A DNA stretch of 64,000 nt from NCBI GenBank assembly GCA_021780495.1, contig JAJXYO010000016.1, forward strand, positions 1-64,000. The letters run 5' to 3'. Of the stretch, positions 1 to 64,000 are shown in pieces. Position 1 is the stretch's first letter. The number at the start of each line of letters is the position of its first letter. A program made the position numbers and the translations under genes. Source of the stretch: Deltaproteobacteria bacterium. GTDB lineage: Bacteria > Desulfobacterota > Desulfuromonadia > Geobacterales > Pseudopelobacteraceae. A model generated the notes under the pieces. That model saw only the letters and a program-made list of their open reading frames with translations, did no database searches and was not told the DNA's origin.

Positions 1-52
1 CTGGGACTTCTTTCACTACTCAACCAGTTTCACCACTTTCAACATTCAACGT

Positions 53-125
53 GAACCGCCGTGTACGGAACCGTACGCACGGTGGTGTGGGAGGACGGCG
101 GGAGTAATCCCGCCTCCTACCCGAT
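53..125 (+). mobile_element. 3' end of a group II intron (domains V and VI)
   Basis: Two RNA folds match the end of a bacterial group II intron. Domain V: 55-62 pairs with 79-86, a two-base bulge (77-78) follows, then 63-67 pairs with 72-76 around the GAAC tetraloop at 68-71. Domain VI: 97-103 pairs with 108-114, 92-95 with 115-118, and 89-91 with 120-122, leaving A119 unpaired as the expected branch-point adenosine. The intron would end at CCGAT, position 125, putting A119 seventh from the end, as is usual. The reverse transcriptase/maturase reading frame and the 5' part lie before the window. Bases 1-52 are probably intron sequence between that frame and domain V. The folds are seen directly; intron identity is inferred from them. 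Confidence 0.85.
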
Positions 126-174
126 GCCATAATCCTTATCTGGTAACGACCCTACGTATGAATATATAAAAAAT

Positions 175-192
175 GCCCGTTCTTTGACGGGC
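175..192 (+). terminator. GC hairpin, possible weak terminator
   Basis: A six-base stem (GCCCGT/ACGGGC) with a TCTTTG loop, preceded by a run of A and followed by TGTTTACT. It lies between the intron end and gcvH and could terminate transcription entering from the intron side or from the gene originally upstream. The T run is poor, so the role is uncertain. Confidence 0.4.
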
Positions 193-266
193 TGTTTACT
201 TTGCAGCTGAAATCCAGTAAAGTGTCCCATTCAATTTTGAAATCACTCGGGGAGGTATACGACATC

Positions 267-641
267 ATGGCAGACATCTTTTACACAAAGGAACACGAGT
301 GGGTCAAGGTCACGGAAGGGATCGGCGCTGTCGGCATCAGTGAGCATGCGGCCCATGAACTCGGTGACGTCACCTTCGTGGAACTTCCCAAGATGGGTAC
401 GGTTGTCAAGCAGTTCGGGATTCTGGCTTCGATCGAGTCGGTCAAGGCTGCCAGCGACATCTATGCACCGCTTTCCGGCAAGGTGGTCAAGGTCAACGAG
501 GCGCTCGATACCGCCCCCGAGATCGTCAACGAAAGTGCCGAGGATGCCGGTTGGATGGCCTGGATCGAGATCGCGGACGCCTCTGAGTTGAAAAACCTGA
601 TGACCAAACAACAGTACGACGCATTCCTGAAGACTCTGTAA
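267..641 (+). CDS. gcvH: Glycine cleavage system H protein
   Basis: The lipoyl carrier of the glycine cleavage system. It shuttles the aminomethyl group from the P protein to the T protein and the reduced lipoyl group to the L protein, in the cytoplasm. The product is 124 residues, the usual H-protein length. The lipoyl lysine is K60 in the ESVKAAS motif, and the N-terminus (MADIFYTKEHEW) is typical. The ATG at 267 is chosen because GGGGAGG at 250-256 precedes it; an in-frame TTG at 201 would add 22 residues foreign to the family. gcvPA and gcvPB follow in the same direction. The usual partner gcvT is not in the window and may lie beyond the intron. Confidence 0.97.
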   Translation: MADIFYTKEHEWVKVTEGIGAVGISEHAAHELGDVTFVELPKMGTVVKQFGILASIESVKAASDIYAPLSGKVVKVNEALDTAPEIVNESAEDAGWMAWIEIADASELKNLMTKQQYDAFLKTL

Positions 642-748
642 ATATTCGTCAGGTGCAGGACCTTGTGGCCGCACCTGACCTGTTTGACACGCATGACCGG
701 ACCGGCCAAGACCGGCCTCAATCACAGACATGATCAAGGGTACCTACC

Positions 749-2095
749 ATGAATGACAGCCATTACTGTCCCCATACGCCGGAAGAGATCAGCGAAATGC
801 TCTCCGTTATCGGCGTGGCCAGCGTCGAGGAACTTTTTGCTCCGATCCCGGCCGCGCTGCGCGCCAAAACCTTCAACCTTCCGCCCGGCCAGTCCGAATT
901 CGAGACCTTCGCCCGCATGCAGGCTATTGCCGGCGACAATGTGCAAGGTTTGACCAACTTTATCGGTGGAGGTTTTTACGACCACCTGATCCCGTCCGTT
1001 ATCGATCACCTCTCCGGCCGCGCCGAGTTCTACACCGCCTACACCCCCTATCAGCCCGAGTGCTCCCAGGGGACCTTGCAGGCCCTGTTCGAGTATCAGA
1101 CCGCCATCTGCCGTCTGACCGGCCTGGATGTCTCCAACGCCTCGCTCTACGATGGGGCTACGGCCTGCGCCGAGGCGGCCATGATGGCCCTGCGCGTCAC
1201 CGGCCGTAACAGGATAATCGTCGATGGTTGCCTCAACCCCTTTTCGCGCCAGGTACTCAAGACGTACCTCTATAATCTGGATGTGGAGGTCATCGAGATT
1301 GCGCCGTTGGACGGGATGCTGAATCGGGCCGAGTTGAGCCGCGTACTGGACAGCAGCATAGCGGCGCTACTGGTGCAGAACCCCAACTTCTTCGGCTGTA
1401 TCGACGATTTCACCGCCCTGGCCGATCAGATCCATGCTGCCGGCGCGCTGGTGGTCGCATCGGTCTATCCGATCTCACTGGGAATTCTCAAATCACCGGG
1501 CGAGATGGGGGTGGACATTGCCGTGGGTGACGGACAGAGCCTGGGCAACCCGCTCTGTTTCGGCGGCCCGTCGTTCGGTTTCATCTCTGCCAGGAAGGCC
1601 TACATCCGCAACATGCCGGGGCGCATCGTCGGCGAAACGGTTGATAAGAGCGGCAAGCGCGGTTATGTCCTGACCCTGCAGGCCCGCGAACAACATATCA
1701 AACGCCAGAAGGCTACCTCCAACATCTGCAGCAATCAGGGCTTGTGCGCGTTGCGGGGACTGATCTTCCTGTCATCGGTCGGAAAACAGGGACTGGCCGA
1801 TCTGGCCTGTCTCAACCGGGACAAGGCGGAGTATGCCAAGGCGCGTCTGGCCGCGATACCGGGCGTAACGGTGTTGCAATCGGCGCCGACCTTTAACGAA
1901 TTTACCCTGTTCCTGTCCAAGCCTGCGGATGCCGTTGTTGCGGGCCTGCTCAAGGAAGGCATTGCGGCCGGTGTCCCCTTGGGAAGCTACTACGCTGGCT
2001 CGGAACAGGCCCTGATTGTGACGGTCACTGAAAAACGGAGCAAGAAGGAGATCGACCACTTTGCCAAACTGCTGGAGGCGGCGCTATGCAACTGA
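749..2095 (+). CDS. gcvPA: Glycine dehydrogenase (decarboxylating) subunit 1
   Basis: The N-terminal half of the P protein, made as a separate 448-residue subunit. With GcvPB it decarboxylates glycine using pyridoxal phosphate and loads the aminomethyl group onto GcvH. The family's GGGFYDH, YTPYQPE and GRIVGET stretches are present. AAGGG at 736-740 precedes the ATG by eight bases. The gene overlaps gcvPB by ten bases, which favours translational coupling. A split P protein is normal in many bacteria and is not a broken gene. The gap to gcvH is about 107 bases with no clear terminator. Confidence 0.97.
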
Positions 2096-3534
2096 TCTAT
2101 GAAAAATCTGTTCCCGGCCGTCGCGGAGTAAAACTGCCGGCTTCCGATGTGCCCGTTGCTGCGGCGCTTCCCGCAGCTCTGCTGCGCACCGAAGCGGCCG
2201 GTCTGGCCGAGGTGTCCGAGCTTGATCTGGTGCGCCACTTCACCAACCTGTCGCGCCGCAATTTTTCGGTGGATACCAACTTCTATCCGCTCGGTTCCTG
2301 TACCATGAAGTACAACGCCAAGGTCCTGGAGAACGCCGCCGTCCTGTTTGCGCCGTTTCACCCCATGACTGCGCTGCTGCCGGGTGGTGTGGAGGCCTGC
2401 CAGGGCAGCCTGGGCATGCTGTACGATCTGGGGCAGATGCTGGCCGACATCACCGGCATGGATGAAGTCACCACCCAGCCGCTGGCCGGTGCCCATGGCG
2501 AGATGACCGGGATTCTGCTGGTTTCCGCCTACCATGCCGCCAGGGGCAATAAAGCCAAGAAGAAGTACGTGGTGGTCCCTGATTCGTCGCACGGCACCAA
2601 TCCCGCCTCGGCAGCCATTGCCGGGTACGAGATCATTACCGTTCCGACCGCCCCCTACGGCGATATGGATCTGGAGCTGTTCAAAAAGGCCATGACCGAT
2701 GAGGTCGCGGCGGTCATGATAACCTGCCCCAATACGCTGGGGCTGTTCAACCCGCACATCAAGGAGATCAGCGACATCGCCCATTCCCACGATGCCCTGA
2801 TGTACTATGACGGCGCCAATCTGAATGCCATCATGGGCAAGGTCAAGCCGGGCGATGTGGGCTTTGACGTGGTGCATGTCAACCTGCACAAGACCTTCGG
2901 CACGCCCCACGGCGGCGGCGGCCCCGGTTCCGGCCCGGTCGGCGTCAAGAAGGCCCTGATCCCGTTTCTGCCGCAACCGCGCATCGTCATGGATGACGAC
3001 GGCCAGTTCCTCTTTGATGCGCCTCGTACGGCCTCCATCGGCCGTACGGCCAATTTCTACGGCAACTTCGGGGTCATGGTCAAGGCCTACGCCTATATCA
3101 TCATGCTGGGGCGCGTCGGGTTGATCCGGGTGTCCGAGCAGGCGGTGCTGAATGCCAACTACATCAAGGAACGGCTGAAGCCCTATTACGATCTGCCCTA
3201 CGATATGACCTGCATGCACGAATGCGTCTTCTCGGCCTCCAAGCAGCTGGCCCATGGTGTCCATGCCATCGATATATCCAAATTCCTGATCGATCGCGGC
3301 TACCACCCCCCCACGGTGTACTTCCCGATGATCGTCAAGGAAGCCATCATGATCGAGCCGACCGAAACGGAGAGCAAGGCCACCATGGATGCCTTTATCG
3401 AGGTGATGATCGAGGCGGCCCGCACCGCCGAGACCAATCCCCAGGCGCTGCACGATGCACCCTTGACCATGCCGATCTCCCGCCTGGATGAAACCAAGGC
3501 CGCCCGTGAACAGAATGTGTGCTGTCAGTGGTAA
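2086..3534 (+). CDS. gcvPB: Glycine dehydrogenase (decarboxylating) subunit 2
   Basis: The C-terminal half of the P protein (482 residues), which carries the pyridoxal phosphate site. The cofactor lysine is K269 in [14 protein letters not shown], followed by the glycine-rich loop typical of the family. GGAGG at 2074-2078, inside the end of gcvPA, lies seven bases before the ATG at 2086. It forms the glycine decarboxylase with GcvPA and closes the gcv operon, which ends at a strong terminator about 30 bases downstream. Confidence 0.97.
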
Positions 3535-3563
3535 CGGGTATATGAAGTAAGCGCAGACTCATG

Positions 3564-3605
3564 GCGCCTCGTCGATGGTCAAGGACATCGAGGGGGCGCT
3601 TTTTC
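3564..3605 (+). terminator. Rho-independent terminator after gcvPB
   Basis: A long GC-rich stem (3564-3577 with 3586-3599, slightly imperfect) is followed by TTTTT at 3600-3604. It ends the gcv operon just before dgt. Confidence 0.8.
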
Positions 3606-3647
3606 GTTTCACGCGTCCTGTATTTCGCTTGGTTGAGGAATCCCACT

Positions 3648-4790
3648 ATGACCGAATCCACTGAACGTTCTGACCTGGCCGGTTATGCCTGCAGCAGTGC
3701 CGCATCCCGCGGCCGGAAATATCCCGAGGAGTTTCGTGATCAGCGTCCCGCCTTTGAGCGCGACCGGGACCGGATTATCCATTGCGCTGCCTTTCGGCGC
3801 CTGGAATACAAGACCCAGGTCTTTGTCAACCACGAAGGCGATTATTACCGCACTCGGCTGACCCATTCGCTGGAGGTGGCCCAGATCGGCCGCGCCATTG
3901 CCCGCAAACTGCGTCTGAATGAGGAACTGACCGAAGCCCTGGCCCTGGCACACGACCTGGGGCATACCCCCTTCGGGCATACCGGAGAGGAGGTCCTGAA
4001 CCGGTTGATGAAAGGGAAGGGCGGTTTTGAGCACAACCTGCAGTCGTTCCGGGTTGTGGACGAGCTTGAAGAACGTTATCCGGGTTTTAACGGACTCAAC
4101 CTGACTTGGGAACTGCGGGAAGGGATCATCAAACATGCCAGTCCCTACGATGCTCCCACAGAGGCTATGAGCGGCTTCCTGCCGGGAGTGGTGCCTTCTG
4201 TCGAGGGACAGATCATCAACTATGCCGACGAAATTGCCTACAACAACCACGACATCGACGATGGCCTGAAATCCGGGTATATTTCACTGGACATGCTGGA
4301 ACGCATCACGCTCTGGCAGCGGGTCAGCGCTGGTGTGCGCGAGAAATACCCCGCCATCGACGATAAACGTCTCGTCTACCAAACGATCAGCGCCTTGATC
4401 GGTCTTCTGATCGGCGATATCTGCAGTACCATTGGCGCCAACCTGGGACAGCTGTCAATTACTACCCTGGACGACTTGCGCCGCGTCAACCGGCCGGTTG
4501 CCCACTTCAGTGACGATATAACCGTTCTGAACATGGAGCTGAAGCGCTTCCTGTTCGATAATCTCTACCGCCACTACAAGGTCGACAAGATGCGGGTCAA
4601 GGCCGAGATCTTCATCACCCGCCTGTTCGAAACCTACCTGCGCTATCCCAACCTGTTGCCTCCCAAATACCGTTCGCGTATTGAACGCTTCGGCCTGGAG
4701 CGAACGGTGTGCGATTACATCGCCGGGATGACCGACCGATTTGCGCTGGATGAGTATAAACGCTTGTTCGAGCCGTATGAACGGGTGTAG
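3648..4790 (+). CDS. dgt: dGTPase-like HD-domain triphosphohydrolase
   Basis: A predicted deoxyguanosinetriphosphate triphosphohydrolase, which cuts dNTPs to deoxynucleosides and triphosphate and so helps control dNTP pools. The 380-residue product has the ordered HD-superfamily metal ligands: H in RLTHSLEV, HD in ALAHDLGHTPFGH, and a later D in NYADEIAYNNHD. The N-terminal FRDQRPAFERDRDRIIHCAAFRRLEYKTQV stretch is characteristic of the dGTPase family. The ATG at 3648 is preceded by GAGGA at 3635-3639; a longer frame from 3561 would start inside the gcv terminator. Substrate preference among dNTPs cannot be read from sequence. Confidence 0.93.
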   Translation: MTESTERSDLAGYACSSAASRGRKYPEEFRDQRPAFERDRDRIIHCAAFRRLEYKTQVFVNHEGDYYRTRLTHSLEVAQIGRAIARKLRLNEELTEALALAHDLGHTPFGHTGEEVLNRLMKGKGGFEHNLQSFRVVDELEERYPGFNGLNLTWELREGIIKHASPYDAPTEAMSGFLPGVVPSVEGQIINYADEIAYNNHDIDDGLKSGYISLDMLERITLWQRVSAGVREKYPAIDDKRLVYQTISALIGLLIGDICSTIGANLGQLSITTLDDLRRVNRPVAHFSDDITVLNMELKRFLFDNLYRHYKVDKMRVKAEIFITRLFETYLRYPNLLPPKYRSRIERFGLERTVCDYIAGMTDRFALDEYKRLFEPYERV

Positions 4791-4832
4791 GCTCAAAAGA
4801 TGGACTCTTACGTGAGCGTAGTGGAGGCGACA

Positions 4833-5420
4833 ATGCCGGTAAAAAAAATCAACGTCATTATCTGGCTGGTCAAGGCCGCCGAGCTTGATGTGATCCAAAA
4901 ATGCTGTATGAAAAAGCTGATCGGGCTGCATTTCGATCTTATCTACACACTTCCGTATGCCATGTGCTTGAATACGGTCTCGGAGATCTTCAAAACCCTG
5001 GAGATAGAAGACGATCAGAATATCATCGCTACCAGCCGGTTCAGCTGTATCAATCTGATTGCGCCGGGCGAGATGGCGCTGCTGCAACAACGGGTGACCA
5101 ACTTTGTCAAGGATACGCCGGTGAATGTCGATGTCTGGAAGGACGTGGCCGGAGCGTATTGCGATATGGCGGTCGAGAAAGCACGGGCCAGTATTATCAA
5201 GACCTTCGTAGAACTGGCAAAAAAACCGAACAGTGCCTTCACCCTGCTGGTTGTGACCAATGACCGGCTGCCCTTGTTGGAGCTCCTGTCACTGCCACTT
5301 GACGTAGCGCTCAGGATTCCTGCCGAAGGGGAAGTCGTTGAGATGCGTTTTGAGGGATTGGTTGAAGGAAAGGATGTGCGCGCCAAGATGGTGTATGCTG
5401 CGCATGGTACGCTGGCGTAG
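4833..5420 (+). CDS. Conserved-looking protein of unknown function
   Basis: A 195-residue protein that I do not recognise. It has no signal peptide, membrane helix or familiar catalytic motif. It contains two cysteines in VIQKCCMKK and further single ones, and alternates hydrophobic strands (INVIIWLV, FTLLVVTND) with helices, suggesting a soluble alpha/beta fold. The ATG at 4833 is preferred because GGAGG at 4823-4827 precedes it; an ATG at 4800 lacks a ribosome site. It lies between two nucleotide-hydrolysing HD proteins (dgt and the yfbR-like gene), with short gaps and no terminator, so it may be co-transcribed with them. No function is assigned. Confidence 0.75.
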   Translation: MPVKKINVIIWLVKAAELDVIQKCCMKKLIGLHFDLIYTLPYAMCLNTVSEIFKTLEIEDDQNIIATSRFSCINLIAPGEMALLQQRVTNFVKDTPVNVDVWKDVAGAYCDMAVEKARASIIKTFVELAKKPNSAFTLLVVTNDRLPLLELLSLPLDVALRIPAEGEVVEMRFEGLVEGKDVRAKMVYAAHGTLA

Positions 5421-5443
5421 TAAACAAGGATGTACGAGGGCCC

Positions 5444-6052
5444 ATGAACGAAACATCACCACCGACCGAACAATACGACTTTTTCGCCTTTCTTTCGAGG
5501 ATGCGCTACATCAGCCGCTGGGGACTGATGCGTAACACCGTGCCTGAAAACATCCAGGAGCACAGCCTGGACGTGGCCGTGATCTCCCACGCCCTGGCTA
5601 CCATCCGCAATACGTACTTCAATGGCCAGGTGGATGCCGGTCAAGCGGCTCTCCTGGGTATCTTTCACGACGCCAGCGAGATCTTCACCGGTGACATGCC
5701 GACACCGGTCAAACATTTCAATCCCAATTTCAAACGCTCCTTTCATCAGCTGGAGGACAGGGCTCGTCGCAAACTGCTGGACATGCTGCCGCCGGAGATG
5801 GCGCAGGAATACGAGCGGCTCTTTTTCTTCGACGATCAGCAGGAGTATGTCGTACTGGTCAAGGCGGCCGACAAGATCGCGGCGCTGGCCAAGTGCATCG
5901 AAGAGGAAAAATCCGGCAACCTGGAGTTCCGCCGGGCGCGGTCAGAACATGAGGAGCATCTTAATGCCAGTCCGTTACCCGAGGTGCGTTACTTTATGGA
6001 GAAGTTCCTGCCGGGGTACCGGCTTTCGCTGGATGAATTGAAGCTGGGGTAG
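5444..6052 (+). CDS. yfbR: YfbR-type 5'-deoxynucleotidase (HD domain)
   Basis: A predicted cytoplasmic metal-dependent 5'-nucleotidase acting on deoxyribonucleoside monophosphates. The 202-residue product matches the YfbR layout: RMRYISRWGLMRN near the N-terminus, ENIQEHSLDVA with the first histidine, FHDASEIFTGDMPTPVK with the HD pair, and VLVKAADKIAAL with the last aspartate. It probably finishes a small unit with dgt and the unknown gene before it, so two opposite-end nucleotide hydrolases sit together. The ribosome site is weak (GAGGG three bases before the ATG). A terminator follows. Confidence 0.9.
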   Translation: MNETSPPTEQYDFFAFLSRMRYISRWGLMRNTVPENIQEHSLDVAVISHALATIRNTYFNGQVDAGQAALLGIFHDASEIFTGDMPTPVKHFNPNFKRSFHQLEDRARRKLLDMLPPEMAQEYERLFFFDDQQEYVVLVKAADKIAALAKCIEEEKSGNLEFRRARSEHEEHLNASPLPEVRYFMEKFLPGYRLSLDELKLG

Positions 6053-6092
6053 GCAGTTGGTGTCATGTTGAGTTGATCTGACAGGGCCGGAC

Positions 6093-6121
6093 GGGGGGCG
6101 ATGTAGAATCGCCCCCTTTTT
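6093..6121 (+). terminator. Rho-independent terminator after the yfbR-like gene
   Basis: The stem GGGGGCGAT/ATCGCCCCC with a five-base loop runs directly into TTTTT at 6117-6121. It separates the plus-strand unit from the convergent minus-strand gene that ends at 6132. Confidence 0.85.
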
Positions 6122-6131
6122 ATGAAGAGAT

Positions 6132-7145
6132 TTATTTCAGATCGATCCGGAACTGCTCGATCTCGGCTTCGCTGATCGTGTTGATTACGTTTCTGCAGGA
6201 CTCCTCGCCGTTGACAACGACCCGCATCCGGCAGGCTACGCCTGCTTCCGCCCTGGTATAGCGCAACAGGATCCGCATAGCCAGATCCAGACAGGTTTCG
6301 TCCTGTTTGTCCATGACGACACCGGCCGGGGTGTTGCCATCCATCCAGAATATGGACGTCTCGCCAGGCTGTATGGCCGCTTCCAGCAGCTTGTTGTCCG
6401 ATTCGTCACGTCCGATGATGAGCTTGGTGCGTTCGCCGATACGGAAGTGGCGGCCAATCTTGAGCATCCTGAAATCTCGCAGGTTAAGTTCGTCGCAGTG
6501 ATCAAAGATATCCCGCACCTTCGGTACGAAGGACAGTTCTGTCAACAGGCAGCCTCCGGCCGGGCAGGGGTAGTTTTTGACATCGATTTCATCTGCCAGT
6601 TCAAACAGCTCTTTGCGGGAGCGCCCCTTGATGGCCAGCAGTTTGTCGCGATCGACCCAGCCTTCTTTTTCCGGAACCGTCGGCTCGAAGTGCTGTGCCG
6701 AGAGCGGGCGCAGCAGCAGTCCCTCCAAGCCGCTCTCCCGCTCAATCACCCGCAGGGAATCCCGGCGCTGGCTCATAGGTCGCTGGCCGAGTACCTCGCC
6801 GGTAATGACGAAATCGGCGCCGCATTCGGCCATGTACTCCTTGGCCTTGCGCAGCAAGTAGATGCGGCAGTCTACGCAGGGATTGACCCCCTTGCCGTAA
6901 CCGTGCTTGGGGTTGCGGACGATCTCAAGATAGTCGAGTCCTTTGTGGATGACCTTGATCGGGATGTTGAATTCCTGGGCAACGCGGACCGCTTCGGATT
7001 TACAGCCGGAGTTCTTGCCGGTACAGGTACAGAAGGGAGAGGTGAAGTTGAGTGCCTCGACGTCCAGACCCATGTCGAGCATCATTTTGACGGCCAGGGT
7101 GGAATCGAGTCCTCCTGAGAGGAGTGCGAGGGCTTTACGTTTCAT
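6132..7145 (-). CDS. PP-loop ATPase, probable tRNA thiolation enzyme
   Basis: A 337-residue protein starting with the PP-loop motif LSGGLDS (residues 9-15), which binds ATP and adenylates a substrate. Members with this fold include MnmA and ThiI, which make thiouridine in tRNA. Three cysteine groups stand out: CTC...SGC near residue 40, NPCVDCR near 90 and PCPAGGC near 195. They could hold an iron-sulfur cluster or carry sulfur. Unlike MnmA, the C-terminal third is a separate domain I cannot name. AGGAG lies eight bases before the ATG. It is transcribed away from its neighbours. The fold is firm; the substrate is inferred. Confidence 0.8.
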   Translation of the reverse strand: MKRKALALLSGGLDSTLAVKMMLDMGLDVEALNFTSPFCTCTGKNSGCKSEAVRVAQEFNIPIKVIHKGLDYLEIVRNPKHGYGKGVNPCVDCRIYLLRKAKEYMAECGADFVITGEVLGQRPMSQRRDSLRVIERESGLEGLLLRPLSAQHFEPTVPEKEGWVDRDKLLAIKGRSRKELFELADEIDVKNYPCPAGGCLLTELSFVPKVRDIFDHCDELNLRDFRMLKIGRHFRIGERTKLIIGRDESDNKLLEAAIQPGETSIFWMDGNTPAGVVMDKQDETCLDLAMRILLRYTRAEAGVACRMRVVVNGEESCRNVINTISEAEIEQFRIDLK

Positions 7146-7264
7146 TCAAAGAACTCCTGGGGCTCCATGGTATGGCCGATCTTGTCAGGAGAGGCGCCAT
7201 GCCACAGGACCGAATTTTCATACAGGCTAGCACAGGCGAGGAGGGAATGTAAAGGCTGGATGCC

Positions 7265-7708
7265 TCAGCCGACCAGTTGTGCCTCCAATTCCCTGATGCG
7301 CTCTTTCAGATCCTTTTCCCGCTGCCAGCGTGCGCTGACATCACGGATAACGGCCGCCACGCCGAGTATGGTATCGTCCTCGCCTGGTACCAACACCATG
7401 GCGAACTCGGTTGAGATACGGGTACCGTCCTTGCGCAGGGCTGGAGCAGTGAGCATCTCGGTGCTGTAGCGGCTGGTGCCATCCTTTATTACCCTGAAAT
7501 ATCCGTCCCAGTGGCGTCCGCGCAGGTTTTCGGGGATGATCAGATCCAGTGATCGTCCCATCACCTCTGCTGCGGTATAGCCAAACATCCGTTCGGCTCC
7601 GCGGTTCCAGAGGCGGATGAGCCCCTGACGATCGGTAAACATGATGGCGTCGCTGGAATCCTCAACAATTTTTTGGCAGAGTTGACGGTGTGTATGAGCT
7701 GAGTTCAC
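7265..7708 (-). CDS. PAS-domain protein
   Basis: A small cytoplasmic sensor of 147 residues, essentially one PAS domain (roughly residues 10-130) with a short charged C-terminal helix. It shows the familiar PAS/PAC series: SSDAIMFTD, IRLWNRGAERMFGY, VMGRSLDLIIPE and VAAVIRDVSARWQRE. There is no kinase, cyclase or DNA-binding domain, so it must act through a partner. The GTG at 7708 is chosen because AAGGAG lies just before it; an upstream ATG at 7780 would add a low-complexity tail. It is divergent from the receiver gene at 7938. The ligand or cofactor is unknown. Confidence 0.8.
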   Translation of the reverse strand: MNSAHTHRQLCQKIVEDSSDAIMFTDRQGLIRLWNRGAERMFGYTAAEVMGRSLDLIIPENLRGRHWDGYFRVIKDGTSRYSTEMLTAPALRKDGTRISTEFAMVLVPGEDDTILGVAAVIRDVSARWQREKDLKERIRELEAQLVG

Positions 7709-7937
7709 GGTTCTCTCCTTCTGTCCCGACTGTTGTTCAGTTGCTGTATCCACTGTTGGATTACGGTTCAACGTATACACCTGTCACGAATATTTCTTAT
7801 GACGCTGGTCAAAGAAATGTAAATAAACGGTGAGGCGCATGCCCTTTTGATGCTTTAAATTAACGCTCTGATATGATATATGCCATAAGCTCGAGGTTGT
7901 AGCCAGGTATATCAGATGAGGACACGGGGTTGCCACA

Positions 7938-8465
7938 GTGGTTGAAGCGGATAGTTCATTAAACGCGAGTGAACATTTTCAACCGGAATTTGCGGACGCG
8001 GCTGATGGTCTGATGCTGTGGAATTCTCCGGATGCCATGAAGCCCTGCCGGGTACCAGGTCAGGTGGCAGGGCCGCTTCGGGTGCTGCTGGCGGAAGACA
8101 GCCCGATCGACCAGATCAGTATTCGACGACTTCTGGAAAAACAGGGTATCGAGGTGTCCGTGGCCGGAGATGGCCGCCAGGCGTTGGATATGTATGAAAG
8201 CGGAGCGTTTGACCTGGTTCTGCTGGATATACTCATGCCGGAAAAGGATGGTTTTGAGGTTGCCGAGGACATCAGGGAACATGAAAAAACATCCGGTGGT
8301 CATATTCCGATCATTGCGCTCACGGCCTATTCGCTGATGGCCGTCAATGAAAAATGTAGAAGCGCCGGTATGAACGGGTACCTTTCCAAGCCGGTTGCCA
8401 ACAGTGCCCTGCGCAGGCTGTGCTCTATGCTGCTGCCTGAACCACCTGCGCTTTTAAAGGATTAA
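7938..8465 (+). CDS. Single-domain response regulator
   Basis: A 175-residue protein with a tail of about 45 residues and one receiver domain (roughly 47-165). The expected pieces are present: the acidic pair in LLAEDSP, the phospho-acceptor D97 in LVLLDILMPEKDG, the T in ALTAYS and the K in YLSKPV. There is no output domain. It starts at GTG 7938, with GGGG about eight bases before it. It lies 12 bases before the EAL-HDOD gene, so the two are probably one unit, and is divergent from the PAS gene. No cognate kinase gene adjoins. An AT-rich region with a TATGAT hexamer at 7872-7877 precedes the gene and may be its promoter. Confidence 0.88.
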   Translation: MVEADSSLNASEHFQPEFADAADGLMLWNSPDAMKPCRVPGQVAGPLRVLLAEDSPIDQISIRRLLEKQGIEVSVAGDGRQALDMYESGAFDLVLLDILMPEKDGFEVAEDIREHEKTSGGHIPIIALTAYSLMAVNEKCRSAGMNGYLSKPVANSALRRLCSMLLPEPPALLKD

Positions 8466-8477
8466 GGACAATCCGGT

Positions 8478-9716
8478 ATGGGGACTACTCACGAAAAATT
8501 TTTTCTGGGACGCCAGCCAATCCTTGATCGGAATCAGGAAATCATCGGCTACGAACTTCTCTTCAGGGCCGCTGAACGTAATGTGGCTGAATTCGAGAGC
8601 TATTCCCAGGCCAGCGCCAGTGTTATTACCAGCGCCCTGGCAAGTTTCGGAATCGATGAGGTATTGGGGGGCAAATTCGGTTTCATCAACGTTCATCTCG
8701 GCCTGCTCCTTTCGGAAATGCTGGAGGTTTTGCCGATCGAACAGACGGTCCTGGAACTGCTCGAGTTCATCGAGCTGGATGATCAGGTACTCGAACGTTG
8801 CCGTGAACTCAAGGAAATCGGCTTCAAGCTGGCCCTTGATGACCATGAATACAGTACGAAATATACTGAAATATATAATGTTGTTGATATCGTTAAGATA
8901 GATATCCTTCAAACCGGAATGGAGGCGCTGCCCGAGATCGTCCAAGGGTTGCGGCGTACGCCGGTTAAAATTCTGGCCGAGAAGGTTGAAACGGTCGAGC
9001 AGTTCGATATCTGTTATCGCATGGGATTTGACCTGTTTCAGGGCTATTTCTTCGAACGGCCGGTGGTACTCAATAAGCGCCGAATCGACGTTTCCGGCAT
9101 GGCCATGCTCAAGTTGCTGCAGCAGCTCACGATGGATGCCTCCCTCAACGAGATTGAACAGACCTTCAAGGAAAATCCCAGCCTTTCCTATAATCTGCTG
9201 CGCCTGGTCAATTCCGTTGCCATGGGTATGCGCGAAAAGATCAAGACCCTGCGGCATGCGATTTTAATGCTGGGTACCGAACATCTGCGGCGCTGGACAC
9301 AGCTGTCCCTTTTTGCTGGAAACGACAGCCGTGGTCTTAATAATCCTCTGCTGGAGATGGCTGCAGTTCGCGGGCGCTTGATGGAGATTCTCGTCAAACA
9401 GCGTAATGGTTCTGTGGTGAATGATGAGCAGAGTGAGGCCGCCTTTATGACCGGTATCCTTTCTCTGCTGGAAGTTCTTTTTGAAACCCCCATGAGCGAG
9501 ATCATCTCCAAGCTCAACCTGACGGACGATGTCAGCAATGCCCTGTTATACCGCAACGGTCCGCTTGGCAGCATGTTAACCCTGGCGGAAAAACTTGAAG
9601 TCACCGATTTTGATGCCGTCACTCCCCTGCTGTCCGAATGCCGCGTCTCCCTGGATCAACTCCTGACCGCACAGTTGGAGGCATTTAACTGGCGAGCCAG
9701 TATCGTTGCCCAGTGA
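8478..9716 (+). CDS. EAL-HDOD signalling protein (YuxH type)
   Basis: A 412-residue cytoplasmic protein with an N-terminal EAL-like domain (about 1-205) and a C-terminal HDOD domain (about 200-400). The EAL fold is visible in GYELLFR, LALDDH, VKIDIL, AEKVET and FQGYFFERP, but key catalytic motifs are altered: EAL is ELL, and the usual DDFGTG is DDHEYS. It is therefore probably not an active cyclic-di-GMP phosphodiesterase. HDOD domains are HD-like and usually lack hydrolase activity. AAGGA lies nine bases before the ATG. It probably works with the receiver protein coded just upstream, in regulation rather than catalysis. Confidence 0.88.
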   Translation: MGTTHEKFFLGRQPILDRNQEIIGYELLFRAAERNVAEFESYSQASASVITSALASFGIDEVLGGKFGFINVHLGLLLSEMLEVLPIEQTVLELLEFIELDDQVLERCRELKEIGFKLALDDHEYSTKYTEIYNVVDIVKIDILQTGMEALPEIVQGLRRTPVKILAEKVETVEQFDICYRMGFDLFQGYFFERPVVLNKRRIDVSGMAMLKLLQQLTMDASLNEIEQTFKENPSLSYNLLRLVNSVAMGMREKIKTLRHAILMLGTEHLRRWTQLSLFAGNDSRGLNNPLLEMAAVRGRLMEILVKQRNGSVVNDEQSEAAFMTGILSLLEVLFETPMSEIISKLNLTDDVSNALLYRNGPLGSMLTLAEKLEVTDFDAVTPLLSECRVSLDQLLTAQLEAFNWRASIVAQ

Positions 9717-9732
9717 ACAAACCTTTCCATTC

Positions 9733-9761
9733 TTGACACCCCACGGCTTTTGATGTAGCTT
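9733..9761 (+). promoter_or_regulatory. Candidate promoter of the kdsB operon
   Basis: A perfect -35 hexamer (TTGACA, 9733-9738), a 17-base spacer and TAGCTT at 9756-9761. The -10 match is only partial, so this is a candidate. It lies about 70 bases before the kdsB start. Confidence 0.4.
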
Positions 9762-9829
9762 GACACGTCCTACCACAGGACAGCCCGGCGTTGTTGCTAC
9801 GGCACCTCTTTTTCAAGGTCACTCTCCAC

Positions 9830-10594
9830 ATGAAGATCACCGCAGTTATCCCCGCCCGTTACGCTTCGACGCGTTTCCCGGGCAAGGCGCTGGCCGATAT
9901 CGGCGGAAAGCCGATGATCCAGCACGTTTACGAGCGGACCTGTAAAGCGTCTCTGGTTTCACGGGTTATCGTGGCCACCGATGACCAGCGTATCGCTGAT
10001 GTTATTTGCCAGATCGGCGGTGAAACGGTCATGACATCCACCGCTCACGAGACCGGCACCGACCGTCTGGCCGAGGTTGCTCATAGCCTGGATTCGGATC
10101 TGATCGTCAATGTCCAGGGTGACGAGCCGTTGATTGACCCTGCCATGATCGACCAGGCTATCGAGCCGTTTTTGGGTGATACAGGGCTTCAGATGGGGAC
10201 TGTAAAAACCCGTGTACGCTGCCTCCACGACTTTCTCTCACCCAACGTGGTCAAGGTCGTCACCGATACCAGCGGTAATGCCCTTTATTTTTCACGATCA
10301 CCCCTGCCATTTTTTCGCGACAAATGGCAGGACCTCAAAGATGAGTCTTTTGCCAGTGGCAAGCTGCTCTGTTACAAGCATGTCGGGCTGTATGTCTACC
10401 GTCGCGAATTTCTGCTGCGGTTTGCCGCCATGCCGCCGACCTTCCTGGAAATATCGGAAAAACTCGAACAATTGCGTGCTATCGAGAACGGTGTACGCAT
10501 CCGGGTGGTGGAGACCGAGTTCTCATCGATTGGGGTGGACACGCCGGATGACCTGATCAAGGCCCAGGAACGCTTTCGGCAACATCTGTCATGA
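9830..10594 (+). CDS. kdsB: CMP-Kdo synthetase (3-deoxy-manno-octulosonate cytidylyltransferase)
   Basis: Activates Kdo with CTP to CMP-Kdo, the donor used for the inner core of lipopolysaccharide; cytoplasmic. The 254-residue product opens with the nucleotidyltransferase signature [13 protein letters not shown] and has the [11 protein letters not shown] metal/nucleotide motif. The ATG at 9830 fits the family; a longer frame from TTG 9791 adds an unrelated tail. The ribosome site is weak (AAGG about 11 bases upstream). It is the first gene of a Kdo-centred operon and touches the next frame. Confidence 0.96.
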
Positions 10595-10626
10595 AAACAA
10601 CTCTTTCAGCCATAGGAGCAGACGAA

Positions 10627-12234
10627 ATGAAAACCAAGTTTATCTTTATTACCGGCGGGGTCGTCTCGTCCATCGGCAAAGGTCTGGCGGCCGCGTCTCT
10701 GGGCGCATTGCTGGAAGCTCGCGGCCTGCGGGTAACGTTGCAGAAGCTGGATCCTTATATCAATGTTGATCCTGGCACCATGTCGCCTTTTCAGCACGGC
10801 GAGGTGTTTGTGACCGATGATGGCGCTGAAACCGATCTGGATCTGGGGCATTATGAGCGCTATACCAGCGCCGTGCTCTCCAAAAAAAGTAACTTTACTA
10901 CCGGGCAGGTCTATTTTTCCGTCATCAACAAGGAGCGCCACGGTGATTACCTGGGCGGGACCGTTCAGGTAATCCCCCACATCACCGACGAGATCAAATC
11001 CAAGATCATAGAAAATGCCAAAGGTGCTGATGTGGCTATCGTTGAGGTTGGCGGAACCGTGGGCGATATAGAGTCGCTCCCCTTTCTTGAGGCTATCCGC
11101 CAATTCCGTTTCGATCGCGGTCATGGCAACGCCCTCTATATCCATGTGACCCTGGTACCATATATCCGTACCGCCGGTGAACTCAAGACCAAGCCGACCC
11201 AGCATTCGGTTATGGAGCTGCGCAAGATCGGCATCCAGCCCGATATCCTGCTGTGCCGCTGTGACCGTGAACTGCCCCAGGATATGAAGAAAAAGATCGG
11301 CCTGTTCTGTAACGTCGAGGAGAAAGACGTTATCCAGGTGGTCGATTCCGAACATATCTATGCTGTCCCGCAAGCGCTTAATAAGGAAAAGCTGGACGAT
11401 CAGGTCGTGGAAAAGCTCAATATCTGGACCAAGGCTCCAGACCTGACCCCCTGGCACAACGTAGTGGAAACGCTGCGTCACCCAAGCCACGGTGAGGTAC
11501 GTATCGCCGTGGTCGGCAAGTACGTCAACCTGACAGAATCCTATAAATCCTTGGCCGAGGCCCTGACCCATGGCGGGATTGCAAACGACTGCCGGGTTTA
11601 CCTCAAATACGTCGATTCCGAGAAAATTGAGCAAGATGGTATCGACGGCCACCTGGATGATGCGGATGGTATCCTGGTACCGGGCGGCTTCGGTGAGCGC
11701 GGGACTGAAGGTAAGGTCCAGGCCATCGAGTGGGCCCGGACCCGCAGGATCCCCTTCTTTGGTATCTGTCTGGGGATGCAGATGGCCGCTATCGAGTTTG
11801 CCCGCAATGTGTGTGGCATTACGAATGCCTGCTCCAGCGAGTTCCGCAAGGATGGTGGGGAACCGGTCATCCATCTGATGGAGGAACAGAAGTCCGTCAG
11901 CAAAAAAGGGGGCACCATGCGTCTGGGGGCTTATCCCTGCACCCTTACCAAGGGTACCCTGGCCTATGATGCATACAACCAGACCGATATTTCCGAACGT
12001 CATCGTCACCGGTTCGAGTTCAATAACAGCTATCGCGATGCTCTCATCTCAAAAGGTATGGTGTTGTCGGGCGTGTACCGGGACAAGGATCTGGTGGAGG
12101 TTGTAGAAATTCCTGATCACCCCTGGTTTCTGGGCTGTCAGTTCCATCCCGAGTTCAAATCGAAACCGCTGGTTCCCCATCCGCTCTTTCGTGCCTTCAT
12201 CGGCGCTGCGTTGGCTCATCGCAACACGAGGTAA
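10627..12234 (+). CDS. pyrG: CTP synthase
   Basis: Makes CTP from UTP, ATP and glutamine. The 535-residue product has the N-terminal amidoligase domain (start [15 protein letters not shown]) and a C-terminal glutaminase domain with the nucleophile C381 in FGICLGMQ and the HPEF motif. The ATG at 10627 has AGGAG about eight bases before it and gives the usual length; an ATG at 10591, overlapping the kdsB stop, would add 12 residues. Its place between kdsB and kdsA makes sense because CTP is the KdsB substrate. Confidence 0.97.
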
Positions 12235-12237
12235 TTC

Positions 12238-13068
12238 ATGACAAAAGAAATCTCCATTGGAAGTATCAAGATTGGCGCAGATCGGCCGTTGGTGCTGATT
12301 GCTGGGCCGTGTGTCATTGAGTCGGAGGGTGCCACCCTGCGTCATGCCGAGCGCTTGATGACCATATGCAACGGTCTTTCCATGCCTTTGATCTTCAAGG
12401 CATCGTATGATAAGGCAAATCGTACCTCGATCGGCTCGTTCCGTGGACCGGGTATGAAGGAAGGACTGAAGATCCTGGCAAAGGTCAAAGAGTCACTGGG
12501 ACTGCCGGTCCTGTCCGATATTCATTCCATCGAACAGATTACTCCGGCTGCCGAGGTGCTGGATGTGCTGCAGATTCCGGCCTTCCTGTGCCGTCAGACC
12601 GATCTCCTCATTGCGGCGGCTCATAGTGGACGGGTAATCAATGTCAAAAAGGGGCAGTTTCTGGCGCCTTGGGATATGAAAAATGTGGCCGGCAAGTTGG
12701 CCGCCTCAGGCAACGAGAACATCATTCTTACTGAACGGGGTGTATCCTTCGGCTACAATAATCTGGTAGTGGATATGCGCAGTTTCCCGGTCATGCGTGC
12801 GACCGGCTACCCGGTGGTGTTCGATGCCACCCACAGTGTGCAACTTCCCGGTGGACAGGGCGATAGTTCGGGCGGCCAGCGTGAGTTCGTTGAATACCTG
12901 TCCAGAGCAGCAGTGGCCACCGGTATTGATGGTGTTTTCATGGAGGTGCATGAAGATCCTGACCGGGCGCTGTGCGATGGCCCCAACTCGATTCCGCTGA
13001 GCGAATTGGCGGCACTGCTCAAAACTCTCCGGGCGCTCGATGCGGTCGCGAAACAGGTCGTCCAATGA
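12238..13068 (+). CDS. kdsA: Kdo-8-phosphate synthase
   Basis: Condenses phosphoenolpyruvate with arabinose-5-phosphate to Kdo-8-phosphate, the first committed step of Kdo synthesis. The 276-residue product has the family's [10 protein letters not shown] near the N-terminus, [12 protein letters not shown], and the C-terminal [15 protein letters not shown] motif. GAGG at 12228-12231 sits six bases before the ATG. The stop overlaps the kdsD start (ATGA), which points to coupled translation. Confidence 0.97.
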
Positions 13069-14033
13069 GTGCTGTCGCAGAAGCCAGGCGGGTGATACAG
13101 GTTGAAGCCGAGGCCCTTCAGGCCATGGCCGGACGAATCGACGCCTCCTTTGAACGCGCCGTGGAGCTCGTCCTGGGCAGCAAGGGCAGGGTGGTCGTTT
13201 GTGGCATGGGCAAGTCGGGTCTGGTCGGCCAAAAGATCGCCTCCACCATGGCCTCTACCGGTACACCGGCCCTGTTCCTGCATCCGGCTGAAGGTATCCA
13301 TGGCGACCTGGGTATGATCATGGTCGGCGATGTGGTTATCGCTATTTCCAATAGCGGCGAAACCGAAGAGATGCTGCGCATACTGCCGGCTATAAAACGC
13401 ATTGGTGCCCACATCATTGCCATGACGGGATGCTCGACATCAACGCTTGCCCGTAGCAGTGATGTGCACCTCGATGTTTCCGTCAAGGAAGAGGCCTGTC
13501 CGCTGGGATTGGCCCCGACCGCCTCAACTACCGCTGCCTTGGCCATGGGTGATGCCCTGGCCGTAGCGCTGTTGGTTCAGCGCGGATTTCGGGCCGAGGA
13601 CTTTGCCATCTTCCACCCCGGTGGATCGCTGGGTAAAAAACTGCTTTTGCGGGTGGAAGATTTGATGCATGCCGGCGATGCGGTGCCGCTTGTGTCCGAA
13701 AACACATTGATGAAGGAAGCCTTGTTCGTTATTACCGCCAAAGGGTTGGGGGTTACCGGCGTAGTTGGTGATGATGGCGCTCTGCTCGGCGTGATCACCG
13801 ATGGCGATTTGCGACGGGCGCTGGAGAAGGGTTACGATATTCTCGGCCAACAGGCCGCAAAACTCATGAAGCTTAATCCGCGCCGGATCAAGCGCCACGA
13901 GTTGGCGGCAGCGGCCTTGCAGATCATGGAACATTATTCAATTACCTCGCTGTTTGTCTTTGAAGATGACCGTTGCCCCGCCCCTTGCGGCATTGTGCAT
14001 CTGCATGATATCCTCCGCGCCGGAATCGCCTGA
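13065..14033 (+). CDS. kdsD: Arabinose-5-phosphate isomerase
   Basis: Converts ribulose-5-phosphate to arabinose-5-phosphate, the substrate of KdsA. The 322-residue product has an N-terminal SIS sugar-isomerase domain (with [13 protein letters not shown] and SNSGETEE) and two C-terminal CBS domains (about 205-320). This is the KdsD/KpsF layout. It overlaps kdsA by four bases and kdsC by one base. The start at 13065 is preferred; an upstream in-frame start would lie deep in kdsA and add an unrelated tail. Confidence 0.95.
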
Positions 14034-14548
14034 TGCACAACAAACTGAAAAACATTCGCCTGTTACTGCTCGATGTGGATGGCGTCATGACCGACGGCGG
14101 GATTATCTACGATGCCAACGGTCTCGAATCCAAACGTTTTAATGTGAAGGATGGTCACGGTATCAAGATGCTGCAGCGCTTTGGCGTTGAAGTCGGCATT
14201 ATTACCGGCCGCACCTCGATCGTCGTAGATAATCGTGCCAGGGAGCTTGGTATCAGTCTGGTCTATCAGGGCTCGCTAAAAAAAATGGAGAGTTACGAAG
14301 AAGTCAAAGCAAAAACCGGACTTGAGGATGAGCAGATCGCTTACATGGGGGACGATATCATTGATGTCCCGGTATTGCGAAGGGTTGGTTTTTCTGCCGC
14401 CCCGCTGGATGGACTTTCCGAAGTACTGGGCGTAGTTGATTTTGTGGCCACCCGGGCTGGCGGATGCGGCGCCGTGCGAGAGGTCTGCGATCATATTCTC
14501 AAGGCCCGTGGCGCCTGGGACGAGGTTGTTGCCCGGTATGAACTTTAG
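14033..14548 (+). CDS. kdsC: Kdo-8-phosphate phosphatase
   Basis: A HAD-superfamily phosphatase that removes phosphate from Kdo-8-phosphate to give Kdo. The 171-residue product starts with the HAD motif LLLLDVDGVMTDG, has the conserved NVKDGHGIKML substrate stretch and GDDIIDVPVL as the last acidic motif, all typical of the small KdsC group that lacks a cap domain. It overlaps the kdsD stop by one base. With kdsB, kdsA and kdsD it completes the route from ribulose-5-phosphate to CMP-Kdo. Confidence 0.96.
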   Translation: MHNKLKNIRLLLLDVDGVMTDGGIIYDANGLESKRFNVKDGHGIKMLQRFGVEVGIITGRTSIVVDNRARELGISLVYQGSLKKMESYEEVKAKTGLEDEQIAYMGDDIIDVPVLRRVGFSAAPLDGLSEVLGVVDFVATRAGGCGAVREVCDHILKARGAWDEVVARYEL

Positions 14549-14700
14549 CAGGTGAAAGGATGTTTTCTGTGTAGTTGTCGCTGAGAATATCTATGGTAGC
14601 AAATTTATCCCGTGAGGTTATTCAATCTCTATGCCAAGGTCGCGAGAACGATCACGTTTCGCTGGACACTCCTGCCCCTCAATGATATAGTACCCTCCAT

Positions 14701-15276
14701 ATGGTATCGCCTCGGAACATCAGGTTTGCACTGGCCCTGCTCGTCACGACGGCGATCGTCGGCATCGTGGCAGCCATCTCCATGAAAGGCTTGCATACAA
14801 CCTTGCCGGAGCCGGTTTCTCAGCAGCTTCCCCAGAACATTGATGTTGCCTTGCACCATGCCCGTTTCACTGAAATGCGTGAGGGTACAACTGTCTGGGA
14901 GCTGGTTGCCGACCGGGCCGAGTACGATAAAACCGGTGATGTTGCGTATCTTTCAGATGTTCACATGGTTTTTACAAAAACGCGTACCAGTGGAGCAATA
15001 ACGGCAACCGCTGCCAAGGGTGAATATTCTACTGCAACCAGAAACGTCCGTTTGCGGGGCAAGGTTCATGTGGTGACTGAATCGGGCATGGTTTTTGACA
15101 CTGAATCCTTGGACTATCTGGCTGAGCCTGCGTTGTTTCGAACGTCTGAACACATAGATTTCAAGCAGGCGCGCCTTTCGTTGTCCGCTATTGGAATGGA
15201 ACTGAATGTGAAGTCAGAAACCTCACGGTTTTTCAGATCGATCGATGCGGTTGTAAAAGGTGTGGCAACTCACTGA
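14701..15276 (+). CDS. lptC: LPS export protein LptC
   Basis: A 191-residue bitopic inner-membrane protein that passes lipopolysaccharide from the LptBFG transporter to LptA. One N-terminal membrane helix (about 7-27) precedes a periplasmic beta domain with the alternating ARFTEMREGTTVWELVADRAEYD pattern typical of LptC. It sits directly before lptA and lptB, which supports the call. No clear ribosome site precedes the ATG at 14701, so the exact start is uncertain. The 152 bases between kdsC and this gene show nothing definite. Confidence 0.88.
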   Translation: MVSPRNIRFALALLVTTAIVGIVAAISMKGLHTTLPEPVSQQLPQNIDVALHHARFTEMREGTTVWELVADRAEYDKTGDVAYLSDVHMVFTKTRTSGAITATAAKGEYSTATRNVRLRGKVHVVTESGMVFDTESLDYLAEPALFRTSEHIDFKQARLSLSAIGMELNVKSETSRFFRSIDAVVKGVATH

Positions 15277-15386
15277 ATAATTTCGAGCCTGTTATTAAAT
15301 AGGGTACATACGCTGGCAGAATTATTCTCTGCAAAAAAAAACGCAGCAAAAAACGATTCATTTGAATGAAGGTTGAGTGTTTAGTT

Positions 15387-15914
15387 ATGAGACGATTTCT
15401 GACCATCCTGGTAACGATCCTGATGACATGGGTAGTGGCGATCACAGGAACCTTTGCCGCTCCTGCAGTGCGCAATGCCACCTCGAATCAGCCCATCACT
15501 ATCAAGTCAAATGAACTGTCCGCGGACAATAAGGGTAAAACGGCCGTCTTTAGCGGAAAGGTTGTTGCCAAGCAGGGGGATGTTACGATCTTCTGTGACA
15601 AGATGACGGTACACTATGGCACTGTTCATGGGGATGTCGAAAAAATAGAGGCTGATGGCAATGTGCGCATCGTACAGGGAAACCGGACCGGGCTTGCCGC
15701 TCATGCCGTTTATGACAGCAGGGAGGCTAAAATCACCCTGACAGGTGGCGGCCCCAAGGTTATGCAGGGGAAAGATACGGTTTCCGGCGAGGTTATTACG
15801 TATTTCATAGATGACAACAGGAGCAATGTTAGCGGTGGCCGTGTAACAGCGGAAATCCACACGAATTCCAAGAATGGCGCTCGTTCCCAAAAAGGCAATG
15901 CAGAACAGCGTTGA
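15387..15914 (+). CDS. lptA: LPS transport periplasmic protein LptA
   Basis: The periplasmic bridge protein that binds lipid A and stacks into the LPS conduit to the outer membrane. About 175 residues: a signal peptide (residues 1 to about 26, ending in FAA), then the OstA-like beta-jellyroll with the repeated pattern of a SNELSADNKGKTAVFSGKV type. The ATG at 15387 starts the signal peptide cleanly; an ATG at 15366 would add seven residues. Its end overlaps lptB. The lptC-lptA-lptB-rpoN order is widely conserved. Confidence 0.93.
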   Translation: MRRFLTILVTILMTWVVAITGTFAAPAVRNATSNQPITIKSNELSADNKGKTAVFSGKVVAKQGDVTIFCDKMTVHYGTVHGDVEKIEADGNVRIVQGNRTGLAAHAVYDSREAKITLTGGGPKVMQGKDTVSGEVITYFIDDNRSNVSGGRVTAEIHTNSKNGARSQKGNAEQR

Positions 15915-16638
15915 GAGGCCTCGCCTCTGGACCAGGAATCTGCAAAAGAGTTTTGGAGACCGTCAGGTTGTCAGGGGGGTTGATCTTTCCATTGAGGCTG
16001 GCAGCGTGATTGGTCTACTGGGACCTAACGGCGCCGGCAAGACGACAACCTTCTACATGGTGGTTGGTCTGGCGTTACCTGATGGCGGACAGGTGTTTAT
16101 TGATGAGGACGAAATCACCGGACTGCCAATGTATCAAAGGGCGCGCCGGGGAATCAGTTATCTGCCCCAGGAAGCTTCGGTCTTTCGCAAGCTGACCGTG
16201 GCCGACAACCTGCTCGCGATTCTTGAAACCGTTGAGCCCGAGCGAGGTTTGCGACAGCATCGCATGGAACAGCTGCTCGAAGAATTCGGCATCACTCATA
16301 TTGCCGGTGCCAAAGGTTACTCGCTTTCCGGTGGGGAACGGCGGCGGGTTGAGATTGCCAGGGCTCTGATTACGAAACCGGCCTTCATTCTGCTGGATGA
16401 GCCATTTGCCGGTATTGATCCTATTGCGGTGGCAGATATTCAGAACCTGATCGTTTCTCTCAAGGAACGAAATATCGGGGTGCTTATTTCTGACCACAAT
16501 GTGCGTGAAACCTTGGGAGTTTGTGACAGGGCCTATATTTTATGTAATGGTGAGGTGCTGGAGTACGGGACGCCCGATGAAATTGCCTCCAGCAGCAAGG
16601 CGCGCGCAGTGTATCTGGGAGATGACTTTCACCTCTAG
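15874..16638 (+). CDS. lptB: LPS export ABC transporter ATP-binding protein LptB
   Basis: The cytoplasmic ATPase that powers LPS extraction by LptBFGC. It has Walker A GPNGAGKTTT, the Q-loop in YLPQEASVF, the ABC signature LSGGERRR, Walker B FILLDEP and the H-loop in SDHNVRET. All are LptB-specific in wording. The frame from ATG 15874 gives 254 residues; a second ATG at 15898 gives 246, nearer to the usual length, but neither has a well-spaced ribosome site. It overlaps lptA by 17-41 bases depending on the start. Confidence 0.95.
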   Translation: MALVPKKAMQNSVERPRLWTRNLQKSFGDRQVVRGVDLSIEAGSVIGLLGPNGAGKTTTFYMVVGLALPDGGQVFIDEDEITGLPMYQRARRGISYLPQEASVFRKLTVADNLLAILETVEPERGLRQHRMEQLLEEFGITHIAGAKGYSLSGGERRRVEIARALITKPAFILLDEPFAGIDPIAVADIQNLIVSLKERNIGVLISDHNVRETLGVCDRAYILCNGEVLEYGTPDEIASSSKARAVYLGDDFHL

Positions 16639-16732
16639 CCCCCTGTAGAACGGCCAGTAGACGGGCAAATTGAATGTGCGATAAGGTACAAGCGTAGGAC
16701 GCTCAAATTTTTAACACGAGGTAGGATGCTCC

Positions 16733-18172
16733 ATGGCTATGGAGATGCGCCAACAATTGAAGATGTCGCAACAACTGGTTATGACCCCACAGTTGCAGCA
16801 GGCCATCAAGCTCCTCCAGTTGACACGCCTGGAGCTTCAGGATGTTGTGCGTCAGGAGCTTGAGGAAAACCCGCTCTTGGAGGAAACGCTCGAGGCTGAC
16901 GAAATCCGTGAAACAGAACAGTCCGAGCTTTCCGAGAGCGAAAGTGCACCGGATGTTGCCGGTGAGGAATTTAAAGAGGTTGAAACCGGTGATGATTCCC
17001 TCCGTGATTGGGACAGTTACCTGGATGGGTACACCTACAGCTCGGGCGAGCAATACAGGGAGGATGAGGATCGTCCTTCCTTTGAGAACCTGCTGACGCG
17101 GCGAGGTACCCTGACGGACCATCTGCTCTGGCAGCTTCACATGGGACCTTTCACTAATGAAGAGGTTCGAATTGGGGAAGAGATCATTGGGAATATCGAT
17201 GAAGATGGTTATTTGCGGGCCTCGCTGGAGGAGATCGCCGCAGTCTGTTCGATAGACGAAAACAGTGTTACCCCCGTACTGATGCGTATTCAGGAGTTTG
17301 ATCCCTGCGGAATAGCTGCTCGCAGCGTGCAGGAATGCCTGCTGATTCAGGCCCGATTCCTTGGGATGCAAGGCAGCGTGGTAGAGATGATACTGCAGCA
17401 CAATCTCAAGGATCTGGAAACTCGAAAATATAAGCAGATCGCTCGTGATCTGGGTGTCGATATCAACCAGATCCTTATGGCTGCAAAGATAATTGGAGGT
17501 TTTGACCCTAAACCGGGGAGCATGTACAGTTCCGAGGATGTACACTATATCTCGGCCGACATCTTTGTTTATAAGGTCGGCGACGAATATCTGGTGATGC
17601 TGAACGATGAGGGTCTGCCAAATCTCAAGGTGAGCCCTTACTACGCAGAAGCGAAGAGTAACGGTTTGGTTGATGCGCGGGCCGATGACTACATCAACGA
17701 AAAGGTTCGCTCCGCGCTCTGGTTGATCAAAAGCATCCAGCAGCGCCAGCGCACCATCTACAAAGTGGCTAAAAGTATCATCAGGTTCCAGCGGGAATTT
17801 CTCGATCAGGGAATCGAATTTCTGCGACCATTGGTGCTGCGCGATGTTGCCGATGACATTGGCATGCATGAGTCAACCATCAGTCGTGTAACTACCAACA
17901 AATACATGCAGACGCCCCAGGGGTTGTTCGAACTTAAGTACTTCTTTAATAGTGGGCTCTCCACCAGCGAAGGTGATTTTGTCGCATCCGAGAGTGTTAA
18001 AAACCGTATCCGGGAAATCATCGAAAAGGAAGATACCAGAAAACCGCTTTCAGACCAGAAGATTGCCGATATGCTGTCGGTGCAGACGGTCAACATAGCC
18101 CGCCGGACAGTTACAAAATACCGGGAAATCCTCAAACTTGGGTCTTCATCAGAACGTAAACGACATTTTTAG
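16733..18172 (+). CDS. rpoN: RNA polymerase sigma-54 factor
   Basis: The alternative sigma factor that reads -24/-12 promoters and needs AAA+ activators. The 479-residue product has the glutamine/leucine-rich region I (MSQQLVMTPQLQQAIKLLQ), an acidic region II (about 50-115), the core-binding part, a helix-turn-helix (HESTISRVTTNKY) and the RpoN box ARRTVTKYRE at about 456-465. AGGA at 16723-16726 lies six bases before the ATG. Following lptB and preceding hpf is its usual place. A matching activator is coded at 25396 in this window. Confidence 0.98.
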   Translation: MAMEMRQQLKMSQQLVMTPQLQQAIKLLQLTRLELQDVVRQELEENPLLEETLEADEIRETEQSELSESESAPDVAGEEFKEVETGDDSLRDWDSYLDGYTYSSGEQYREDEDRPSFENLLTRRGTLTDHLLWQLHMGPFTNEEVRIGEEIIGNIDEDGYLRASLEEIAAVCSIDENSVTPVLMRIQEFDPCGIAARSVQECLLIQARFLGMQGSVVEMILQHNLKDLETRKYKQIARDLGVDINQILMAAKIIGGFDPKPGSMYSSEDVHYISADIFVYKVGDEYLVMLNDEGLPNLKVSPYYAEAKSNGLVDARADDYINEKVRSALWLIKSIQQRQRTIYKVAKSIIRFQREFLDQGIEFLRPLVLRDVADDIGMHESTISRVTTNKYMQTPQGLFELKYFFNSGLSTSEGDFVASESVKNRIREIIEKEDTRKPLSDQKIADMLSVQTVNIARRTVTKYREILKLGSSSERKRHF

Positions 18173-18195
18173 CGCCTCTTGATCCACAAGAGGCG
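18173..18195 (+). other. Perfect 9-bp hairpin between rpoN and hpf
   Basis: CGCCTCTTG (18173-18181) and its complement (18187-18195) enclose a five-base loop. No T run follows, so it is not a standard terminator. It begins at the rpoN stop and ends 30 bases before hpf, where it could stabilise or help process the transcript. Confidence 0.5.
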
Positions 18196-18224
18196 AATTC
18201 CGCAGGAACTTACAGGAGGAAGGT

Positions 18225-18773
18225 ATGCAGGTAACTACAACATTCAGGCACATGGAACAAAGTGACGCCCTCAAATCATATGCCGAGGAAAAACTTGATC
18301 GGGTGGCAAAATATATTGACGAGCCGATCAATGTTCAGGTCTACTTTGCCGTTGAAAAAAAGATCCGGCATATCGTTGAGATTGTGATCACCGCCAAAGG
18401 CATCAATACCAAGGCTTCCGAAGCAACTAACGACATGTATGCCGCTATTGATGCCGTTATCGACAAAATTGAACGCCAGCTTAAACGCTACAAGGAAAAA
18501 ATCAAGGCCCATAAGCCCAATGGTGATGAACGTGGCCGTCAGTTTTCCAAGAAAATATTCGAGGCTGAAAGCATCGAGTCAAGTTCCGAACCGGTGGTCA
18601 TCAGGACCCAGACAGAAACGGCCAAGCCGATGTCGGTTGAAGAGGCAGTTATGCAGATGGACCTGTTACACAAGGATTTTATTGTGTTCACCGATTCTGT
18701 TAACAACGATATCAGCGTCATGTATCGTCGTAAAGACGGTAATTTCGGTCTGATTGAACCGCAAGTTGGCTGA
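18225..18773 (+). CDS. hpf: Ribosome hibernation-promoting factor, long form
   Basis: Binds the 30S decoding region and, through its C-terminal domain, dimerises ribosomes into inactive 100S particles in slow growth. The 182-residue product has the N-terminal S30AE domain (about 1-100, start MQVTTTFRHMEQSDALK) and the C-terminal dimerisation domain (about 120-180, with KPMSVEEAVMQMDLL and MYRRKDGNFGLIEP). GGAGGAAGG precedes the start, a very strong ribosome site. It lies between rpoN and the phosphotransferase genes, as in many proteobacteria. Confidence 0.96.
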   Translation: MQVTTTFRHMEQSDALKSYAEEKLDRVAKYIDEPINVQVYFAVEKKIRHIVEIVITAKGINTKASEATNDMYAAIDAVIDKIERQLKRYKEKIKAHKPNGDERGRQFSKKIFEAESIESSSEPVVIRTQTETAKPMSVEEAVMQMDLLHKDFIVFTDSVNNDISVMYRRKDGNFGLIEPQVG

Positions 18774-18799
18774 TTACATGCTGTATGCGTGAGGCACCC

Positions 18800-19759
18800 G
18801 TGGAAGTAATCAGCCTTTCCCTGCAGGAAATACTGAATGATTCGGAATATGGCCTCGGTTTGGCACTGCTTGCCGGAGAGCGCGGTCTGAAACATCGTGT
18901 GTCGAGTTCGCGCATCCAGAAACCTGGCCTGGCGCTGGCCGGTTATACCGAGCACCTGCATCCGAGCCGGATCCAGGTGCTCGGCAATACGGAAATATCG
19001 TATCTGGAACAGATCGATGATCTGGTTGCTGCCGACAGTATCCGGAAACTTTGTTCCTTTCCGATATCCTGCTTCATTATTACCAAAGGTTTACTCCCAC
19101 CGCAGTTCCTGCTTGACCAGGCCGAGGCATCCGGCATTCCGGTCATGAATACCCATCACCAGTCATCGACGTTTATCTCGCTGATTACCAAATTTCTTGA
19201 GGAACGCCTGCTTCCAACCACCCATTTGCACGGTGTCTTGATGGATGTGCTTGGGGTCGGCATACTTCTGTCCGGCAAAAGCGGTATCGGAAAGAGCGAG
19301 TGCGCCTTGGATCTGGTAATTCGAGGGCATCGCCTGGTAGCAGACGACATGATTTTTATTAAAAAAAAGATGCCGGCGGCCCTGGTGGGACAATCTGAAG
19401 AGGCAATCCAACATCTGATGGAGATTCGCGGACTGGGGATTATCAACATCAAAGACCTGTACGGAGTCTCATCTATCCGTGAGAAAAAGATTATCGACAT
19501 GCAGCTTGAGTTAGTGGAGTGGGATCCTGAACATGAGTATGACCGTCTGGGGGTCGATGACCGGCGGATAACCATACTGGGTGTTGAAATACCGCATCTC
19601 TGCATTCCCGTGCGCCCTGGGCGCAACCTGGGATCGATTATCGAGGTTGCGGCCCGTAACTTTCTGCTCAAGGGGATGGGTTATCATTCGGCCCGCGATT
19701 TTCAAGAGCGCCTGCTGGCACGGATGGAAGTCCGGCCGCTGGGTGACGAGGTGGAATGA
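18800..19759 (+). CDS. hprK: HPr kinase/phosphorylase
   Basis: Phosphorylates HPr on serine 46 and removes that phosphate, linking metabolism to regulation. The product of about 319 residues has Walker A GKSGIGKS at about 159-166 and the C-terminal family signature around EVAARNFLLKGMGYHSA. The GTG at 18800 has GAGG five bases before it; an ATG at 18785 would add five residues but has no ribosome site. It overlaps rapZ by four bases. The target HPr, with a proper serine 46, is coded three genes downstream. Confidence 0.94.
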   Translation: MEVISLSLQEILNDSEYGLGLALLAGERGLKHRVSSSRIQKPGLALAGYTEHLHPSRIQVLGNTEISYLEQIDDLVAADSIRKLCSFPISCFIITKGLLPPQFLLDQAEASGIPVMNTHHQSSTFISLITKFLEERLLPTTHLHGVLMDVLGVGILLSGKSGIGKSECALDLVIRGHRLVADDMIFIKKKMPAALVGQSEEAIQHLMEIRGLGIINIKDLYGVSSIREKKIIDMQLELVEWDPEHEYDRLGVDDRRITILGVEIPHLCIPVRPGRNLGSIIEVAARNFLLKGMGYHSARDFQERLLARMEVRPLGDEVE

Positions 19760-20625
19760 CTGTGCGTATCATTGTTGTCACCGGCATGTCCGGGTCCGGC
19801 AAGTCCACGGCAGTTCGGGCACTTGAGGATGAAGGTTTTTACTGTATTGACAACCTGCCGGTACGGCTTTTCAAGGTGTTTGTCGATCTGATCGGAAAAT
19901 CGGGAGAGGCGTTCAAGGGTGTCGTGCTGGTAGCTGATATTCGTGGCCGTGAATTTATCAAGGGTTACGAGACCGCTTTTAAAAAAATCCGGACAGCGGG
20001 CCACACAGTTGAGATCCTTTTCTTCGATGCGCTGGATGAAATCCTTGTCCGGCGATTTTCAGAAACGCGTCGCCGGCATCCTATCGATGAACAGTGTTCG
20101 GTTATTGAAGGGATCCGCATTGAACGCGAACGTCTATCCGGTCTGCATCAGATTGCAACCAGGTATATCGATACCTCCGAGTTCAATGTCCACCAACTCA
20201 GGGATTACATCCTGCGGATTGTCCGCGGTGAAGATCGGGATAACCCTTTTGTCATTGAGGTGCAGTCTTTTGGTTTTCGCTATGGAATTCCCCTGGAATC
20301 AAGTCTGGTCATGGATGTCCGTTTTCTTCCCAATCCGTTTTTTGTGTCCGAGCTCAAATCTGCATCCGGACTTGATGAAGCGGTTCGTGACTACGTTCTG
20401 GATAACATCCAGGCCGCGGCTTTTTTGGAAAACTTCTTCCCGCTTCTTGATATGCTCGTTCCGGCTCATTGCAAAGAGGGCAAAGCTTACCTGACCATAT
20501 CAATCGGTTGTACCGGGGGGCGGCATCGATCCGTCGCAATTGCCGAGGCAACGGCAATGCATTTGCAAACGTTGTGGCCGACAGTTCGAATAACCCATAG
20601 GGATATTGAAAAGGACTCAAAATGA
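19756..20625 (+). CDS. rapZ: RNase adapter protein RapZ (P-loop nucleotide-binding)
   Basis: A 289-residue RapZ/YvcJ-family protein. The family binds nucleotides and, in enterobacteria, small RNAs that control cell-wall sugar synthesis. It has Walker A GMSGSGKST at residues 10-18, the conserved FCIDNLP-like YCIDNLPVRL segment, and the C-terminal SIGCTGGRHRSV motif. It overlaps hprK and the EIIA gene by four bases each. The RNA role in this lineage is inference. Confidence 0.95.
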   Translation: MTVRIIVVTGMSGSGKSTAVRALEDEGFYCIDNLPVRLFKVFVDLIGKSGEAFKGVVLVADIRGREFIKGYETAFKKIRTAGHTVEILFFDALDEILVRRFSETRRRHPIDEQCSVIEGIRIERERLSGLHQIATRYIDTSEFNVHQLRDYILRIVRGEDRDNPFVIEVQSFGFRYGIPLESSLVMDVRFLPNPFFVSELKSASGLDEAVRDYVLDNIQAAAFLENFFPLLDMLVPAHCKEGKAYLTISIGCTGGRHRSVAIAEATAMHLQTLWPTVRITHRDIEKDSK

Positions 20626-21014
20626 TAGGATTGGTACTGGTAACACATGTCGGATTGGCTGGAGCCTTGCGGGCATCGGCAGAGATGATTGTAGGCCGTC
20701 TTGATGTCTGCGCAACAGTGGAAGTCGCACCCGATGAACGAGCCGACGCGATTATGTCACGGGTTGTTGCCGCCGTAGAAGCGGTAAGCACTGATGGGGC
20801 TGTCATCATGACCGACCTTTTCGGCGGGACACCATCCAATATGGCCATGTCATTTCTCAAGGATGGCAGGATTGAAGTGCTGACCGGCGTCAACCTGCCG
20901 ATGGTTATCGAGTTCTGCTCAAAACGGGAACGTTTGCCGTTGGCCGATTTGGCTGCCGAGCTTCAGCGGTGCGGCCGTGAAGGAATTATCATCGCTGGAG
21001 AATTCTTGAAATAA
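20622..21014 (+). CDS. PTS EIIA component, mannose family
   Basis: A 130-residue single-domain EIIA of the mannose/fructose/sorbose family. It takes phosphate from HPr on a histidine, here H9 in VTHVGLA. The family motif MTDLFGGTPSN is intact. No EIIB, EIIC or EIID gene is nearby, so it probably has a regulatory role instead of feeding a sugar permease. It overlaps rapZ by four bases, with AAGGA before the ATG. Confidence 0.93.
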   Translation: MIGLVLVTHVGLAGALRASAEMIVGRLDVCATVEVAPDERADAIMSRVVAAVEAVSTDGAVIMTDLFGGTPSNMAMSFLKDGRIEVLTGVNLPMVIEFCSKRERLPLADLAAELQRCGREGIIIAGEFLK

Positions 21015-21068
21015 ATCGTTGGTATCCTATAGAAGATTCACTTGAATGCGAGAGGTATACAAAGACAC

Positions 21069-21335
21069 ATGCTTCGAAACGAATTTCTTATCATCAATAA
21101 ATTGGGGCTGCATGCTCGGGCGTCAGCACTCTTTGTGAAAACTGCCAGTCGTTTCACTGCAGATGTTAAGCTAGCTAAAGAAGGGGTCGAGGTAAATGGC
21201 AAGAGTATCATGGGAATCATGATGCTGGCCGCTTCGAAAGGCACTACCGTTAACCTCTCAATTGATGGAGCTGACGAAGTCGAAGCAATGCAGACCATTG
21301 GAGATCTGATCAATAATGGATTCGGTGAGGAGTGA
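21069..21335 (+). CDS. ptsH: Phosphocarrier protein HPr
   Basis: The small carrier that passes phosphate from EI to EIIA. Starting at ATG 21069 gives 88 residues with the catalytic H15 (KLGLHARAS) and the regulatory S46 (NGKSIMG) at exactly canonical positions, which decides the start over a TTG at 21042. The S46 site matches the presence of hprK. GAGAGG at 21050-21055 is rather far upstream. One base separates its stop from the ptsI start. Confidence 0.96.
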   Translation: MLRNEFLIINKLGLHARASALFVKTASRFTADVKLAKEGVEVNGKSIMGIMMLAASKGTTVNLSIDGADEVEAMQTIGDLINNGFGEE

Positions 21336-21336
21336 C

Positions 21337-23079
21337 ATGCGTGTTTTCACGGGGATCGCGGCTTCGCCCGGGATTGTCGTGGGCAAACTCAAGGTCGTTA
21401 ACCGTCAACGTGTCGTGGTACACGAACATGCCATAGTGACAGAGGATGTTGCAGCAGAGATAGAACGCCTCAAAAAGGCCATATCCTCTACTCGCGCCGA
21501 ACTCGAAGTCCTTAAGCTCAACCTGGAGTGCACTACCGGTGATGAGCACCTCTTTTTCATCGATACCCACCTCCTGATTCTGGCTGATGAGCGCCTGCTC
21601 GTCGAGACGGCTGCCACCATTGAAATCGGGCTGATCAATGCCGAAGGGGCTTTGCGCCGAACCCTCCAGAAATACCGTACCACCTTCGAGGCCATTGAAG
21701 ACGTTTATCTGCGTGAACGTATCAGCGATGTTGAAACCGTTATCGAAAAAATACTTCGCACCATGACTGGTGAAGCGCAGGATGTAATCGCTCCCAACGA
21801 TGGGCTGACGATCATTGCCGCACATGAAATCACCCCATCCGATATTCTCCAGATGGATCGCACACAGATAGTTGGTCTGATAACGGAGATTGGCGGCAGG
21901 ACGTCTCACGCATCCATTCTGGCGCGGGCCTTTGAACTTCCGTCCGTGACCGGAGTGGAAGGGATTGCCGACCTTGGGCTGAATGGATCGGCAGTAATTG
22001 TAGATGGCCTGAGTGGACGTGTTATCATCAAGCCGGACCGAGAAACCTTTCTGGACGCTCTTCAACGGAAACGCAGGTACGAATATATCGAGCTCGAATT
22101 GCACAAGCTCAGAGATTTGCCTGCGCAAACTGTTGATGGATGTCTGATTTCTTTGAAAGGGAATGTCGAGATTCCGGAAGAGGGGGCGTCCGTTCTTAAT
22201 CATGGCGGGGCAGGTATCGGCCTGTATCGAACGGAAATGCTTTTTATGAATCGCCAGGAGATGCCGGATGAGGAAGAGCAATTCCGTGAGTATGCAGCCA
22301 TGCAGCAGGCGGTTGCGCCCCATCCGCTCACCATCAGAACCCTGGATGCGGGTGGTGATAAATTGCTGGATGGCATGCCGCACATGACCGAACAGAACCC
22401 GGCGCTGGGCATGAGGGCTATCAGGCTCTCGCTGAATATGCCGGATGAGTTCAAAAAGCAGATGCGTGCGATCCTGCGGATCAGTGCCTTGGGTACGGTT
22501 CGCATCATGTTTCCGATGATCTCGGGTCTTGATGAATTGCGTCGGGCCAAGGTTCTACTGAAAGAATGCATGTCGGAACTGTCTCAGGCCGGTATTCCTT
22601 TTGACCGGGCTATCAAGGTAGGCATCATGATCGAGATCCCTGCTGCTGTGGCCATGGCTGATTTGCTGGCGCCTGAAGCGGATTTCTTCAGTATCGGTAC
22701 CAACGACCTTATTCAGTACACGTTGGCGATTGATCGCTCCAATGAACAACTCACAGAACTATATCAACCCCTGCACCCCGCTATTCTCCGCTCGTTATCA
22801 CGGGTTGTGGAGGTGGCTCGTGGGGCTGGTATCGACGCCAGTATTTGTGGCGAAATGGCCGGTGACCCGCTATATCTACCGATTCTTCTAGGGCTTGGGT
22901 TTGATGAACTTTCCATGTCGGCTGCCGCCATACCGCGCGTAAAACAGATCCTGCGACGCTGTACCCGTCAGCAGGCTTCGGATATTGCTGCGGCCTGCAT
23001 GGCCTTCGCCACTGCCGGCGAGGTTGAAACGTACCTCAAAAGCCAGATTACCAGCCATTTTGCCGAGAGTTTCGACTGA
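21337..23079 (+). CDS. ptsI: Phosphoenolpyruvate-protein phosphotransferase (enzyme I)
   Basis: Starts the phosphotransferase chain by taking phosphate from phosphoenolpyruvate and passing it to HPr. The 580-residue product has the swivelling His domain with H191 in GGRTSHASI, and the C-terminal TIM barrel with LYRTEMLFM, SIGTNDLIQY and the cysteine in SICGEMAGD. GAGGAG at the end of ptsH serves ATG 21337; an upstream ATG at 21316 lies within ptsH. With hprK, rapZ, EIIA and HPr it forms a permease-free regulatory set. Confidence 0.96.
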   Translation: MRVFTGIAASPGIVVGKLKVVNRQRVVVHEHAIVTEDVAAEIERLKKAISSTRAELEVLKLNLECTTGDEHLFFIDTHLLILADERLLVETAATIEIGLINAEGALRRTLQKYRTTFEAIEDVYLRERISDVETVIEKILRTMTGEAQDVIAPNDGLTIIAAHEITPSDILQMDRTQIVGLITEIGGRTSHASILARAFELPSVTGVEGIADLGLNGSAVIVDGLSGRVIIKPDRETFLDALQRKRRYEYIELELHKLRDLPAQTVDGCLISLKGNVEIPEEGASVLNHGGAGIGLYRTEMLFMNRQEMPDEEEQFREYAAMQQAVAPHPLTIRTLDAGGDKLLDGMPHMTEQNPALGMRAIRLSLNMPDEFKKQMRAILRISALGTVRIMFPMISGLDELRRAKVLLKECMSELSQAGIPFDRAIKVGIMIEIPAAVAMADLLAPEADFFSIGTNDLIQYTLAIDRSNEQLTELYQPLHPAILRSLSRVVEVARGAGIDASICGEMAGDPLYLPILLGLGFDELSMSAAAIPRVKQILRRCTRQQASDIAAACMAFATAGEVETYLKSQITSHFAESFD

Positions 23080-23089
23080 CAGGACCTCT

Positions 23090-23878
23090 ATGACGATCCA
23101 GCTCTATTTCTCAATAGTTTCCTTTATCTTCGGTGCGGTCGTTGGATCGTTTTTAAACGTGTGTATCTACCGCATGCCCAAGGGTGAATCGGTTGTGTCC
23201 CCGCCTTCCCACTGCCCCAACTGTGATTACCGTATCCGTTGGTACGATAATATACCCCTGTGCAGTTACCTGCTTCTGCGTGGAAAATGCCGGGGTTGCG
23301 GCACGCATATCTCGCTGCAGTATCCCTTGGTTGAGCTGCTTAATGGAGTGCTAACCCTGGCGCTGTTTCTCCGTTTCGGTCCGACACTCTCGTTTTTGGT
23401 GTTATTCCTGTTCTGCTCAGCCTTGGTTGTGATTACCTTTATTGATCTGGAACACCAGATTATTCCCGATGAAATCTCGCTTTCAGGCATTGTTGCCGGG
23501 TTTTTCTTCTCTTTCTTTCTGCAGGGTCATTCCTGGCTCAATTCTCTGCTGGGAATACTATTGGGCGGTGGCATCCTGCTTCTGGTGGCCTCCAGCTACC
23601 AGTGGCTGACCGGCAAGGAGGGAATGGGAGGCGGGGATATCAAGTTGCTGGCAATGATGGGTGCCTTCCTGGGGTGGAAATCGGTACTCTTCATTCTCTT
23701 TGCCAGTTCGCTGATTGGTTCGGTAGTCGGTATAACCATGATGTTGGTCCAGAATAAGGACTCAAAGCTGGCTATTCCGTTCGGTCCCTATCTGGCGTCC
23801 GCAGCAGTGCTGTACATCTTTTATGGCAGGCAACTCATCAACTGGTATCTCAACCTGAGTGGCCCCTCCCGGGGATAG
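23090..23878 (+). CDS. pilD: Prepilin peptidase / N-methyltransferase
   Basis: An inner-membrane aspartyl protease that cuts the leader of type IV prepilins and methylates the new N-terminus. The 262-residue product has several membrane helices, the cytoplasmic zinc-binding CPNC and CRGC pairs (full bifunctional form), and the catalytic aspartates in FIDLEHQIIPD and GGGDIKLL. AGGA lies six bases before ATG 23090; a longer frame overlapping ptsI is not credible. Its substrates are likely the four minor pilins coded at 34.4-37.4 kb. Confidence 0.95.
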   Translation: MTIQLYFSIVSFIFGAVVGSFLNVCIYRMPKGESVVSPPSHCPNCDYRIRWYDNIPLCSYLLLRGKCRGCGTHISLQYPLVELLNGVLTLALFLRFGPTLSFLVLFLFCSALVVITFIDLEHQIIPDEISLSGIVAGFFFSFFLQGHSWLNSLLGILLGGGILLLVASSYQWLTGKEGMGGGDIKLLAMMGAFLGWKSVLFILFASSLIGSVVGITMMLVQNKDSKLAIPFGPYLASAAVLYIFYGRQLINWYLNLSGPSRG

Positions 23879-23881
23879 CTC

Positions 23882-25395
23882 ATGCGTTCTCTTCGCTTAA
23901 GCCTCACCGCCTCGATCCTTGCCTTTCTCAGTTGCCTGCTGTTATTGACCTGGCTGCTCTTCAGCCTGCTGGCTTTCAAAACCGCCGCCAATGACCTGTA
24001 CTCCCAAAAGGGCGAGCACGCCCGTATGCTTCTGGCTACGTTTGTCAGTCAGCTGCCGGACAAGATCCCGTCGTATCCGGATGGTATGATCGACTCAAAT
24101 TCGCCGGCCGCCATTTTTGCCCAGAAGCTGGCCGAAGAGGTCTCCTTTATACGTTTAACATTGCTGGATGTTAATGATAAGCCTGTTTTTACCGTTGGCA
24201 AGGAAGGGACCGATGTTTTTCAGCCATTTTCAGGATCTGCACACATTCGAGAGGGTGGGAGCATTTCAGCTGATGGTGCCGCTATCCTGCGTGTGAATCA
24301 GGTGGTCCGCAACGGCACGGTTGTCGGAAACGCCGGCCTGGTCCTCTCTCTTTCCGCTGAAAAGGCACGACTTGAGCGTTCCCACAAATTATTCATGGCC
24401 TATTTTGCCATTGACTTTATCCTGTTGCTCGGTTTTGGTTCTTTTATTCTGTCGCGTATTGTGGTGACGCCCATCAGCCGTTTATTAAGCGCTACCGAGA
24501 AAATCACCGGCGGGCATTATGGACAACAGATTCGTGTGTCGGGTAGCGCCGAAATAGCCCGTCTGGCGGAGTCATTCAACGATATGTCATCAACCCTGTT
24601 CCAGAAGGACCAGGAGGTCACCGGCCATGTTGCTGCGCTGGAGAAGGCCAACTCCGATTTGCGACAGGCCCGCGAGGAGACTCTTCGTACGGAGAAAATG
24701 GCCTCCGTCGGTCTGCTGGCTGCCGGTATGGCGCATGAGATCGGCACTCCGCTGGCTTCCATCATGGGGTATGCCGAGCTGGTAGCCGGCGAACCGCTGG
24801 ACAACTGCACCATCCAGGACTATGCCCGCCGGATATCGAACGATTGCGGACGCATCGACCGAATCGTACGGGGATTGCTCGATTACTCACGACCTCGCAA
24901 CACTATTGTCGAGCCCTGTAATATTCAAGAACTGGTTATGTCAACGATCGAGATGCTTTCACAGCAGGGCGCCTTCAAGGGCGTCCGCATAACGACCAGC
25001 TGTGATGAATGCTGGCTGGATGCCTGTGTCGATCCTCATCAGTTGCAGCAGGTGCTGATTAATCTGATCCTCAATAGTCGAGACGCTGTGCCAACTGAAG
25101 GAAAAATCCTGATCAGACTTAAGGGCGTGGTCAATGCTTCCGGTTTCGGGCAGCCTGAAGGAATCCGCATAGAGGTTTTGGATAATGGCAGCGGTATATC
25201 CGAGGAACATCTTGGTCGAATTTTTGACCCGTTTTTTACCACCAAGCCTCCCGGCAAGGGGACCGGGCTGGGACTGGCCATTTCAGCTCGAATAATTGAG
25301 GGATTTGGAGGAAAAATCGCTGTACGGAGCAAGCTGGGAACGGGAACCTGTTTTTCGATCTGGTTGCCGGCTGTTGTCAGGCAGGGTAGCGCATC

Positions 25396-25399
<4 letters not shown>
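23882..25399 (+). CDS. Membrane histidine kinase with HAMP domain
   Basis: A 505-residue sensor kinase of the NtrB/PilS-like group. One N-terminal membrane helix (about 10-33), a periplasmic sensor region, a second helix (about 168-190) and a HAMP linker lead to HisKA with H285 in MAHEIGTPLASIMGYAEL, then an ATPase domain with NLILNSRDA, DNGSGI and GTGLGLAI. It overlaps the activator gene by four bases, so the two form a pair. Being next to pilD suggests control of pilus genes, but the signal is unknown. Confidence 0.92.
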
Positions 25400-26769
<1,370 letters not shown>

Positions 26770-26782
26770 GAACAAGGGCTAT

Positions 26783-26814
26783 GTGCCGGTCCCGTTTTCG
26801 GGCTAGGCAAAAAA
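26783..26814 (+). terminator. Weak terminator-like hairpin after the activator gene
   Basis: An imperfect stem (GCC...CCCG/CGGG...GGC) with a TTTT loop, followed by AAAAAATG rather than T. It may mark the end of the kinase-activator unit, but a terminator is not well supported. Confidence 0.25.
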
Positions 26815-26923
26815 TGCAGGGTTTACTCGGTAAAACGATTATAACTATGAAAATATTGCGGAGCTGCCGGTTTGCCGTAGGGCTAACAGCTGTAAATTCA
26901 AGATGTTAATGTCACCAGCCTCT

Positions 26924-26939
26924 GGGCATATTTTGTGCA
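26924..26939 (+). promoter_or_regulatory. Possible sigma-54 promoter before the DsbC-like gene
   Basis: GGGCAT at about 26924 and GTGCA ending at 26939 keep the diagnostic GG-N10-GC spacing of sigma-54 promoters, but the flanking bases differ from the TGGCAC/TTGCA consensus. It lies about 40 bases before the next start and just after a sigma-54 activator gene. Low confidence. Confidence 0.25.
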
Positions 26940-26977
26940 TAAAAATGCACCGGACACCACACCTGAAAGGAATCACC

Positions 26978-27763
26978 ATGCTTAAAGAACTGATTATTAC
27001 CATTATCGTTTCACTCGTCATTGCTTCACCATCATATGCCATGGCCAAGGAAGCGTGTGGTGGTTTATGTTCCGCTTGCCACACGCTCACCGAAAAGGAT
27101 GCGTCCGCGCTTCTCTCGAAAATCGGAGCAACCGCCAAATCGGTCAAACAAGCCCCAGCCAAAGGTCTTTTTGAGGTGCTGGCGGAGAAAGACGGCAAGC
27201 AGGGCATTATATATATAGATTACGGGAAAAAACATCTCCTCCAGGGCATGATCGTCGATCTGGACACGCTCAAGCCGGTATCGGCCCACGCCCAGAATCT
27301 TGTACAACCCAAGCAGGTAACCTCGATTGATGTCACAAAAATACCGGTGGACAAAGCCGTGATTATGGGCAATCCCCACGGCACCAAGAAACTGTATGTT
27401 TTTACTGACCCGGATTGCCCCTACTGTCGAAAAGGACATGGTGAATTGAAAAAACTGGCAGCAATCGCTCCGGATGTTACCATTTACATCATGTTGTATC
27501 CCCTGCCGATGCACCCCGGGGCCTATGATAAGGCCCGATCAATATATGAATCAAAGAGTCTGGAGCTGTTGAACCAGGCCTTTGAAGGTAAAGAGGTTCC
27601 CAAGCCGGCCAAAGAAAGCAGCAAAGCGGCTATCGACGAAATCATCAAATTCGGTAACGCCAACGGCATTTCCGGAACCCCCACCATGGTTATGCCGGAT
27701 GGCAAGGTCGAGGTCGGCATGCGGGATGCGGAGACATTAAAGAAGATGCTGGAAGGGAAGTAG
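26978..27763 (+). CDS. DsbC-like thiol:disulfide protein with haem-type CxxCH motif
   Basis: A 261-residue exported protein. After a signal peptide (1 to about 23) it shows CSACH at residues 31-35, a c-type haem attachment motif, within a segment reading CGGLCSACHTLTEKDA. Next come a DsbC-type N-terminal dimerisation region (about 40-120) and a thioredoxin fold with the active site CPYC at 147-150 (DPDCPYCRKGH) and the cis-proline stretch ISGTPTMVM. The layout fits a periplasmic disulfide isomerase or reductase, perhaps carrying haem. AAAGGA lies six bases before ATG 26978. It precedes cysteine-rich PilY1, a plausible client. Haem attachment is inferred from motif only. Confidence 0.85.
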   Translation: MLKELIITIIVSLVIASPSYAMAKEACGGLCSACHTLTEKDASALLSKIGATAKSVKQAPAKGLFEVLAEKDGKQGIIYIDYGKKHLLQGMIVDLDTLKPVSAHAQNLVQPKQVTSIDVTKIPVDKAVIMGNPHGTKKLYVFTDPDCPYCRKGHGELKKLAAIAPDVTIYIMLYPLPMHPGAYDKARSIYESKSLELLNQAFEGKEVPKPAKESSKAAIDEIIKFGNANGISGTPTMVMPDGKVEVGMRDAETLKKMLEGK

Positions 27764-27815
27764 AACGAAATATTCCTGTTGTATGTATATAAGGTTTGCC
27801 TAAACGGAGGGTTGT

Positions 27816-28115
27816 ATGAAAAAAATATGGGTTATGTTTATTCTTGTTGTGGTAATTGCCGCTCTAGCGTTGCCAGCTTTTGCAACAAGAAGAGAGGGGA
27901 TCGGTGGTTTTGTGGAACACGTTGATTCTCAAAAGATAACCGTTGCTGGCAAATCCTATCGAATAGGCAAACAGTTTCGTGTTGTAATTGCCAAGAAAGA
28001 AGGAAATCGCCGCTACGAGCGTGTCGGACAAAGATCCGACGTCAGAGTAGGGGACAAGGTCTCAGGCGTTGTTTTGTATGACGAGATAACGGATATTTAT
28101 TTGGAGAGGTACTGA
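27816..28115 (+). CDS. Small exported protein upstream of pilY1
   Basis: A 99-residue protein with a clear signal peptide (about 1-23, ending PAFA) and a basic, strand-rich mature part of about 76 residues holding GGFVEHVDSQKITV and a KVSGVVLY strand, likely a small beta-barrel or OB-like fold. CGGAGG precedes the ATG. It ends three bases before pilY1, so the two are co-translated. Its place recalls PilY2 of pseudomonads, a small exported protein beside PilY1, but I cannot show homology. Confidence 0.75.
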   Translation: MKKIWVMFILVVVIAALALPAFATRREGIGGFVEHVDSQKITVAGKSYRIGKQFRVVIAKKEGNRRYERVGQRSDVRVGDKVSGVVLYDEITDIYLERY

Positions 28116-28118
28116 ACC

Positions 28119-31100
28119 ATGAAAACTTACACAAAGACGGTTGTCATGTCTCTCCTATGCATGGTTTTTGGTTATTTCTTGTCGGCGAATTGTGCTGAAG
28201 CTGCGGTGATGACTGACTACTGCAATATACCTTCGTTTGTATCCCAGTCTGTGCCGCCGCTGGTACTTCTGACCGCCGGACGTGATCACAAACTTTACTA
28301 TGAAGCATTTAACGAAGCCATGGACTTGGACGAAGATGGTCGTGTCGATATTGGCTATATGCACAACATCGACTATTACGGCTATTTTGATTCGTATAAA
28401 TGTTATACCTACACCAGTGATACAGCTGGGTTTACGCCAGTCTCGACAACCGCCGATAAATTTTGTACGACCGGCCAATGGAGCGGAAATATTCTCAACT
28501 GGCTGGCCATGTCTCGTATGGATGTGTTGCGCAAGGTGCTGTATGGTGGTCATCGCAGCACTGACACCACATCATCAACCGTCCTTGAGCGGGCCTATAT
28601 CCCCGGTGATGCTCATTCCTGGGCAAAAGAAATCCCAGGCGGCTTATGTGCCAGTGGGTCCGTATATAAAAACTCTTGCAATACCAGCCTCGATTGTGAT
28701 TCCGGCTATACCTGTATCGACAAATCTGTGAACTTGATCGGGATGCCTAAGGCTGATAGTTCGGTCTGTCCGGCCACTGCAGTAACCTGGAGTAGTTCCA
28801 CCAATGGTAAAATCATGGTCTCCCAGTTTTGGGCTCAGGCCGGAGGTGCCGCCAACGGTCCCACCCATGCCGACTTGTTGAATTCATTTTACACCGATGC
28901 TACCAACAACACAGTTTCTCCCTTATCGTTGATCAATATGGCTGCCTCGGGCAATCCTGCCGGAACCTCTTCCCAGGTCAAATACATAACCAACTTTAAT
29001 GATGCAGCGGTTGATCCATCCAATGCCCAGACAGCCTATACAAACCTATTGGCCGTAACCGCGTTCACGACCGCAAACAACTCCAATTTGACCGGCTTAT
29101 GGCAATTTGCCGTTGATGGCGATGATGGTGTGGAGGTAGAGATTCTGCCTGCTAATAAGTTGCCTACTAATCCTGCAAACTGGATAGTTGCCAATTATTA
29201 TGGCGGTCATGGGGCCTGTTTTCTACCTTCGGCCACGGCAAATCCCAATAACACGGCATTGTGCAATATATCGCAATCATCACTAAACAATGGATTTTTT
29301 AACTCAACCTATACCGGCAATGTTTGGACACATAAACTCACTGGCTGCTCCGCAGCTATTGATACAATTAGTGGAACCTCCTCAGATGGGTATTGCGTAA
29401 ACGGCGGTATCTATCTGGCAAAAAATACCAAGTATTACATGATCGTGCGCCAGACCAACGGTGTCAGCCAGGGTGGAGTGAAGGTCTGGTATCGCAAGCC
29501 TCTGGATGGTCCTACGGCATGGACTATCTTTGGTGCAGATGCAAACCTGACCCTTTCCTCCCCTACCATAGCCCCAGGAAATGAGTGTAGTATTCGCTAT
29601 CAGACTTTTGTCGATACGGCAGACACGACAACAGGGGCGAACAGGCAGCATCTCATCTGTAGCACGAATCGCTCTCTCACTGGCCCACCCGTGCTGCGAC
29701 TTCTGAAAAACCGCATAGAACGCAAGTGGAACTGGGCCTCCAAGGAACGGCCAGATTGTGCTGACGTTATCCGCAAGATTGATGATAGTGCGGATATTGC
29801 GTTATCAGTAGATGCAACCAAATCCGATGCCACCAAGATCTGGGATTATACGATTAGGGACGAGGTCTGTAAGAATATCTCTCCTGATATCCGTCCAATT
29901 GATAAGAGGGATGCAGCGGCCAGCGGAAGAGAAACTAACTGCCGCGCTTACACGTCTGGAGGGACCACTATCTATAAGCCTGCTGGGCTGTTGCAAAAAT
30001 ACGGTGAGGGCGATACCACTAAGGTTTGCTCACGAACAACCTCAAAGGTATGTGCAACAGATTCTGATTGTACAAATAATGCTTCAGCGGTCCCTCCGGT
30101 TTTTGAAGGGCTCTGCATCGATAAGGCGCCGATGTACTTCGGCCTGCTATCGGGCTCGAATCTCAATAACCAGAACGGTGGTGTACTTCGCAAGGAGATC
30201 TGGGGCCTATCCGACGAAATCAATATGTCTACTGGACAGTTTATTGTGCCTCCATCTTCCTCGCTAGCCGATTTTACAAGCACCTTCCCCCATGGTGGCA
30301 TCATCCCAACCTTTGAAGCTCTCAGGGATGTGGGGTTCAGTTATTCCACCAATGCATACGGTGATAATTCTGGCGCTAATGCTGGCGGAGCCTGCGGCTG
30401 GGTTGAGACCAACCCGGTTGGAAACGGTGAATGCTATATGTGGGGTAACCCGGTCGGTGAAATGATGTATGAAGGCTTGCGTTATTTAGCTGGAAAAGAC
30501 ACCCCCACCAGCACCTTTGCTAGTGGTACTGTTACCAATGTGGTTCAAGATGGCGGCTTGCCACTATTCAATCATCCCTGGGGGGTTGTGAGTGGTGGCA
30601 ATACGTATCGCCCTTACGGCGATAAGGATGATAAATTCCCTATCTTCCCCATCTGCTCCAAGCCGATGATGCTGGTGTTGAGCGATGAAAACCTGAGTTA
30701 TGATTCGGATAGCGTTCCAGGTAGCAAGTTCTCGAACTATACCGAGGATACCGGTTTGCCCAAGTTGAATATTGATGTCTCTGCCATGTCTGATATCATC
30801 GGTGGCCCGAAAAGCAATGGTGGCGAGGGGATTGATGGTTCCAATGTGTTTATCGGCGATGTGAATGATGGTACGACGGTAAGCGATTTTGAGTGCTCCT
30901 CTAAAGTTGCCACCAAGTTTAGTGAGATACGAGGGCTTTGTCCGGAGGAACCTACCAAGCAGGGCAGTTATTATGCTGCAGCTGTAGCCTATTACGGGAA
31001 AACGCTGTTAACCAAGAATACCCAGCAGCTGAATCCTGATAATACTGTCAAGGTTACCGGCAAGCCCAATGTTTCAACATATTCGGTAGTGCTTTCTTCG

Positions 31101-34100
31101 CCCGTACCCAAGATGAACATACGGGTTAACAATAAGGACGTGACCTTGGTGCCGTTCGGCAAGTCAACCAGTGGTGGCGGGGTAAATAACTGTAGCAGCA
31201 AATGCAGCCTGAACATCAATGCCCTTGGCAGCTTGGAAATATCGGGATGTTCGGCGGCAGCAACAGATACGGTAACCGGATCGTTCTGTCCTTCAAACCA
31301 GATTGTGGATTTTTATGCCGATACCATTCTCTACGACAATACCAATGCCCCCCCCTACAACGCCTTAAATCCTGCGCCAAATATCATCTACGCCAAATTC
31401 AGGATTAATTTTGAGGACAGTGAGCAGGGGGCTGACCATGATATGGATGCTATCTCCACCTATGAGATTTGTACCGGTGCTACCTGTTCACCGGCGTTGT
31501 CAGACCCTAATCAGGTCAAGGTCACGGTGACCTCCAACTATGCTGCCGGCGGGATTAATCAGGTAATGGGCTTTGTCATCTCAGGTACGACCGAGGACGC
31601 TCCTTTTCTGGTGGTAAGAGATTCGGACTCGTCGACGAGTTGTTCAACTAACCCCGGTTCGTGTGGTCTGCCGCTAGCCTGGACTCACACATTTACTGCC
31701 TCATCTACAGGTACTACGACAAGCTTGTTGCATAGCCCGCTCTGGTATGCCGCAAAGTGGGGCGGTTTCAATGATAGTAATGCGCCTATAGATCCTGCAG
31801 CCCTGGCTACCTATGTACCCAAACCCGATTTGCTCGGAGAGTGGGCAAAAAATGATGGTGTTAATCCTGACAATTATTATCTCGTCGTAAATCCGCTTAA
31901 GCTCGAACAGCAACTCGACAAGGCCTTGACGGATATCCTTAAAAGAACATCTTCTGGTACGTCTGCTTCAATCCTCAATAGTGGTGAAGGCAGCGGTGCA
32001 ACGATGTTACAGGCCGTATTCTATCCGAAAAAAATGTATGAAAACCAGACTTCTGCAACCTGGTCAGGAGAACTATTTAATCTCTGGTACTACGTCGACC
32101 CGTTTTTAACGAGAAGCACAATTCTTGAGGACACCGACACGGATCATGTACTCGACACGAAGGATGATAAACGTATTCAATTTACCCTAGATAGCAGTGC
32201 GATGCAGACGAATATTTTACGTTACAATTTTGATGGTACCACTGAGTTGGCAGATAGTAATGGCGATGTGACCGGAGGCCTGAAAACCAACTGGACGGCG
32301 GGCAAATTATTGTGGAAGCGGGATATAACGATAGATCCCCGGACGATATACACAACCACCGACTTGCAGAATCTGGTGCCTTTTGATCCTGTAAACGCAG
32401 CCCTATTAAGTCCGCTATTAAATGCCGAAGGCGCCGATGCAGTAGCAAAAACAGCCTTCGCCGGAAACGTGATAGATTATGTGCTCGGAACAGACGTCTG
32501 CCTCGATGCATCATCACCATGTACCAATAAAAGCCGTAACAGAACCATCGATATTAAGGTGTCGGACTCCACGATAGAAAGCCATGTCTGGAAGCTTGGG
32601 GACATCGTCTCGTCTACTCCAAAAATTCAGGGAGACATGCCTCTGCAATTATTTGATTATCCCTACCCTGCTGGATACGGCGACACGTCATATAAACCGT
32701 TTTACAGCAAGGACACGTACAAAAACCGCGGTATGGTCTACGTAGGGGCTAATGATGGCATGCTGCATGCCTTTAAGCTGGGAAAAATTGCCATTGCAGA
32801 CCGTGGCACACAGCATGCCACGTTGAGCGGCACGAACCTGGGACGTGAGGAATGGGCCTATATCCCCCAGAATGTGCTGCCGTACCTCAAATATCTGACC
32901 CTGCCGGATTACGACACCAATCATCTCTATCTGGTTGATGGCGCCATCAAATTGTTTGATGTCTCGACCAAGACCTCTGCTCCGCGGGACGATTACTGGA
33001 ATGAGCCTAAAGAAAACACACTCGGCTCAAACTGGAAAACAGTGCTGTTGGGTGGCATGGGGTTGGGTGGGGCCTCTAAAGCTTTCAATGACACATGTGT
33101 TGCAGGCAGTTCCGCCGGCACCTGTGTGAAGGCCCCCTATGATACGAGCCATGGCTTTTCTTCCTACTTTGCGCTGGACGTAACGGATCAGGATTTTTAT
33201 CAGGATTCTGCGAACCTGTTGCGCACCCAACCCAAGCTGATGTGGGAATTTTCAGACCCGCGACTGGGCTTTTCGACATCCGGCCCGGCCTTAGTGCGTC
33301 TTAATTCAAAAGAAACCGTTGCGCCCTTTACCCCTCATAAAACCAATAATGGCAGATGGTTTGCCATCTACGCCTCCGGTCCTACCGGACCGATCGACAG
33401 CATTACCAAACAGTTTCAAGGCAAGTCGGATCAAAACCTCAGGCTGTTTGTTGTGGATTTGGAAAAAGGCCCGGTGGTAAACTCGGACCCCAAAAAAAAT
33501 GGATTATGGGTCATCGATACCGGCATACCGAATGCCTTTGCCGGTTCTATCAGCAATAATGCCGTTTCTGATACAGAGATGGCCGGTGGCGTCAAAGATG
33601 ATCCAAATGTCTATCAGGATGATGTCGTGTATGTGGGCTATACCAAAGAAGCGGCGGACGGAACCTGGACCGACGGCGGGGTGTTGCGGCTCGTTATCCC
33701 CGATAGCGCCAACCCCGATGTTATGTGGTCAAGCCCGACAGATGCCAGCGCCTGGAAAACATCCAAAGTGGTTGACGGTATCGGACCGGTCACCACAACA
33801 GTAGCAAAACTTTTTTCAACTAATAATATGTACCTCTTCTTTGGCACCGGAAGATACTTCTATCCTCAGGACGACATGACTTCGACCCGCAGGTTGTTTA
33901 TGGTCAAGGAACAATGTTACCCCGTAAAAGACGCCGGTGGAAAGACGACAAAGTCAGATCTGATTGATGCGTGTGATGCGTCCAATCCTGCTATTACAAC
34001 CGTGGGCCTGGCGGATCTTACCTCGAAGACCACCCCCAACACCGACACCGTTGCCAACGGCTGGTACATCGACCTTGATCCCGGTGAGCGGGTTGTAACA

Positions 34101-34448
34101 GATACCGTGGCAACGCGCAACGGGTCCATATTTTATACCACCTACAAGCCGAATACCGACGTATGTGCCTACGGCGGCAAGTCATATCTTTGGGGAGTAA
34201 ACTATGCTACCGGTGGCGAACTGCCGCCATCAGCCAAAAAAGGCAAGGTGGTTATACAGACGTCGACCGGCAGTTTTGCAGAGGTTGATCTCGCCTCTGC
34301 CCTCACGGACAAAGATGGTCGCAGAACGGGTGAAGCAACCCCGGAACTGTCATATGGCAAGGCCTCTGGTGACGCAGGGCTGTTTTTGACGTCTGCGGGT
34401 CTGCAACCGGTAAAACGCATATTGCATATACAGGAGCGCTACAAGTGA
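28119..34448 (+). CDS. pilY1: Giant PilY1-like pilus tip/adhesin protein
   Basis: A 2109-residue exported protein, nearly twice the size of Pseudomonas PilY1. PilY1 proteins cap type IV pili, bind calcium and govern pilus extension and attachment. A signal peptide (about 1-28) is followed by an EF-hand-like loop DLDEDGRVDIGY (about 69-80). Two cysteine-rich inserts lie near residues 175-205 and 635-668. A further acidic DTDTDHVLD loop is near 1337. The C-terminal PilC/PilY1 beta-propeller starts near 1490 (GMVYVGANDGMLHAF near 1540). No VWA metal-site motif is seen at the N-terminus. It overlaps the first minor-pilin gene by four bases. Confidence 0.92.
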   Translation: MKTYTKTVVMSLLCMVFGYFLSANCAEAAVMTDYCNIPSFVSQSVPPLVLLTAGRDHKLYYEAFNEAMDLDEDGRVDIGYMHNIDYYGYFDSYKCYTYTSDTAGFTPVSTTADKFCTTGQWSGNILNWLAMSRMDVLRKVLYGGHRSTDTTSSTVLERAYIPGDAHSWAKEIPGGLCASGSVYKNSCNTSLDCDSGYTCIDKSVNLIGMPKADSSVCPATAVTWSSSTNGKIMVSQFWAQAGGAANGPTHADLLNSFYTDATNNTVSPLSLINMAASGNPAGTSSQVKYITNFNDAAVDPSNAQTAYTNLLAVTAFTTANNSNLTGLWQFAVDGDDGVEVEILPANKLPTNPANWIVANYYGGHGACFLPSATANPNNTALCNISQSSLNNGFFNSTYTGNVWTHKLTGCSAAIDTISGTSSDGYCVNGGIYLAKNTKYYMIVRQTNGVSQGGVKVWYRKPLDGPTAWTIFGADANLTLSSPTIAPGNECSIRYQTFVDTADTTTGANRQHLICSTNRSLTGPPVLRLLKNRIERKWNWASKERPDCADVIRKIDDSADIALSVDATKSDATKIWDYTIRDEVCKNISPDIRPIDKRDAAASGRETNCRAYTSGGTTIYKPAGLLQKYGEGDTTKVCSRTTSKVCATDSDCTNNASAVPPVFEGLCIDKAPMYFGLLSGSNLNNQNGGVLRKEIWGLSDEINMSTGQFIVPPSSSLADFTSTFPHGGIIPTFEALRDVGFSYSTNAYGDNSGANAGGACGWVETNPVGNGECYMWGNPVGEMMYEGLRYLAGKDTPTSTFASGTVTNVVQDGGLPLFNHPWGVVSGGNTYRPYGDKDDKFPIFPICSKPMMLVLSDENLSYDSDSVPGSKFSNYTEDTGLPKLNIDVSAMSDIIGGPKSNGGEGIDGSNVFIGDVNDGTTVSDFECSSKVATKFSEIRGLCPEEPTKQGSYYAAAVAYYGKTLLTKNTQQLNPDNTVKVTGKPNVSTYSVVLSSPVPKMNIRVNNKDVTLVPFGKSTSGGGVNNCSSKCSLNINALGSLEISGCSAAATDTVTGSFCPSNQIVDFYADTILYDNTNAPPYNALNPAPNIIYAKFRINFEDSEQGADHDMDAISTYEICTGATCSPALSDPNQVKVTVTSNYAAGGINQVMGFVISGTTEDAPFLVVRDSDSSTSCSTNPGSCGLPLAWTHTFTASSTGTTTSLLHSPLWYAAKWGGFNDSNAPIDPAALATYVPKPDLLGEWAKNDGVNPDNYYLVVNPLKLEQQLDKALTDILKRTSSGTSASILNSGEGSGATMLQAVFYPKKMYENQTSATWSGELFNLWYYVDPFLTRSTILEDTDTDHVLDTKDDKRIQFTLDSSAMQTNILRYNFDGTTELADSNGDVTGGLKTNWTAGKLLWKRDITIDPRTIYTTTDLQNLVPFDPVNAALLSPLLNAEGADAVAKTAFAGNVIDYVLGTDVCLDASSPCTNKSRNRTIDIKVSDSTIESHVWKLGDIVSSTPKIQGDMPLQLFDYPYPAGYGDTSYKPFYSKDTYKNRGMVYVGANDGMLHAFKLGKIAIADRGTQHATLSGTNLGREEWAYIPQNVLPYLKYLTLPDYDTNHLYLVDGAIKLFDVSTKTSAPRDDYWNEPKENTLGSNWKTVLLGGMGLGGASKAFNDTCVAGSSAGTCVKAPYDTSHGFSSYFALDVTDQDFYQDSANLLRTQPKLMWEFSDPRLGFSTSGPALVRLNSKETVAPFTPHKTNNGRWFAIYASGPTGPIDSITKQFQGKSDQNLRLFVVDLEKGPVVNSDPKKNGLWVIDTGIPNAFAGSISNNAVSDTEMAGGVKDDPNVYQDDVVYVGYTKEAADGTWTDGGVLRLVIPDSANPDVMWSSPTDASAWKTSKVVDGIGPVTTTVAKLFSTNNMYLFFGTGRYFYPQDDMTSTRRLFMVKEQCYPVKDAGGKTTKSDLIDACDASNPAITTVGLADLTSKTTPNTDTVANGWYIDLDPGERVVTDTVATRNGSIFYTTYKPNTDVCAYGGKSYLWGVNYATGGELPPSAKKGKVVIQTSTGSFAEVDLASALTDKDGRRTGEATPELSYGKASGDAGLFLTSAGLQPVKRILHIQERYK

Positions 34449-34951
34449 ACCGGCGCGGTTTTACGCTCATAGAGCTATTGATTGTGATTGTCGTGGCCGG
34501 CATCCTGCTCTCTATTGCCGTGCTGAATTTTGCCGAATATTTGCGCAAGGGCGCAGTCGAGCGGCAGACAAAAGAGATGTATTCCGATCTGATGGCAGCC
34601 AGGACGGCGGCGGTCACACAACGCAGTCCCAAGCGCGTCATCATTACACCAACGGTTTTCCGCTCCATATCATCATCAATTGGAAGCAGTATAGGATTAT
34701 CCACGACCAAGGTCTTATCGCATCCTGTCACCTGGTCCGGTAAATCCGCCAGTGATACTGAAGTGGAGATAGATTTTGATGAACGAGGTACCTTCAATAT
34801 TGATGCCGGTAACGGTAATACAACAATCTGCATCGAGCCATCCGTCCAGTCGGCTCAATATGACAGCATAGTGGTCTATTCTACCAGAATTCATCTCGGC
34901 AAGGTTGCTTTTGGAGGAGCGTGCAATAGTGATAATGTTACCGTTAAATAA
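34445..34951 (+). CDS. Minor pilin, FimT/GspH type
   Basis: A 168-residue type IV prepilin. A four-residue leader precedes the PilD cleavage site in RRGFTLIELLIVIVVAG, with glutamate at position 5 of the mature protein, then a hydrophobic helix and a globular domain with two late cysteines, as in FimT/FimU or GspH. It starts at GTG 34445 with AGGAG about eight bases before, overlapping pilY1 by four bases. It probably joins the priming complex that carries PilY1. Confidence 0.9.
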   Translation: MNRRGFTLIELLIVIVVAGILLSIAVLNFAEYLRKGAVERQTKEMYSDLMAARTAAVTQRSPKRVIITPTVFRSISSSIGSSIGLSTTKVLSHPVTWSGKSASDTEVEIDFDERGTFNIDAGNGNTTICIEPSVQSAQYDSIVVYSTRIHLGKVAFGGACNSDNVTVK

Positions 34952-35330
34952 GCGTACCGGCTTTACGTTGCTGGAAGTTCTGGTGGCTTTGGTGATCCTG
35001 ATGGTTGGAATGATGGCGTTATTGTCGGCAGCCAATAATGCGATCAGTTTTAATATGGATAATATTCTGCGGGATGAAGCGGTGCAAATTGCAGATGCTA
35101 AAATGCGTGTTGTGAAAGCCAACAATGCCGCCACATTTTCACTGCCGTTCCAGAATCTTTCTATTGTCTCAATTCAGCAGAGCAAACTTGGATCGAAATC
35201 TACGCCTTATACGGTAACCCTGTCGTCCTCTACAACCGGGGGGGACTCGAATCTCATACAAGTCCTGGTGTCGTGGAATTATAAAAACAAGCTAAAAAAG
35301 CACGAATTGTCGACTTTAAAAACCTATTAA
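34929..35330 (+). CDS. Minor pilin, PilV/GspI type
   Basis: A prepilin of about 133 residues with the site KRTGFTLLEVLVALVILMVGMMAL, the wording typical of PilV/GspI pseudopilins. GGAGGAG at 34913-34919 best serves the GTG at 34929, which overlaps the previous gene by 23 bases; an ATG at 34935 is also possible. The mature domain is short and lacks cysteine. It sits second in the minor pilin series. Confidence 0.88.
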   Translation: MIMLPLNKRTGFTLLEVLVALVILMVGMMALLSAANNAISFNMDNILRDEAVQIADAKMRVVKANNAATFSLPFQNLSIVSIQQSKLGSKSTPYTVTLSSSTTGGDSNLIQVLVSWNYKNKLKKHELSTLKTY

Positions 35331-35342
35331 AGGGTTGGGGCT

Positions 35343-36665
35343 ATGAAGCTTAAATACTCTACACATACACGTGGATTTACACTTATTGAACTGGTTATCG
35401 TTATGGCAATCTTTATGATTGTGATGATAATCAGTGCCAAAGCATTTGAAAATGTGATCAAGATCAGCACCAGAACGCTGACGTCAGCCCAGAGTCAGAT
35501 AGAAGGGATTGTTGGCCTTCAAATCCTCAGGACAGACCTCAATGCTGCCGGTTACGGTCTGCCCTGGAGTTTTCAAACGGATCCAAATCCTGCTTCCTAT
35601 CTGGAAGCGGATCTCGGCGCCGACAACCCGGTAAAAGGTTTGAGTGCGGATGATTTCAATGACGCCCCACCCAACAGCTCCACAGCGGCTCCAACCCCTA
35701 CCGCTCCACGAGCTGTCGTTGTTGGTACCGTTCCGGTAACCCAGGATCCCATTTTTGCTGGTACCGGCATGAACGCCAACCCCGGTTCAAAATACCTGGT
35801 CATCAAGTCAGCTGCTGTTGCCTTTAACAGCTCTGTTGGCAAATGGGGCTATGTAAATTACTCGGGCAGTCAAAGCTATATACCGAAATCTAATTCCGCT
35901 GAAGACCTGGTGGCGAACGAGGCTGTGATTACACAATCCGACAAATTTGGTAATAGCGCGGCTCTGCACGTCCTCGCGATGCAGGATGCCTCACATTTTT
36001 CATATACACTTGGCGCTACCGATGCCTTTGGGCGTTTCGTGCCGCCGGACTCGAATTATATGCCCTCGGGTTATATTACCGATCCTTTTGGAGCAAAGAT
36101 AACTAACGAAAAAATGATTACGTATGCCATCAAAAGCTTTGATGCGGGTAGTACTGATTCTTTGCGCATGCCCTTCAACCGCGCCGACTATTTTGTTATG
36201 CGGCCAACCGGCAATAGCATGCCGTCGCGCTGCAATCCGGGCACCGGGGTCTTGTACAAGGCGGTGATCATAAATTCCATGACCGCCAGCGGTGGTGGGC
36301 GAACACTCTATCCTCTTTTGGATTGTGTCGGCGATATGCAGGTCTTATTTGATATGCAGGATCCTGCTGATGCCAACAAGACCATGACGACCGATACGCT
36401 TGCCACATTGACAGCAGAAGATATTCGCGCCCGCTTAAAGGCCATACGAGTTTTCTTACTCGTGCAGGAAGGCGCTAAAGACAACAGTTATTCATATCCC
36501 TATGCCAACGCCAACAATGTTATAACCGTCTCGGACGATCACACGCCCAGTTTAGGTCGAACATTTACAAAGACAGATATGATTAATTTCTTTGGTCCGG
36601 AATGGGATAAATATCGCTGGAAGGTCTATTCCGTTGTGGGGCAGCCGTATAATTTAATGTACTGA
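35343..36665 (+). CDS. Minor pilin, PilW type
   Basis: A 440-residue prepilin, long for its class but usual for PilW. The leader ends at TRG before FTLIELVIVMAIFMIV, followed by LQILRTDLNAAGYGLPW, typical of PilW/GspJ proteins that act near the pilus tip. The rest is a large globular domain rich in alanine and proline near 110-130, with only two cysteines. GGGGC precedes the ATG; the gap to the gene before is 12 bases. Confidence 0.88.
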   Translation: MKLKYSTHTRGFTLIELVIVMAIFMIVMIISAKAFENVIKISTRTLTSAQSQIEGIVGLQILRTDLNAAGYGLPWSFQTDPNPASYLEADLGADNPVKGLSADDFNDAPPNSSTAAPTPTAPRAVVVGTVPVTQDPIFAGTGMNANPGSKYLVIKSAAVAFNSSVGKWGYVNYSGSQSYIPKSNSAEDLVANEAVITQSDKFGNSAALHVLAMQDASHFSYTLGATDAFGRFVPPDSNYMPSGYITDPFGAKITNEKMITYAIKSFDAGSTDSLRMPFNRADYFVMRPTGNSMPSRCNPGTGVLYKAVIINSMTASGGGRTLYPLLDCVGDMQVLFDMQDPADANKTMTTDTLATLTAEDIRARLKAIRVFLLVQEGAKDNSYSYPYANANNVITVSDDHTPSLGRTFTKTDMINFFGPEWDKYRWKVYSVVGQPYNLMY

Positions 36666-36687
36666 AATGTACAGACAAGGTCCAGCT

Positions 36688-37374
36688 ATGAAATTAATAG
36701 TATCAAACAACAAGGGCATCGCTTTAGTGACGTCCCTTATGCTGACGTTGGTTATCCTTGGGATTGTCATGGCACTGTTTTATGTCTTGACTCAGTCCAT
36801 GAAAATCTCTGCTGCTACCAAAAGGTACCAGAGTGTCACCGAAGCTACGTATGGCGGTAGTGAGTTTATGGCGTTTGATCTTATCGGAAATGCCTGGAAG
36901 AATTATTCTTCAGCCGGCGGGATGTCAAGCCAGTTGGTTAATAGCTATGGCAACATCAATCTTGCCGTATCAACCTCAGATGATTGTCTGAGGCAAAAAC
37001 TGAGTTCGCCAACCACAAACTGGACGAAATGTTCAGCGGCTCAAAAATCCATGGATATAGCCTCAATCAAAACGTCCCCCGACATGACCTTTCTTCTCAA
37101 GGGAGCTGCAACCGGCCAGCATTATAAAGTGTATGCAAAAATTCTTGAAGCAACGGCAGGTAATACCGATACCTCGGCAGGTTCAATGCTGACTGCCGCA
37201 GATAGTGGTGGTTTCGATGACGCTTCTGGGGTAGCCTATCAAACGCCATATACTGGGGGGGGGGGAGGAGCTGCTATAAAGCAAATACCATACACGTATC
37301 GCATCGATGTACAGGGCGAAAAAGAAACAAATCCAATGGAGAAATCCAATGTATCTGTTCTGTATGCATATTAA
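36688..37374 (+). CDS. Minor pilin, PilX type, with an 11-G tract
   Basis: A 228-residue PilX-like protein. It has the helix NKGIALVTSLMLTLVILGIVM, lacking the glutamate of ordinary pilins as in GspK/PilX proteins that sit at the tip, and then a globular domain with cysteines near 100-120. ATG 36688 is preferred over 36667 because the longer form adds a foreign tail. A run of 11 G (37255-37265) codes a glycine stretch at 190-194. Losing one G brings a stop within about six codons; gaining one reads on past the normal stop. This is the last gene of the pilY1 unit. Confidence 0.87.
   Translation: MKLIVSNNKGIALVTSLMLTLVILGIVMALFYVLTQSMKISAATKRYQSVTEATYGGSEFMAFDLIGNAWKNYSSAGGMSSQLVNSYGNINLAVSTSDDCLRQKLSSPTTNWTKCSAAQKSMDIASIKTSPDMTFLLKGAATGQHYKVYAKILEATAGNTDTSAGSMLTAADSGGFDDASGVAYQTPYTGGGGGAAIKQIPYTYRIDVQGEKETNPMEKSNVSVLYAY
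37255..37265 (+). repeat. Homopolymeric tract of 11 G
   Basis: Eleven consecutive G within the PilX-like coding region. Such tracts are known slippage sites in phase-variable surface genes. It is the longest single-base run I noticed in the window. Confidence 0.95.
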
Positions 37375-37545
37375 CGAAGAGTTACAAGTCTCATCGTATA
37401 ACATACAAACACTTAACGAGTGCAGTGATATCTTTTTCAAGTGCTTGTGTTTTGGCCAATGAGAGATGACTTCAGATATAATCAATAGGAAATCTGACTA
37501 TAAAAATATTGTTTCTTAATATAATATATAATTGTATAAAAAAAC

Positions 37546-37574
37546 TTGACAATATTTATAATTATTGTAAAAGA
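37546..37574 (+). promoter_or_regulatory. Candidate promoter of the XRE-pilMNOPQ unit
   Basis: A perfect TTGACA at 37546-37551 in a very AT-rich gap (37375-37612). The -10 region is TGT followed by AAAAGA at 37569-37574 (17-base spacer), which is weak except for the extended TG. The rest of this 238-base gap holds no gene that I can see. Confidence 0.45.
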
Positions 37575-37612
37575 AGTACATCATTGAAAAATTATATGGA
37601 TAATGTGCAAAA

Positions 37613-37813
37613 ATGAAGCCTCGTAACAATGTAAAATCAATTCGCGAATCACGCCTTTTAAGCAAGGCAGAGCTGGCCCGCAAGGCGGGTGTCTCTTCGC
37701 TTACGGTAGATAGGGTCGAGCGAGGTGAGCCTTGCCGCCTTGAAACAATGCGTAAAATAATACTGGCCCTTGGCTTTTCACTGGATGAAAAAGAAAAAGT
37801 ATTTCAGGATTGA
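37613..37813 (+). CDS. Small XRE-family DNA-binding protein
   Basis: A 66-residue protein that is almost only a helix-turn-helix of the lambda-repressor/XRE type (about 8-60: KSIRESRLLSKAELARKAGV, then SSLTVDRVERGE). It lies 18 bases before pilM and probably belongs to the same transcript, so it may control the pilM operon. No strong ribosome site precedes the ATG. It carries no sensor domain. Confidence 0.85.
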   Translation: MKPRNNVKSIRESRLLSKAELARKAGVSSLTVDRVERGEPCRLETMRKIILALGFSLDEKEKVFQD

Positions 37814-37831
37814 TTGCGATGGGAATGAGAT

Positions 37832-38887
37832 ATGTTTCTTTTTAGCAAGACAAAAGAGGTTGTTGGTATAGATATCGGATCTAGCTCGGTTAAGCTCGTT
37901 CAGCTTAGAGATCTGAAGGGTTCCTATCAGTTGCTAAATGTCGGAATTATCCCGCTTCCGCCGGAAGCAATAGTCGATAACACGCTTATGGATAGTTCTG
38001 CAATTGTGGGGGCTATTCATAACCTTATCACTAGCCTGGGGATCAAGGTAAAGGATGTAGCCTGCTCCATTTCGGGCAATTCAGTCATTATTCGTAAAAT
38101 CATTCTCCCCGCTATGCCCCTTGAAGAGCTTGAGGATCAAATAACCTGGGAAGCGGAACAATACATCCCTTTTGATATCAATGATGTCAATATGGATTTC
38201 CAAATCCTGTCTCCCGACAGCATAGACCCTTCCAAGATGAATGTTCTGCTGGTAGCCAGCAAAAAAGATATTATCAATGATTATGTTGCTGTGTTTAATG
38301 AATCCGGATTGCATCTGTCGGTGGTTGATGTCGACTCTTTTGCGGTGCAGAATGCATTTGAGATGAATCATGATACGGGTGTAGAAGACGTTATTGCGCT
38401 GATTAATATTGGTGCAAGCGTCATGAATATCAATGTTATTAAAAGCGGTGTTACCTTGTTTACCCGTGATGTACAGATGGGGGGCAATCTTTACACGGAA
38501 GAGATTCAAAAACAGATGGGCCTGAGCAGTTCTGAAGCTGAGTCAATAAAAATACTGGCACATGAGGCTCATAGTGCTGCGCTTCTTGATGTGCTTAGCA
38601 AGGTAAATGAGACCATCAGCCAGGAGATTCGACGTTCACTCGATTTTTATAATTCAACAGCGAATGACGATCGTATTACCAAAATACTTTTAAGCGGTGG
38701 CGGGTCAAAGGTCTATAAGCTTATTGAGGTAATAACCGATAAAACAGGTCTGGCTGTTGAAGTAATTAATCCATTTGCAAGGCTAAAATATAATGAAAAG
38801 GACTTTGACTCTGAATACCTTCAGGAAATCGGCCCGTTTATGGCAGTGACGGTCGGGCTTGCTATTAGGAGGGTAGGAGACAAATGA
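37832..38887 (+). CDS. pilM: Type IV pilus inner-membrane platform protein PilM
   Basis: A 351-residue cytoplasmic actin-like ATPase-fold protein that binds the N-terminus of PilN and links the motor to the alignment complex. It has the actin-like phosphate loop VGIDIGSSSVKLVQL and the second motif LLSGGGSKV. GGGAATGAG precedes the ATG. It overlaps pilN by four bases. This is the first of the ordered pilMNOPQ series. Confidence 0.96.
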   Translation: MFLFSKTKEVVGIDIGSSSVKLVQLRDLKGSYQLLNVGIIPLPPEAIVDNTLMDSSAIVGAIHNLITSLGIKVKDVACSISGNSVIIRKIILPAMPLEELEDQITWEAEQYIPFDINDVNMDFQILSPDSIDPSKMNVLLVASKKDIINDYVAVFNESGLHLSVVDVDSFAVQNAFEMNHDTGVEDVIALINIGASVMNINVIKSGVTLFTRDVQMGGNLYTEEIQKQMGLSSSEAESIKILAHEAHSAALLDVLSKVNETISQEIRRSLDFYNSTANDDRITKILLSGGGSKVYKLIEVITDKTGLAVEVINPFARLKYNEKDFDSEYLQEIGPFMAVTVGLAIRRVGDK

Positions 38888-39465
38888 TAAAGATTAATCT
38901 TTTACCGGTCAGAGCTGCAAAGAAGAAGGAAACAGCAGTCCAGCAGATAACAATTTTCTGCATTACTCTGATTGTGGTTTTTGTTATTTGTGGTGCCTTG
39001 TATGCGGTTAAGCTTGGACAAATATCATCTGCAAAGAACGATATTGCGGCAGCAAATAGCAGGATTAATGAATTGAAAGTCAAAATCGGCAAATTGGAAG
39101 AACTGAAAAACCTCAAAGAACAGGTCAATAAAAAATTAGATGTATTATCACAGTTACGTAAAAATAAGACAGGCCCTGCTCAGCGCCTTGCAACAATAAG
39201 CGAAATTACTCCAGAACAACTGTGGTTAACAGCTTATACAGAAACCGGCGATAACATCAAGATAGCAGGCATTGCTGTTAAAGATGATTTGATTGCTCAG
39301 TTTATGCGAAATATTCAATCGTCAAATGATTTTACCGGTGTTGAACTGATTGTATCTGAGCAGAAAGAAATATCAGGCAGCAAGGTCAAAAGTTTTGAGT
39401 TAACGTGTCGGCTTAAATCATCAGTCGTACTACAGCCAGCAGCTGTAATAAATACAAAAAAATAG
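38884..39465 (+). CDS. pilN: Type IV pilus assembly protein PilN
   Basis: A 193-residue bitopic inner-membrane protein. The first residues (MIKINLLPVRAAKKKE) carry the INLLP motif that PilM binds, followed by one membrane helix (about 20-42), a coiled-coil segment (about 48-90) and a periplasmic ferredoxin-like domain. AGGAG lies five bases before the ATG. It pairs with PilO in the alignment complex. Confidence 0.95.
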   Translation: MIKINLLPVRAAKKKETAVQQITIFCITLIVVFVICGALYAVKLGQISSAKNDIAAANSRINELKVKIGKLEELKNLKEQVNKKLDVLSQLRKNKTGPAQRLATISEITPEQLWLTAYTETGDNIKIAGIAVKDDLIAQFMRNIQSSNDFTGVELIVSEQKEISGSKVKSFELTCRLKSSVVLQPAAVINTKK

Positions 39466-39493
39466 TTTCTTTCTTATTCAGGATGGATTGGAT

Positions 39494-40105
39494 ATGGACC
39501 CTCAATTAGAAAAAATACTCAAGTTGCCGACAAAACAGAAGATTCTTATTCTTGTTTTGGTCGCTATGCTTGAGGCTGCCGCTCTGGTCTGGTTTCTATA
39601 TCTGCCAAAGCACAAAGAACTTAGTGGGTTGCAAATTGAATTAAGCAAACTTCAATCAGAAATAGATGACAAAACCCGGATAGCTGGTAATTTGCCAAAG
39701 TTGCAAAAAGAATATGATCAGTTGAACCTTGAATTGGCTCAAGCGTTGACGGAGCTCCCAAATTCTAAAGAAATACCGTCATTGTTGACAAATATAACAG
39801 ATCTTGGAAAAAGCGCCGGACTTGATTTTTTGGTTTTCAGACCAAAGGGCGAAGTGGTTAAAGATTTTTATGCGGAAGTACCCGTTGATATTGTGATTTC
39901 CGGTACATATTTCAGCGTAGCAAACTTCTTTGCCATGGTTTCCAATCTGCCGAGAATTATCAATATCACCAATGTGGCTTTTTCCGATATTAAAAATGTC
40001 AACAATAGGATGATGATGAAGGTTTCGTGCCTTGCCACTACATTCCGCTTCCTTGATAAGAAAGAGATTAAGGATGAAAAGAAAAATGCTCCTCCTAAAA
40101 AATAA
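39494..40105 (+). CDS. pilO: Type IV pilus assembly protein PilO
   Basis: A 203-residue bitopic inner-membrane protein with a membrane helix (about 17-38), a coiled coil (about 42-85) and a periplasmic domain. It heterodimerises with PilN and contacts PilP. The ATG at 39494 has AGGATGG about eight bases before it; a TTG at 39488 is less likely. Its end overlaps the start of pilP in another frame. Confidence 0.94.
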   Translation: MDPQLEKILKLPTKQKILILVLVAMLEAAALVWFLYLPKHKELSGLQIELSKLQSEIDDKTRIAGNLPKLQKEYDQLNLELAQALTELPNSKEIPSLLTNITDLGKSAGLDFLVFRPKGEVVKDFYAEVPVDIVISGTYFSVANFFAMVSNLPRIINITNVAFSDIKNVNNRMMMKVSCLATTFRFLDKKEIKDEKKNAPPKK

Positions 40106-40625
40106 CCGCATTTGCGAAATCTCAGTTTTACTGAGCATTACAGTGCTTTTTATCGGCTGTAATAAAGGTACACAGTCTCCGGCTGTTGCTCCCGCTGTTG
40201 CTGTGCAAAAAATGCCTAAACCCGTACAAAAGCCTGTCAGTTCCGCTCTTAAATCGAATAACCAACAACCGGGCAATTTATTTGACTTCAGTAACAAAAA
40301 AGACCCTTTTAAGCCTTTTGTTGTTGCAAAATCAGCCCCTGCAGATCTCAAAAAGTCTTTACAATCGGGACTTCCCATTCACAGTTTCGATGTCAGTCAG
40401 TTTAAATTGATCGGAATTGTAACGGGTGGTAAGGAAAATCATGCAATGGTGGTTGACCCTAATGGTAAGGGCTATGTACTGAAGGTAGGTATGACGATAG
40501 GAAGAAATGATGGGCGTGTAACTTCGATTAGTACGAGTGGCGTTGATGTTGTTGAACAATTTAAGGATGATAGCGGCAGGGTGCGTAAAGAACACATTAA
40601 GATCACCCTCCCCAGGAAACAATAA
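40074..40625 (+). CDS. pilP: Type IV pilus lipoprotein PilP
   Basis: A lipoprotein of about 183 residues that connects PilNO with the secretin PilQ. The signal segment ends in the lipobox LFIGC, then comes a disordered proline/glutamine-rich linker (about 30-75) and the PilP beta domain (about 105-180), with a PFKPF motif before it. The start could be ATG 40074 or ATG 40086; both keep the signal peptide, and the ribosome site AAGGA suits neither perfectly. It overlaps pilO by 20-32 bases. Confidence 0.9.
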   Translation: MKRKMLLLKNNRICEISVLLSITVLFIGCNKGTQSPAVAPAVAVQKMPKPVQKPVSSALKSNNQQPGNLFDFSNKKDPFKPFVVAKSAPADLKKSLQSGLPIHSFDVSQFKLIGIVTGGKENHAMVVDPNGKGYVLKVGMTIGRNDGRVTSISTSGVDVVEQFKDDSGRVRKEHIKITLPRKQ

Positions 40626-40636
40626 GGAGTTTTCGC

Positions 40637-43402
40637 ATGATGTGGATGACAAAAGCATTGATGATCCTTGCGCTTAGCATTGTTGTGTCGTCAGGTCTTG
40701 TGACTGCAACGCCGGGCAAAGCCGAATCAGCGCAGCTTGGCATTAAGTCTTCCCTTGGCAAGCTTGCTTCGATCAAGTCGATTCGTGCTTCTGGCGAAGG
40801 GGATGCGACGGAGCTTGTTATAAATCTATCATCGCCAACGACATATACCAGCTATAAAACAACTAATCCATTGCGTCTGGTGCTGGACCTTTCACAGGCT
40901 ACTCAAGGTGAATTTGTAACTCCTCAAATATTCAATAAAGGCAATTTTAAAACAGTAACCGCGACGCGCTTTGATACTGATGCCGGAGTGCTTACCCGTG
41001 TTGATATTGAGCTCAAAACTGATGCTGAAGCAGTTATAACAGCTTCAAAGCCTAATGAGTTGAGAATTTCATTTCCGAGCCTTTCTACAACCCCCAATAC
41101 GCTCTCACCTGCCAAGCCGACAGCACTATCTTCGAACCAAAATACTATAAAGCCCTCAGTGGTTGTTGCTCCCACTGTTCAACCCGTGACTGTCACCAGG
41201 AAATTAACCTCTGTTACAGCTTCTAATAATTCGATACTTCTTTCAGTTGATGGCGGTGTCGCTGATTTCAAAACATTCCGTCTTAATAAGCCAGAGCGTT
41301 TTGTGGTAGATCTATTGGATACGCAACTTGCACTTTCTTCGCGGATTATTCCGCTCAATTCGGCAGGAGTAGCCTCAGCCCGCATCGGCCTCTATCCTGA
41401 TAAAGTTCGTGTCGTTCTTGATTCCGTCAATGGAACGTTTCCGGAAGTTTCAACAAAGAAGACAGCCGAAGGTTTAATTGTTGCCCTAAATGTACAACCA
41501 AATGAAAATCCGAATACTACTCTGGTGGCAACCCACTCTGGAAAAAGCACTGTTACACCAGTAACAACTTTAAATGCAGTTGTATCTACACCTGCTCAGC
41601 CTTTAAAACCAGTACACGAAAAGCTCGCAGAGCAGCCAGCGCCAGTTGCTGTTGTTAAGCCGATAATTGCTAAGAAAGTAAGTAATGAAGTGTTTACTGG
41701 CCCTGCTAGAGTTGAGATGATTGATTTTCAGGTTATTGATGGCGTTTCTCGCATCGCTGTGAAGGTTACTGGGGCTGTTGCAGTCGATCAGCCGGTCAAA
41801 ACCCCTGGATTTGTTACGCTAACAATCAAAAATGCCGGCTTGTCCAAGCATCTTCAACGTTCTTTAGAGACTCAATCATTCGTAACCCCGGTCTTACGCA
41901 TCACACCACTTCTTATCAAGACAAGAAAAGGCATCAATACCAAAATTCGAATTGCAATGCGCGTTGATGCGCCTTTTACATTCAGGCATGAAGGCGACAT
42001 GCTCTTTGTGGATTTTAAAAATCCCGATGGTTTAACTGCAGATACGGTCTCAGCAGCGTTGCAGAATCCTAACAAGGTGCATGCCGCAAAGGTTGCTAAA
42101 CCCTCCTCGTTAACGAAAGATTCCGAATTGGTATCAGAATTGTCTCCTGTTGAAGATTCGGCAATTAAATACCATGGCTCTGAGCATGTATACAAAGGCA
42201 GGAAAGTAACACTGGAATTTGCCGACGCCGATGTCCGCAAGATTTTTCAGCTTTTGTCGGAAGTCAGTAATAAGAACTTTGTGCTCGGTGATGATGTCAC
42301 AGGAACCATCAGCATAAAACTTGTTAACGTACCCTGGGACCAGGCTCTCGATATCATCCTGGATACGAAAGGTCTCGATAAACGAGAAGAAGGAAACATT
42401 ATCATTATCAAGGGTAAGGGCAAGTTCAAGTCTCAGGCCGATGAGGATCTTGAAATCAAGAAGGCATTAATAAGATCAATTGAACTAAAGACTGAAATCT
42501 TTAATATTAACTATGCGGATGTCTCAAGCATCGTTACGCAACTGAATTCGCTTAAAACTGATCGTGGTTCTATTCTTCAAGATACTCGTACAAATAAAGT
42601 AATTGTAAAGGATATACCTCAGGTCATCGATGATATGCGTAAGATGATCAATCAGCTTGATGTCCCCGAAAAACAGGTTATGATCGAAGCACGAATAGTC
42701 GAGGCAACTTCCACATTTACCAGAAGCCTCGGTGTAAACTGGGGCATTCATTATCGTGATGGTTCCGCCTCGTTTATGGGAATCAACCAGTTGGATACAA
42801 GCTTTGGAGGCCAGGCTTCAAATGCGTCCCCAACTTCCGGTGTTTCAGGTAACTCAGGTGGCGCAATGGGGATTTCCTTTGGAACGCTGACCAGTAATAT
42901 TTCTCTAGATCTGCGTTTGAACGCCGCGGCCAGTGCTGGTCTTATTAAAATAGTATCAACACCAAAGGTGGCCACGCTTAATAATAAAACCGCCAAGATA
43001 GCTCAAGGTCAGCAGATTCCGTACACCTCTGCAACCTCGGATAAGGTAGAAACCAAGTTTGTCGAGGCAGCGCTCTCTCTTGAAGTTACACCGCATATAA
43101 ACGCCAATGGAACTATCGGCATGAAGATCGATGCCAAAAACGATTCTGTTGGACAAGCAACTGGCGGAAGTACGGCGCCTGCAATTAACAAAAAACAGGC
43201 AACGACTGAGATGTTGTTACGGGATGGGGAAACGACGGTTATAGGTGGTATTTACGTAGACAGTGATAATGAATCTGATGATGGTGTTCCTTACTTGATG
43301 GATATTCCTTTCTTGGGGAAACTCTTTAAATCCAATAACAAGACTAAGATTAAGAATGAGTTGCTGATTTTTATTACTCCCAGAATATTAAATACGATTT
43401 GA
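40637..43402 (+). CDS. pilQ: Type IV pilus secretin PilQ
   Basis: The outer-membrane secretin through which the pilus passes. The 921-residue product has a signal peptide (about 1-30), AMIN-type beta domains near 45-140 and 190-280 that bind peptidoglycan, probably a third near 355-460, a secretin short N-terminal domain (about 515-590), an N1 domain (about 610-690) and the secretin core with VMIEARIVEA and a C-terminal LLIFITPRIL. AAGGAG lies before the ATG. It is long for PilQ because of the extra AMIN-like module and linkers. Confidence 0.95.
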   Translation: MMWMTKALMILALSIVVSSGLVTATPGKAESAQLGIKSSLGKLASIKSIRASGEGDATELVINLSSPTTYTSYKTTNPLRLVLDLSQATQGEFVTPQIFNKGNFKTVTATRFDTDAGVLTRVDIELKTDAEAVITASKPNELRISFPSLSTTPNTLSPAKPTALSSNQNTIKPSVVVAPTVQPVTVTRKLTSVTASNNSILLSVDGGVADFKTFRLNKPERFVVDLLDTQLALSSRIIPLNSAGVASARIGLYPDKVRVVLDSVNGTFPEVSTKKTAEGLIVALNVQPNENPNTTLVATHSGKSTVTPVTTLNAVVSTPAQPLKPVHEKLAEQPAPVAVVKPIIAKKVSNEVFTGPARVEMIDFQVIDGVSRIAVKVTGAVAVDQPVKTPGFVTLTIKNAGLSKHLQRSLETQSFVTPVLRITPLLIKTRKGINTKIRIAMRVDAPFTFRHEGDMLFVDFKNPDGLTADTVSAALQNPNKVHAAKVAKPSSLTKDSELVSELSPVEDSAIKYHGSEHVYKGRKVTLEFADADVRKIFQLLSEVSNKNFVLGDDVTGTISIKLVNVPWDQALDIILDTKGLDKREEGNIIIIKGKGKFKSQADEDLEIKKALIRSIELKTEIFNINYADVSSIVTQLNSLKTDRGSILQDTRTNKVIVKDIPQVIDDMRKMINQLDVPEKQVMIEARIVEATSTFTRSLGVNWGIHYRDGSASFMGINQLDTSFGGQASNASPTSGVSGNSGGAMGISFGTLTSNISLDLRLNAAASAGLIKIVSTPKVATLNNKTAKIAQGQQIPYTSATSDKVETKFVEAALSLEVTPHINANGTIGMKIDAKNDSVGQATGGSTAPAINKKQATTEMLLRDGETTVIGGIYVDSDNESDDGVPYLMDIPFLGKLFKSNNKTKIKNELLIFITPRILNTI

Positions 43403-43420
43403 TTGTTTTTAGGAGGTTGT

Positions 43421-44098
43421 GTGAAAGTTCATCGTTACATTATTATACTACTCACAATGTGTATGTTCATGATGTTGCAAGCATGTGGCAGTGGCAATAC
43501 TGATACAAGTGGTGCTCTTACGCTGACCACTCCTACAGCAAAAGATAATGGAGATGGCACTTATTCAGTGTCTACAACAGTAACATATGCTCCTCCAACC
43601 GGTAAGTCCGCTCAAGGAGTTATCGTTTCTTTGCAGATATCTGATTCTAATGGTAATACTTTAACCGATCGGCAGACACTTACCTCTGGAAGCAATTCAT
43701 TTACTTATGGTTTAGTTGTTGTTCAGAATAATACATCTTCGACTTATGTTTCGTTAGTTGCCTCCATTGGCGATATGAAGTCCTCGACTTTTGTAATAGT
43801 ACCAAAATATACACCTCCTATTGCTGTGACACAATCTTCTGTTACGTTTCCGGATAGTACTTCGTTACCTTCGCCGGTACAACTAACTATATCCGGCGGG
43901 ACCGCTCCCTATTCAGTTGCATCTTCAACTGCTGACATAGGCGCAGTAGTGAATACATCTACTTTAACAATATCGCTTGTCAATCCGTCATCAAGTTCAC
44001 CAGGTGTTGCTGCAAATCCTCCGGCAACTGTAACTATAACTGATTCAACTACTCCAACGCCTTTGACTAAAACTGTTACTGTAAATTACTTTAAATAG
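43421..44098 (+). CDS. Lipoprotein with Ig-like strands, unknown function
   Basis: A 225-residue predicted lipoprotein. Its signal peptide ends in the lipobox LQAC near residue 22. The mature part is serine/threonine-rich with short beta strands and a NGDGTYSVSTTVTY segment that recalls bacterial Ig-like domains, probably two of them. AGGAGG sits four bases before GTG 43421. It is the last gene of the pilQ unit, before a strong terminator, so it may be a surface or secretin-associated accessory. No family is named. Confidence 0.75.
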   Translation: MKVHRYIIILLTMCMFMMLQACGSGNTDTSGALTLTTPTAKDNGDGTYSVSTTVTYAPPTGKSAQGVIVSLQISDSNGNTLTDRQTLTSGSNSFTYGLVVVQNNTSSTYVSLVASIGDMKSSTFVIVPKYTPPIAVTQSSVTFPDSTSLPSPVQLTISGGTAPYSVASSTADIGAVVNTSTLTISLVNPSSSSPGVAANPPATVTITDSTTPTPLTKTVTVNYFK

Positions 44099-44129
44099 CT
44101 TTATTACTGTTCATTGAGTTTACATATTT

Positions 44130-44161
44130 AAGGGCGCATTCTATTGCGCCCTTTATCTTTT
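44130..44161 (+). terminator. Rho-independent terminator of the pilM-Q unit
   Basis: AGGGCGCA (44131-44138) pairs with TGCGCCCT (44145-44152) around a six-base loop, followed by TTATCTTTT. It closes the pilus operon. Confidence 0.85.
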
Positions 44162-44241
44162 GTGCCAGTCAAATAACGTGATAAATAGAGGCTTTAACCT
44201 CTCTAACGTTATCAATCTCAGTTGTTTCATGGATCACATAA

Positions 44242-44853
44242 ATGATACTTCCTATTCATCCGGATCATCCGCAGCCACATCAAATTTCCCGTGTCGCTCA
44301 ATGTCTGCGGGATGGTGGGGTTATTGCGTATCCGACGGACACCACGTATGGTATCGGCTGCTCCATATTTAATAAAAAGGGTATTGAGCGCATCTACCGC
44401 ATGAAAGGACGTGAGCGAATCAAGCCTTTTTCTTTCATTTGTTCCAGTGTTTCGGAGGTCGCCCAGTACGCCCGTGTGAGCAATGTCGCGTTTAAATATC
44501 TGAAGCGCTATCTACCGGGGCCATTTACCTTTGTACTTAATGCAACTCGCGATGTCCCTGATTTACTGCTGACTCGTCAGAAAACGGTTGGTATCAGGAT
44601 TCCTGATAATCGCATCTGCATTGATCTGGTTCTCGCTCTGGGAAATCCGATAATTACTACCAGTGCCAATCTTTCAGGCGAGGATCCTGTCGGCGACCCG
44701 CTTGTTATTGAAAACACCTTTGGTAATCAACTGGATATTGTAATCGATGGAGATATTTTGATGACGGATGTCAGTTCTGTAATCAACCTTGTTAATGATG
44801 TTCCTGAATTGCTGCGTGCCGGCCTTGGCGATGTATCCTGGTGTACTCGATGA
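44242..44853 (+). CDS. YciO/YrdC-family protein (Sua5-related)
   Basis: A 203-residue protein of the YrdC fold, which in TsaC/Sua5 makes threonylcarbamoyl-AMP for the t6A tRNA base. It has GGVIAYPTDTTYGIGC, a MKGRERIKPFSFIC segment, PGPFTFVLNA and the nucleotide motif TTSANLSGEDP. Wording such as KPFSFICSS and TVGIRIPDN is closer to E. coli YciO than to TsaC, so threonylcarbamoyl synthesis is uncertain. No ribosome site is evident. It stands between the pilus terminator and a membrane protein gene. Confidence 0.85.
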   Translation: MILPIHPDHPQPHQISRVAQCLRDGGVIAYPTDTTYGIGCSIFNKKGIERIYRMKGRERIKPFSFICSSVSEVAQYARVSNVAFKYLKRYLPGPFTFVLNATRDVPDLLLTRQKTVGIRIPDNRICIDLVLALGNPIITTSANLSGEDPVGDPLVIENTFGNQLDIVIDGDILMTDVSSVINLVNDVPELLRAGLGDVSWCTR

Positions 44854-44874
44854 TCACCTGTGAGGGCGATTCTT

Positions 44875-45240
44875 ATGCGTAAAAGGACACTCCGAACTGG
44901 TATGCGCATGGTACTGTCCGCTTTAATAATAATTGTCATTTCCAGTTTTTATCACGGTGTGGTGGGTGCTTTCCTGTCTCTGTCATACGACGCTGAAATG
45001 CGACTTTATCAATTCGCGATTTTCTTGGCTGCATGTATGGGAAGTTACGGAGTGGTTCTGTCAGCATTTGGCCTGATTCTCCCTGCCATGCAGAATGATT
45101 TACGTATCCGGGTCATGCCGTTGCTGATTCTAATCGTAGCGCTGGTAGCACTGTTCTTTTACCTATTGGCTGCAACATTTGACGTACCCACTGAGCCCAT
45201 CCGCGACCGCCTCCGCCCCGGAGAGACTATCACAATTTAG
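44875..45240 (+). CDS. Small membrane protein of unknown function
   Basis: A 121-residue protein with three predicted membrane helices (about 11-33, 45-70, 78-102), a basic N-terminus and a short charged C-terminal tail. I recognise no family. GAGGG at 44862-44866 suits ATG 44875; a GTG at 44860 is an alternative. It follows the YciO-like gene by 21 bases, so they may share a transcript. Confidence 0.65.
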   Translation: MRKRTLRTGMRMVLSALIIIVISSFYHGVVGAFLSLSYDAEMRLYQFAIFLAACMGSYGVVLSAFGLILPAMQNDLRIRVMPLLILIVALVALFFYLLAATFDVPTEPIRDRLRPGETITI

Positions 45241-45391
45241 TTGTTGAGATTGTCATGTGTGAAATTGCCCTGCTTGGCGCTCCTGGCTGTATTGTTACTG
45301 TTGGGATCATGGACATAATTGCTGGTGGCTGACCCTCAAAGAGTGTTTTGATACGTTCTTCAGATTACGAATATCAGGCAGATACAATGTT

Positions 45392-48100
45392 ATGAGTACT
45401 TTGCTTAACAAAAACTTTATAAATGGCCTTTCCGGTGATTGGCTTGAGTCTCTCTACGTTAGCTGGAGTACCGATCCGGAATCCGTACCGGAAGATTGGC
45501 AGCTGTTCTTCTCTGGGTTTGATCTGGGAACAGGGCATGATCGGGGTGTCCGGTCGCCTTTTGTGTATGATGAATCTCAATTGTTAAAAACATCCGGTGT
45601 CCAGTCGCTGCTCTATCGCTACCGTTCAATCGGTCATCTTCAAGCCTGTATCGACCCTCTTTCTCCCTGCTTGCTGGAACATCCTCTCTTAAACCTGTCC
45701 AACTTTGGTCTCAATCACTCCGATCTCGATGTGACGTTTACCACTCGACGCTATCTCAAACCACATGCCACGTTGCGTGAGATTGTTTCAACAATGCAGT
45801 CCACCTACTGCCGCGAGATCGGTGTTGAGTTTATGCATATTCAGGATCCAGTGGAACGACAATGGTTGATCGATAGGATGGAACCCTGTCGTAATCATCC
45901 AGATATTTCAGTTGATGACCGCTTGTATCTTTTAGAGAAGCTCCATGAAGCAGCTTTGTTTGAGTCTTTTCTGCAACGTCGATTTGCCGGGCAGAAACGT
46001 TTCTCGCTGGAAGGTGGCGAAGTATTGATCCCGGTGCTTGATGCAATCATCCGTAATTGTCCCATGTCTGGCATCAATGATGTTGTGTTGGGGATGTCCC
46101 ACCGCGGGCGTTTGAATGTTCTTGTGCATATTTTGGGTAAACCGTATGAAAATGTCTTTGCGGAATTTCGTGACGCCCTGTCGCTCGGTTTTGTGGGAGA
46201 TGGTGATGTGAAATATCACAAAGGGTATTCTGCGGAAATAAAACTTCCCAATGGACATATCCATCTGACAATTGCCGCTAATCCAAGCCACCTTGAGGCG
46301 GTCAACCCAGTGGTGGAGGGCAAGTGTCGTGCTCGCCAGGACCAGTGCGGCATCACCCGTACGAGCCATGTGCTACCACTCTTGATACACGGAGACAGCG
46401 CTTTTGCGGGGCAGGGCAGTGTCATGGAAACATTGAACATGTCTCGATTGGATGGGTATTGTACTGGCGGAACTCTTCATATAGTGCTTAATAATCAGAT
46501 CGGCTTTACTACGTCGCCTCGGGATGCCCGCTCAACAAGGTATGCAACGGATGTCACCAAAATGCTGGCATGTCCGGTGTTTCATGTACAGGGTGAATCG
46601 CCCGAAGCGGCTTTGCACGCTGTGCGACTCGCTTTGGAATATCGTCAGGAATTTGGCCGTGATGTTGTGGTTGAACTAATCTGCTACCGTCGACACGGAC
46701 ACAATGAAGGTGATGAGCCCGCTTTTACCCAACCGCTCATGTACCGTCAAATCGCATCACGTCCTCCGGTGAACAGAATGTATTCCGACCAGCTTCGTGA
46801 GGACGGAGTTGCATTCAGCGTACTCGAAAAGATTGAACAGGATGTTGTCAGGCGGCTTGAAGAAGGATTTAAAAAGCCACCACAGGATAAAAGTATCGGT
46901 TTTCATGAAGCGTGGATTTCCGTTTCTCGTGAGTACCAAACTGCTGTTGTGGAGACCGGTGTTCCGGTTGAAAAACTTCTGTTGTTATCTCGGCGACTAG
47001 CCGAATTGCCGCCTGGCTTCAGCGCACATGCCAAGATCCATACTTTAGTGCAGAAACGCTTTGAATCGATACTTAAATCTACCGCTATAGATTGGGGTAA
47101 TGCCGAGAGCCTTGCGTACGCTACGTTACTTGACGAAGGTGTTTCGGTGCGTATTTCGGGGCAGGACTCGCGGCGTGGAACATTTAGCCACCGCCATTGT
47201 GTTCTTCATGATATGAATGACGACAGTACCTACACGCCTCTGGTTTCAGTTGCCAGAAATGGAGCAATGTTTCAAGCCTGGGACAGTCTTCTTTCCGAAT
47301 TCGGCGTGCTGGGTTTCGAGTATGGATATTCACTTGAGTCGCCCCACGGTTTGACCATCTGGGAAGCCCAGTTTGGTGATTTTGCAAATGGCGCCCAGGT
47401 TATTATCGACCAATTTATTGCTAGTGGTGAAACAAAATGGAACCGAGCAAGTGGGCTTGTGCTTTTGCTGCCGCATGGTTATGAAGGCCAAGGCGCAGAG
47501 CATTCAAGCGCCCGCATTGAGCGCTTCCTGCAGCTTTGCGCTGGTAACAATATGATAGTTGCCAATCCAACGACACCAGCGCAAATGTTTCATGTCCTGC
47601 GCCGTCAGATTAAACAGTTATTCCGTAAGCCATTGATACTCTTTACCCCTAAAAGTCTTTTGCGTCATCCGCGTTGTGTGTCTACAACGGAGGATCTCAG
47701 CATGGGCAAATTTCAAGAGCTGATTTCTGATGGCGCTGAAGTATCTTCCGTGCGTCGTGTTTTGATCTGCTCCGGCAAGATATTTTATGATCTGATGGAA
47801 GCTCGTGATATACATAACATAACCGATACGGCCATAATTCGTATAGAGCAACTCTACCCGCTACGCTATGACCTTATAGATAAAGAACTGGCAAGATATT
47901 CTGTAGACAGTAGTTTTATTTGGGTCCAGGAAGAGCCGGAAAATATGGGCGCTTGGCAGCATATCCGGCCAGGACTGGTTGAGCGGTGTCGCTCTCTTCG
48001 TTTCGTTGGCCGTTCCGCTGACTCGTGCCCGGCAGTAGGCTCTCATCAAATGCATGTCGAACAACAAGCTGCGATTATCAACATGGCATTTGGAATCTAA
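45392..48100 (+). CDS. sucA: 2-oxoglutarate dehydrogenase E1 component
   Basis: The thiamin diphosphate-dependent E1 subunit that decarboxylates 2-oxoglutarate and passes the succinyl group to the lipoyl domain of E2. The 902-residue product has the E1 N-terminal segment (SGDWLESLYVSW), MSHRGRLNVL, the cofactor region GDSAFAGQGSVMET with LNNQIGFTT, and the C-terminal pyrimidine-binding EFGVLGFEYGYSL and HGYEGQGAEHSSAR. The length is full. The partner genes sucB and lpd are not adjacent, unlike the usual sucAB pairing. The 150-base gap before it shows no clear promoter or ribosome site. Confidence 0.95.
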   Translation: MSTLLNKNFINGLSGDWLESLYVSWSTDPESVPEDWQLFFSGFDLGTGHDRGVRSPFVYDESQLLKTSGVQSLLYRYRSIGHLQACIDPLSPCLLEHPLLNLSNFGLNHSDLDVTFTTRRYLKPHATLREIVSTMQSTYCREIGVEFMHIQDPVERQWLIDRMEPCRNHPDISVDDRLYLLEKLHEAALFESFLQRRFAGQKRFSLEGGEVLIPVLDAIIRNCPMSGINDVVLGMSHRGRLNVLVHILGKPYENVFAEFRDALSLGFVGDGDVKYHKGYSAEIKLPNGHIHLTIAANPSHLEAVNPVVEGKCRARQDQCGITRTSHVLPLLIHGDSAFAGQGSVMETLNMSRLDGYCTGGTLHIVLNNQIGFTTSPRDARSTRYATDVTKMLACPVFHVQGESPEAALHAVRLALEYRQEFGRDVVVELICYRRHGHNEGDEPAFTQPLMYRQIASRPPVNRMYSDQLREDGVAFSVLEKIEQDVVRRLEEGFKKPPQDKSIGFHEAWISVSREYQTAVVETGVPVEKLLLLSRRLAELPPGFSAHAKIHTLVQKRFESILKSTAIDWGNAESLAYATLLDEGVSVRISGQDSRRGTFSHRHCVLHDMNDDSTYTPLVSVARNGAMFQAWDSLLSEFGVLGFEYGYSLESPHGLTIWEAQFGDFANGAQVIIDQFIASGETKWNRASGLVLLLPHGYEGQGAEHSSARIERFLQLCAGNNMIVANPTTPAQMFHVLRRQIKQLFRKPLILFTPKSLLRHPRCVSTTEDLSMGKFQELISDGAEVSSVRRVLICSGKIFYDLMEARDIHNITDTAIIRIEQLYPLRYDLIDKELARYSVDSSFIWVQEEPENMGAWQHIRPGLVERCRSLRFVGRSADSCPAVGSHQMHVEQQAAIINMAFGI

Positions 48101-48203
48101 GTGTGTTGGTTTGTTAAATTGCTGATTCTCATTGAGCAATTCAGTTGACAACACGTCACGTGCTGTGTAAAAAAATACAACTAAATCAACCAAAAGGGTC
48201 TTC

Positions 48204-49760
48204 ATGGTAAATCTGTTATTCATATCCAACAGTACCAAAATAGACGCGATCAGAAATGCACTTCAACCGTTCTTGAAGGTCAAGATAGATATTGTCGCTG
48301 ATTTCGATTTTGGTTTGAAGGATGTTTTTGAAAAGCGTCCTGCAACGGTTTTTATCCAGGATCAGATTGCCGGGGTTACCGGTGAGAGTGTTGCTCGTCA
48401 TATTCAGATGCTGCTTGGAGCCGGGTCTCCTTCATTCATCTATATGCATGAGGCGAGTTCCAAGGCCAAACAGATCAAAGGCCTGTTTGAGTACCTGATT
48501 GATTTATCACAGGCTGATGCAAAGATTGTGGCAGATATCCAGGCAACTCTCAAAACATTGTTAGGTCCCCAGTGGGAAAAAATCTATGTCCCCCCCCAAA
48601 TGGATAACACTTCAATCGGAAATGTTGCTGCCGTACCTGACGACAGCAGCGCTTGTGCTGACCAGCTTATAGATGATCTTATCTCGGGCTTGGATGCTTT
48701 TGGAACAGCATCCTCCGGGAATAAATCCCCGACGCCCCGTTCCTCGGCGCAATTGGCCCCTGTAAACGAATCATTCCATGTGGTTTCATCACCCCAGGAC
48801 CAATTGGCGGAGATGCTTGCCGAAACGCATCGGGAACAACTCACTCCGGAAGCGGCAACGGTAACAACGCAAGATTTACTCAAAGGTGCACAGGTACCAG
48901 ATGCCACCCAGCAAAGGCGGCAACCGACTTTATCGAACCACCCGGAATCGCCAGTCTCTGTAGCGTCTTCCATTTCTGCACAACCGCAGCCTGTGCTAAA
49001 AGGGAAGGTAGCCCCTGACCCAAGTGTACATAAAAAGCCCGATGCCGACGTTACAGTACCTCCAGCTCCTCAATCAGTACCTGAAAACCGGCCTCTTCAG
49101 CAAGCATCACCGGCGGATTTTGTAATACTTGGGGAACATCCTGATGAAGTTGTTGCCCCTGAAGATCTTTTACGTGTTTTTGAGGGGAATTATTATTCAC
49201 GTCCGGGGCGGGGGGGACGAAATGCGGCCATTGCCTTCGTTCTTGCGATATGTTTCGGTGGAGGTTTCTGGTATTTAAAGCAGAAACCTCAGCTTCTGGC
49301 GCACTTAATTGCGCCTTCTGATCATGCGGCTGTCGTGGCTACCGCAGGACGCCCGGCAGAATCTGCGATTACTATTCAGAAACCCGTGACTTCACCAGCG
49401 TTGAAGAGCAAGGCGCCGACATTACCTTCATTTATCCCTCAATCCGGTTTAGATAGTTCGTTTTCTTCACAGAAACCCGGGTGGGAACGCTATGCAGATG
49501 CTTCATTTGATTTCCGTATTTACCGCATCGCCGGCAGGATAAAGGCGCTTCAGGTGCTGGGAGTAAATAATCATGGCATCAGTGAGACAAAGATGAAGTC
49601 AATTTTGATAGAATTGTTAGGCGATGGAGAATACCGTGTGAAATCGCGCGAGCAGAAACTTGGTTATCACGTCTTGCGGGCTACTGTGGGGCAGAAAGCA
49701 GAACTGCTAATATATCGCAAAAAAACAACAATACGGGCGTTTGTTGTATCGCTTGACTGA
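48204..49760 (+). CDS. Membrane protein with a degenerate receiver-like domain
   Basis: A 518-residue protein of unknown function. Residues 1-120 look like a receiver fold (strand LLFISN, strand TVFIQDQ, strand PSFIYMHE) without the paired N-terminal acidic residues or phosphorylation site. A proline/serine/alanine-rich linker (about 130-330) leads to one membrane helix (about 338-356) and a C-terminal domain of about 85 residues (from about 430). The topology implies a cytoplasmic sensor arm and a periplasmic end, so the N-terminal half would be inside. A run of eight C lies at 48590-48597. It precedes the LysM and ATPase genes. Confidence 0.75.
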   Translation: MVNLLFISNSTKIDAIRNALQPFLKVKIDIVADFDFGLKDVFEKRPATVFIQDQIAGVTGESVARHIQMLLGAGSPSFIYMHEASSKAKQIKGLFEYLIDLSQADAKIVADIQATLKTLLGPQWEKIYVPPQMDNTSIGNVAAVPDDSSACADQLIDDLISGLDAFGTASSGNKSPTPRSSAQLAPVNESFHVVSSPQDQLAEMLAETHREQLTPEAATVTTQDLLKGAQVPDATQQRRQPTLSNHPESPVSVASSISAQPQPVLKGKVAPDPSVHKKPDADVTVPPAPQSVPENRPLQQASPADFVILGEHPDEVVAPEDLLRVFEGNYYSRPGRGGRNAAIAFVLAICFGGGFWYLKQKPQLLAHLIAPSDHAAVVATAGRPAESAITIQKPVTSPALKSKAPTLPSFIPQSGLDSSFSSQKPGWERYADASFDFRIYRIAGRIKALQVLGVNNHGISETKMKSILIELLGDGEYRVKSREQKLGYHVLRATVGQKAELLIYRKKTTIRAFVVSLD

Positions 49761-49824
49761 ATGATCACGTTGTTTAAGTTTGTTTTTTGTGATGGTGTAA
49801 CTATCTTACAGCGACAGGTGATGA

Positions 49825-51384
49825 ATGTCTTCATGTGCAGATCCAATTCTAATTTTAAACCGTGTTAGTAGATCACTGATACTCGTTTCTGTCCTGTCCT
49901 CCGTGTTAGGGGTTCTTCCCGCAAAAGCCGGAATGGACCCGCGCTTTGAGCTTGATTCTCAGACGTTAGGCGTGCCTGCGGCAACCTCGTCGAAAAAGGC
50001 CGATGCGAAGACAAAGAACCTCCACCGTGCTCGTAAATACAAGTATCATGTGCCTGTATCTGCCCAAGGGAAAGTACATGTTGTCAGGTCGGGTGATAAT
50101 CTGTTCAAGATTCTCATGCGCGATTACGGGCTCAGCAATGCTGAAGCCGAGAAATTCCTCGAAGAAATACGCCGTGTAAACAATATTGCCGATATCAGGC
50201 GTATCAAGATAGGACAAAAAATTATCATCCCTCCGGTACGGCGCAGGGCTGATGGAACTATTAAGAGTCCTTCTCCGAAGCGGCTGGGTGACGGTGCCGC
50301 GGGTGTAATCGGTCAGTCATTCAATCTGGAGTCACCTGTAAGCCCACTTACAGAACATGAAGCCGTTGTCAAGGTTAGGCAGGTATGGGACAAGATTCTG
50401 CCACCTCTCAAGGGTGAGCAAAAACCGATCATCCTGAACTCTCCAACATTTTCATTGGCCCTGGACCCCCAGCGTTATCCAGTCTATGCTACCATGCATG
50501 CCGGAAAAATTCTCGTTGACCCAAACGCCTCCATTCCACCGCTGGTAAAAACACTTATAACGGAAAAGGACCCAGCGGTGCGGATCGTTTCCGAGTCGCC
50601 AGTGAATGGTAAACGTTTTCTGGCTGCTATGCTTGACTCGGCCGGTTTTTATTCCGTTGAAGAAAATTTTAGTATGGACTTCGGTACCGATCCAAAATTG
50701 ACGATCCAATCCGATTTTAAAATAGAAAAAACCCCTGATAGCCTCATAAAACAAGACGTAGTTCTGCTGAATTCCGGGCGTGTTCCGCTCCCTTCGGTTC
50801 TTGGAACTTTTCTCAAAAAAGAAGGTTTTAAAGTATATGAACCATTTGCGTCGCTTCAGCCGGTTGTCCCTGCGGTGTCGCGACCGTTGTGCCAGATAAC
50901 TGCAAAAAGTCAGACTGACATCATTGATGCTCTGCTGGCATCCATTTCCCTGACCCCCGACAAGGATCGACGTCTGGATGTATTCGCTGCCGACAATAAC
51001 GGTATTTCGCTTGCGGTTAAAGCGGAACGGTACTTTGAACGTGGAGGGCAGCACTATGTTGTAACCCGCTTTGACGGGGATCCTGTTACCTATACTCTTT
51101 TTCGATTCCTCGAAACCAAGGGATTTAGGGTAACAATTCTCGAACCACGGGACGGTTTCCGTAAAATTGCAGAAAAGCTGCTGTCGAGCATGCAGATTCC
51201 GGGAGCATACACCCGGCACACGTTGGCAGGTGATGCGGGTGGCAATTATTCTCTTCAAATGTCGGGATTCAAGCTGGAGGGGAAGGGGCTTCCGGTTGGT
51301 GGGCTTTTTGTGACCGACCTGAAACTCGATCGTGTAATTCGCGACCTTTTACAGGAAAATGGGTACCACATCACTTCCAAGTGA
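49825..51384 (+). CDS. Exported LysM-domain protein with internal repeats
   Basis: A 519-residue protein with a signal peptide (about 10-36, ending AKA) and a LysM peptidoglycan-binding domain at about 83-138 (VVRSGDNLFKIL ... KIGQKIIIPP). The rest is unlike any family I know. Four segments share a helix followed by a glycine-aromatic-strand turn (L..L...GF.V): near 262-280, 323-341, 422-441 and 502-518, suggesting a repeated small alpha/beta module. AGGTGAT precedes the ATG. It probably lies in the periplasm, anchored to the cell wall, between a pseudo-receiver membrane protein and a secretion ATPase. Confidence 0.8.
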   Translation: MSSCADPILILNRVSRSLILVSVLSSVLGVLPAKAGMDPRFELDSQTLGVPAATSSKKADAKTKNLHRARKYKYHVPVSAQGKVHVVRSGDNLFKILMRDYGLSNAEAEKFLEEIRRVNNIADIRRIKIGQKIIIPPVRRRADGTIKSPSPKRLGDGAAGVIGQSFNLESPVSPLTEHEAVVKVRQVWDKILPPLKGEQKPIILNSPTFSLALDPQRYPVYATMHAGKILVDPNASIPPLVKTLITEKDPAVRIVSESPVNGKRFLAAMLDSAGFYSVEENFSMDFGTDPKLTIQSDFKIEKTPDSLIKQDVVLLNSGRVPLPSVLGTFLKKEGFKVYEPFASLQPVVPAVSRPLCQITAKSQTDIIDALLASISLTPDKDRRLDVFAADNNGISLAVKAERYFERGGQHYVVTRFDGDPVTYTLFRFLETKGFRVTILEPRDGFRKIAEKLLSSMQIPGAYTRHTLAGDAGGNYSLQMSGFKLEGKGLPVGGLFVTDLKLDRVIRDLLQENGYHITSK

Positions 51385-51416
51385 AACGATTTCATTTTCT
51401 CAAAGATTCTGCTATA

Positions 51417-51448
51417 AACGCTCGTGTTCTGTTACGGGCGTTTATAGT
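51417..51448 (+). terminator. Hairpin after the LysM gene
   Basis: AAACGCTCGT (51417-51426) pairs with ACGGGCGTTT (51435-51444) with one G-T wobble, followed by a short ATAGTTT tail. It could be a partial terminator before the ATPase gene. Confidence 0.45.
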
Positions 51449-51480
51449 TTCTAGTCACAATGCGATGGAGTTGTAACCGT

Positions 51481-53418
51481 ATGAGTGTTAAAAAAGTAGG
51501 TGAATTATTAATTGAACAGAAGATGATCTCTCCGGAGCAGTTGCAGGAGGCGCTTGAACTGCAAAAGGTCTTTCCTGACCAGCCCATCGGGCAACTGTTG
51601 TGCAAGCTTGGTTTTATAAAGGAAAGTGATCTCAGTTTTGTCCTTGATCAAAAGAATAAACGCCGCAAACTGACTGATATTCTCCTGAAGGGGGAGCTGA
51701 TTGATCAGCAAAAACTTTCCCATGCGCGGGAAGTCTCTAAACAGAGCAATATTACCCTCGAAAAGGCCTTCCTCAAGCTCCGCTATATCGATGAAGAACA
51801 AATGGCTCAAGCAGTGGCCAGCCAGTATGACCTGCCTTATGTCTTGATCAATAGTTTTGACCTGGACCTTTCACTTTCTCGTTATATCAGCGCCGTATAT
51901 GCCCAGAAACAGCGCATTGCACCCATTTCAAAAATCGGCAATACGTTAACACTGGCAATGGCAGAACCTCTTAAAAACCATGATATCAGAGAGCTCGAAG
52001 ATAGTATCCGCCTCAGGATAATCTCTGCGATAGCCACGGAAACCAGCATATATAAAGCTCTCAAGCGTCTCTATAATATCGATGTCGCCTCAATTTCAAC
52101 CTCGGCAATGGATGAGGTGAATCTTGACATCGTTCCGGACAGTATTGACAAATTGCTTAGCAGGACGTCTGCCAGCGATGAACCGGAAGTTGAGGAAGAA
52201 ACCAAGAAGGTTACAGAAAAAGATAGTGTCATTGTCAAGCTGGTTAACAAGATCGTGTATGATGCTTACATGAGCAAAGCGTCCGACATCCACATTGAAC
52301 CCTATCAGGGCAAAAAGGATGTAGTCGTTAGAACCCGCATTGACGGACAATGTTCGATCTACCAGAAGATCCCGTATAAGTACAAGTTTGCTATTCCCTC
52401 TCGCATCAAAATCATGGCTGACCTTGATATCGCCGAACGCCGCAAACCCCAGGATGGCAAGATAGACTTTAAAAAATTCGGGCCTCTGGATATTGAACTG
52501 CGAGTAGCCACAATGCCGACAGTGGGCGGTCTTGAAGATGTGGTGATCCGTGTACTTGCCAGTGGTGAGCCGATCTCATTCAGCCAGTTGGGATTAACTG
52601 AACGAAACATGCGTATTTTTAATGAGGCCCTCAAGAGCCCGCATGGCCTGGTTCTTGTGGTTGGTCCGACCGGTTCGGGAAAAACAACGACGCTCCATTC
52701 TGGTTTGGCGCTTATTAACCAGAGTAACCGTAAGATATGGACTGCCGAGGATCCGGTCGAAATTACCCAGCCCGGGCTTCGTCAGGTACAGGTAAACCCC
52801 CGCATCGGTTTCACTTTTGCTGCAGCCTTGCGCTCGTTCTTACGTCTTGACCCGGATATCATCATGGTTGGCGAGATGCGTGACGAAGAGACGGCCAGTA
52901 CCGCTGTAGAAGCATCGTTAACCGGTCATCTGGTGTTTTCAACCCTGCACACCAATTCAGCTCCTGAAACCATTACCAGACTTCTGGAGATGGGGCTTGA
53001 TCCTTACAGTTTTTCCGACTCACTTGTCTGCATATTGGCACAACGGCTTGCCCGGCGGCTGTGTACCGAGTGCAAGGAAAGTTTCAACCCGGAAGAGTCA
53101 GAGGTTGAAGAACTTATTGAAGAATATGGCCGTGAAGATTTTGCCTTTACCGGTCTGGGGCGATCGGACGTAACCATGTTCAGGGCGGTTGGTTGCGATC
53201 GTTGTGGTCATACCGGCTATCGAGGCCGGTTGGGTATTCACGAGGTGTTGGAATGCACCGCGAAACTCAAGGGGTTCATTAAACGGCGGGCTGATACGGA
53301 CTGTGTCCGTGATCAGGCGGCACTGGATGGCATGACCACCCTGAAACAGGATGGCATACTCAAGGTTTTGCAAGGTTTGACAGATATTCACGAAGTGCGT
53401 AGAGTGTGCATCAAGTAA
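51481..53418 (+). CDS. PilB/GspE-family assembly ATPase with N-terminal MshEN-type domain
   Basis: A 645-residue hexameric-type ATPase of the type II secretion/type IV pilus family. The N-terminal part (about 1-190) has two MshEN-like stretches (VGELLIEQKMISPEQLQEAL and LTDILLKGELIDQQKL), a fold that binds cyclic-di-GMP in some relatives. The C-terminal ATPase has Walker A GPTGSGKT at 395-402, the Walker B/His region DPDIIMVGEMRDEETA, and a zinc four-cysteine motif (CTEC, CDRCGHTGY). No pilC, pilT or gspF adjoins. The start at 51481 is more likely than 51460. It may drive the pilus apparatus or another envelope machine. Confidence 0.92.
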   Translation: MSVKKVGELLIEQKMISPEQLQEALELQKVFPDQPIGQLLCKLGFIKESDLSFVLDQKNKRRKLTDILLKGELIDQQKLSHAREVSKQSNITLEKAFLKLRYIDEEQMAQAVASQYDLPYVLINSFDLDLSLSRYISAVYAQKQRIAPISKIGNTLTLAMAEPLKNHDIRELEDSIRLRIISAIATETSIYKALKRLYNIDVASISTSAMDEVNLDIVPDSIDKLLSRTSASDEPEVEEETKKVTEKDSVIVKLVNKIVYDAYMSKASDIHIEPYQGKKDVVVRTRIDGQCSIYQKIPYKYKFAIPSRIKIMADLDIAERRKPQDGKIDFKKFGPLDIELRVATMPTVGGLEDVVIRVLASGEPISFSQLGLTERNMRIFNEALKSPHGLVLVVGPTGSGKTTTLHSGLALINQSNRKIWTAEDPVEITQPGLRQVQVNPRIGFTFAAALRSFLRLDPDIIMVGEMRDEETASTAVEASLTGHLVFSTLHTNSAPETITRLLEMGLDPYSFSDSLVCILAQRLARRLCTECKESFNPEESEVEELIEEYGREDFAFTGLGRSDVTMFRAVGCDRCGHTGYRGRLGIHEVLECTAKLKGFIKRRADTDCVRDQAALDGMTTLKQDGILKVLQGLTDIHEVRRVCIK

Positions 53419-53438
53419 GTTTTGTGCTATAAAATTGC

Positions 53439-53467
53439 TTGCATTCAACAGTTTGCCGTGGTATGTT
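53439..53467 (+). promoter_or_regulatory. Candidate promoter of the rimP operon
   Basis: TTGCAT at 53439-53444, a 17-base spacer and TATGTT at 53462-53467. Transcription would start near 53474, before the hairpin at 53491, and lead into rimP. A good but unproven match. Confidence 0.5.
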
Positions 53468-53490
53468 TCATAAAATTTTTGTTCACGTGA

Positions 53491-53519
53491 AAGTGAGCTC
53501 ACAAGGCTCACTTTTTTTG
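53491..53519 (+). terminator. Terminator/attenuator hairpin before rimP
   Basis: AGTGAGC (53492-53498) pairs with GCTCACT (53506-53512), followed by TTTTTTTG. It ends the ATPase transcript, or, if the promoter at 53439 is used, lies inside the rimP leader as an attenuator. Confidence 0.85.
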
Positions 53520-53535
53520 TTTTGAGAGAACGTAT

Positions 53536-54021
53536 ATGGCGAAAAGTAAAGACAGCATTTGTGAGCAGGTGGGTAAAATTGCCCGGCCGATTCTCGATTC
53601 AAAGCACATTGAATTGGTTGATATCGAATTTGTCCGAATGGGGAAAGAGGCTGTATTGCGCCTGTTCATCGACAAAGAGGGTGGTATTGCCTTAGATGAT
53701 TGTGCCGACGTGAGTCATGAATTATCGGCCATTCTTGATGTTGAAGAGGTTATTACCTGTAATTACACGCTGGAGATTTCTTCGCCGGGGCTTGATCGTC
53801 CGCTCAAAAAGCCGGAGGATTATCTGCGTTACGTTGGTCGTTTAGTTAAGGTGCGTACATATGATCAGTTTCTCGATGATGCCGGCAACAAGCGAAAAAC
53901 GTTTTTAGGTACCCTTGACGGTCTTGTGGACGGTTCAATCAGGATAACGCTCAGGGAAGGTCAGACTGCTTCCATTCCATTGGAGCGGGTAGCCAAGGCA
54001 CATCTGGAATTCGAATTATGA
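53536..54021 (+). CDS. rimP: Ribosome maturation factor RimP
   Basis: Assists 30S subunit assembly. The 161-residue product has the N-terminal RimP domain with ELVDIEFVRMGKEAVLRLFID and the conserved YTLEISSPGLDRPL signature, and a C-terminal SH3-like domain. GAGAGAA precedes the ATG. It begins the rimP-nusA-ylxR-infB-rbfA series found in most bacteria. Confidence 0.96.
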   Translation: MAKSKDSICEQVGKIARPILDSKHIELVDIEFVRMGKEAVLRLFIDKEGGIALDDCADVSHELSAILDVEEVITCNYTLEISSPGLDRPLKKPEDYLRYVGRLVKVRTYDQFLDDAGNKRKTFLGTLDGLVDGSIRITLREGQTASIPLERVAKAHLEFEL

Positions 54022-54051
54022 TTTCATTTACGTTAGCAAGGAGATACAGCC

Positions 54052-55230
54052 GTGGAAGCCACTATTAGTATCAAACATGCCATAGAGCAGATTGTAAAGG
54101 AAAAGGGCATTGACCGTAATGTCGTCATTGAGGCCATGGAACAGGCGGTGTTGACAGCTGCCAACAAAAAATACCGCAATACCCGTGAGCTCGAAGCCCG
54201 CTACAATCATGATTCCGGAGAGGTAGAACTGTTTGAATTTGTGGTTGTAGTGGATGAAGTTCAGGACTCCTACAAGGAGATCGATCTTGAGGAGGCAAAA
54301 GAAATTGACCCGGATGTCGAAATTGGCGACTCCCTGGGTGAAAAGCTTGATGCCAGTGGCTTTACCCGCATTGCAGCGCAGACAGCCAAACAAGTTATCA
54401 TCCAGAAGGTGCGTGAGGCCGAGCGTGAGACCATCTTCAATGAATACAGCGACCGTCAGTGGGAAATTATCACCGGTATGGTGCGCCGTTTTGAGAAAGG
54501 TGAGCTACTGGTCGATCTTGGTAGAGCAGAGGCGGTTCTTCCGTCGAAAGAACAAATGCCGCGAGAAGTATATCGCCCAGGTGACAGGATTCGAGCCATT
54601 ATCACTGAGATTCGCATGACGACCAAGGGACCTCAGATAATACTGTCACGTACTCATCCCAGTATGCTGGCCAAGCTGTTCGAAGCTGAAGTTCCCGAGA
54701 TTGCAGAGGGAATTGTCGAGATCAATGCTGTTGTTCGTGATCCCGGAAGCCGGGCCAAGGTAGCAGTATCTTCAAATGATCGCGATGTCGATCCGGTCGG
54801 TGCCTGTGTTGGCATGCGTGGAGCCCGTGTTCAGAATGTGGTTTCCGAACTACGCGGCGAAAAAATAGACATAATTCCATGGTCGGAAGACATTGCCCGT
54901 TTTGCCTGCAACGCGCTGTCGCCAGCTCAGGTTTCCAAAGTGTTTGTGGACGAAGATAGTCGTGCTCTGGAGATTGTTGTTGCCGACGATCAGCTTTCTC
55001 TCGCTATCGGCAAACGAGGCCAGAACGTCAGTCTGGCTGCCCGTCTGACCGGTTGTCGTATTGATATCAAGAGCGAATCGAAGGTTGCCGAAGCTGAGCA
55101 AAATTTTGCCTCATTTGATGGCACCCAGTCGGGGGCAGAAGAGCCCGTGGAAGATGCCGTGATCACTGAAGAATTGGAAACAACGGAAACAGCCACCTTG
55201 GAAACAGCTGCCCAAAAGCAGGCTGAGTAG
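54052..55230 (+). CDS. nusA: Transcription termination/antitermination protein NusA
   Basis: Binds RNA polymerase and RNA to modulate pausing, termination and antitermination. The 392-residue product has the N-terminal polymerase-binding domain (1 to about 130), an S1 domain (about 135-200) and two KH domains with GACVGMRGARVQNVVSEL and AIGKRGQNVSLAARLTG. The acidic repeats of the E. coli protein are replaced by a short acidic tail. Start is GTG 54052 after AAGGAG. Confidence 0.97.
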   Translation: MEATISIKHAIEQIVKEKGIDRNVVIEAMEQAVLTAANKKYRNTRELEARYNHDSGEVELFEFVVVVDEVQDSYKEIDLEEAKEIDPDVEIGDSLGEKLDASGFTRIAAQTAKQVIIQKVREAERETIFNEYSDRQWEIITGMVRRFEKGELLVDLGRAEAVLPSKEQMPREVYRPGDRIRAIITEIRMTTKGPQIILSRTHPSMLAKLFEAEVPEIAEGIVEINAVVRDPGSRAKVAVSSNDRDVDPVGACVGMRGARVQNVVSELRGEKIDIIPWSEDIARFACNALSPAQVSKVFVDEDSRALEIVVADDQLSLAIGKRGQNVSLAARLTGCRIDIKSESKVAEAEQNFASFDGTQSGAEEPVEDAVITEELETTETATLETAAQKQAE

Positions 55231-55239
55231 TCTGCGGGT

Positions 55240-55851
55240 ATGCCCCGACATAAGCAACAGGATAAGCCGCAGCGTAGTTGTCTCGGGTGTCGTCTGGTCC
55301 GTGACAGGGATTCGCTGATTCGTTTTGTACTTTCACCCCAAGGTGAAGTCGTTCCGGATATTGAGTCCAAACTACCCGGCAGGGGAGCCTATACCTGTAT
55401 CAGCGAGCATTGTCTTCGAACTGCACTCAAGCAGCGACAGTTCAGTCGAGCTTTTAAGCGTGAAGTGGCAACCGGGACGTCTGATGAAATGGTTCGACAG
55501 GTTGTCAGTATTATGCATGAACGAATACTGGGATATATCGGATTAGCCAACAGGGCCGGTAAAGTCATCTCAGGCGGTTCCATGGTCACTGATGCAATCA
55601 GAGGCGACCAAAAACCGGGTCTGATTTTGTTGGCTAAGGACGTCTCCGCTAGTATCGGGGATAAGATCGAATTGCTTGCCGCAGTCCATCAGATAGCGTG
55701 CATTCAGATCATGGATAAAGATGATTTTGGCGCCATTCTTGGTAAGGCACCCCGTAGTGCGATTGCCATTAAAGCCGGTGGATTTGTAGTACAGATGAAG
55801 CATGAAATCGAACGATACAGAAACTTCCTGGGGGAGGTGCAGAACCTATGA
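55240..55851 (+). CDS. YlxR/L7Ae fusion RNA-binding protein
   Basis: A 203-residue protein that fuses the YlxR (DUF448) domain (about 8-85, with [17 protein letters not shown] and LPGRGAYTC) to an L7Ae-like domain (about 95-195, with [17 protein letters not shown]). In many bacteria these are separate ylxR and ylxQ genes between nusA and infB. The exact role is unknown; both parts bind nucleic acid. Its end overlaps infB by four bases. Confidence 0.93.
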
Positions 55852-58517
55852 GTAAAATTCGTGTGAGTAACCTGGCTGAGAGGTTGGGATTAGAGACACG
55901 GGAAGTAATTTCCCGGCTCAAAGATATCGGTGTTGATGCTAAAACTGCTACTTCATTGGTTGATGAGGAAGTAGTTAGCAGGTTGGAAAACCCCAAGTCA
56001 ATAGGAAGTGGTGCCGACGAAGTCAGGGTGACGACCACCATTATCCGGCGTCGTGCCAAGGTAGCGGCGGCTGAGCCAGCTGAAGAGGTGGCTGTAGTAC
56101 TGGAAACGGCGGCGATTGTGCAGCCTGTCGCTGCTGAAATTCCTGTTGCCCCGGAAGTTCCGCCAGTTGTGGATACATCAAAGGTTGAAGTTGTGCCGGC
56201 GGCGGTCGTTATCGAAAAAGCGACTATTTCTGCTGAACCGAAGCCCGGCCCCAATCAAGCCCGTATTCTCGGCCGTATGGAAATTCCCGGCGTTACCAAC
56301 CGTCCGACACGAGTAATGTCGGCAGATGCCCCGCCCACATCATCACTACGTCCTGCCGCATCCCGTTCGACCCCGAGCCGACCAGCTTCGAGCCGTCCCG
56401 GAGAAGCTCGTCCTTCAGCGCCTCGTTCAGGTGATGCTGACCAGAGGCGCCCGGTTCCGACTGGGGGGGCTACTGAAGCGGACCGTTCACGTATGAAGCA
56501 GGTACCGATTGCGCCGGCTTCTCCTCCGGCGGGCGATTCTCGCCGCCCAGGTCCAAAAAAAGAAGGTCCTACCTTTGGCCCTGATGCAGGAAAAGGTGGC
56601 AAGAAGAATGCCGCTCCTGCCAAAAAGAAGGAGCAACCGCGGAAGCAGGAAATTATCGAAAAACGTGAGCGAGTTTTTGATCCGGTATATAGGGGTTCAA
56701 AAAAACGTGGTAAAGAGCGTGTGTCTACATCTACACGCAGTACAGAGATTACGGTTCCCAAGGCTATCAAGCGTATCATCAAAATATCAGAAACAATCAG
56801 TGTGGGTGAATTGGCTAAGCGTATGGGTATAAAGGCCAATGATCTGATCAAGTCACTTATGAAGATGGGCATGATGGTGACCATCAACCACCCTCTTGAT
56901 TTTGATACGGCTGTGATTCTGGCTGCCGAATATAGCTATGAAGTAGAAAATGTTGCAGTTGACCTGGACGAAATACTTGAATCGACTCCGGACGCGCCTG
57001 AAACCTTGGAGAAACGTCCACCTGTTGTCACCATTATGGGCCATGTCGACCATGGTAAAACCTCTTTGCTGGATGCCATCCGTGAGGCTAACGTTATTGC
57101 CGGCGAGGCAGGCGGGATTACTCAGCATATAGGTGCCTATGACGTGGAGCTGAAAGGGCGCAAAATTACCTTTCTTGATACACCGGGCCACGAAGCCTTT
57201 ACCGCCATGCGGGCCCGCGGCGCTAAAGTAACTGATATCGTTATCCTGGTTGTTGCTGCCGATGATGGTGTTATGCCCCAAACGCGTGAGGCCATTAACC
57301 ACTCTAAAGCTGCCGAAGTACCTATAATTGTAGCCGTTAACAAGATTGATAAGCCTGATGCGCGCCCAGAGAATGTCAAACGCGAACTGATGGAGTTCGG
57401 GCTTGTCTCTTCTGAATGGGGCGGTGATGCAACTATGGTAGAGGTATCTGCCAAGAAGCGCATCAATCTTGAGGAACTGCTGGAGATGGTACTGCTGCAG
57501 GCTGATGTAATGGATTTAAAGGCAAATCCTCATAAGTTGGCAAAAGGAACGGTTGTCGAAGCCAAGCTGGATAAAGGCCGTGGGCCGGTTGCTACAGTCC
57601 TGGTTCAGGAAGGTACCCTGAAAAATGGCGACTACTGTGTGGTTGGTGTACATTCAGGTCGCGTTCGAGCCATGCAGAACGACCGTGGTGAAAAGGTTCT
57701 GGAGGCCGGACCGTCGATGCCGGTTGAGCTTGTTGGTCTCTCTGGAGTTCCTGATGCAGGCGATGTCTTTGTCGCGATGAAAGACGAGAAACAGGCTAAG
57801 GAGATTGCAACCTTGCGGCAGATTAAACATCGCGAGGTTGAGCTGGCCAAGCATACCAAGCTGTCGCTGGAAGATCTCTACAAAAAGATTCAGAGTGGGG
57901 AAGTCAAGGATCTCAATGTTATCGTCAAGGGCGACGTGCATGGCTCGATCGAAGCCGTGGGCGAATCTCTGCGCAAACTTTCTACCGATGCAGTCAGGCT
58001 AAATGTTCTTCATTCCGCTGTCGGTGCGGTTACAGAAACAGACGTTAACCTGGCGGCAGCATCAAATGCCATCATTATCGGCTTCAATGTTCGGCCGGAA
58101 GTCAAGGCTCAAAACATGGCTGAGAAGGAAGGGGTTGATATCCGTCTTTACAGCATTATCTACGATGCGGTTGAAGATGTGAAGAAGGCCATGGAAGGTC
58201 TGTTGGCACCGACTCTCAAGGAAAAATTCCTTGGCCGGGCGGAAATCCGTGAGGTGTTCTCCGTACCCAAAATCGGCAATGTTGCCGGTTCATATATTTT
58301 GGATGGAAAAATGCTGCGTAATGCGCAGATTAGATTGCTGCGCGATAATGTTGTAGTCCACGAAGGCAAGCTTTCATCACTGCGTCGTATAAAAGATGAT
58401 GTAAAAGAGGTTGCCAGTGGTTACGAATGTGGTATCGGCATTGAAAATTATAACGACATCAAGATAGGCGATATCATCGAAGCATTTGAGATAGAGAAGT
58501 TCGCTACCAAACTTTAA
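55848..58517 (+). CDS. infB: Translation initiation factor IF-2
   Basis: A GTPase that brings initiator tRNA to the 30S subunit and promotes subunit joining. The 889-residue product has the small N-terminal IF2N domain (start [12 protein letters not shown]), a long alanine/proline-rich charged linker (about 60-290), a second IF2N-like segment and the G domain with [11 protein letters not shown] near 397, DTPGHEAF and NKIDKP, then domains II-IV ending in [21 protein letters not shown] lies eight bases before the ATG. Confidence 0.98.
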
Positions 58518-58580
58518 TTGTATGGGCTGGGACCTGCGGTGTAGGAAATCTTTACCGCAAGTCCCTGACTCTGGAATATT

Positions 58581-58952
58581 ATGAAGCATAAACGCTGCGA
58601 CAAAGTTGCCGAGACCATTCACGAAACAATTTCTGCCATTCTGTCAAAGGGACTTAATGACCCAAGAATCGGTTTTGTCACAATCATTGCTGTTGATGTG
58701 ACGGTTGACCTGCGCTTGGCGAAGGTTTTTTTTACCGTCATCGGGGATGATCTTGCCAAGAAAAACAGTGAGGCTGGTCTTAATAGTGCGAAAAGCTACA
58801 TTCGCCGCGAATTGGGCAAGGTGCTCTCCCTGCGATTTCTGCCGGATATAATCTTTGCTTATGATCATTCGCAGGATTATGGTAACCGGATCGATACTAT
58901 CCTGAGGGAGATAGACAAAGAGCATGATGGGGACACTACAGAAGATTGTTGA
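58581..58952 (+). CDS. rbfA: Ribosome-binding factor A
   Basis: A 123-residue single KH-like domain protein needed for late 30S maturation and cold adaptation. Recognisable by the RCDKVAETIHETISAIL start, DPRIGFVTI, and LRFLPDIIFAYD near the end. The ribosome site is weak. Its 3' end overlaps nrnA by 29 bases, so the two are probably translated together. Confidence 0.96.
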   Translation: MKHKRCDKVAETIHETISAILSKGLNDPRIGFVTIIAVDVTVDLRLAKVFFTVIGDDLAKKNSEAGLNSAKSYIRRELGKVLSLRFLPDIIFAYDHSQDYGNRIDTILREIDKEHDGDTTEDC

Positions 58953-59883
58953 AGAAATAGGTAATAACCACTCCTTCCTGCTTACTTCCCACGAAGGGCC
59001 AGATGGTGATGCCGTTGGCTCTACGTTGGCCCTGGCCTCGCTTTTACGGAAAACCGGTAAAGAAGTGTATGTGTACTTCCGTGATCCGATACCGGAATTG
59101 TATAGTTTCTTGCCTGGTGTTGATGCTGTCTTCGCAACTATTCCCGATCGTGATTTCGATGTTGCTTTTGTGTTGGATATCGGTGAAGTGCGCCGCGCCG
59201 GCGAGGAGTTCTGCCGTTTTGGACGCATCGGGAAAACCATCAATGTCGATCATCATCTCGCCTGTGAATCCTTCGGAACCCATAACCTGATCGATCCCTC
59301 CGCTGCTGCTACCGGTGTGCTGGTGTTTCGTATTGCCAGTGTCCTCGGCTATTGTTTCGATATTGAAACGGCCCTCTGTCTGTATGTTGCCATTATTACC
59401 GATACAGGCTCATTTCGTTATTCCAATGCCAATCGTGAGGCCTTTGTCATTGCCGGTGAGATGATCGAGTGTGGCGTGAATGCTTGGGATGTGGCTGAGC
59501 AGCTTTATGAAAATCAACCCCGCAAGCGGTTGGAGTTACTGGCCCGTTGCCTTCCGACCCTGGAAGTCATCAAGGGCGGTATGGCTGCAGCGGTCACCGT
59601 TACGCTGGACATGTATGCTGATACCGGTGCTGACGCTGAATTGACAGATGGTTTCGTTAATTATCCCCGCTCCATCAAGGGGGTGGAGGTAGCGATATTT
59701 TTCCGTCAGATTGAAGAACGACGTGTCAAGGTCGGTTTTAGATCTAAAGGCAAGGTCAATGTGGCCATCTTTTCTGCTGCTCTGGGTGGGGGCGGCCATC
59801 ATAATGCTGCCGGATGCACGGTGGATGGGACGCTTGATGAAGTCAAGGCCAAGGTGTACTCACTGATGGATGAAGTCCTTTGA
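58924..59883 (+). CDS. nrnA: Bifunctional oligoribonuclease/PAP phosphatase NrnA (DHH family)
   Basis: A DHH-DHHA1 phosphoesterase that degrades very short RNAs and dephosphorylates pAp. The 319-residue product has SHEGPDGDAVGSTLAL, the DHH box in NVDHHLACE, a TDTGSFRYSNA motif and the C-terminal GGGGHHNAAG that binds the substrate. It begins with two consecutive ATG codons. It overlaps rbfA by 29 bases and truB by four bases. Confidence 0.95.
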   Translation: MMGTLQKIVEEIGNNHSFLLTSHEGPDGDAVGSTLALASLLRKTGKEVYVYFRDPIPELYSFLPGVDAVFATIPDRDFDVAFVLDIGEVRRAGEEFCRFGRIGKTINVDHHLACESFGTHNLIDPSAAATGVLVFRIASVLGYCFDIETALCLYVAIITDTGSFRYSNANREAFVIAGEMIECGVNAWDVAEQLYENQPRKRLELLARCLPTLEVIKGGMAAAVTVTLDMYADTGADAELTDGFVNYPRSIKGVEVAIFFRQIEERRVKVGFRSKGKVNVAIFSAALGGGGHHNAAGCTVDGTLDEVKAKVYSLMDEVL

Positions 59884-60791
59884 TCAACGGATTTATCGTT
59901 ATTGATAAACCGGCCGGTATCACCTCGCATGATGTGGTCAGCCGTGTTCGCCGGATTCTCGGAACCCGCAAGGTCGGCCATACCGGTACTCTTGATCCTT
60001 TTGCTACGGGGGTTCTGCCGGTGGCGGTCAATGACGCCACCAAGGCCATACCTTTCCTCGATGAGGGTGTCAAGTGCTATGAGGCGGTCATGCAGCTGGG
60101 GGTGGCTACCGATACCCTTGATATGACCGGTATGATTGTATGTGAAGCTGATTGGCAGTCCGTTACTCAGGAGCGGATTGAATCACTGTTTAAGCGGTTT
60201 ACGGGGCATCTCACTCAGATACCCCCCATGTATTCCGCCATCAAATGCGATGGCCAGCCCTTGTATAAACTGGCTCGTAAAGGCCAGGTGGTTGCGCGAA
60301 AAACACGTGATATAACAGTCTATTCCCTTGAATTACTCTCATTTGTTCCTCCGTTTTCAGAGTTCAGGGTTGTTTGTTCAAGGGGCACTTATGTCAGGAC
60401 ACTGGCCGATGACATAGGAACTGTGCTTGGCTGTGGAGCGGCATTGAAGGAGTTGCGCAGGACAGCGAGTGGTCCCTTCAGAATTTCAACATCATCAACA
60501 CTTGATACCCTGGAAGAAGCCGTTCGACTTGGAACTCTCGGGACTCTGACAGTAAGTCCTTGCGCTGCGCTTGCCCACCTTCCTGAAGTCATGTTGAGCG
60601 CTGCCGGAATGATACACGTTAGACATGGACGGTCGCCTGGCTGGCAGGATGTAGCCGTAGCAACTCCATCAAAATATGAAGAAAATGCTTTCGTACGCCT
60701 TACGTTCAATGGGGATCTGATTGCAGTTGCTCAGTGCGTGGCGTGTGCGAATGCCGAATCACGTATTATTCTGAAGCGTGTGTTCATCTAA
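59880..60791 (+). CDS. truB: tRNA pseudouridine(55) synthase
   Basis: Makes pseudouridine 55 in the T loop of tRNA. The 303-residue product opens with NGFIVIDKPAGITSHDVV, followed by the catalytic D39 in GTLDPFATGVLPV, YKLARKGQVV and the conserved CSRGTYVRTLADDIG. It starts at TTG 59880 overlapping the nrnA stop. It has a C-terminal PUA-like extension. Next comes rpsO. Confidence 0.96.
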   Translation: MINGFIVIDKPAGITSHDVVSRVRRILGTRKVGHTGTLDPFATGVLPVAVNDATKAIPFLDEGVKCYEAVMQLGVATDTLDMTGMIVCEADWQSVTQERIESLFKRFTGHLTQIPPMYSAIKCDGQPLYKLARKGQVVARKTRDITVYSLELLSFVPPFSEFRVVCSRGTYVRTLADDIGTVLGCGAALKELRRTASGPFRISTSSTLDTLEEAVRLGTLGTLTVSPCAALAHLPEVMLSAAGMIHVRHGRSPGWQDVAVATPSKYEENAFVRLTFNGDLIAVAQCVACANAESRIILKRVFI

Positions 60792-60911
60792 GTTAATGCT
60801 TTACATGCGGAAGCGGGTATGGTATCAATTTTAGCTTGCGGTTATGCCGCAAAGTAAATTTAAAATAAATACCTAGAGACGTAGAGTGTACATACAAAGG
60901 AGGTGTTAGCA
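60792..60911 (+). promoter_or_regulatory. Leader of rpsO with a hairpin
   Basis: This 120-base gap holds a six-base hairpin (TTGCGG/CCGCAA, 60836-60852), an AT-rich stretch with TAAAAT and a strong AAGGAGGT ribosome site (60897-60904). TTGCGG/TAAAAT are 19 bases apart, only a weak promoter match. S15 autoregulation through a leader is known in other bacteria; no matching pseudoknot was shown here. Confidence 0.35.
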
Positions 60912-61178
60912 GTGCTGGCAACCGAAAAGAAACAGGAAATCATCAATTCGTTTAAAAAACATGACAGCGACACAGGTTCTCCAGAGGTGCAGATTGCCAT
61001 ACTCACCGAGCGGATAACCTATCTCACCGAGCACTTCAAGATTCATAAGAAGGACCACCACAGCCGTAGAGGGCTGTTGAAGCTTGTCGGCCAGAGGCGT
61101 CGGCTTCTGGATTACCTCAAAGGCAAAGAGGTAGACAGGTACAAAACGGTGATCGAGCGACTCGGCATACGTAGGTAA
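60912..61178 (+). CDS. rpsO: 30S ribosomal protein S15
   Basis: The 88-residue primary binding protein of the 16S rRNA central domain. The start is GTG 60912, seven bases after the AAGGAGGT ribosome site; the more upstream GTG at 60903 overlaps that site. The [19 protein letters not shown] stretch and the C-terminal LGIRR are diagnostic. A strong terminator follows, then pnp, the usual order. Confidence 0.98.
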
Positions 61179-61184
61179 TAGATC

Positions 61185-61222
61185 GGCACTCTACCGGCTT
61201 ACAGCCGCTAGAGTGCCTTTTT
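61185..61222 (+). terminator. Rho-independent terminator after rpsO
   Basis: GGCACTCTA (61185-61193) pairs with TAGAGTGCC (61209-61217), with an inner CGGCT/AGCCG stem, followed by TTTTT. Confidence 0.92.
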
Positions 61223-61248
61223 ATTGTGAGTATGCCATATGTGAAAAG

Positions 61249-61275
61249 AGGGCTTTCCGGCCCTTTTTATTTTTG
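61249..61275 (+). terminator. Second terminator-like hairpin before pnp
   Basis: GGGC (61250-61253) pairs with GCCC (61260-61263) around a short loop, followed by TTTTTATTTTT. It lies just before the pnp leader fold. Confidence 0.6.
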
Positions 61276-61335
61276 TTGGGGACGTGGGTAGAGTCCCATG
61301 CGCGTTCGGCATGGGGTTGTAGCGACGGCCCCAAC
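61275..61335 (+). promoter_or_regulatory. Structured leader RNA of pnp
   Basis: GTTGGGG (61275-61281) pairs with CCCCAAC (61329-61335), enclosing two smaller hairpins (about 61284-61299, and CATGC/GCATG at 61297-61313, of which only one may form fully). The fold ends 12 bases before the pnp ribosome site. In E. coli the pnp leader is a stem cut by RNase III and used by PNPase to limit its own synthesis. A like role is inferred. Confidence 0.5.
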
Positions 61336-61357
61336 GCAACAAAGAATGGAGAAAAGT

Positions 61358-63463
61358 ATGGAACACGTTGTAAATATTGAGTTTGGGGGCAGGACCGTCA
61401 CCATCTCCACCGGAAAAATGGCCAAACAGGCCAATGGCGCCGTGATGGTGAGAAGCGGGGATACAATGGTGCTGGTGACCGCCGTAGCCCAAAAGGAAGC
61501 TAAAGAGGGTCAGGACTTTTTTCCCTTGACCGTTAACTACACAGAAAAGGCATACGCCGGCGGCAAGATCCCCGGCAGTTTTTTCAAACGCGAGGCACGT
61601 CCATCCGATCCGGAAACGCTGATCTGCCGTCTGATCGACCGTCCGATCCGTCCGCTGTTTCCGGAAACGTTCCTCAATGACACCCAGATCATGGCAACCG
61701 TCGTGTCAGCAGACAAGGACAATGATCCCGGCATACTTTCCATGCTGGGTGCTTCTGCCGCCCTGATGATCTCCGATATCCCCTTTCAGGGCCCTATCGC
61801 CGGTGTCAAGGTTGGCCGGGTGGATGGCAAACTGATCTGTAACCCTTCAGCTGAAGAACTTCTGGTCAGTGACCTGGAAATAGTAGTTGCAGCAAGCCGC
61901 GATGCGGTCATCATGGTCGAAGGAGAGGCGAAATTCGTATCCGAGGCTGACCTGCTGGATGCGGTCTTCTTTGCCAAGGAAGCGATGCTGCCGTTGATCG
62001 AGGCCCAGGAAGAGCTGCAGAAAAAGGCCGGCGTCGCCAAGCGCGCAGTTGTACCAGTGACCGTGAATGAGCCGCTATTGGCCAAGGTACGCGCATTGGC
62101 CTTCGATCGCATGGCAGCCGCGGTCAAGATCAAGTCCAAACAGGAACGCCACAACCAGATCGACCTGGTTAAGACGGAAACCATCGAGGCTCTCAAGGAA
62201 GAGTTTGAGGGCAGTGCCAAGCAGATCAAGGGTTTCCTGGGCGATTTTGAATATGAACATGTACGCGCCGATGTCCTCGATACCGGTATTCGTATCGATG
62301 GCCGCGATACAGTCACCATCCGCCCCATCTCCACCGAAGCCGGCCTGTTGCCGCGTACCCACGGTTCGGCCCTGTTTACCCGCGGTGAAACCCAGGCCCT
62401 GGTTACCGCTACCCTTGGTACCTCCAGCGATGAACAGCGTATGGACTCCCTGTACGGTGAGTATCGCAAACGCTTCCTGCTGCATTACAATTTCCCTCCC
62501 TTCTCAGTGGGCGAAACCAGTTTCCGTCTGGGACCCGGTCGTCGTGAGATCGGTCACGGTATGCTGGCTGAACGGGCACTTTCGGCCGTTCTTCCCAATC
62601 ATGATGATTTCCCCTACACCATCCGCATCGTGTCCGAGACCCTGGAGAGCAACGGATCTTCCTCCATGGCTGCCGTCTGTGGCGGCTGTATGTCGCTGAT
62701 GGATGCCGGTGTGCCTATCGTTGCGCCGGTGGCGGGTATCGCCATGGGTTTGATCAAGGAAGGCGACAAGGTTGCCATCCTTTCCGATATCCTGGGTGAT
62801 GAAGACCATCTGGGCGATATGGACTTCAAGGTGGCCGGAACTGCTGAAGGTGTTACCGCACTGCAGATGGATATCAAGATCGGCGGCGTTACCAGGGATA
62901 TCATGCAGAAAGCCCTCAGTCAGGCTCGTGACGCCCGATTGCATATCCTGGGCAAAATGGCAGAGACGTTGGCTGCTCCGCGGCCTGAGATGTCGCCCTT
63001 TGCACCGCGCATCACAACCATCTGGGTCAAGACCGACAAGATCCGTGACGTCATCGGAACCGGCGGCAAGAACATCCGCAACATCACCGAAACCACAGGC
63101 GTTACGGTGGATATCGACGATACCGGCCGTATCAATATCGCCAGTACCAGCAAGGAAGCCTGCGATCTGGCAATTCAGATGATCCGCGGTCTGACCGAAG
63201 ATGCAGAAGAGGGCCGTCTCTACATGGGGATCGTCAAGAAAATCATGGATTTTGGAGCCTTTGTTGAAATCATGCCAGGCACCGACGGTCTTGTGCATAT
63301 ATCCGAGCTTGACACCGCCAGGGTTAAGGTTGTTACCGACATCCTCAACGAAGGAGATAAGGTGTTGGTCAAGTGTATCGGCGTAGACAAGAATGGCAAG
63401 ATCAAGCTCTCACGAAAAGAGGCAATGGGGTTGAATCTCGACGGTACAAAAGCTGCTGAGTAA
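61358..63463 (+). CDS. pnp: Polyribonucleotide nucleotidyltransferase (PNPase)
   Basis: A phosphorolytic 3'-5' exoribonuclease that works in RNA decay. The product of about 701 residues has two RNase PH cores, the second with the [16 protein letters not shown] and [13 protein letters not shown]-like motifs, a KH domain ([16 protein letters not shown]) and a C-terminal S1 domain ([18 protein letters not shown]). ATG 61358 is chosen because GGAG at 61348-61351 lies six bases before it; upstream starts at 61298 and 61346 add foreign residues. Confidence 0.97.
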
Positions 63464-63472
63464 GTTCTTCTG

Positions 63473-63499
63473 AGTTCCCCCGATGCAGTCGGGGGAACT
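63473..63499 (+). terminator. 11-bp hairpin after pnp
   Basis: AGTTCCCCCGA (63473-63483) pairs perfectly with its complement (63489-63499) around a five-base loop. No T run follows, so it may protect the mRNA end rather than terminate. Confidence 0.5.
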
Positions 63500-63529
63500 G
63501 ACTGCGGTGGTTTACAGCAATGTACATAA

Positions 63530-63582
63530 AAAAAGCTTTCCCGTGTCTTCAGCGTAATGTGCTGCACACGGGAAAGCTTTTT
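63530..63582 (+). terminator. Bidirectional terminator between pnp and tRNA-His
   Basis: A 17-base perfect stem (63530-63546 with 63566-63582) with an inner CAGC/GCTG stem. It begins with AAAAA and ends with TTTTT, so it works on both strands: for pnp on plus and for the tRNA on minus. Confidence 0.9.
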
Positions 63583-63621
63583 ATGTTAATAACTTGCATT
63601 GTGTTGGCAAGTTAGTTTATT

Positions 63622-63698
63622 TGGGGTGGCCAGAGGGGATTGAACCCTCGTATGTACGAGTCACAGTCGTAAGTGTTAACCGCTTCACCATGGCCACC
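63622..63698 (-). tRNA. tRNA-His (anticodon GTG)
   Basis: On the minus strand, 77 bases fold as a cloverleaf. The extra 5' G that marks tRNA-His is present (G-1 opposite C73), the acceptor stem is GTGGCCA with its complement, the anticodon stem TACGA/TCGTA encloses loop CTGTGAC with anticodon GTG, the T arm contains GGTTCAATC, and the 3' CCA is coded. Confidence 0.97.
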
Positions 63699-63713
63699 AT
63701 AAATCTAATATTC

Positions 63714-63743
63714 TTAATAGCTCAAAAACAGCACCTAAGTCAA
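63714..63743 (-). promoter_or_regulatory. Promoter of tRNA-His
   Basis: Read on the minus strand: TTGACT (63738-63743), an 18-base spacer and TATTAA (63714-63719), about 15-20 bases before the tRNA. A good match to the housekeeping consensus. Confidence 0.65.
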
Positions 63744-63863
63744 GCAGTTTTATCCGCAGCTCTGAACTTACTTGTTCGTATGGTATTGAGCTCGGTTTGC
63801 CAGGATCGAAAATGATACAATGGGTGAACCGGTTGCGACGAGAAAAATTCAGTGGGCTTCGGT

Positions 63864-64000
63864 CTAGGTTTTCGACTTCACCTTTTTCTTTTGCTTGAGT
63901 GACTCCTTCAGGCGTTTTACCGTTCGCTCGATCATTCGGTTATGGCTGCCGCATGGTGTCGTGTCCGAGGTTGGAACGCGCTGCATATACGAGCCATCCG
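63864..64000 (-). CDS. C-terminal end of a minus-strand protein, cut by the window edge
   Basis: An open frame runs from the window end to TAG at 63864-63866, giving the last 44-45 residues of a protein: it begins DGSYMQRVPTSD and ends in a very lysine-rich tail (LKQKKKVKSKT). The DGSY pattern followed by a polar stretch resembles the end of polyphosphate kinase, but the piece is too short to be sure. The sequence 63744-63863 between it and the tRNA promoter shows nothing definite. Confidence 0.5.
   Translation of the reverse strand, partial: DGSYMQRVPTSDTTPCGSHNRMIERTVKRLKESLKQKKKVKSKT

Follow-up and report, generated by a model that had tools for sequence, protein, structure and literature searches.

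In pathogenic Neisseria, the pilus protein gene pilC, a homologue of pilY1, is phase-variable through a G(9-20) run (PMC5953494), and poly-G/C homopolymers of nine or more bases are counted as hypermutable in the Neisseria phasome (PMC5953494). Kingella kingae that has lost pilX is less piliated and neither adheres nor twitches (PMC12607826). Mutation rises with homopolymer length and is held back by mismatch repair (PMC5854121). In a meningococcal reporter, switching from G11 to G12 is rare (median 1.2e-9) and switching from G10 to G9 is roughly a hundredfold commoner (PMC4085013), so slippage rate is not readable from tract length alone. Literature searches on Geobacter slippage and on PilX phase variation brought up no title or abstract describing a phase-variable pilX. 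Here we analyse an eleven-G tract in a pilX gene of a Geobacter-like bacterium, contained in a 64,000-nucleotide stretch of DNA (the window). Our analysis indicates that this tract is probably a lineage-specific, chance-level homopolymer tolerated in a flexible protein loop rather than an evolved switch.

A G11 tract in a PilX-family minor pilin gene

The tract comprises exactly 11 G at 37255-37265 on the forward strand, with T and A on either side. It lies near the 3' end of pilX (36688..37374, forward strand), which encodes a 228-residue PilX-family minor pilin that matches Pfam PilX_N (PF14341) at 26.0 bits, above the cut-off of 25.5. In the assembled genome the 11 G leave pilX in frame over its full length, its likely start being the ATG at 36688 within an open reading frame spanning 36667/36688-37374. 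The codons at the tract read GGG GGG GGG GGA GGA, specifying five glycines, and the homopolymer itself (GGG GGG GGG GG-A) encodes Gly190-Gly193.

pilX is the last gene of a pilY1-fimT/gspH-pilV-pilW-pilX cluster that is almost gapless, lies on one strand and is adjoined by pilMNOPQ. The cluster begins with pilY1 (28119..34448; 2109 residues; Pfam T4P_PilY1 above cut-off), followed by fimT/gspH-like (34445..34951), pilV-like (34905..35330) and pilW-like (35343..36665) minor pilin genes. All three match Pfam N_methyl, above cut-off for the pilW-like gene, and the names FimT, PilV and PilW are based in part on matches below family cut-offs (TIGR01708 GspH, E=3e-10; TIGR02523 PilV, E=2.7e-8; PilW, 22.8 bits with a cut-off of 26). 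Between pilX and pilM lies a small gene of the Cro/C1-type HTH class (37613..37813, forward strand; Pfam HTH_3), and pilM, pilN, pilO, pilP and pilQ follow on the same strand (37832..43402; Pfam PilM_2, PilN, PilO, PilP and Secretin). In the pilX-pilM interval we found no terminator-like site, and promoter-like sites at about chance level. The gene thus has both the PilX_N domain and the position in a fimT-pilV-pilW-pilX-pilY1 cluster that characterize the family. These Pfam and TIGR matches and the gene order bear out a sequence-only reading that had placed an eleven-G tract in a PilX-like minor pilin, within a unit of minor pilins and PilY1. Shorter runs occur within the open frames of two other genes in the cluster: pilY1 has a C8 run (31348-31355) and the pilV-like gene a G7 (35238-35244).

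Predicted consequences of slippage for PilX

Computed translation showed that loss of one G yields a protein of 196 residues ending in TGGGEELL, with a stop ending at 37279, and that gain of one G yields a protein of 260 residues, whose stop lies in the interval that precedes the HTH gene and ends at 37469. Both outcomes agree with the earlier hand translation, which had put a stop within about six codons of a one-base loss and read-through of the normal stop after a one-base gain. With 8 G or 14 G the frame is retained and the protein has lost or gained a single glycine, respectively.

An AlphaFold2 model of PilX (30 sequences, mean pLDDT 81) places the five tract glycines inside a Gly/Ser-rich loop, residues 165-196 (37180..37275, forward strand). 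The loop has pLDDT below 50, varies in length and sequence among homologues and is probably flexible. Downstream of it, the model and the homologue alignment define two conserved C-terminal β-strands, residues 202-212 and 219-227 (37291..37368, forward strand), which fall in blocks of mean pLDDT 90-95. In most PilX homologues the family tail resembles YRxEVQGE...SVLYAY, and Y226 and Y228 are invariant across 30 aligned sequences. A PDB fold search with the PilX model returned no significant match to solved structures.

The conserved strands and the last 34 residues are lost in the computed products of both the 10-G and the 12-G alleles. Because the conserved tail and strands lie 3' of the tract, a frameshift would remove half of a four-stranded sheet, and a frameshifted pilX allele should be null, with PilX off rather than remodelled. 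The sequence-only reading had named the right 34 residues but had described them as altered; removal of the conserved strands instead means loss of function, not a changed surface. We propose that G11 arose in the flexible glycine-rich loop, which would tolerate extra glycines. A one- or two-base slip would delete the two conserved strands and would most likely leave a non-functional PilX, with fewer or tip-defective type IV pili, whereas a three-base slip would alter loop glycine number only.

An alternative explanation is a contingency locus, in which G11 is kept as a reversible on/off switch: PilX is made with 11 G and lost with 10 or 12 G, giving fewer pili or less PilY1 display, by analogy with Neisseria pilC. 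The tract exceeds the Neisseria phasome cut-off of nine, and at the sequence level a one-unit change would alter or abolish expression, the conserved strands being lost in both shifted frames. The phase variation of pilC and the Kingella pilX phenotype cited above also speak for such a switch.

A run of this length could also act on RNA. Polymerase slippage or ribosomal frameshifting, possible in principle at such a run length, would let a single DNA allele yield full and truncated PilX in a fixed proportion. However, recoding is unneeded, since the zero frame is both open and conserved; the shifted products lack the conserved ending, and the tract site is not conserved in relatives. We regard recoding as extremely improbable.

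G-runs across the genome and among relatives

Nowhere else in the window does a G or C run exceed 8 bases, and the number of runs of at least 11 predicted by synonymous redraws of the window coding sequence is about 0.02. Across the genome, a 3.68-Mb draft in 68 contigs that is 90% complete, both strands together hold 78 G-runs of at least 8, 20 of at least 9, 5 of at least 10 and 2 of at least 11; a model of independent bases at 50% GC predicts 84, 21, 5.3 and 1.3. A genome-wide excess of G-runs, considered as a sign of contingency loci, was rejected on these counts, which equal chance. In-frame G/C runs of 9-10 also occur in genes whose products are not at the surface, identified by eye from sequence and including pgk (phosphoglycerate kinase), purM and cheA; the genome shows neither enrichment in tracts nor a preference for surface genes, housekeeping genes carrying runs of 9-10 as well. 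By per-genome counts, G11 is present in 109 of 141 genomes of the order, and this genome is close to the median, with an overlapping match count of 4 here and a median of 3.

The longest G/C run in the genome, at 13 bases (G000:C51:35649-35661; L160:4650-4662), lies between genes, some 100 bp upstream of one named tatC-like by eye, where it could act on the promoter rather than on the frame. The same locus carries a SAQPTD/FAQPTD tandem repeat (L160:1000-1500) inside a gene that by eye resembles the ribonuclease R family.

PilX homologues were found in 114 of the 141 genomes of the order. Relatives of this genome that carry a name in the public collection belong chiefly to Geobacteraceae and other Desulfuromonadales, and are in large part MAGs. 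The nearest PilX proteins (67-68% identity), from L060 (a MAG) and L142, are identical in sequence and are encoded in the loop by ACC GGA GCA GGC GGC, with no run. The next nearest, from L143 (57%), has ACA GGA GGG AGC. Among the homologues read, which came from relatives, named loci and loci across the order, none has the tract at this site, L060/L142, L143 and L144 included. Among 106 distinct PilX genes only two hold a G-run longer than 8, the remaining 104 of the other 105 having no run of 9 or more. The second is pilX of Geomonas propionica (L085:2013-2023), whose in-frame G11 (GAT GTG GGG GGG GGG GTG) occupies another site of this loop region, where a congener (L098) has GGC GGA GGC and no run. 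Synonymous redraws predict 0.08 PilX genes with such a run versus the 2 observed (n=106), a small number from a procedure that ignores the lengthening of runs by slippage itself. Repeated expansion in the PilX loop, or selection there, would be compatible with this difference, although the two sites are not homologous. One could suppose on these grounds that PilX, and not PilY1/PilC, is the phase-variable part of the pilus tip in some Geobacterales, its loop G-runs expanding repeatedly, here and in Geomonas propionica, so that their slippage switches the display of pili in a free-living lineage; we consider this quite improbable.

Among the PilX matches of the order we saw no complete out-of-frame pilX copy. 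The L143 match near a contig end carries a stop as the second codon of the stretch that matched, beyond which the frame is open to the normal end, and one genome (G035) holds a partial second pilX copy with two stops.

A gene for a secreted lipoprotein elsewhere in the genome is a better place than pilX to look for slippage. This gene (G000:C33; L161) encodes a signal peptide, Vgb_lyase propeller repeats and Big_1/Invasin_D3 domains, and its assembled allele is out of frame. The frame breaks exactly at a G10 run (G000:C33:94397-94406; L161:2898-2907), where the N-terminal part (L161:2410-2991) joins its continuation (2832-4646). Matches to the lipoprotein were found in 11 of 76 family genomes, its own included. 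The gene is a candidate off-phase allele, pseudogene or assembly length error, and the broken frame may mean that slippage is really occurring in the lineage.

An error in assembly or consensus could likewise affect pilX, the true tract length being different, for example 8 or 14 G, which are also in frame. Homopolymers are error-prone, the genome is a 90% complete draft in 68 contigs, and the G10 interrupts an otherwise open gene as a length error there would. Against this, 11 G keeps the full frame and the conserved C-terminus, which otherwise only lengths differing by multiples of three would do, and we hold such an error in pilX to be very improbable.

Taken together, the tract has two of the properties expected of a phase-variable locus, its length and its effect on the frame, and lacks two others, conservation of the site and a genome-wide excess. 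The out-of-frame surface lipoprotein and the second G11 in Geomonas propionica add to the case for a contingency locus. The count of G-runs at chance level, the runs of 9-10 in housekeeping genes, the nearest relatives without a run, the lack of a complete off-phase pilX among the matches and the presence of MutS and MutL homologues, both above curated cut-offs, argue against it, and we judge it unlikely. The phase-variation switch proposed in the sequence-only reading is not upheld on the same grounds, close relatives having the same glycine loop without the run; its general point, that G11 is prone to slippage, is supported. Because the genome run count is at chance and the nearest relatives lack the run, we read G11 as an ordinary slippage-prone spot. 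We infer that it slips at the rate usual for a tract of this kind in mismatch-repair-proficient cells, and that it is not kept for switching.

Comparison with described systems

The pilX tract resembles Neisseria pilC1/pilC2 in being a long G-run in a gene of the pilus-tip module in which a one-base slip produces a frameshift, and its 11 G fall within the range reported for pilC (PMC5953494). In contrast to pilC, in which the coding sequence of a PilY1 homologue carries the run, the run here lies near the 3' end of pilX; tract-length variation is documented in Neisseria, whereas pilX of this species was read from one genome, in which tracts of this kind are not in excess. The likeness to the Kingella kingae fimT-pilV-pilW-pilX cluster lies in the PilX_N domain, the N-terminal hydrophobic helix, the gene order and the nearby pilY1. 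From the PilX-family homologues of its own order, this PilX differs only by the glycine run in its loop.

Were the tract to switch, phase variation of the pilus tip by simple repeats, so far a feature of host-adapted pathogens, would also operate in a Geobacter-like lineage that is free-living and in which pili matter for attachment. As matters are, the case serves rather as a warning, since a striking G11 in a surface gene is expected once or twice per 3.7-Mb genome at about 50% GC. Coding homopolymers in Listeria inlA (PMC2831843) and in Vibrio mutation-accumulation lines, such as the 9C run of V. cholerae tcpC (PMC5854121), offer a further comparison. Frequencies or events were measured in those cases, and the over-represented tracts in PMC2831843 are poly-A/T and 5'-located, unlike the 3'-proximal poly-G of pilX. 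Like them, the pilX tract is a coding homopolymer that makes indels locally more frequent but does not thereby prove that a switch has evolved.
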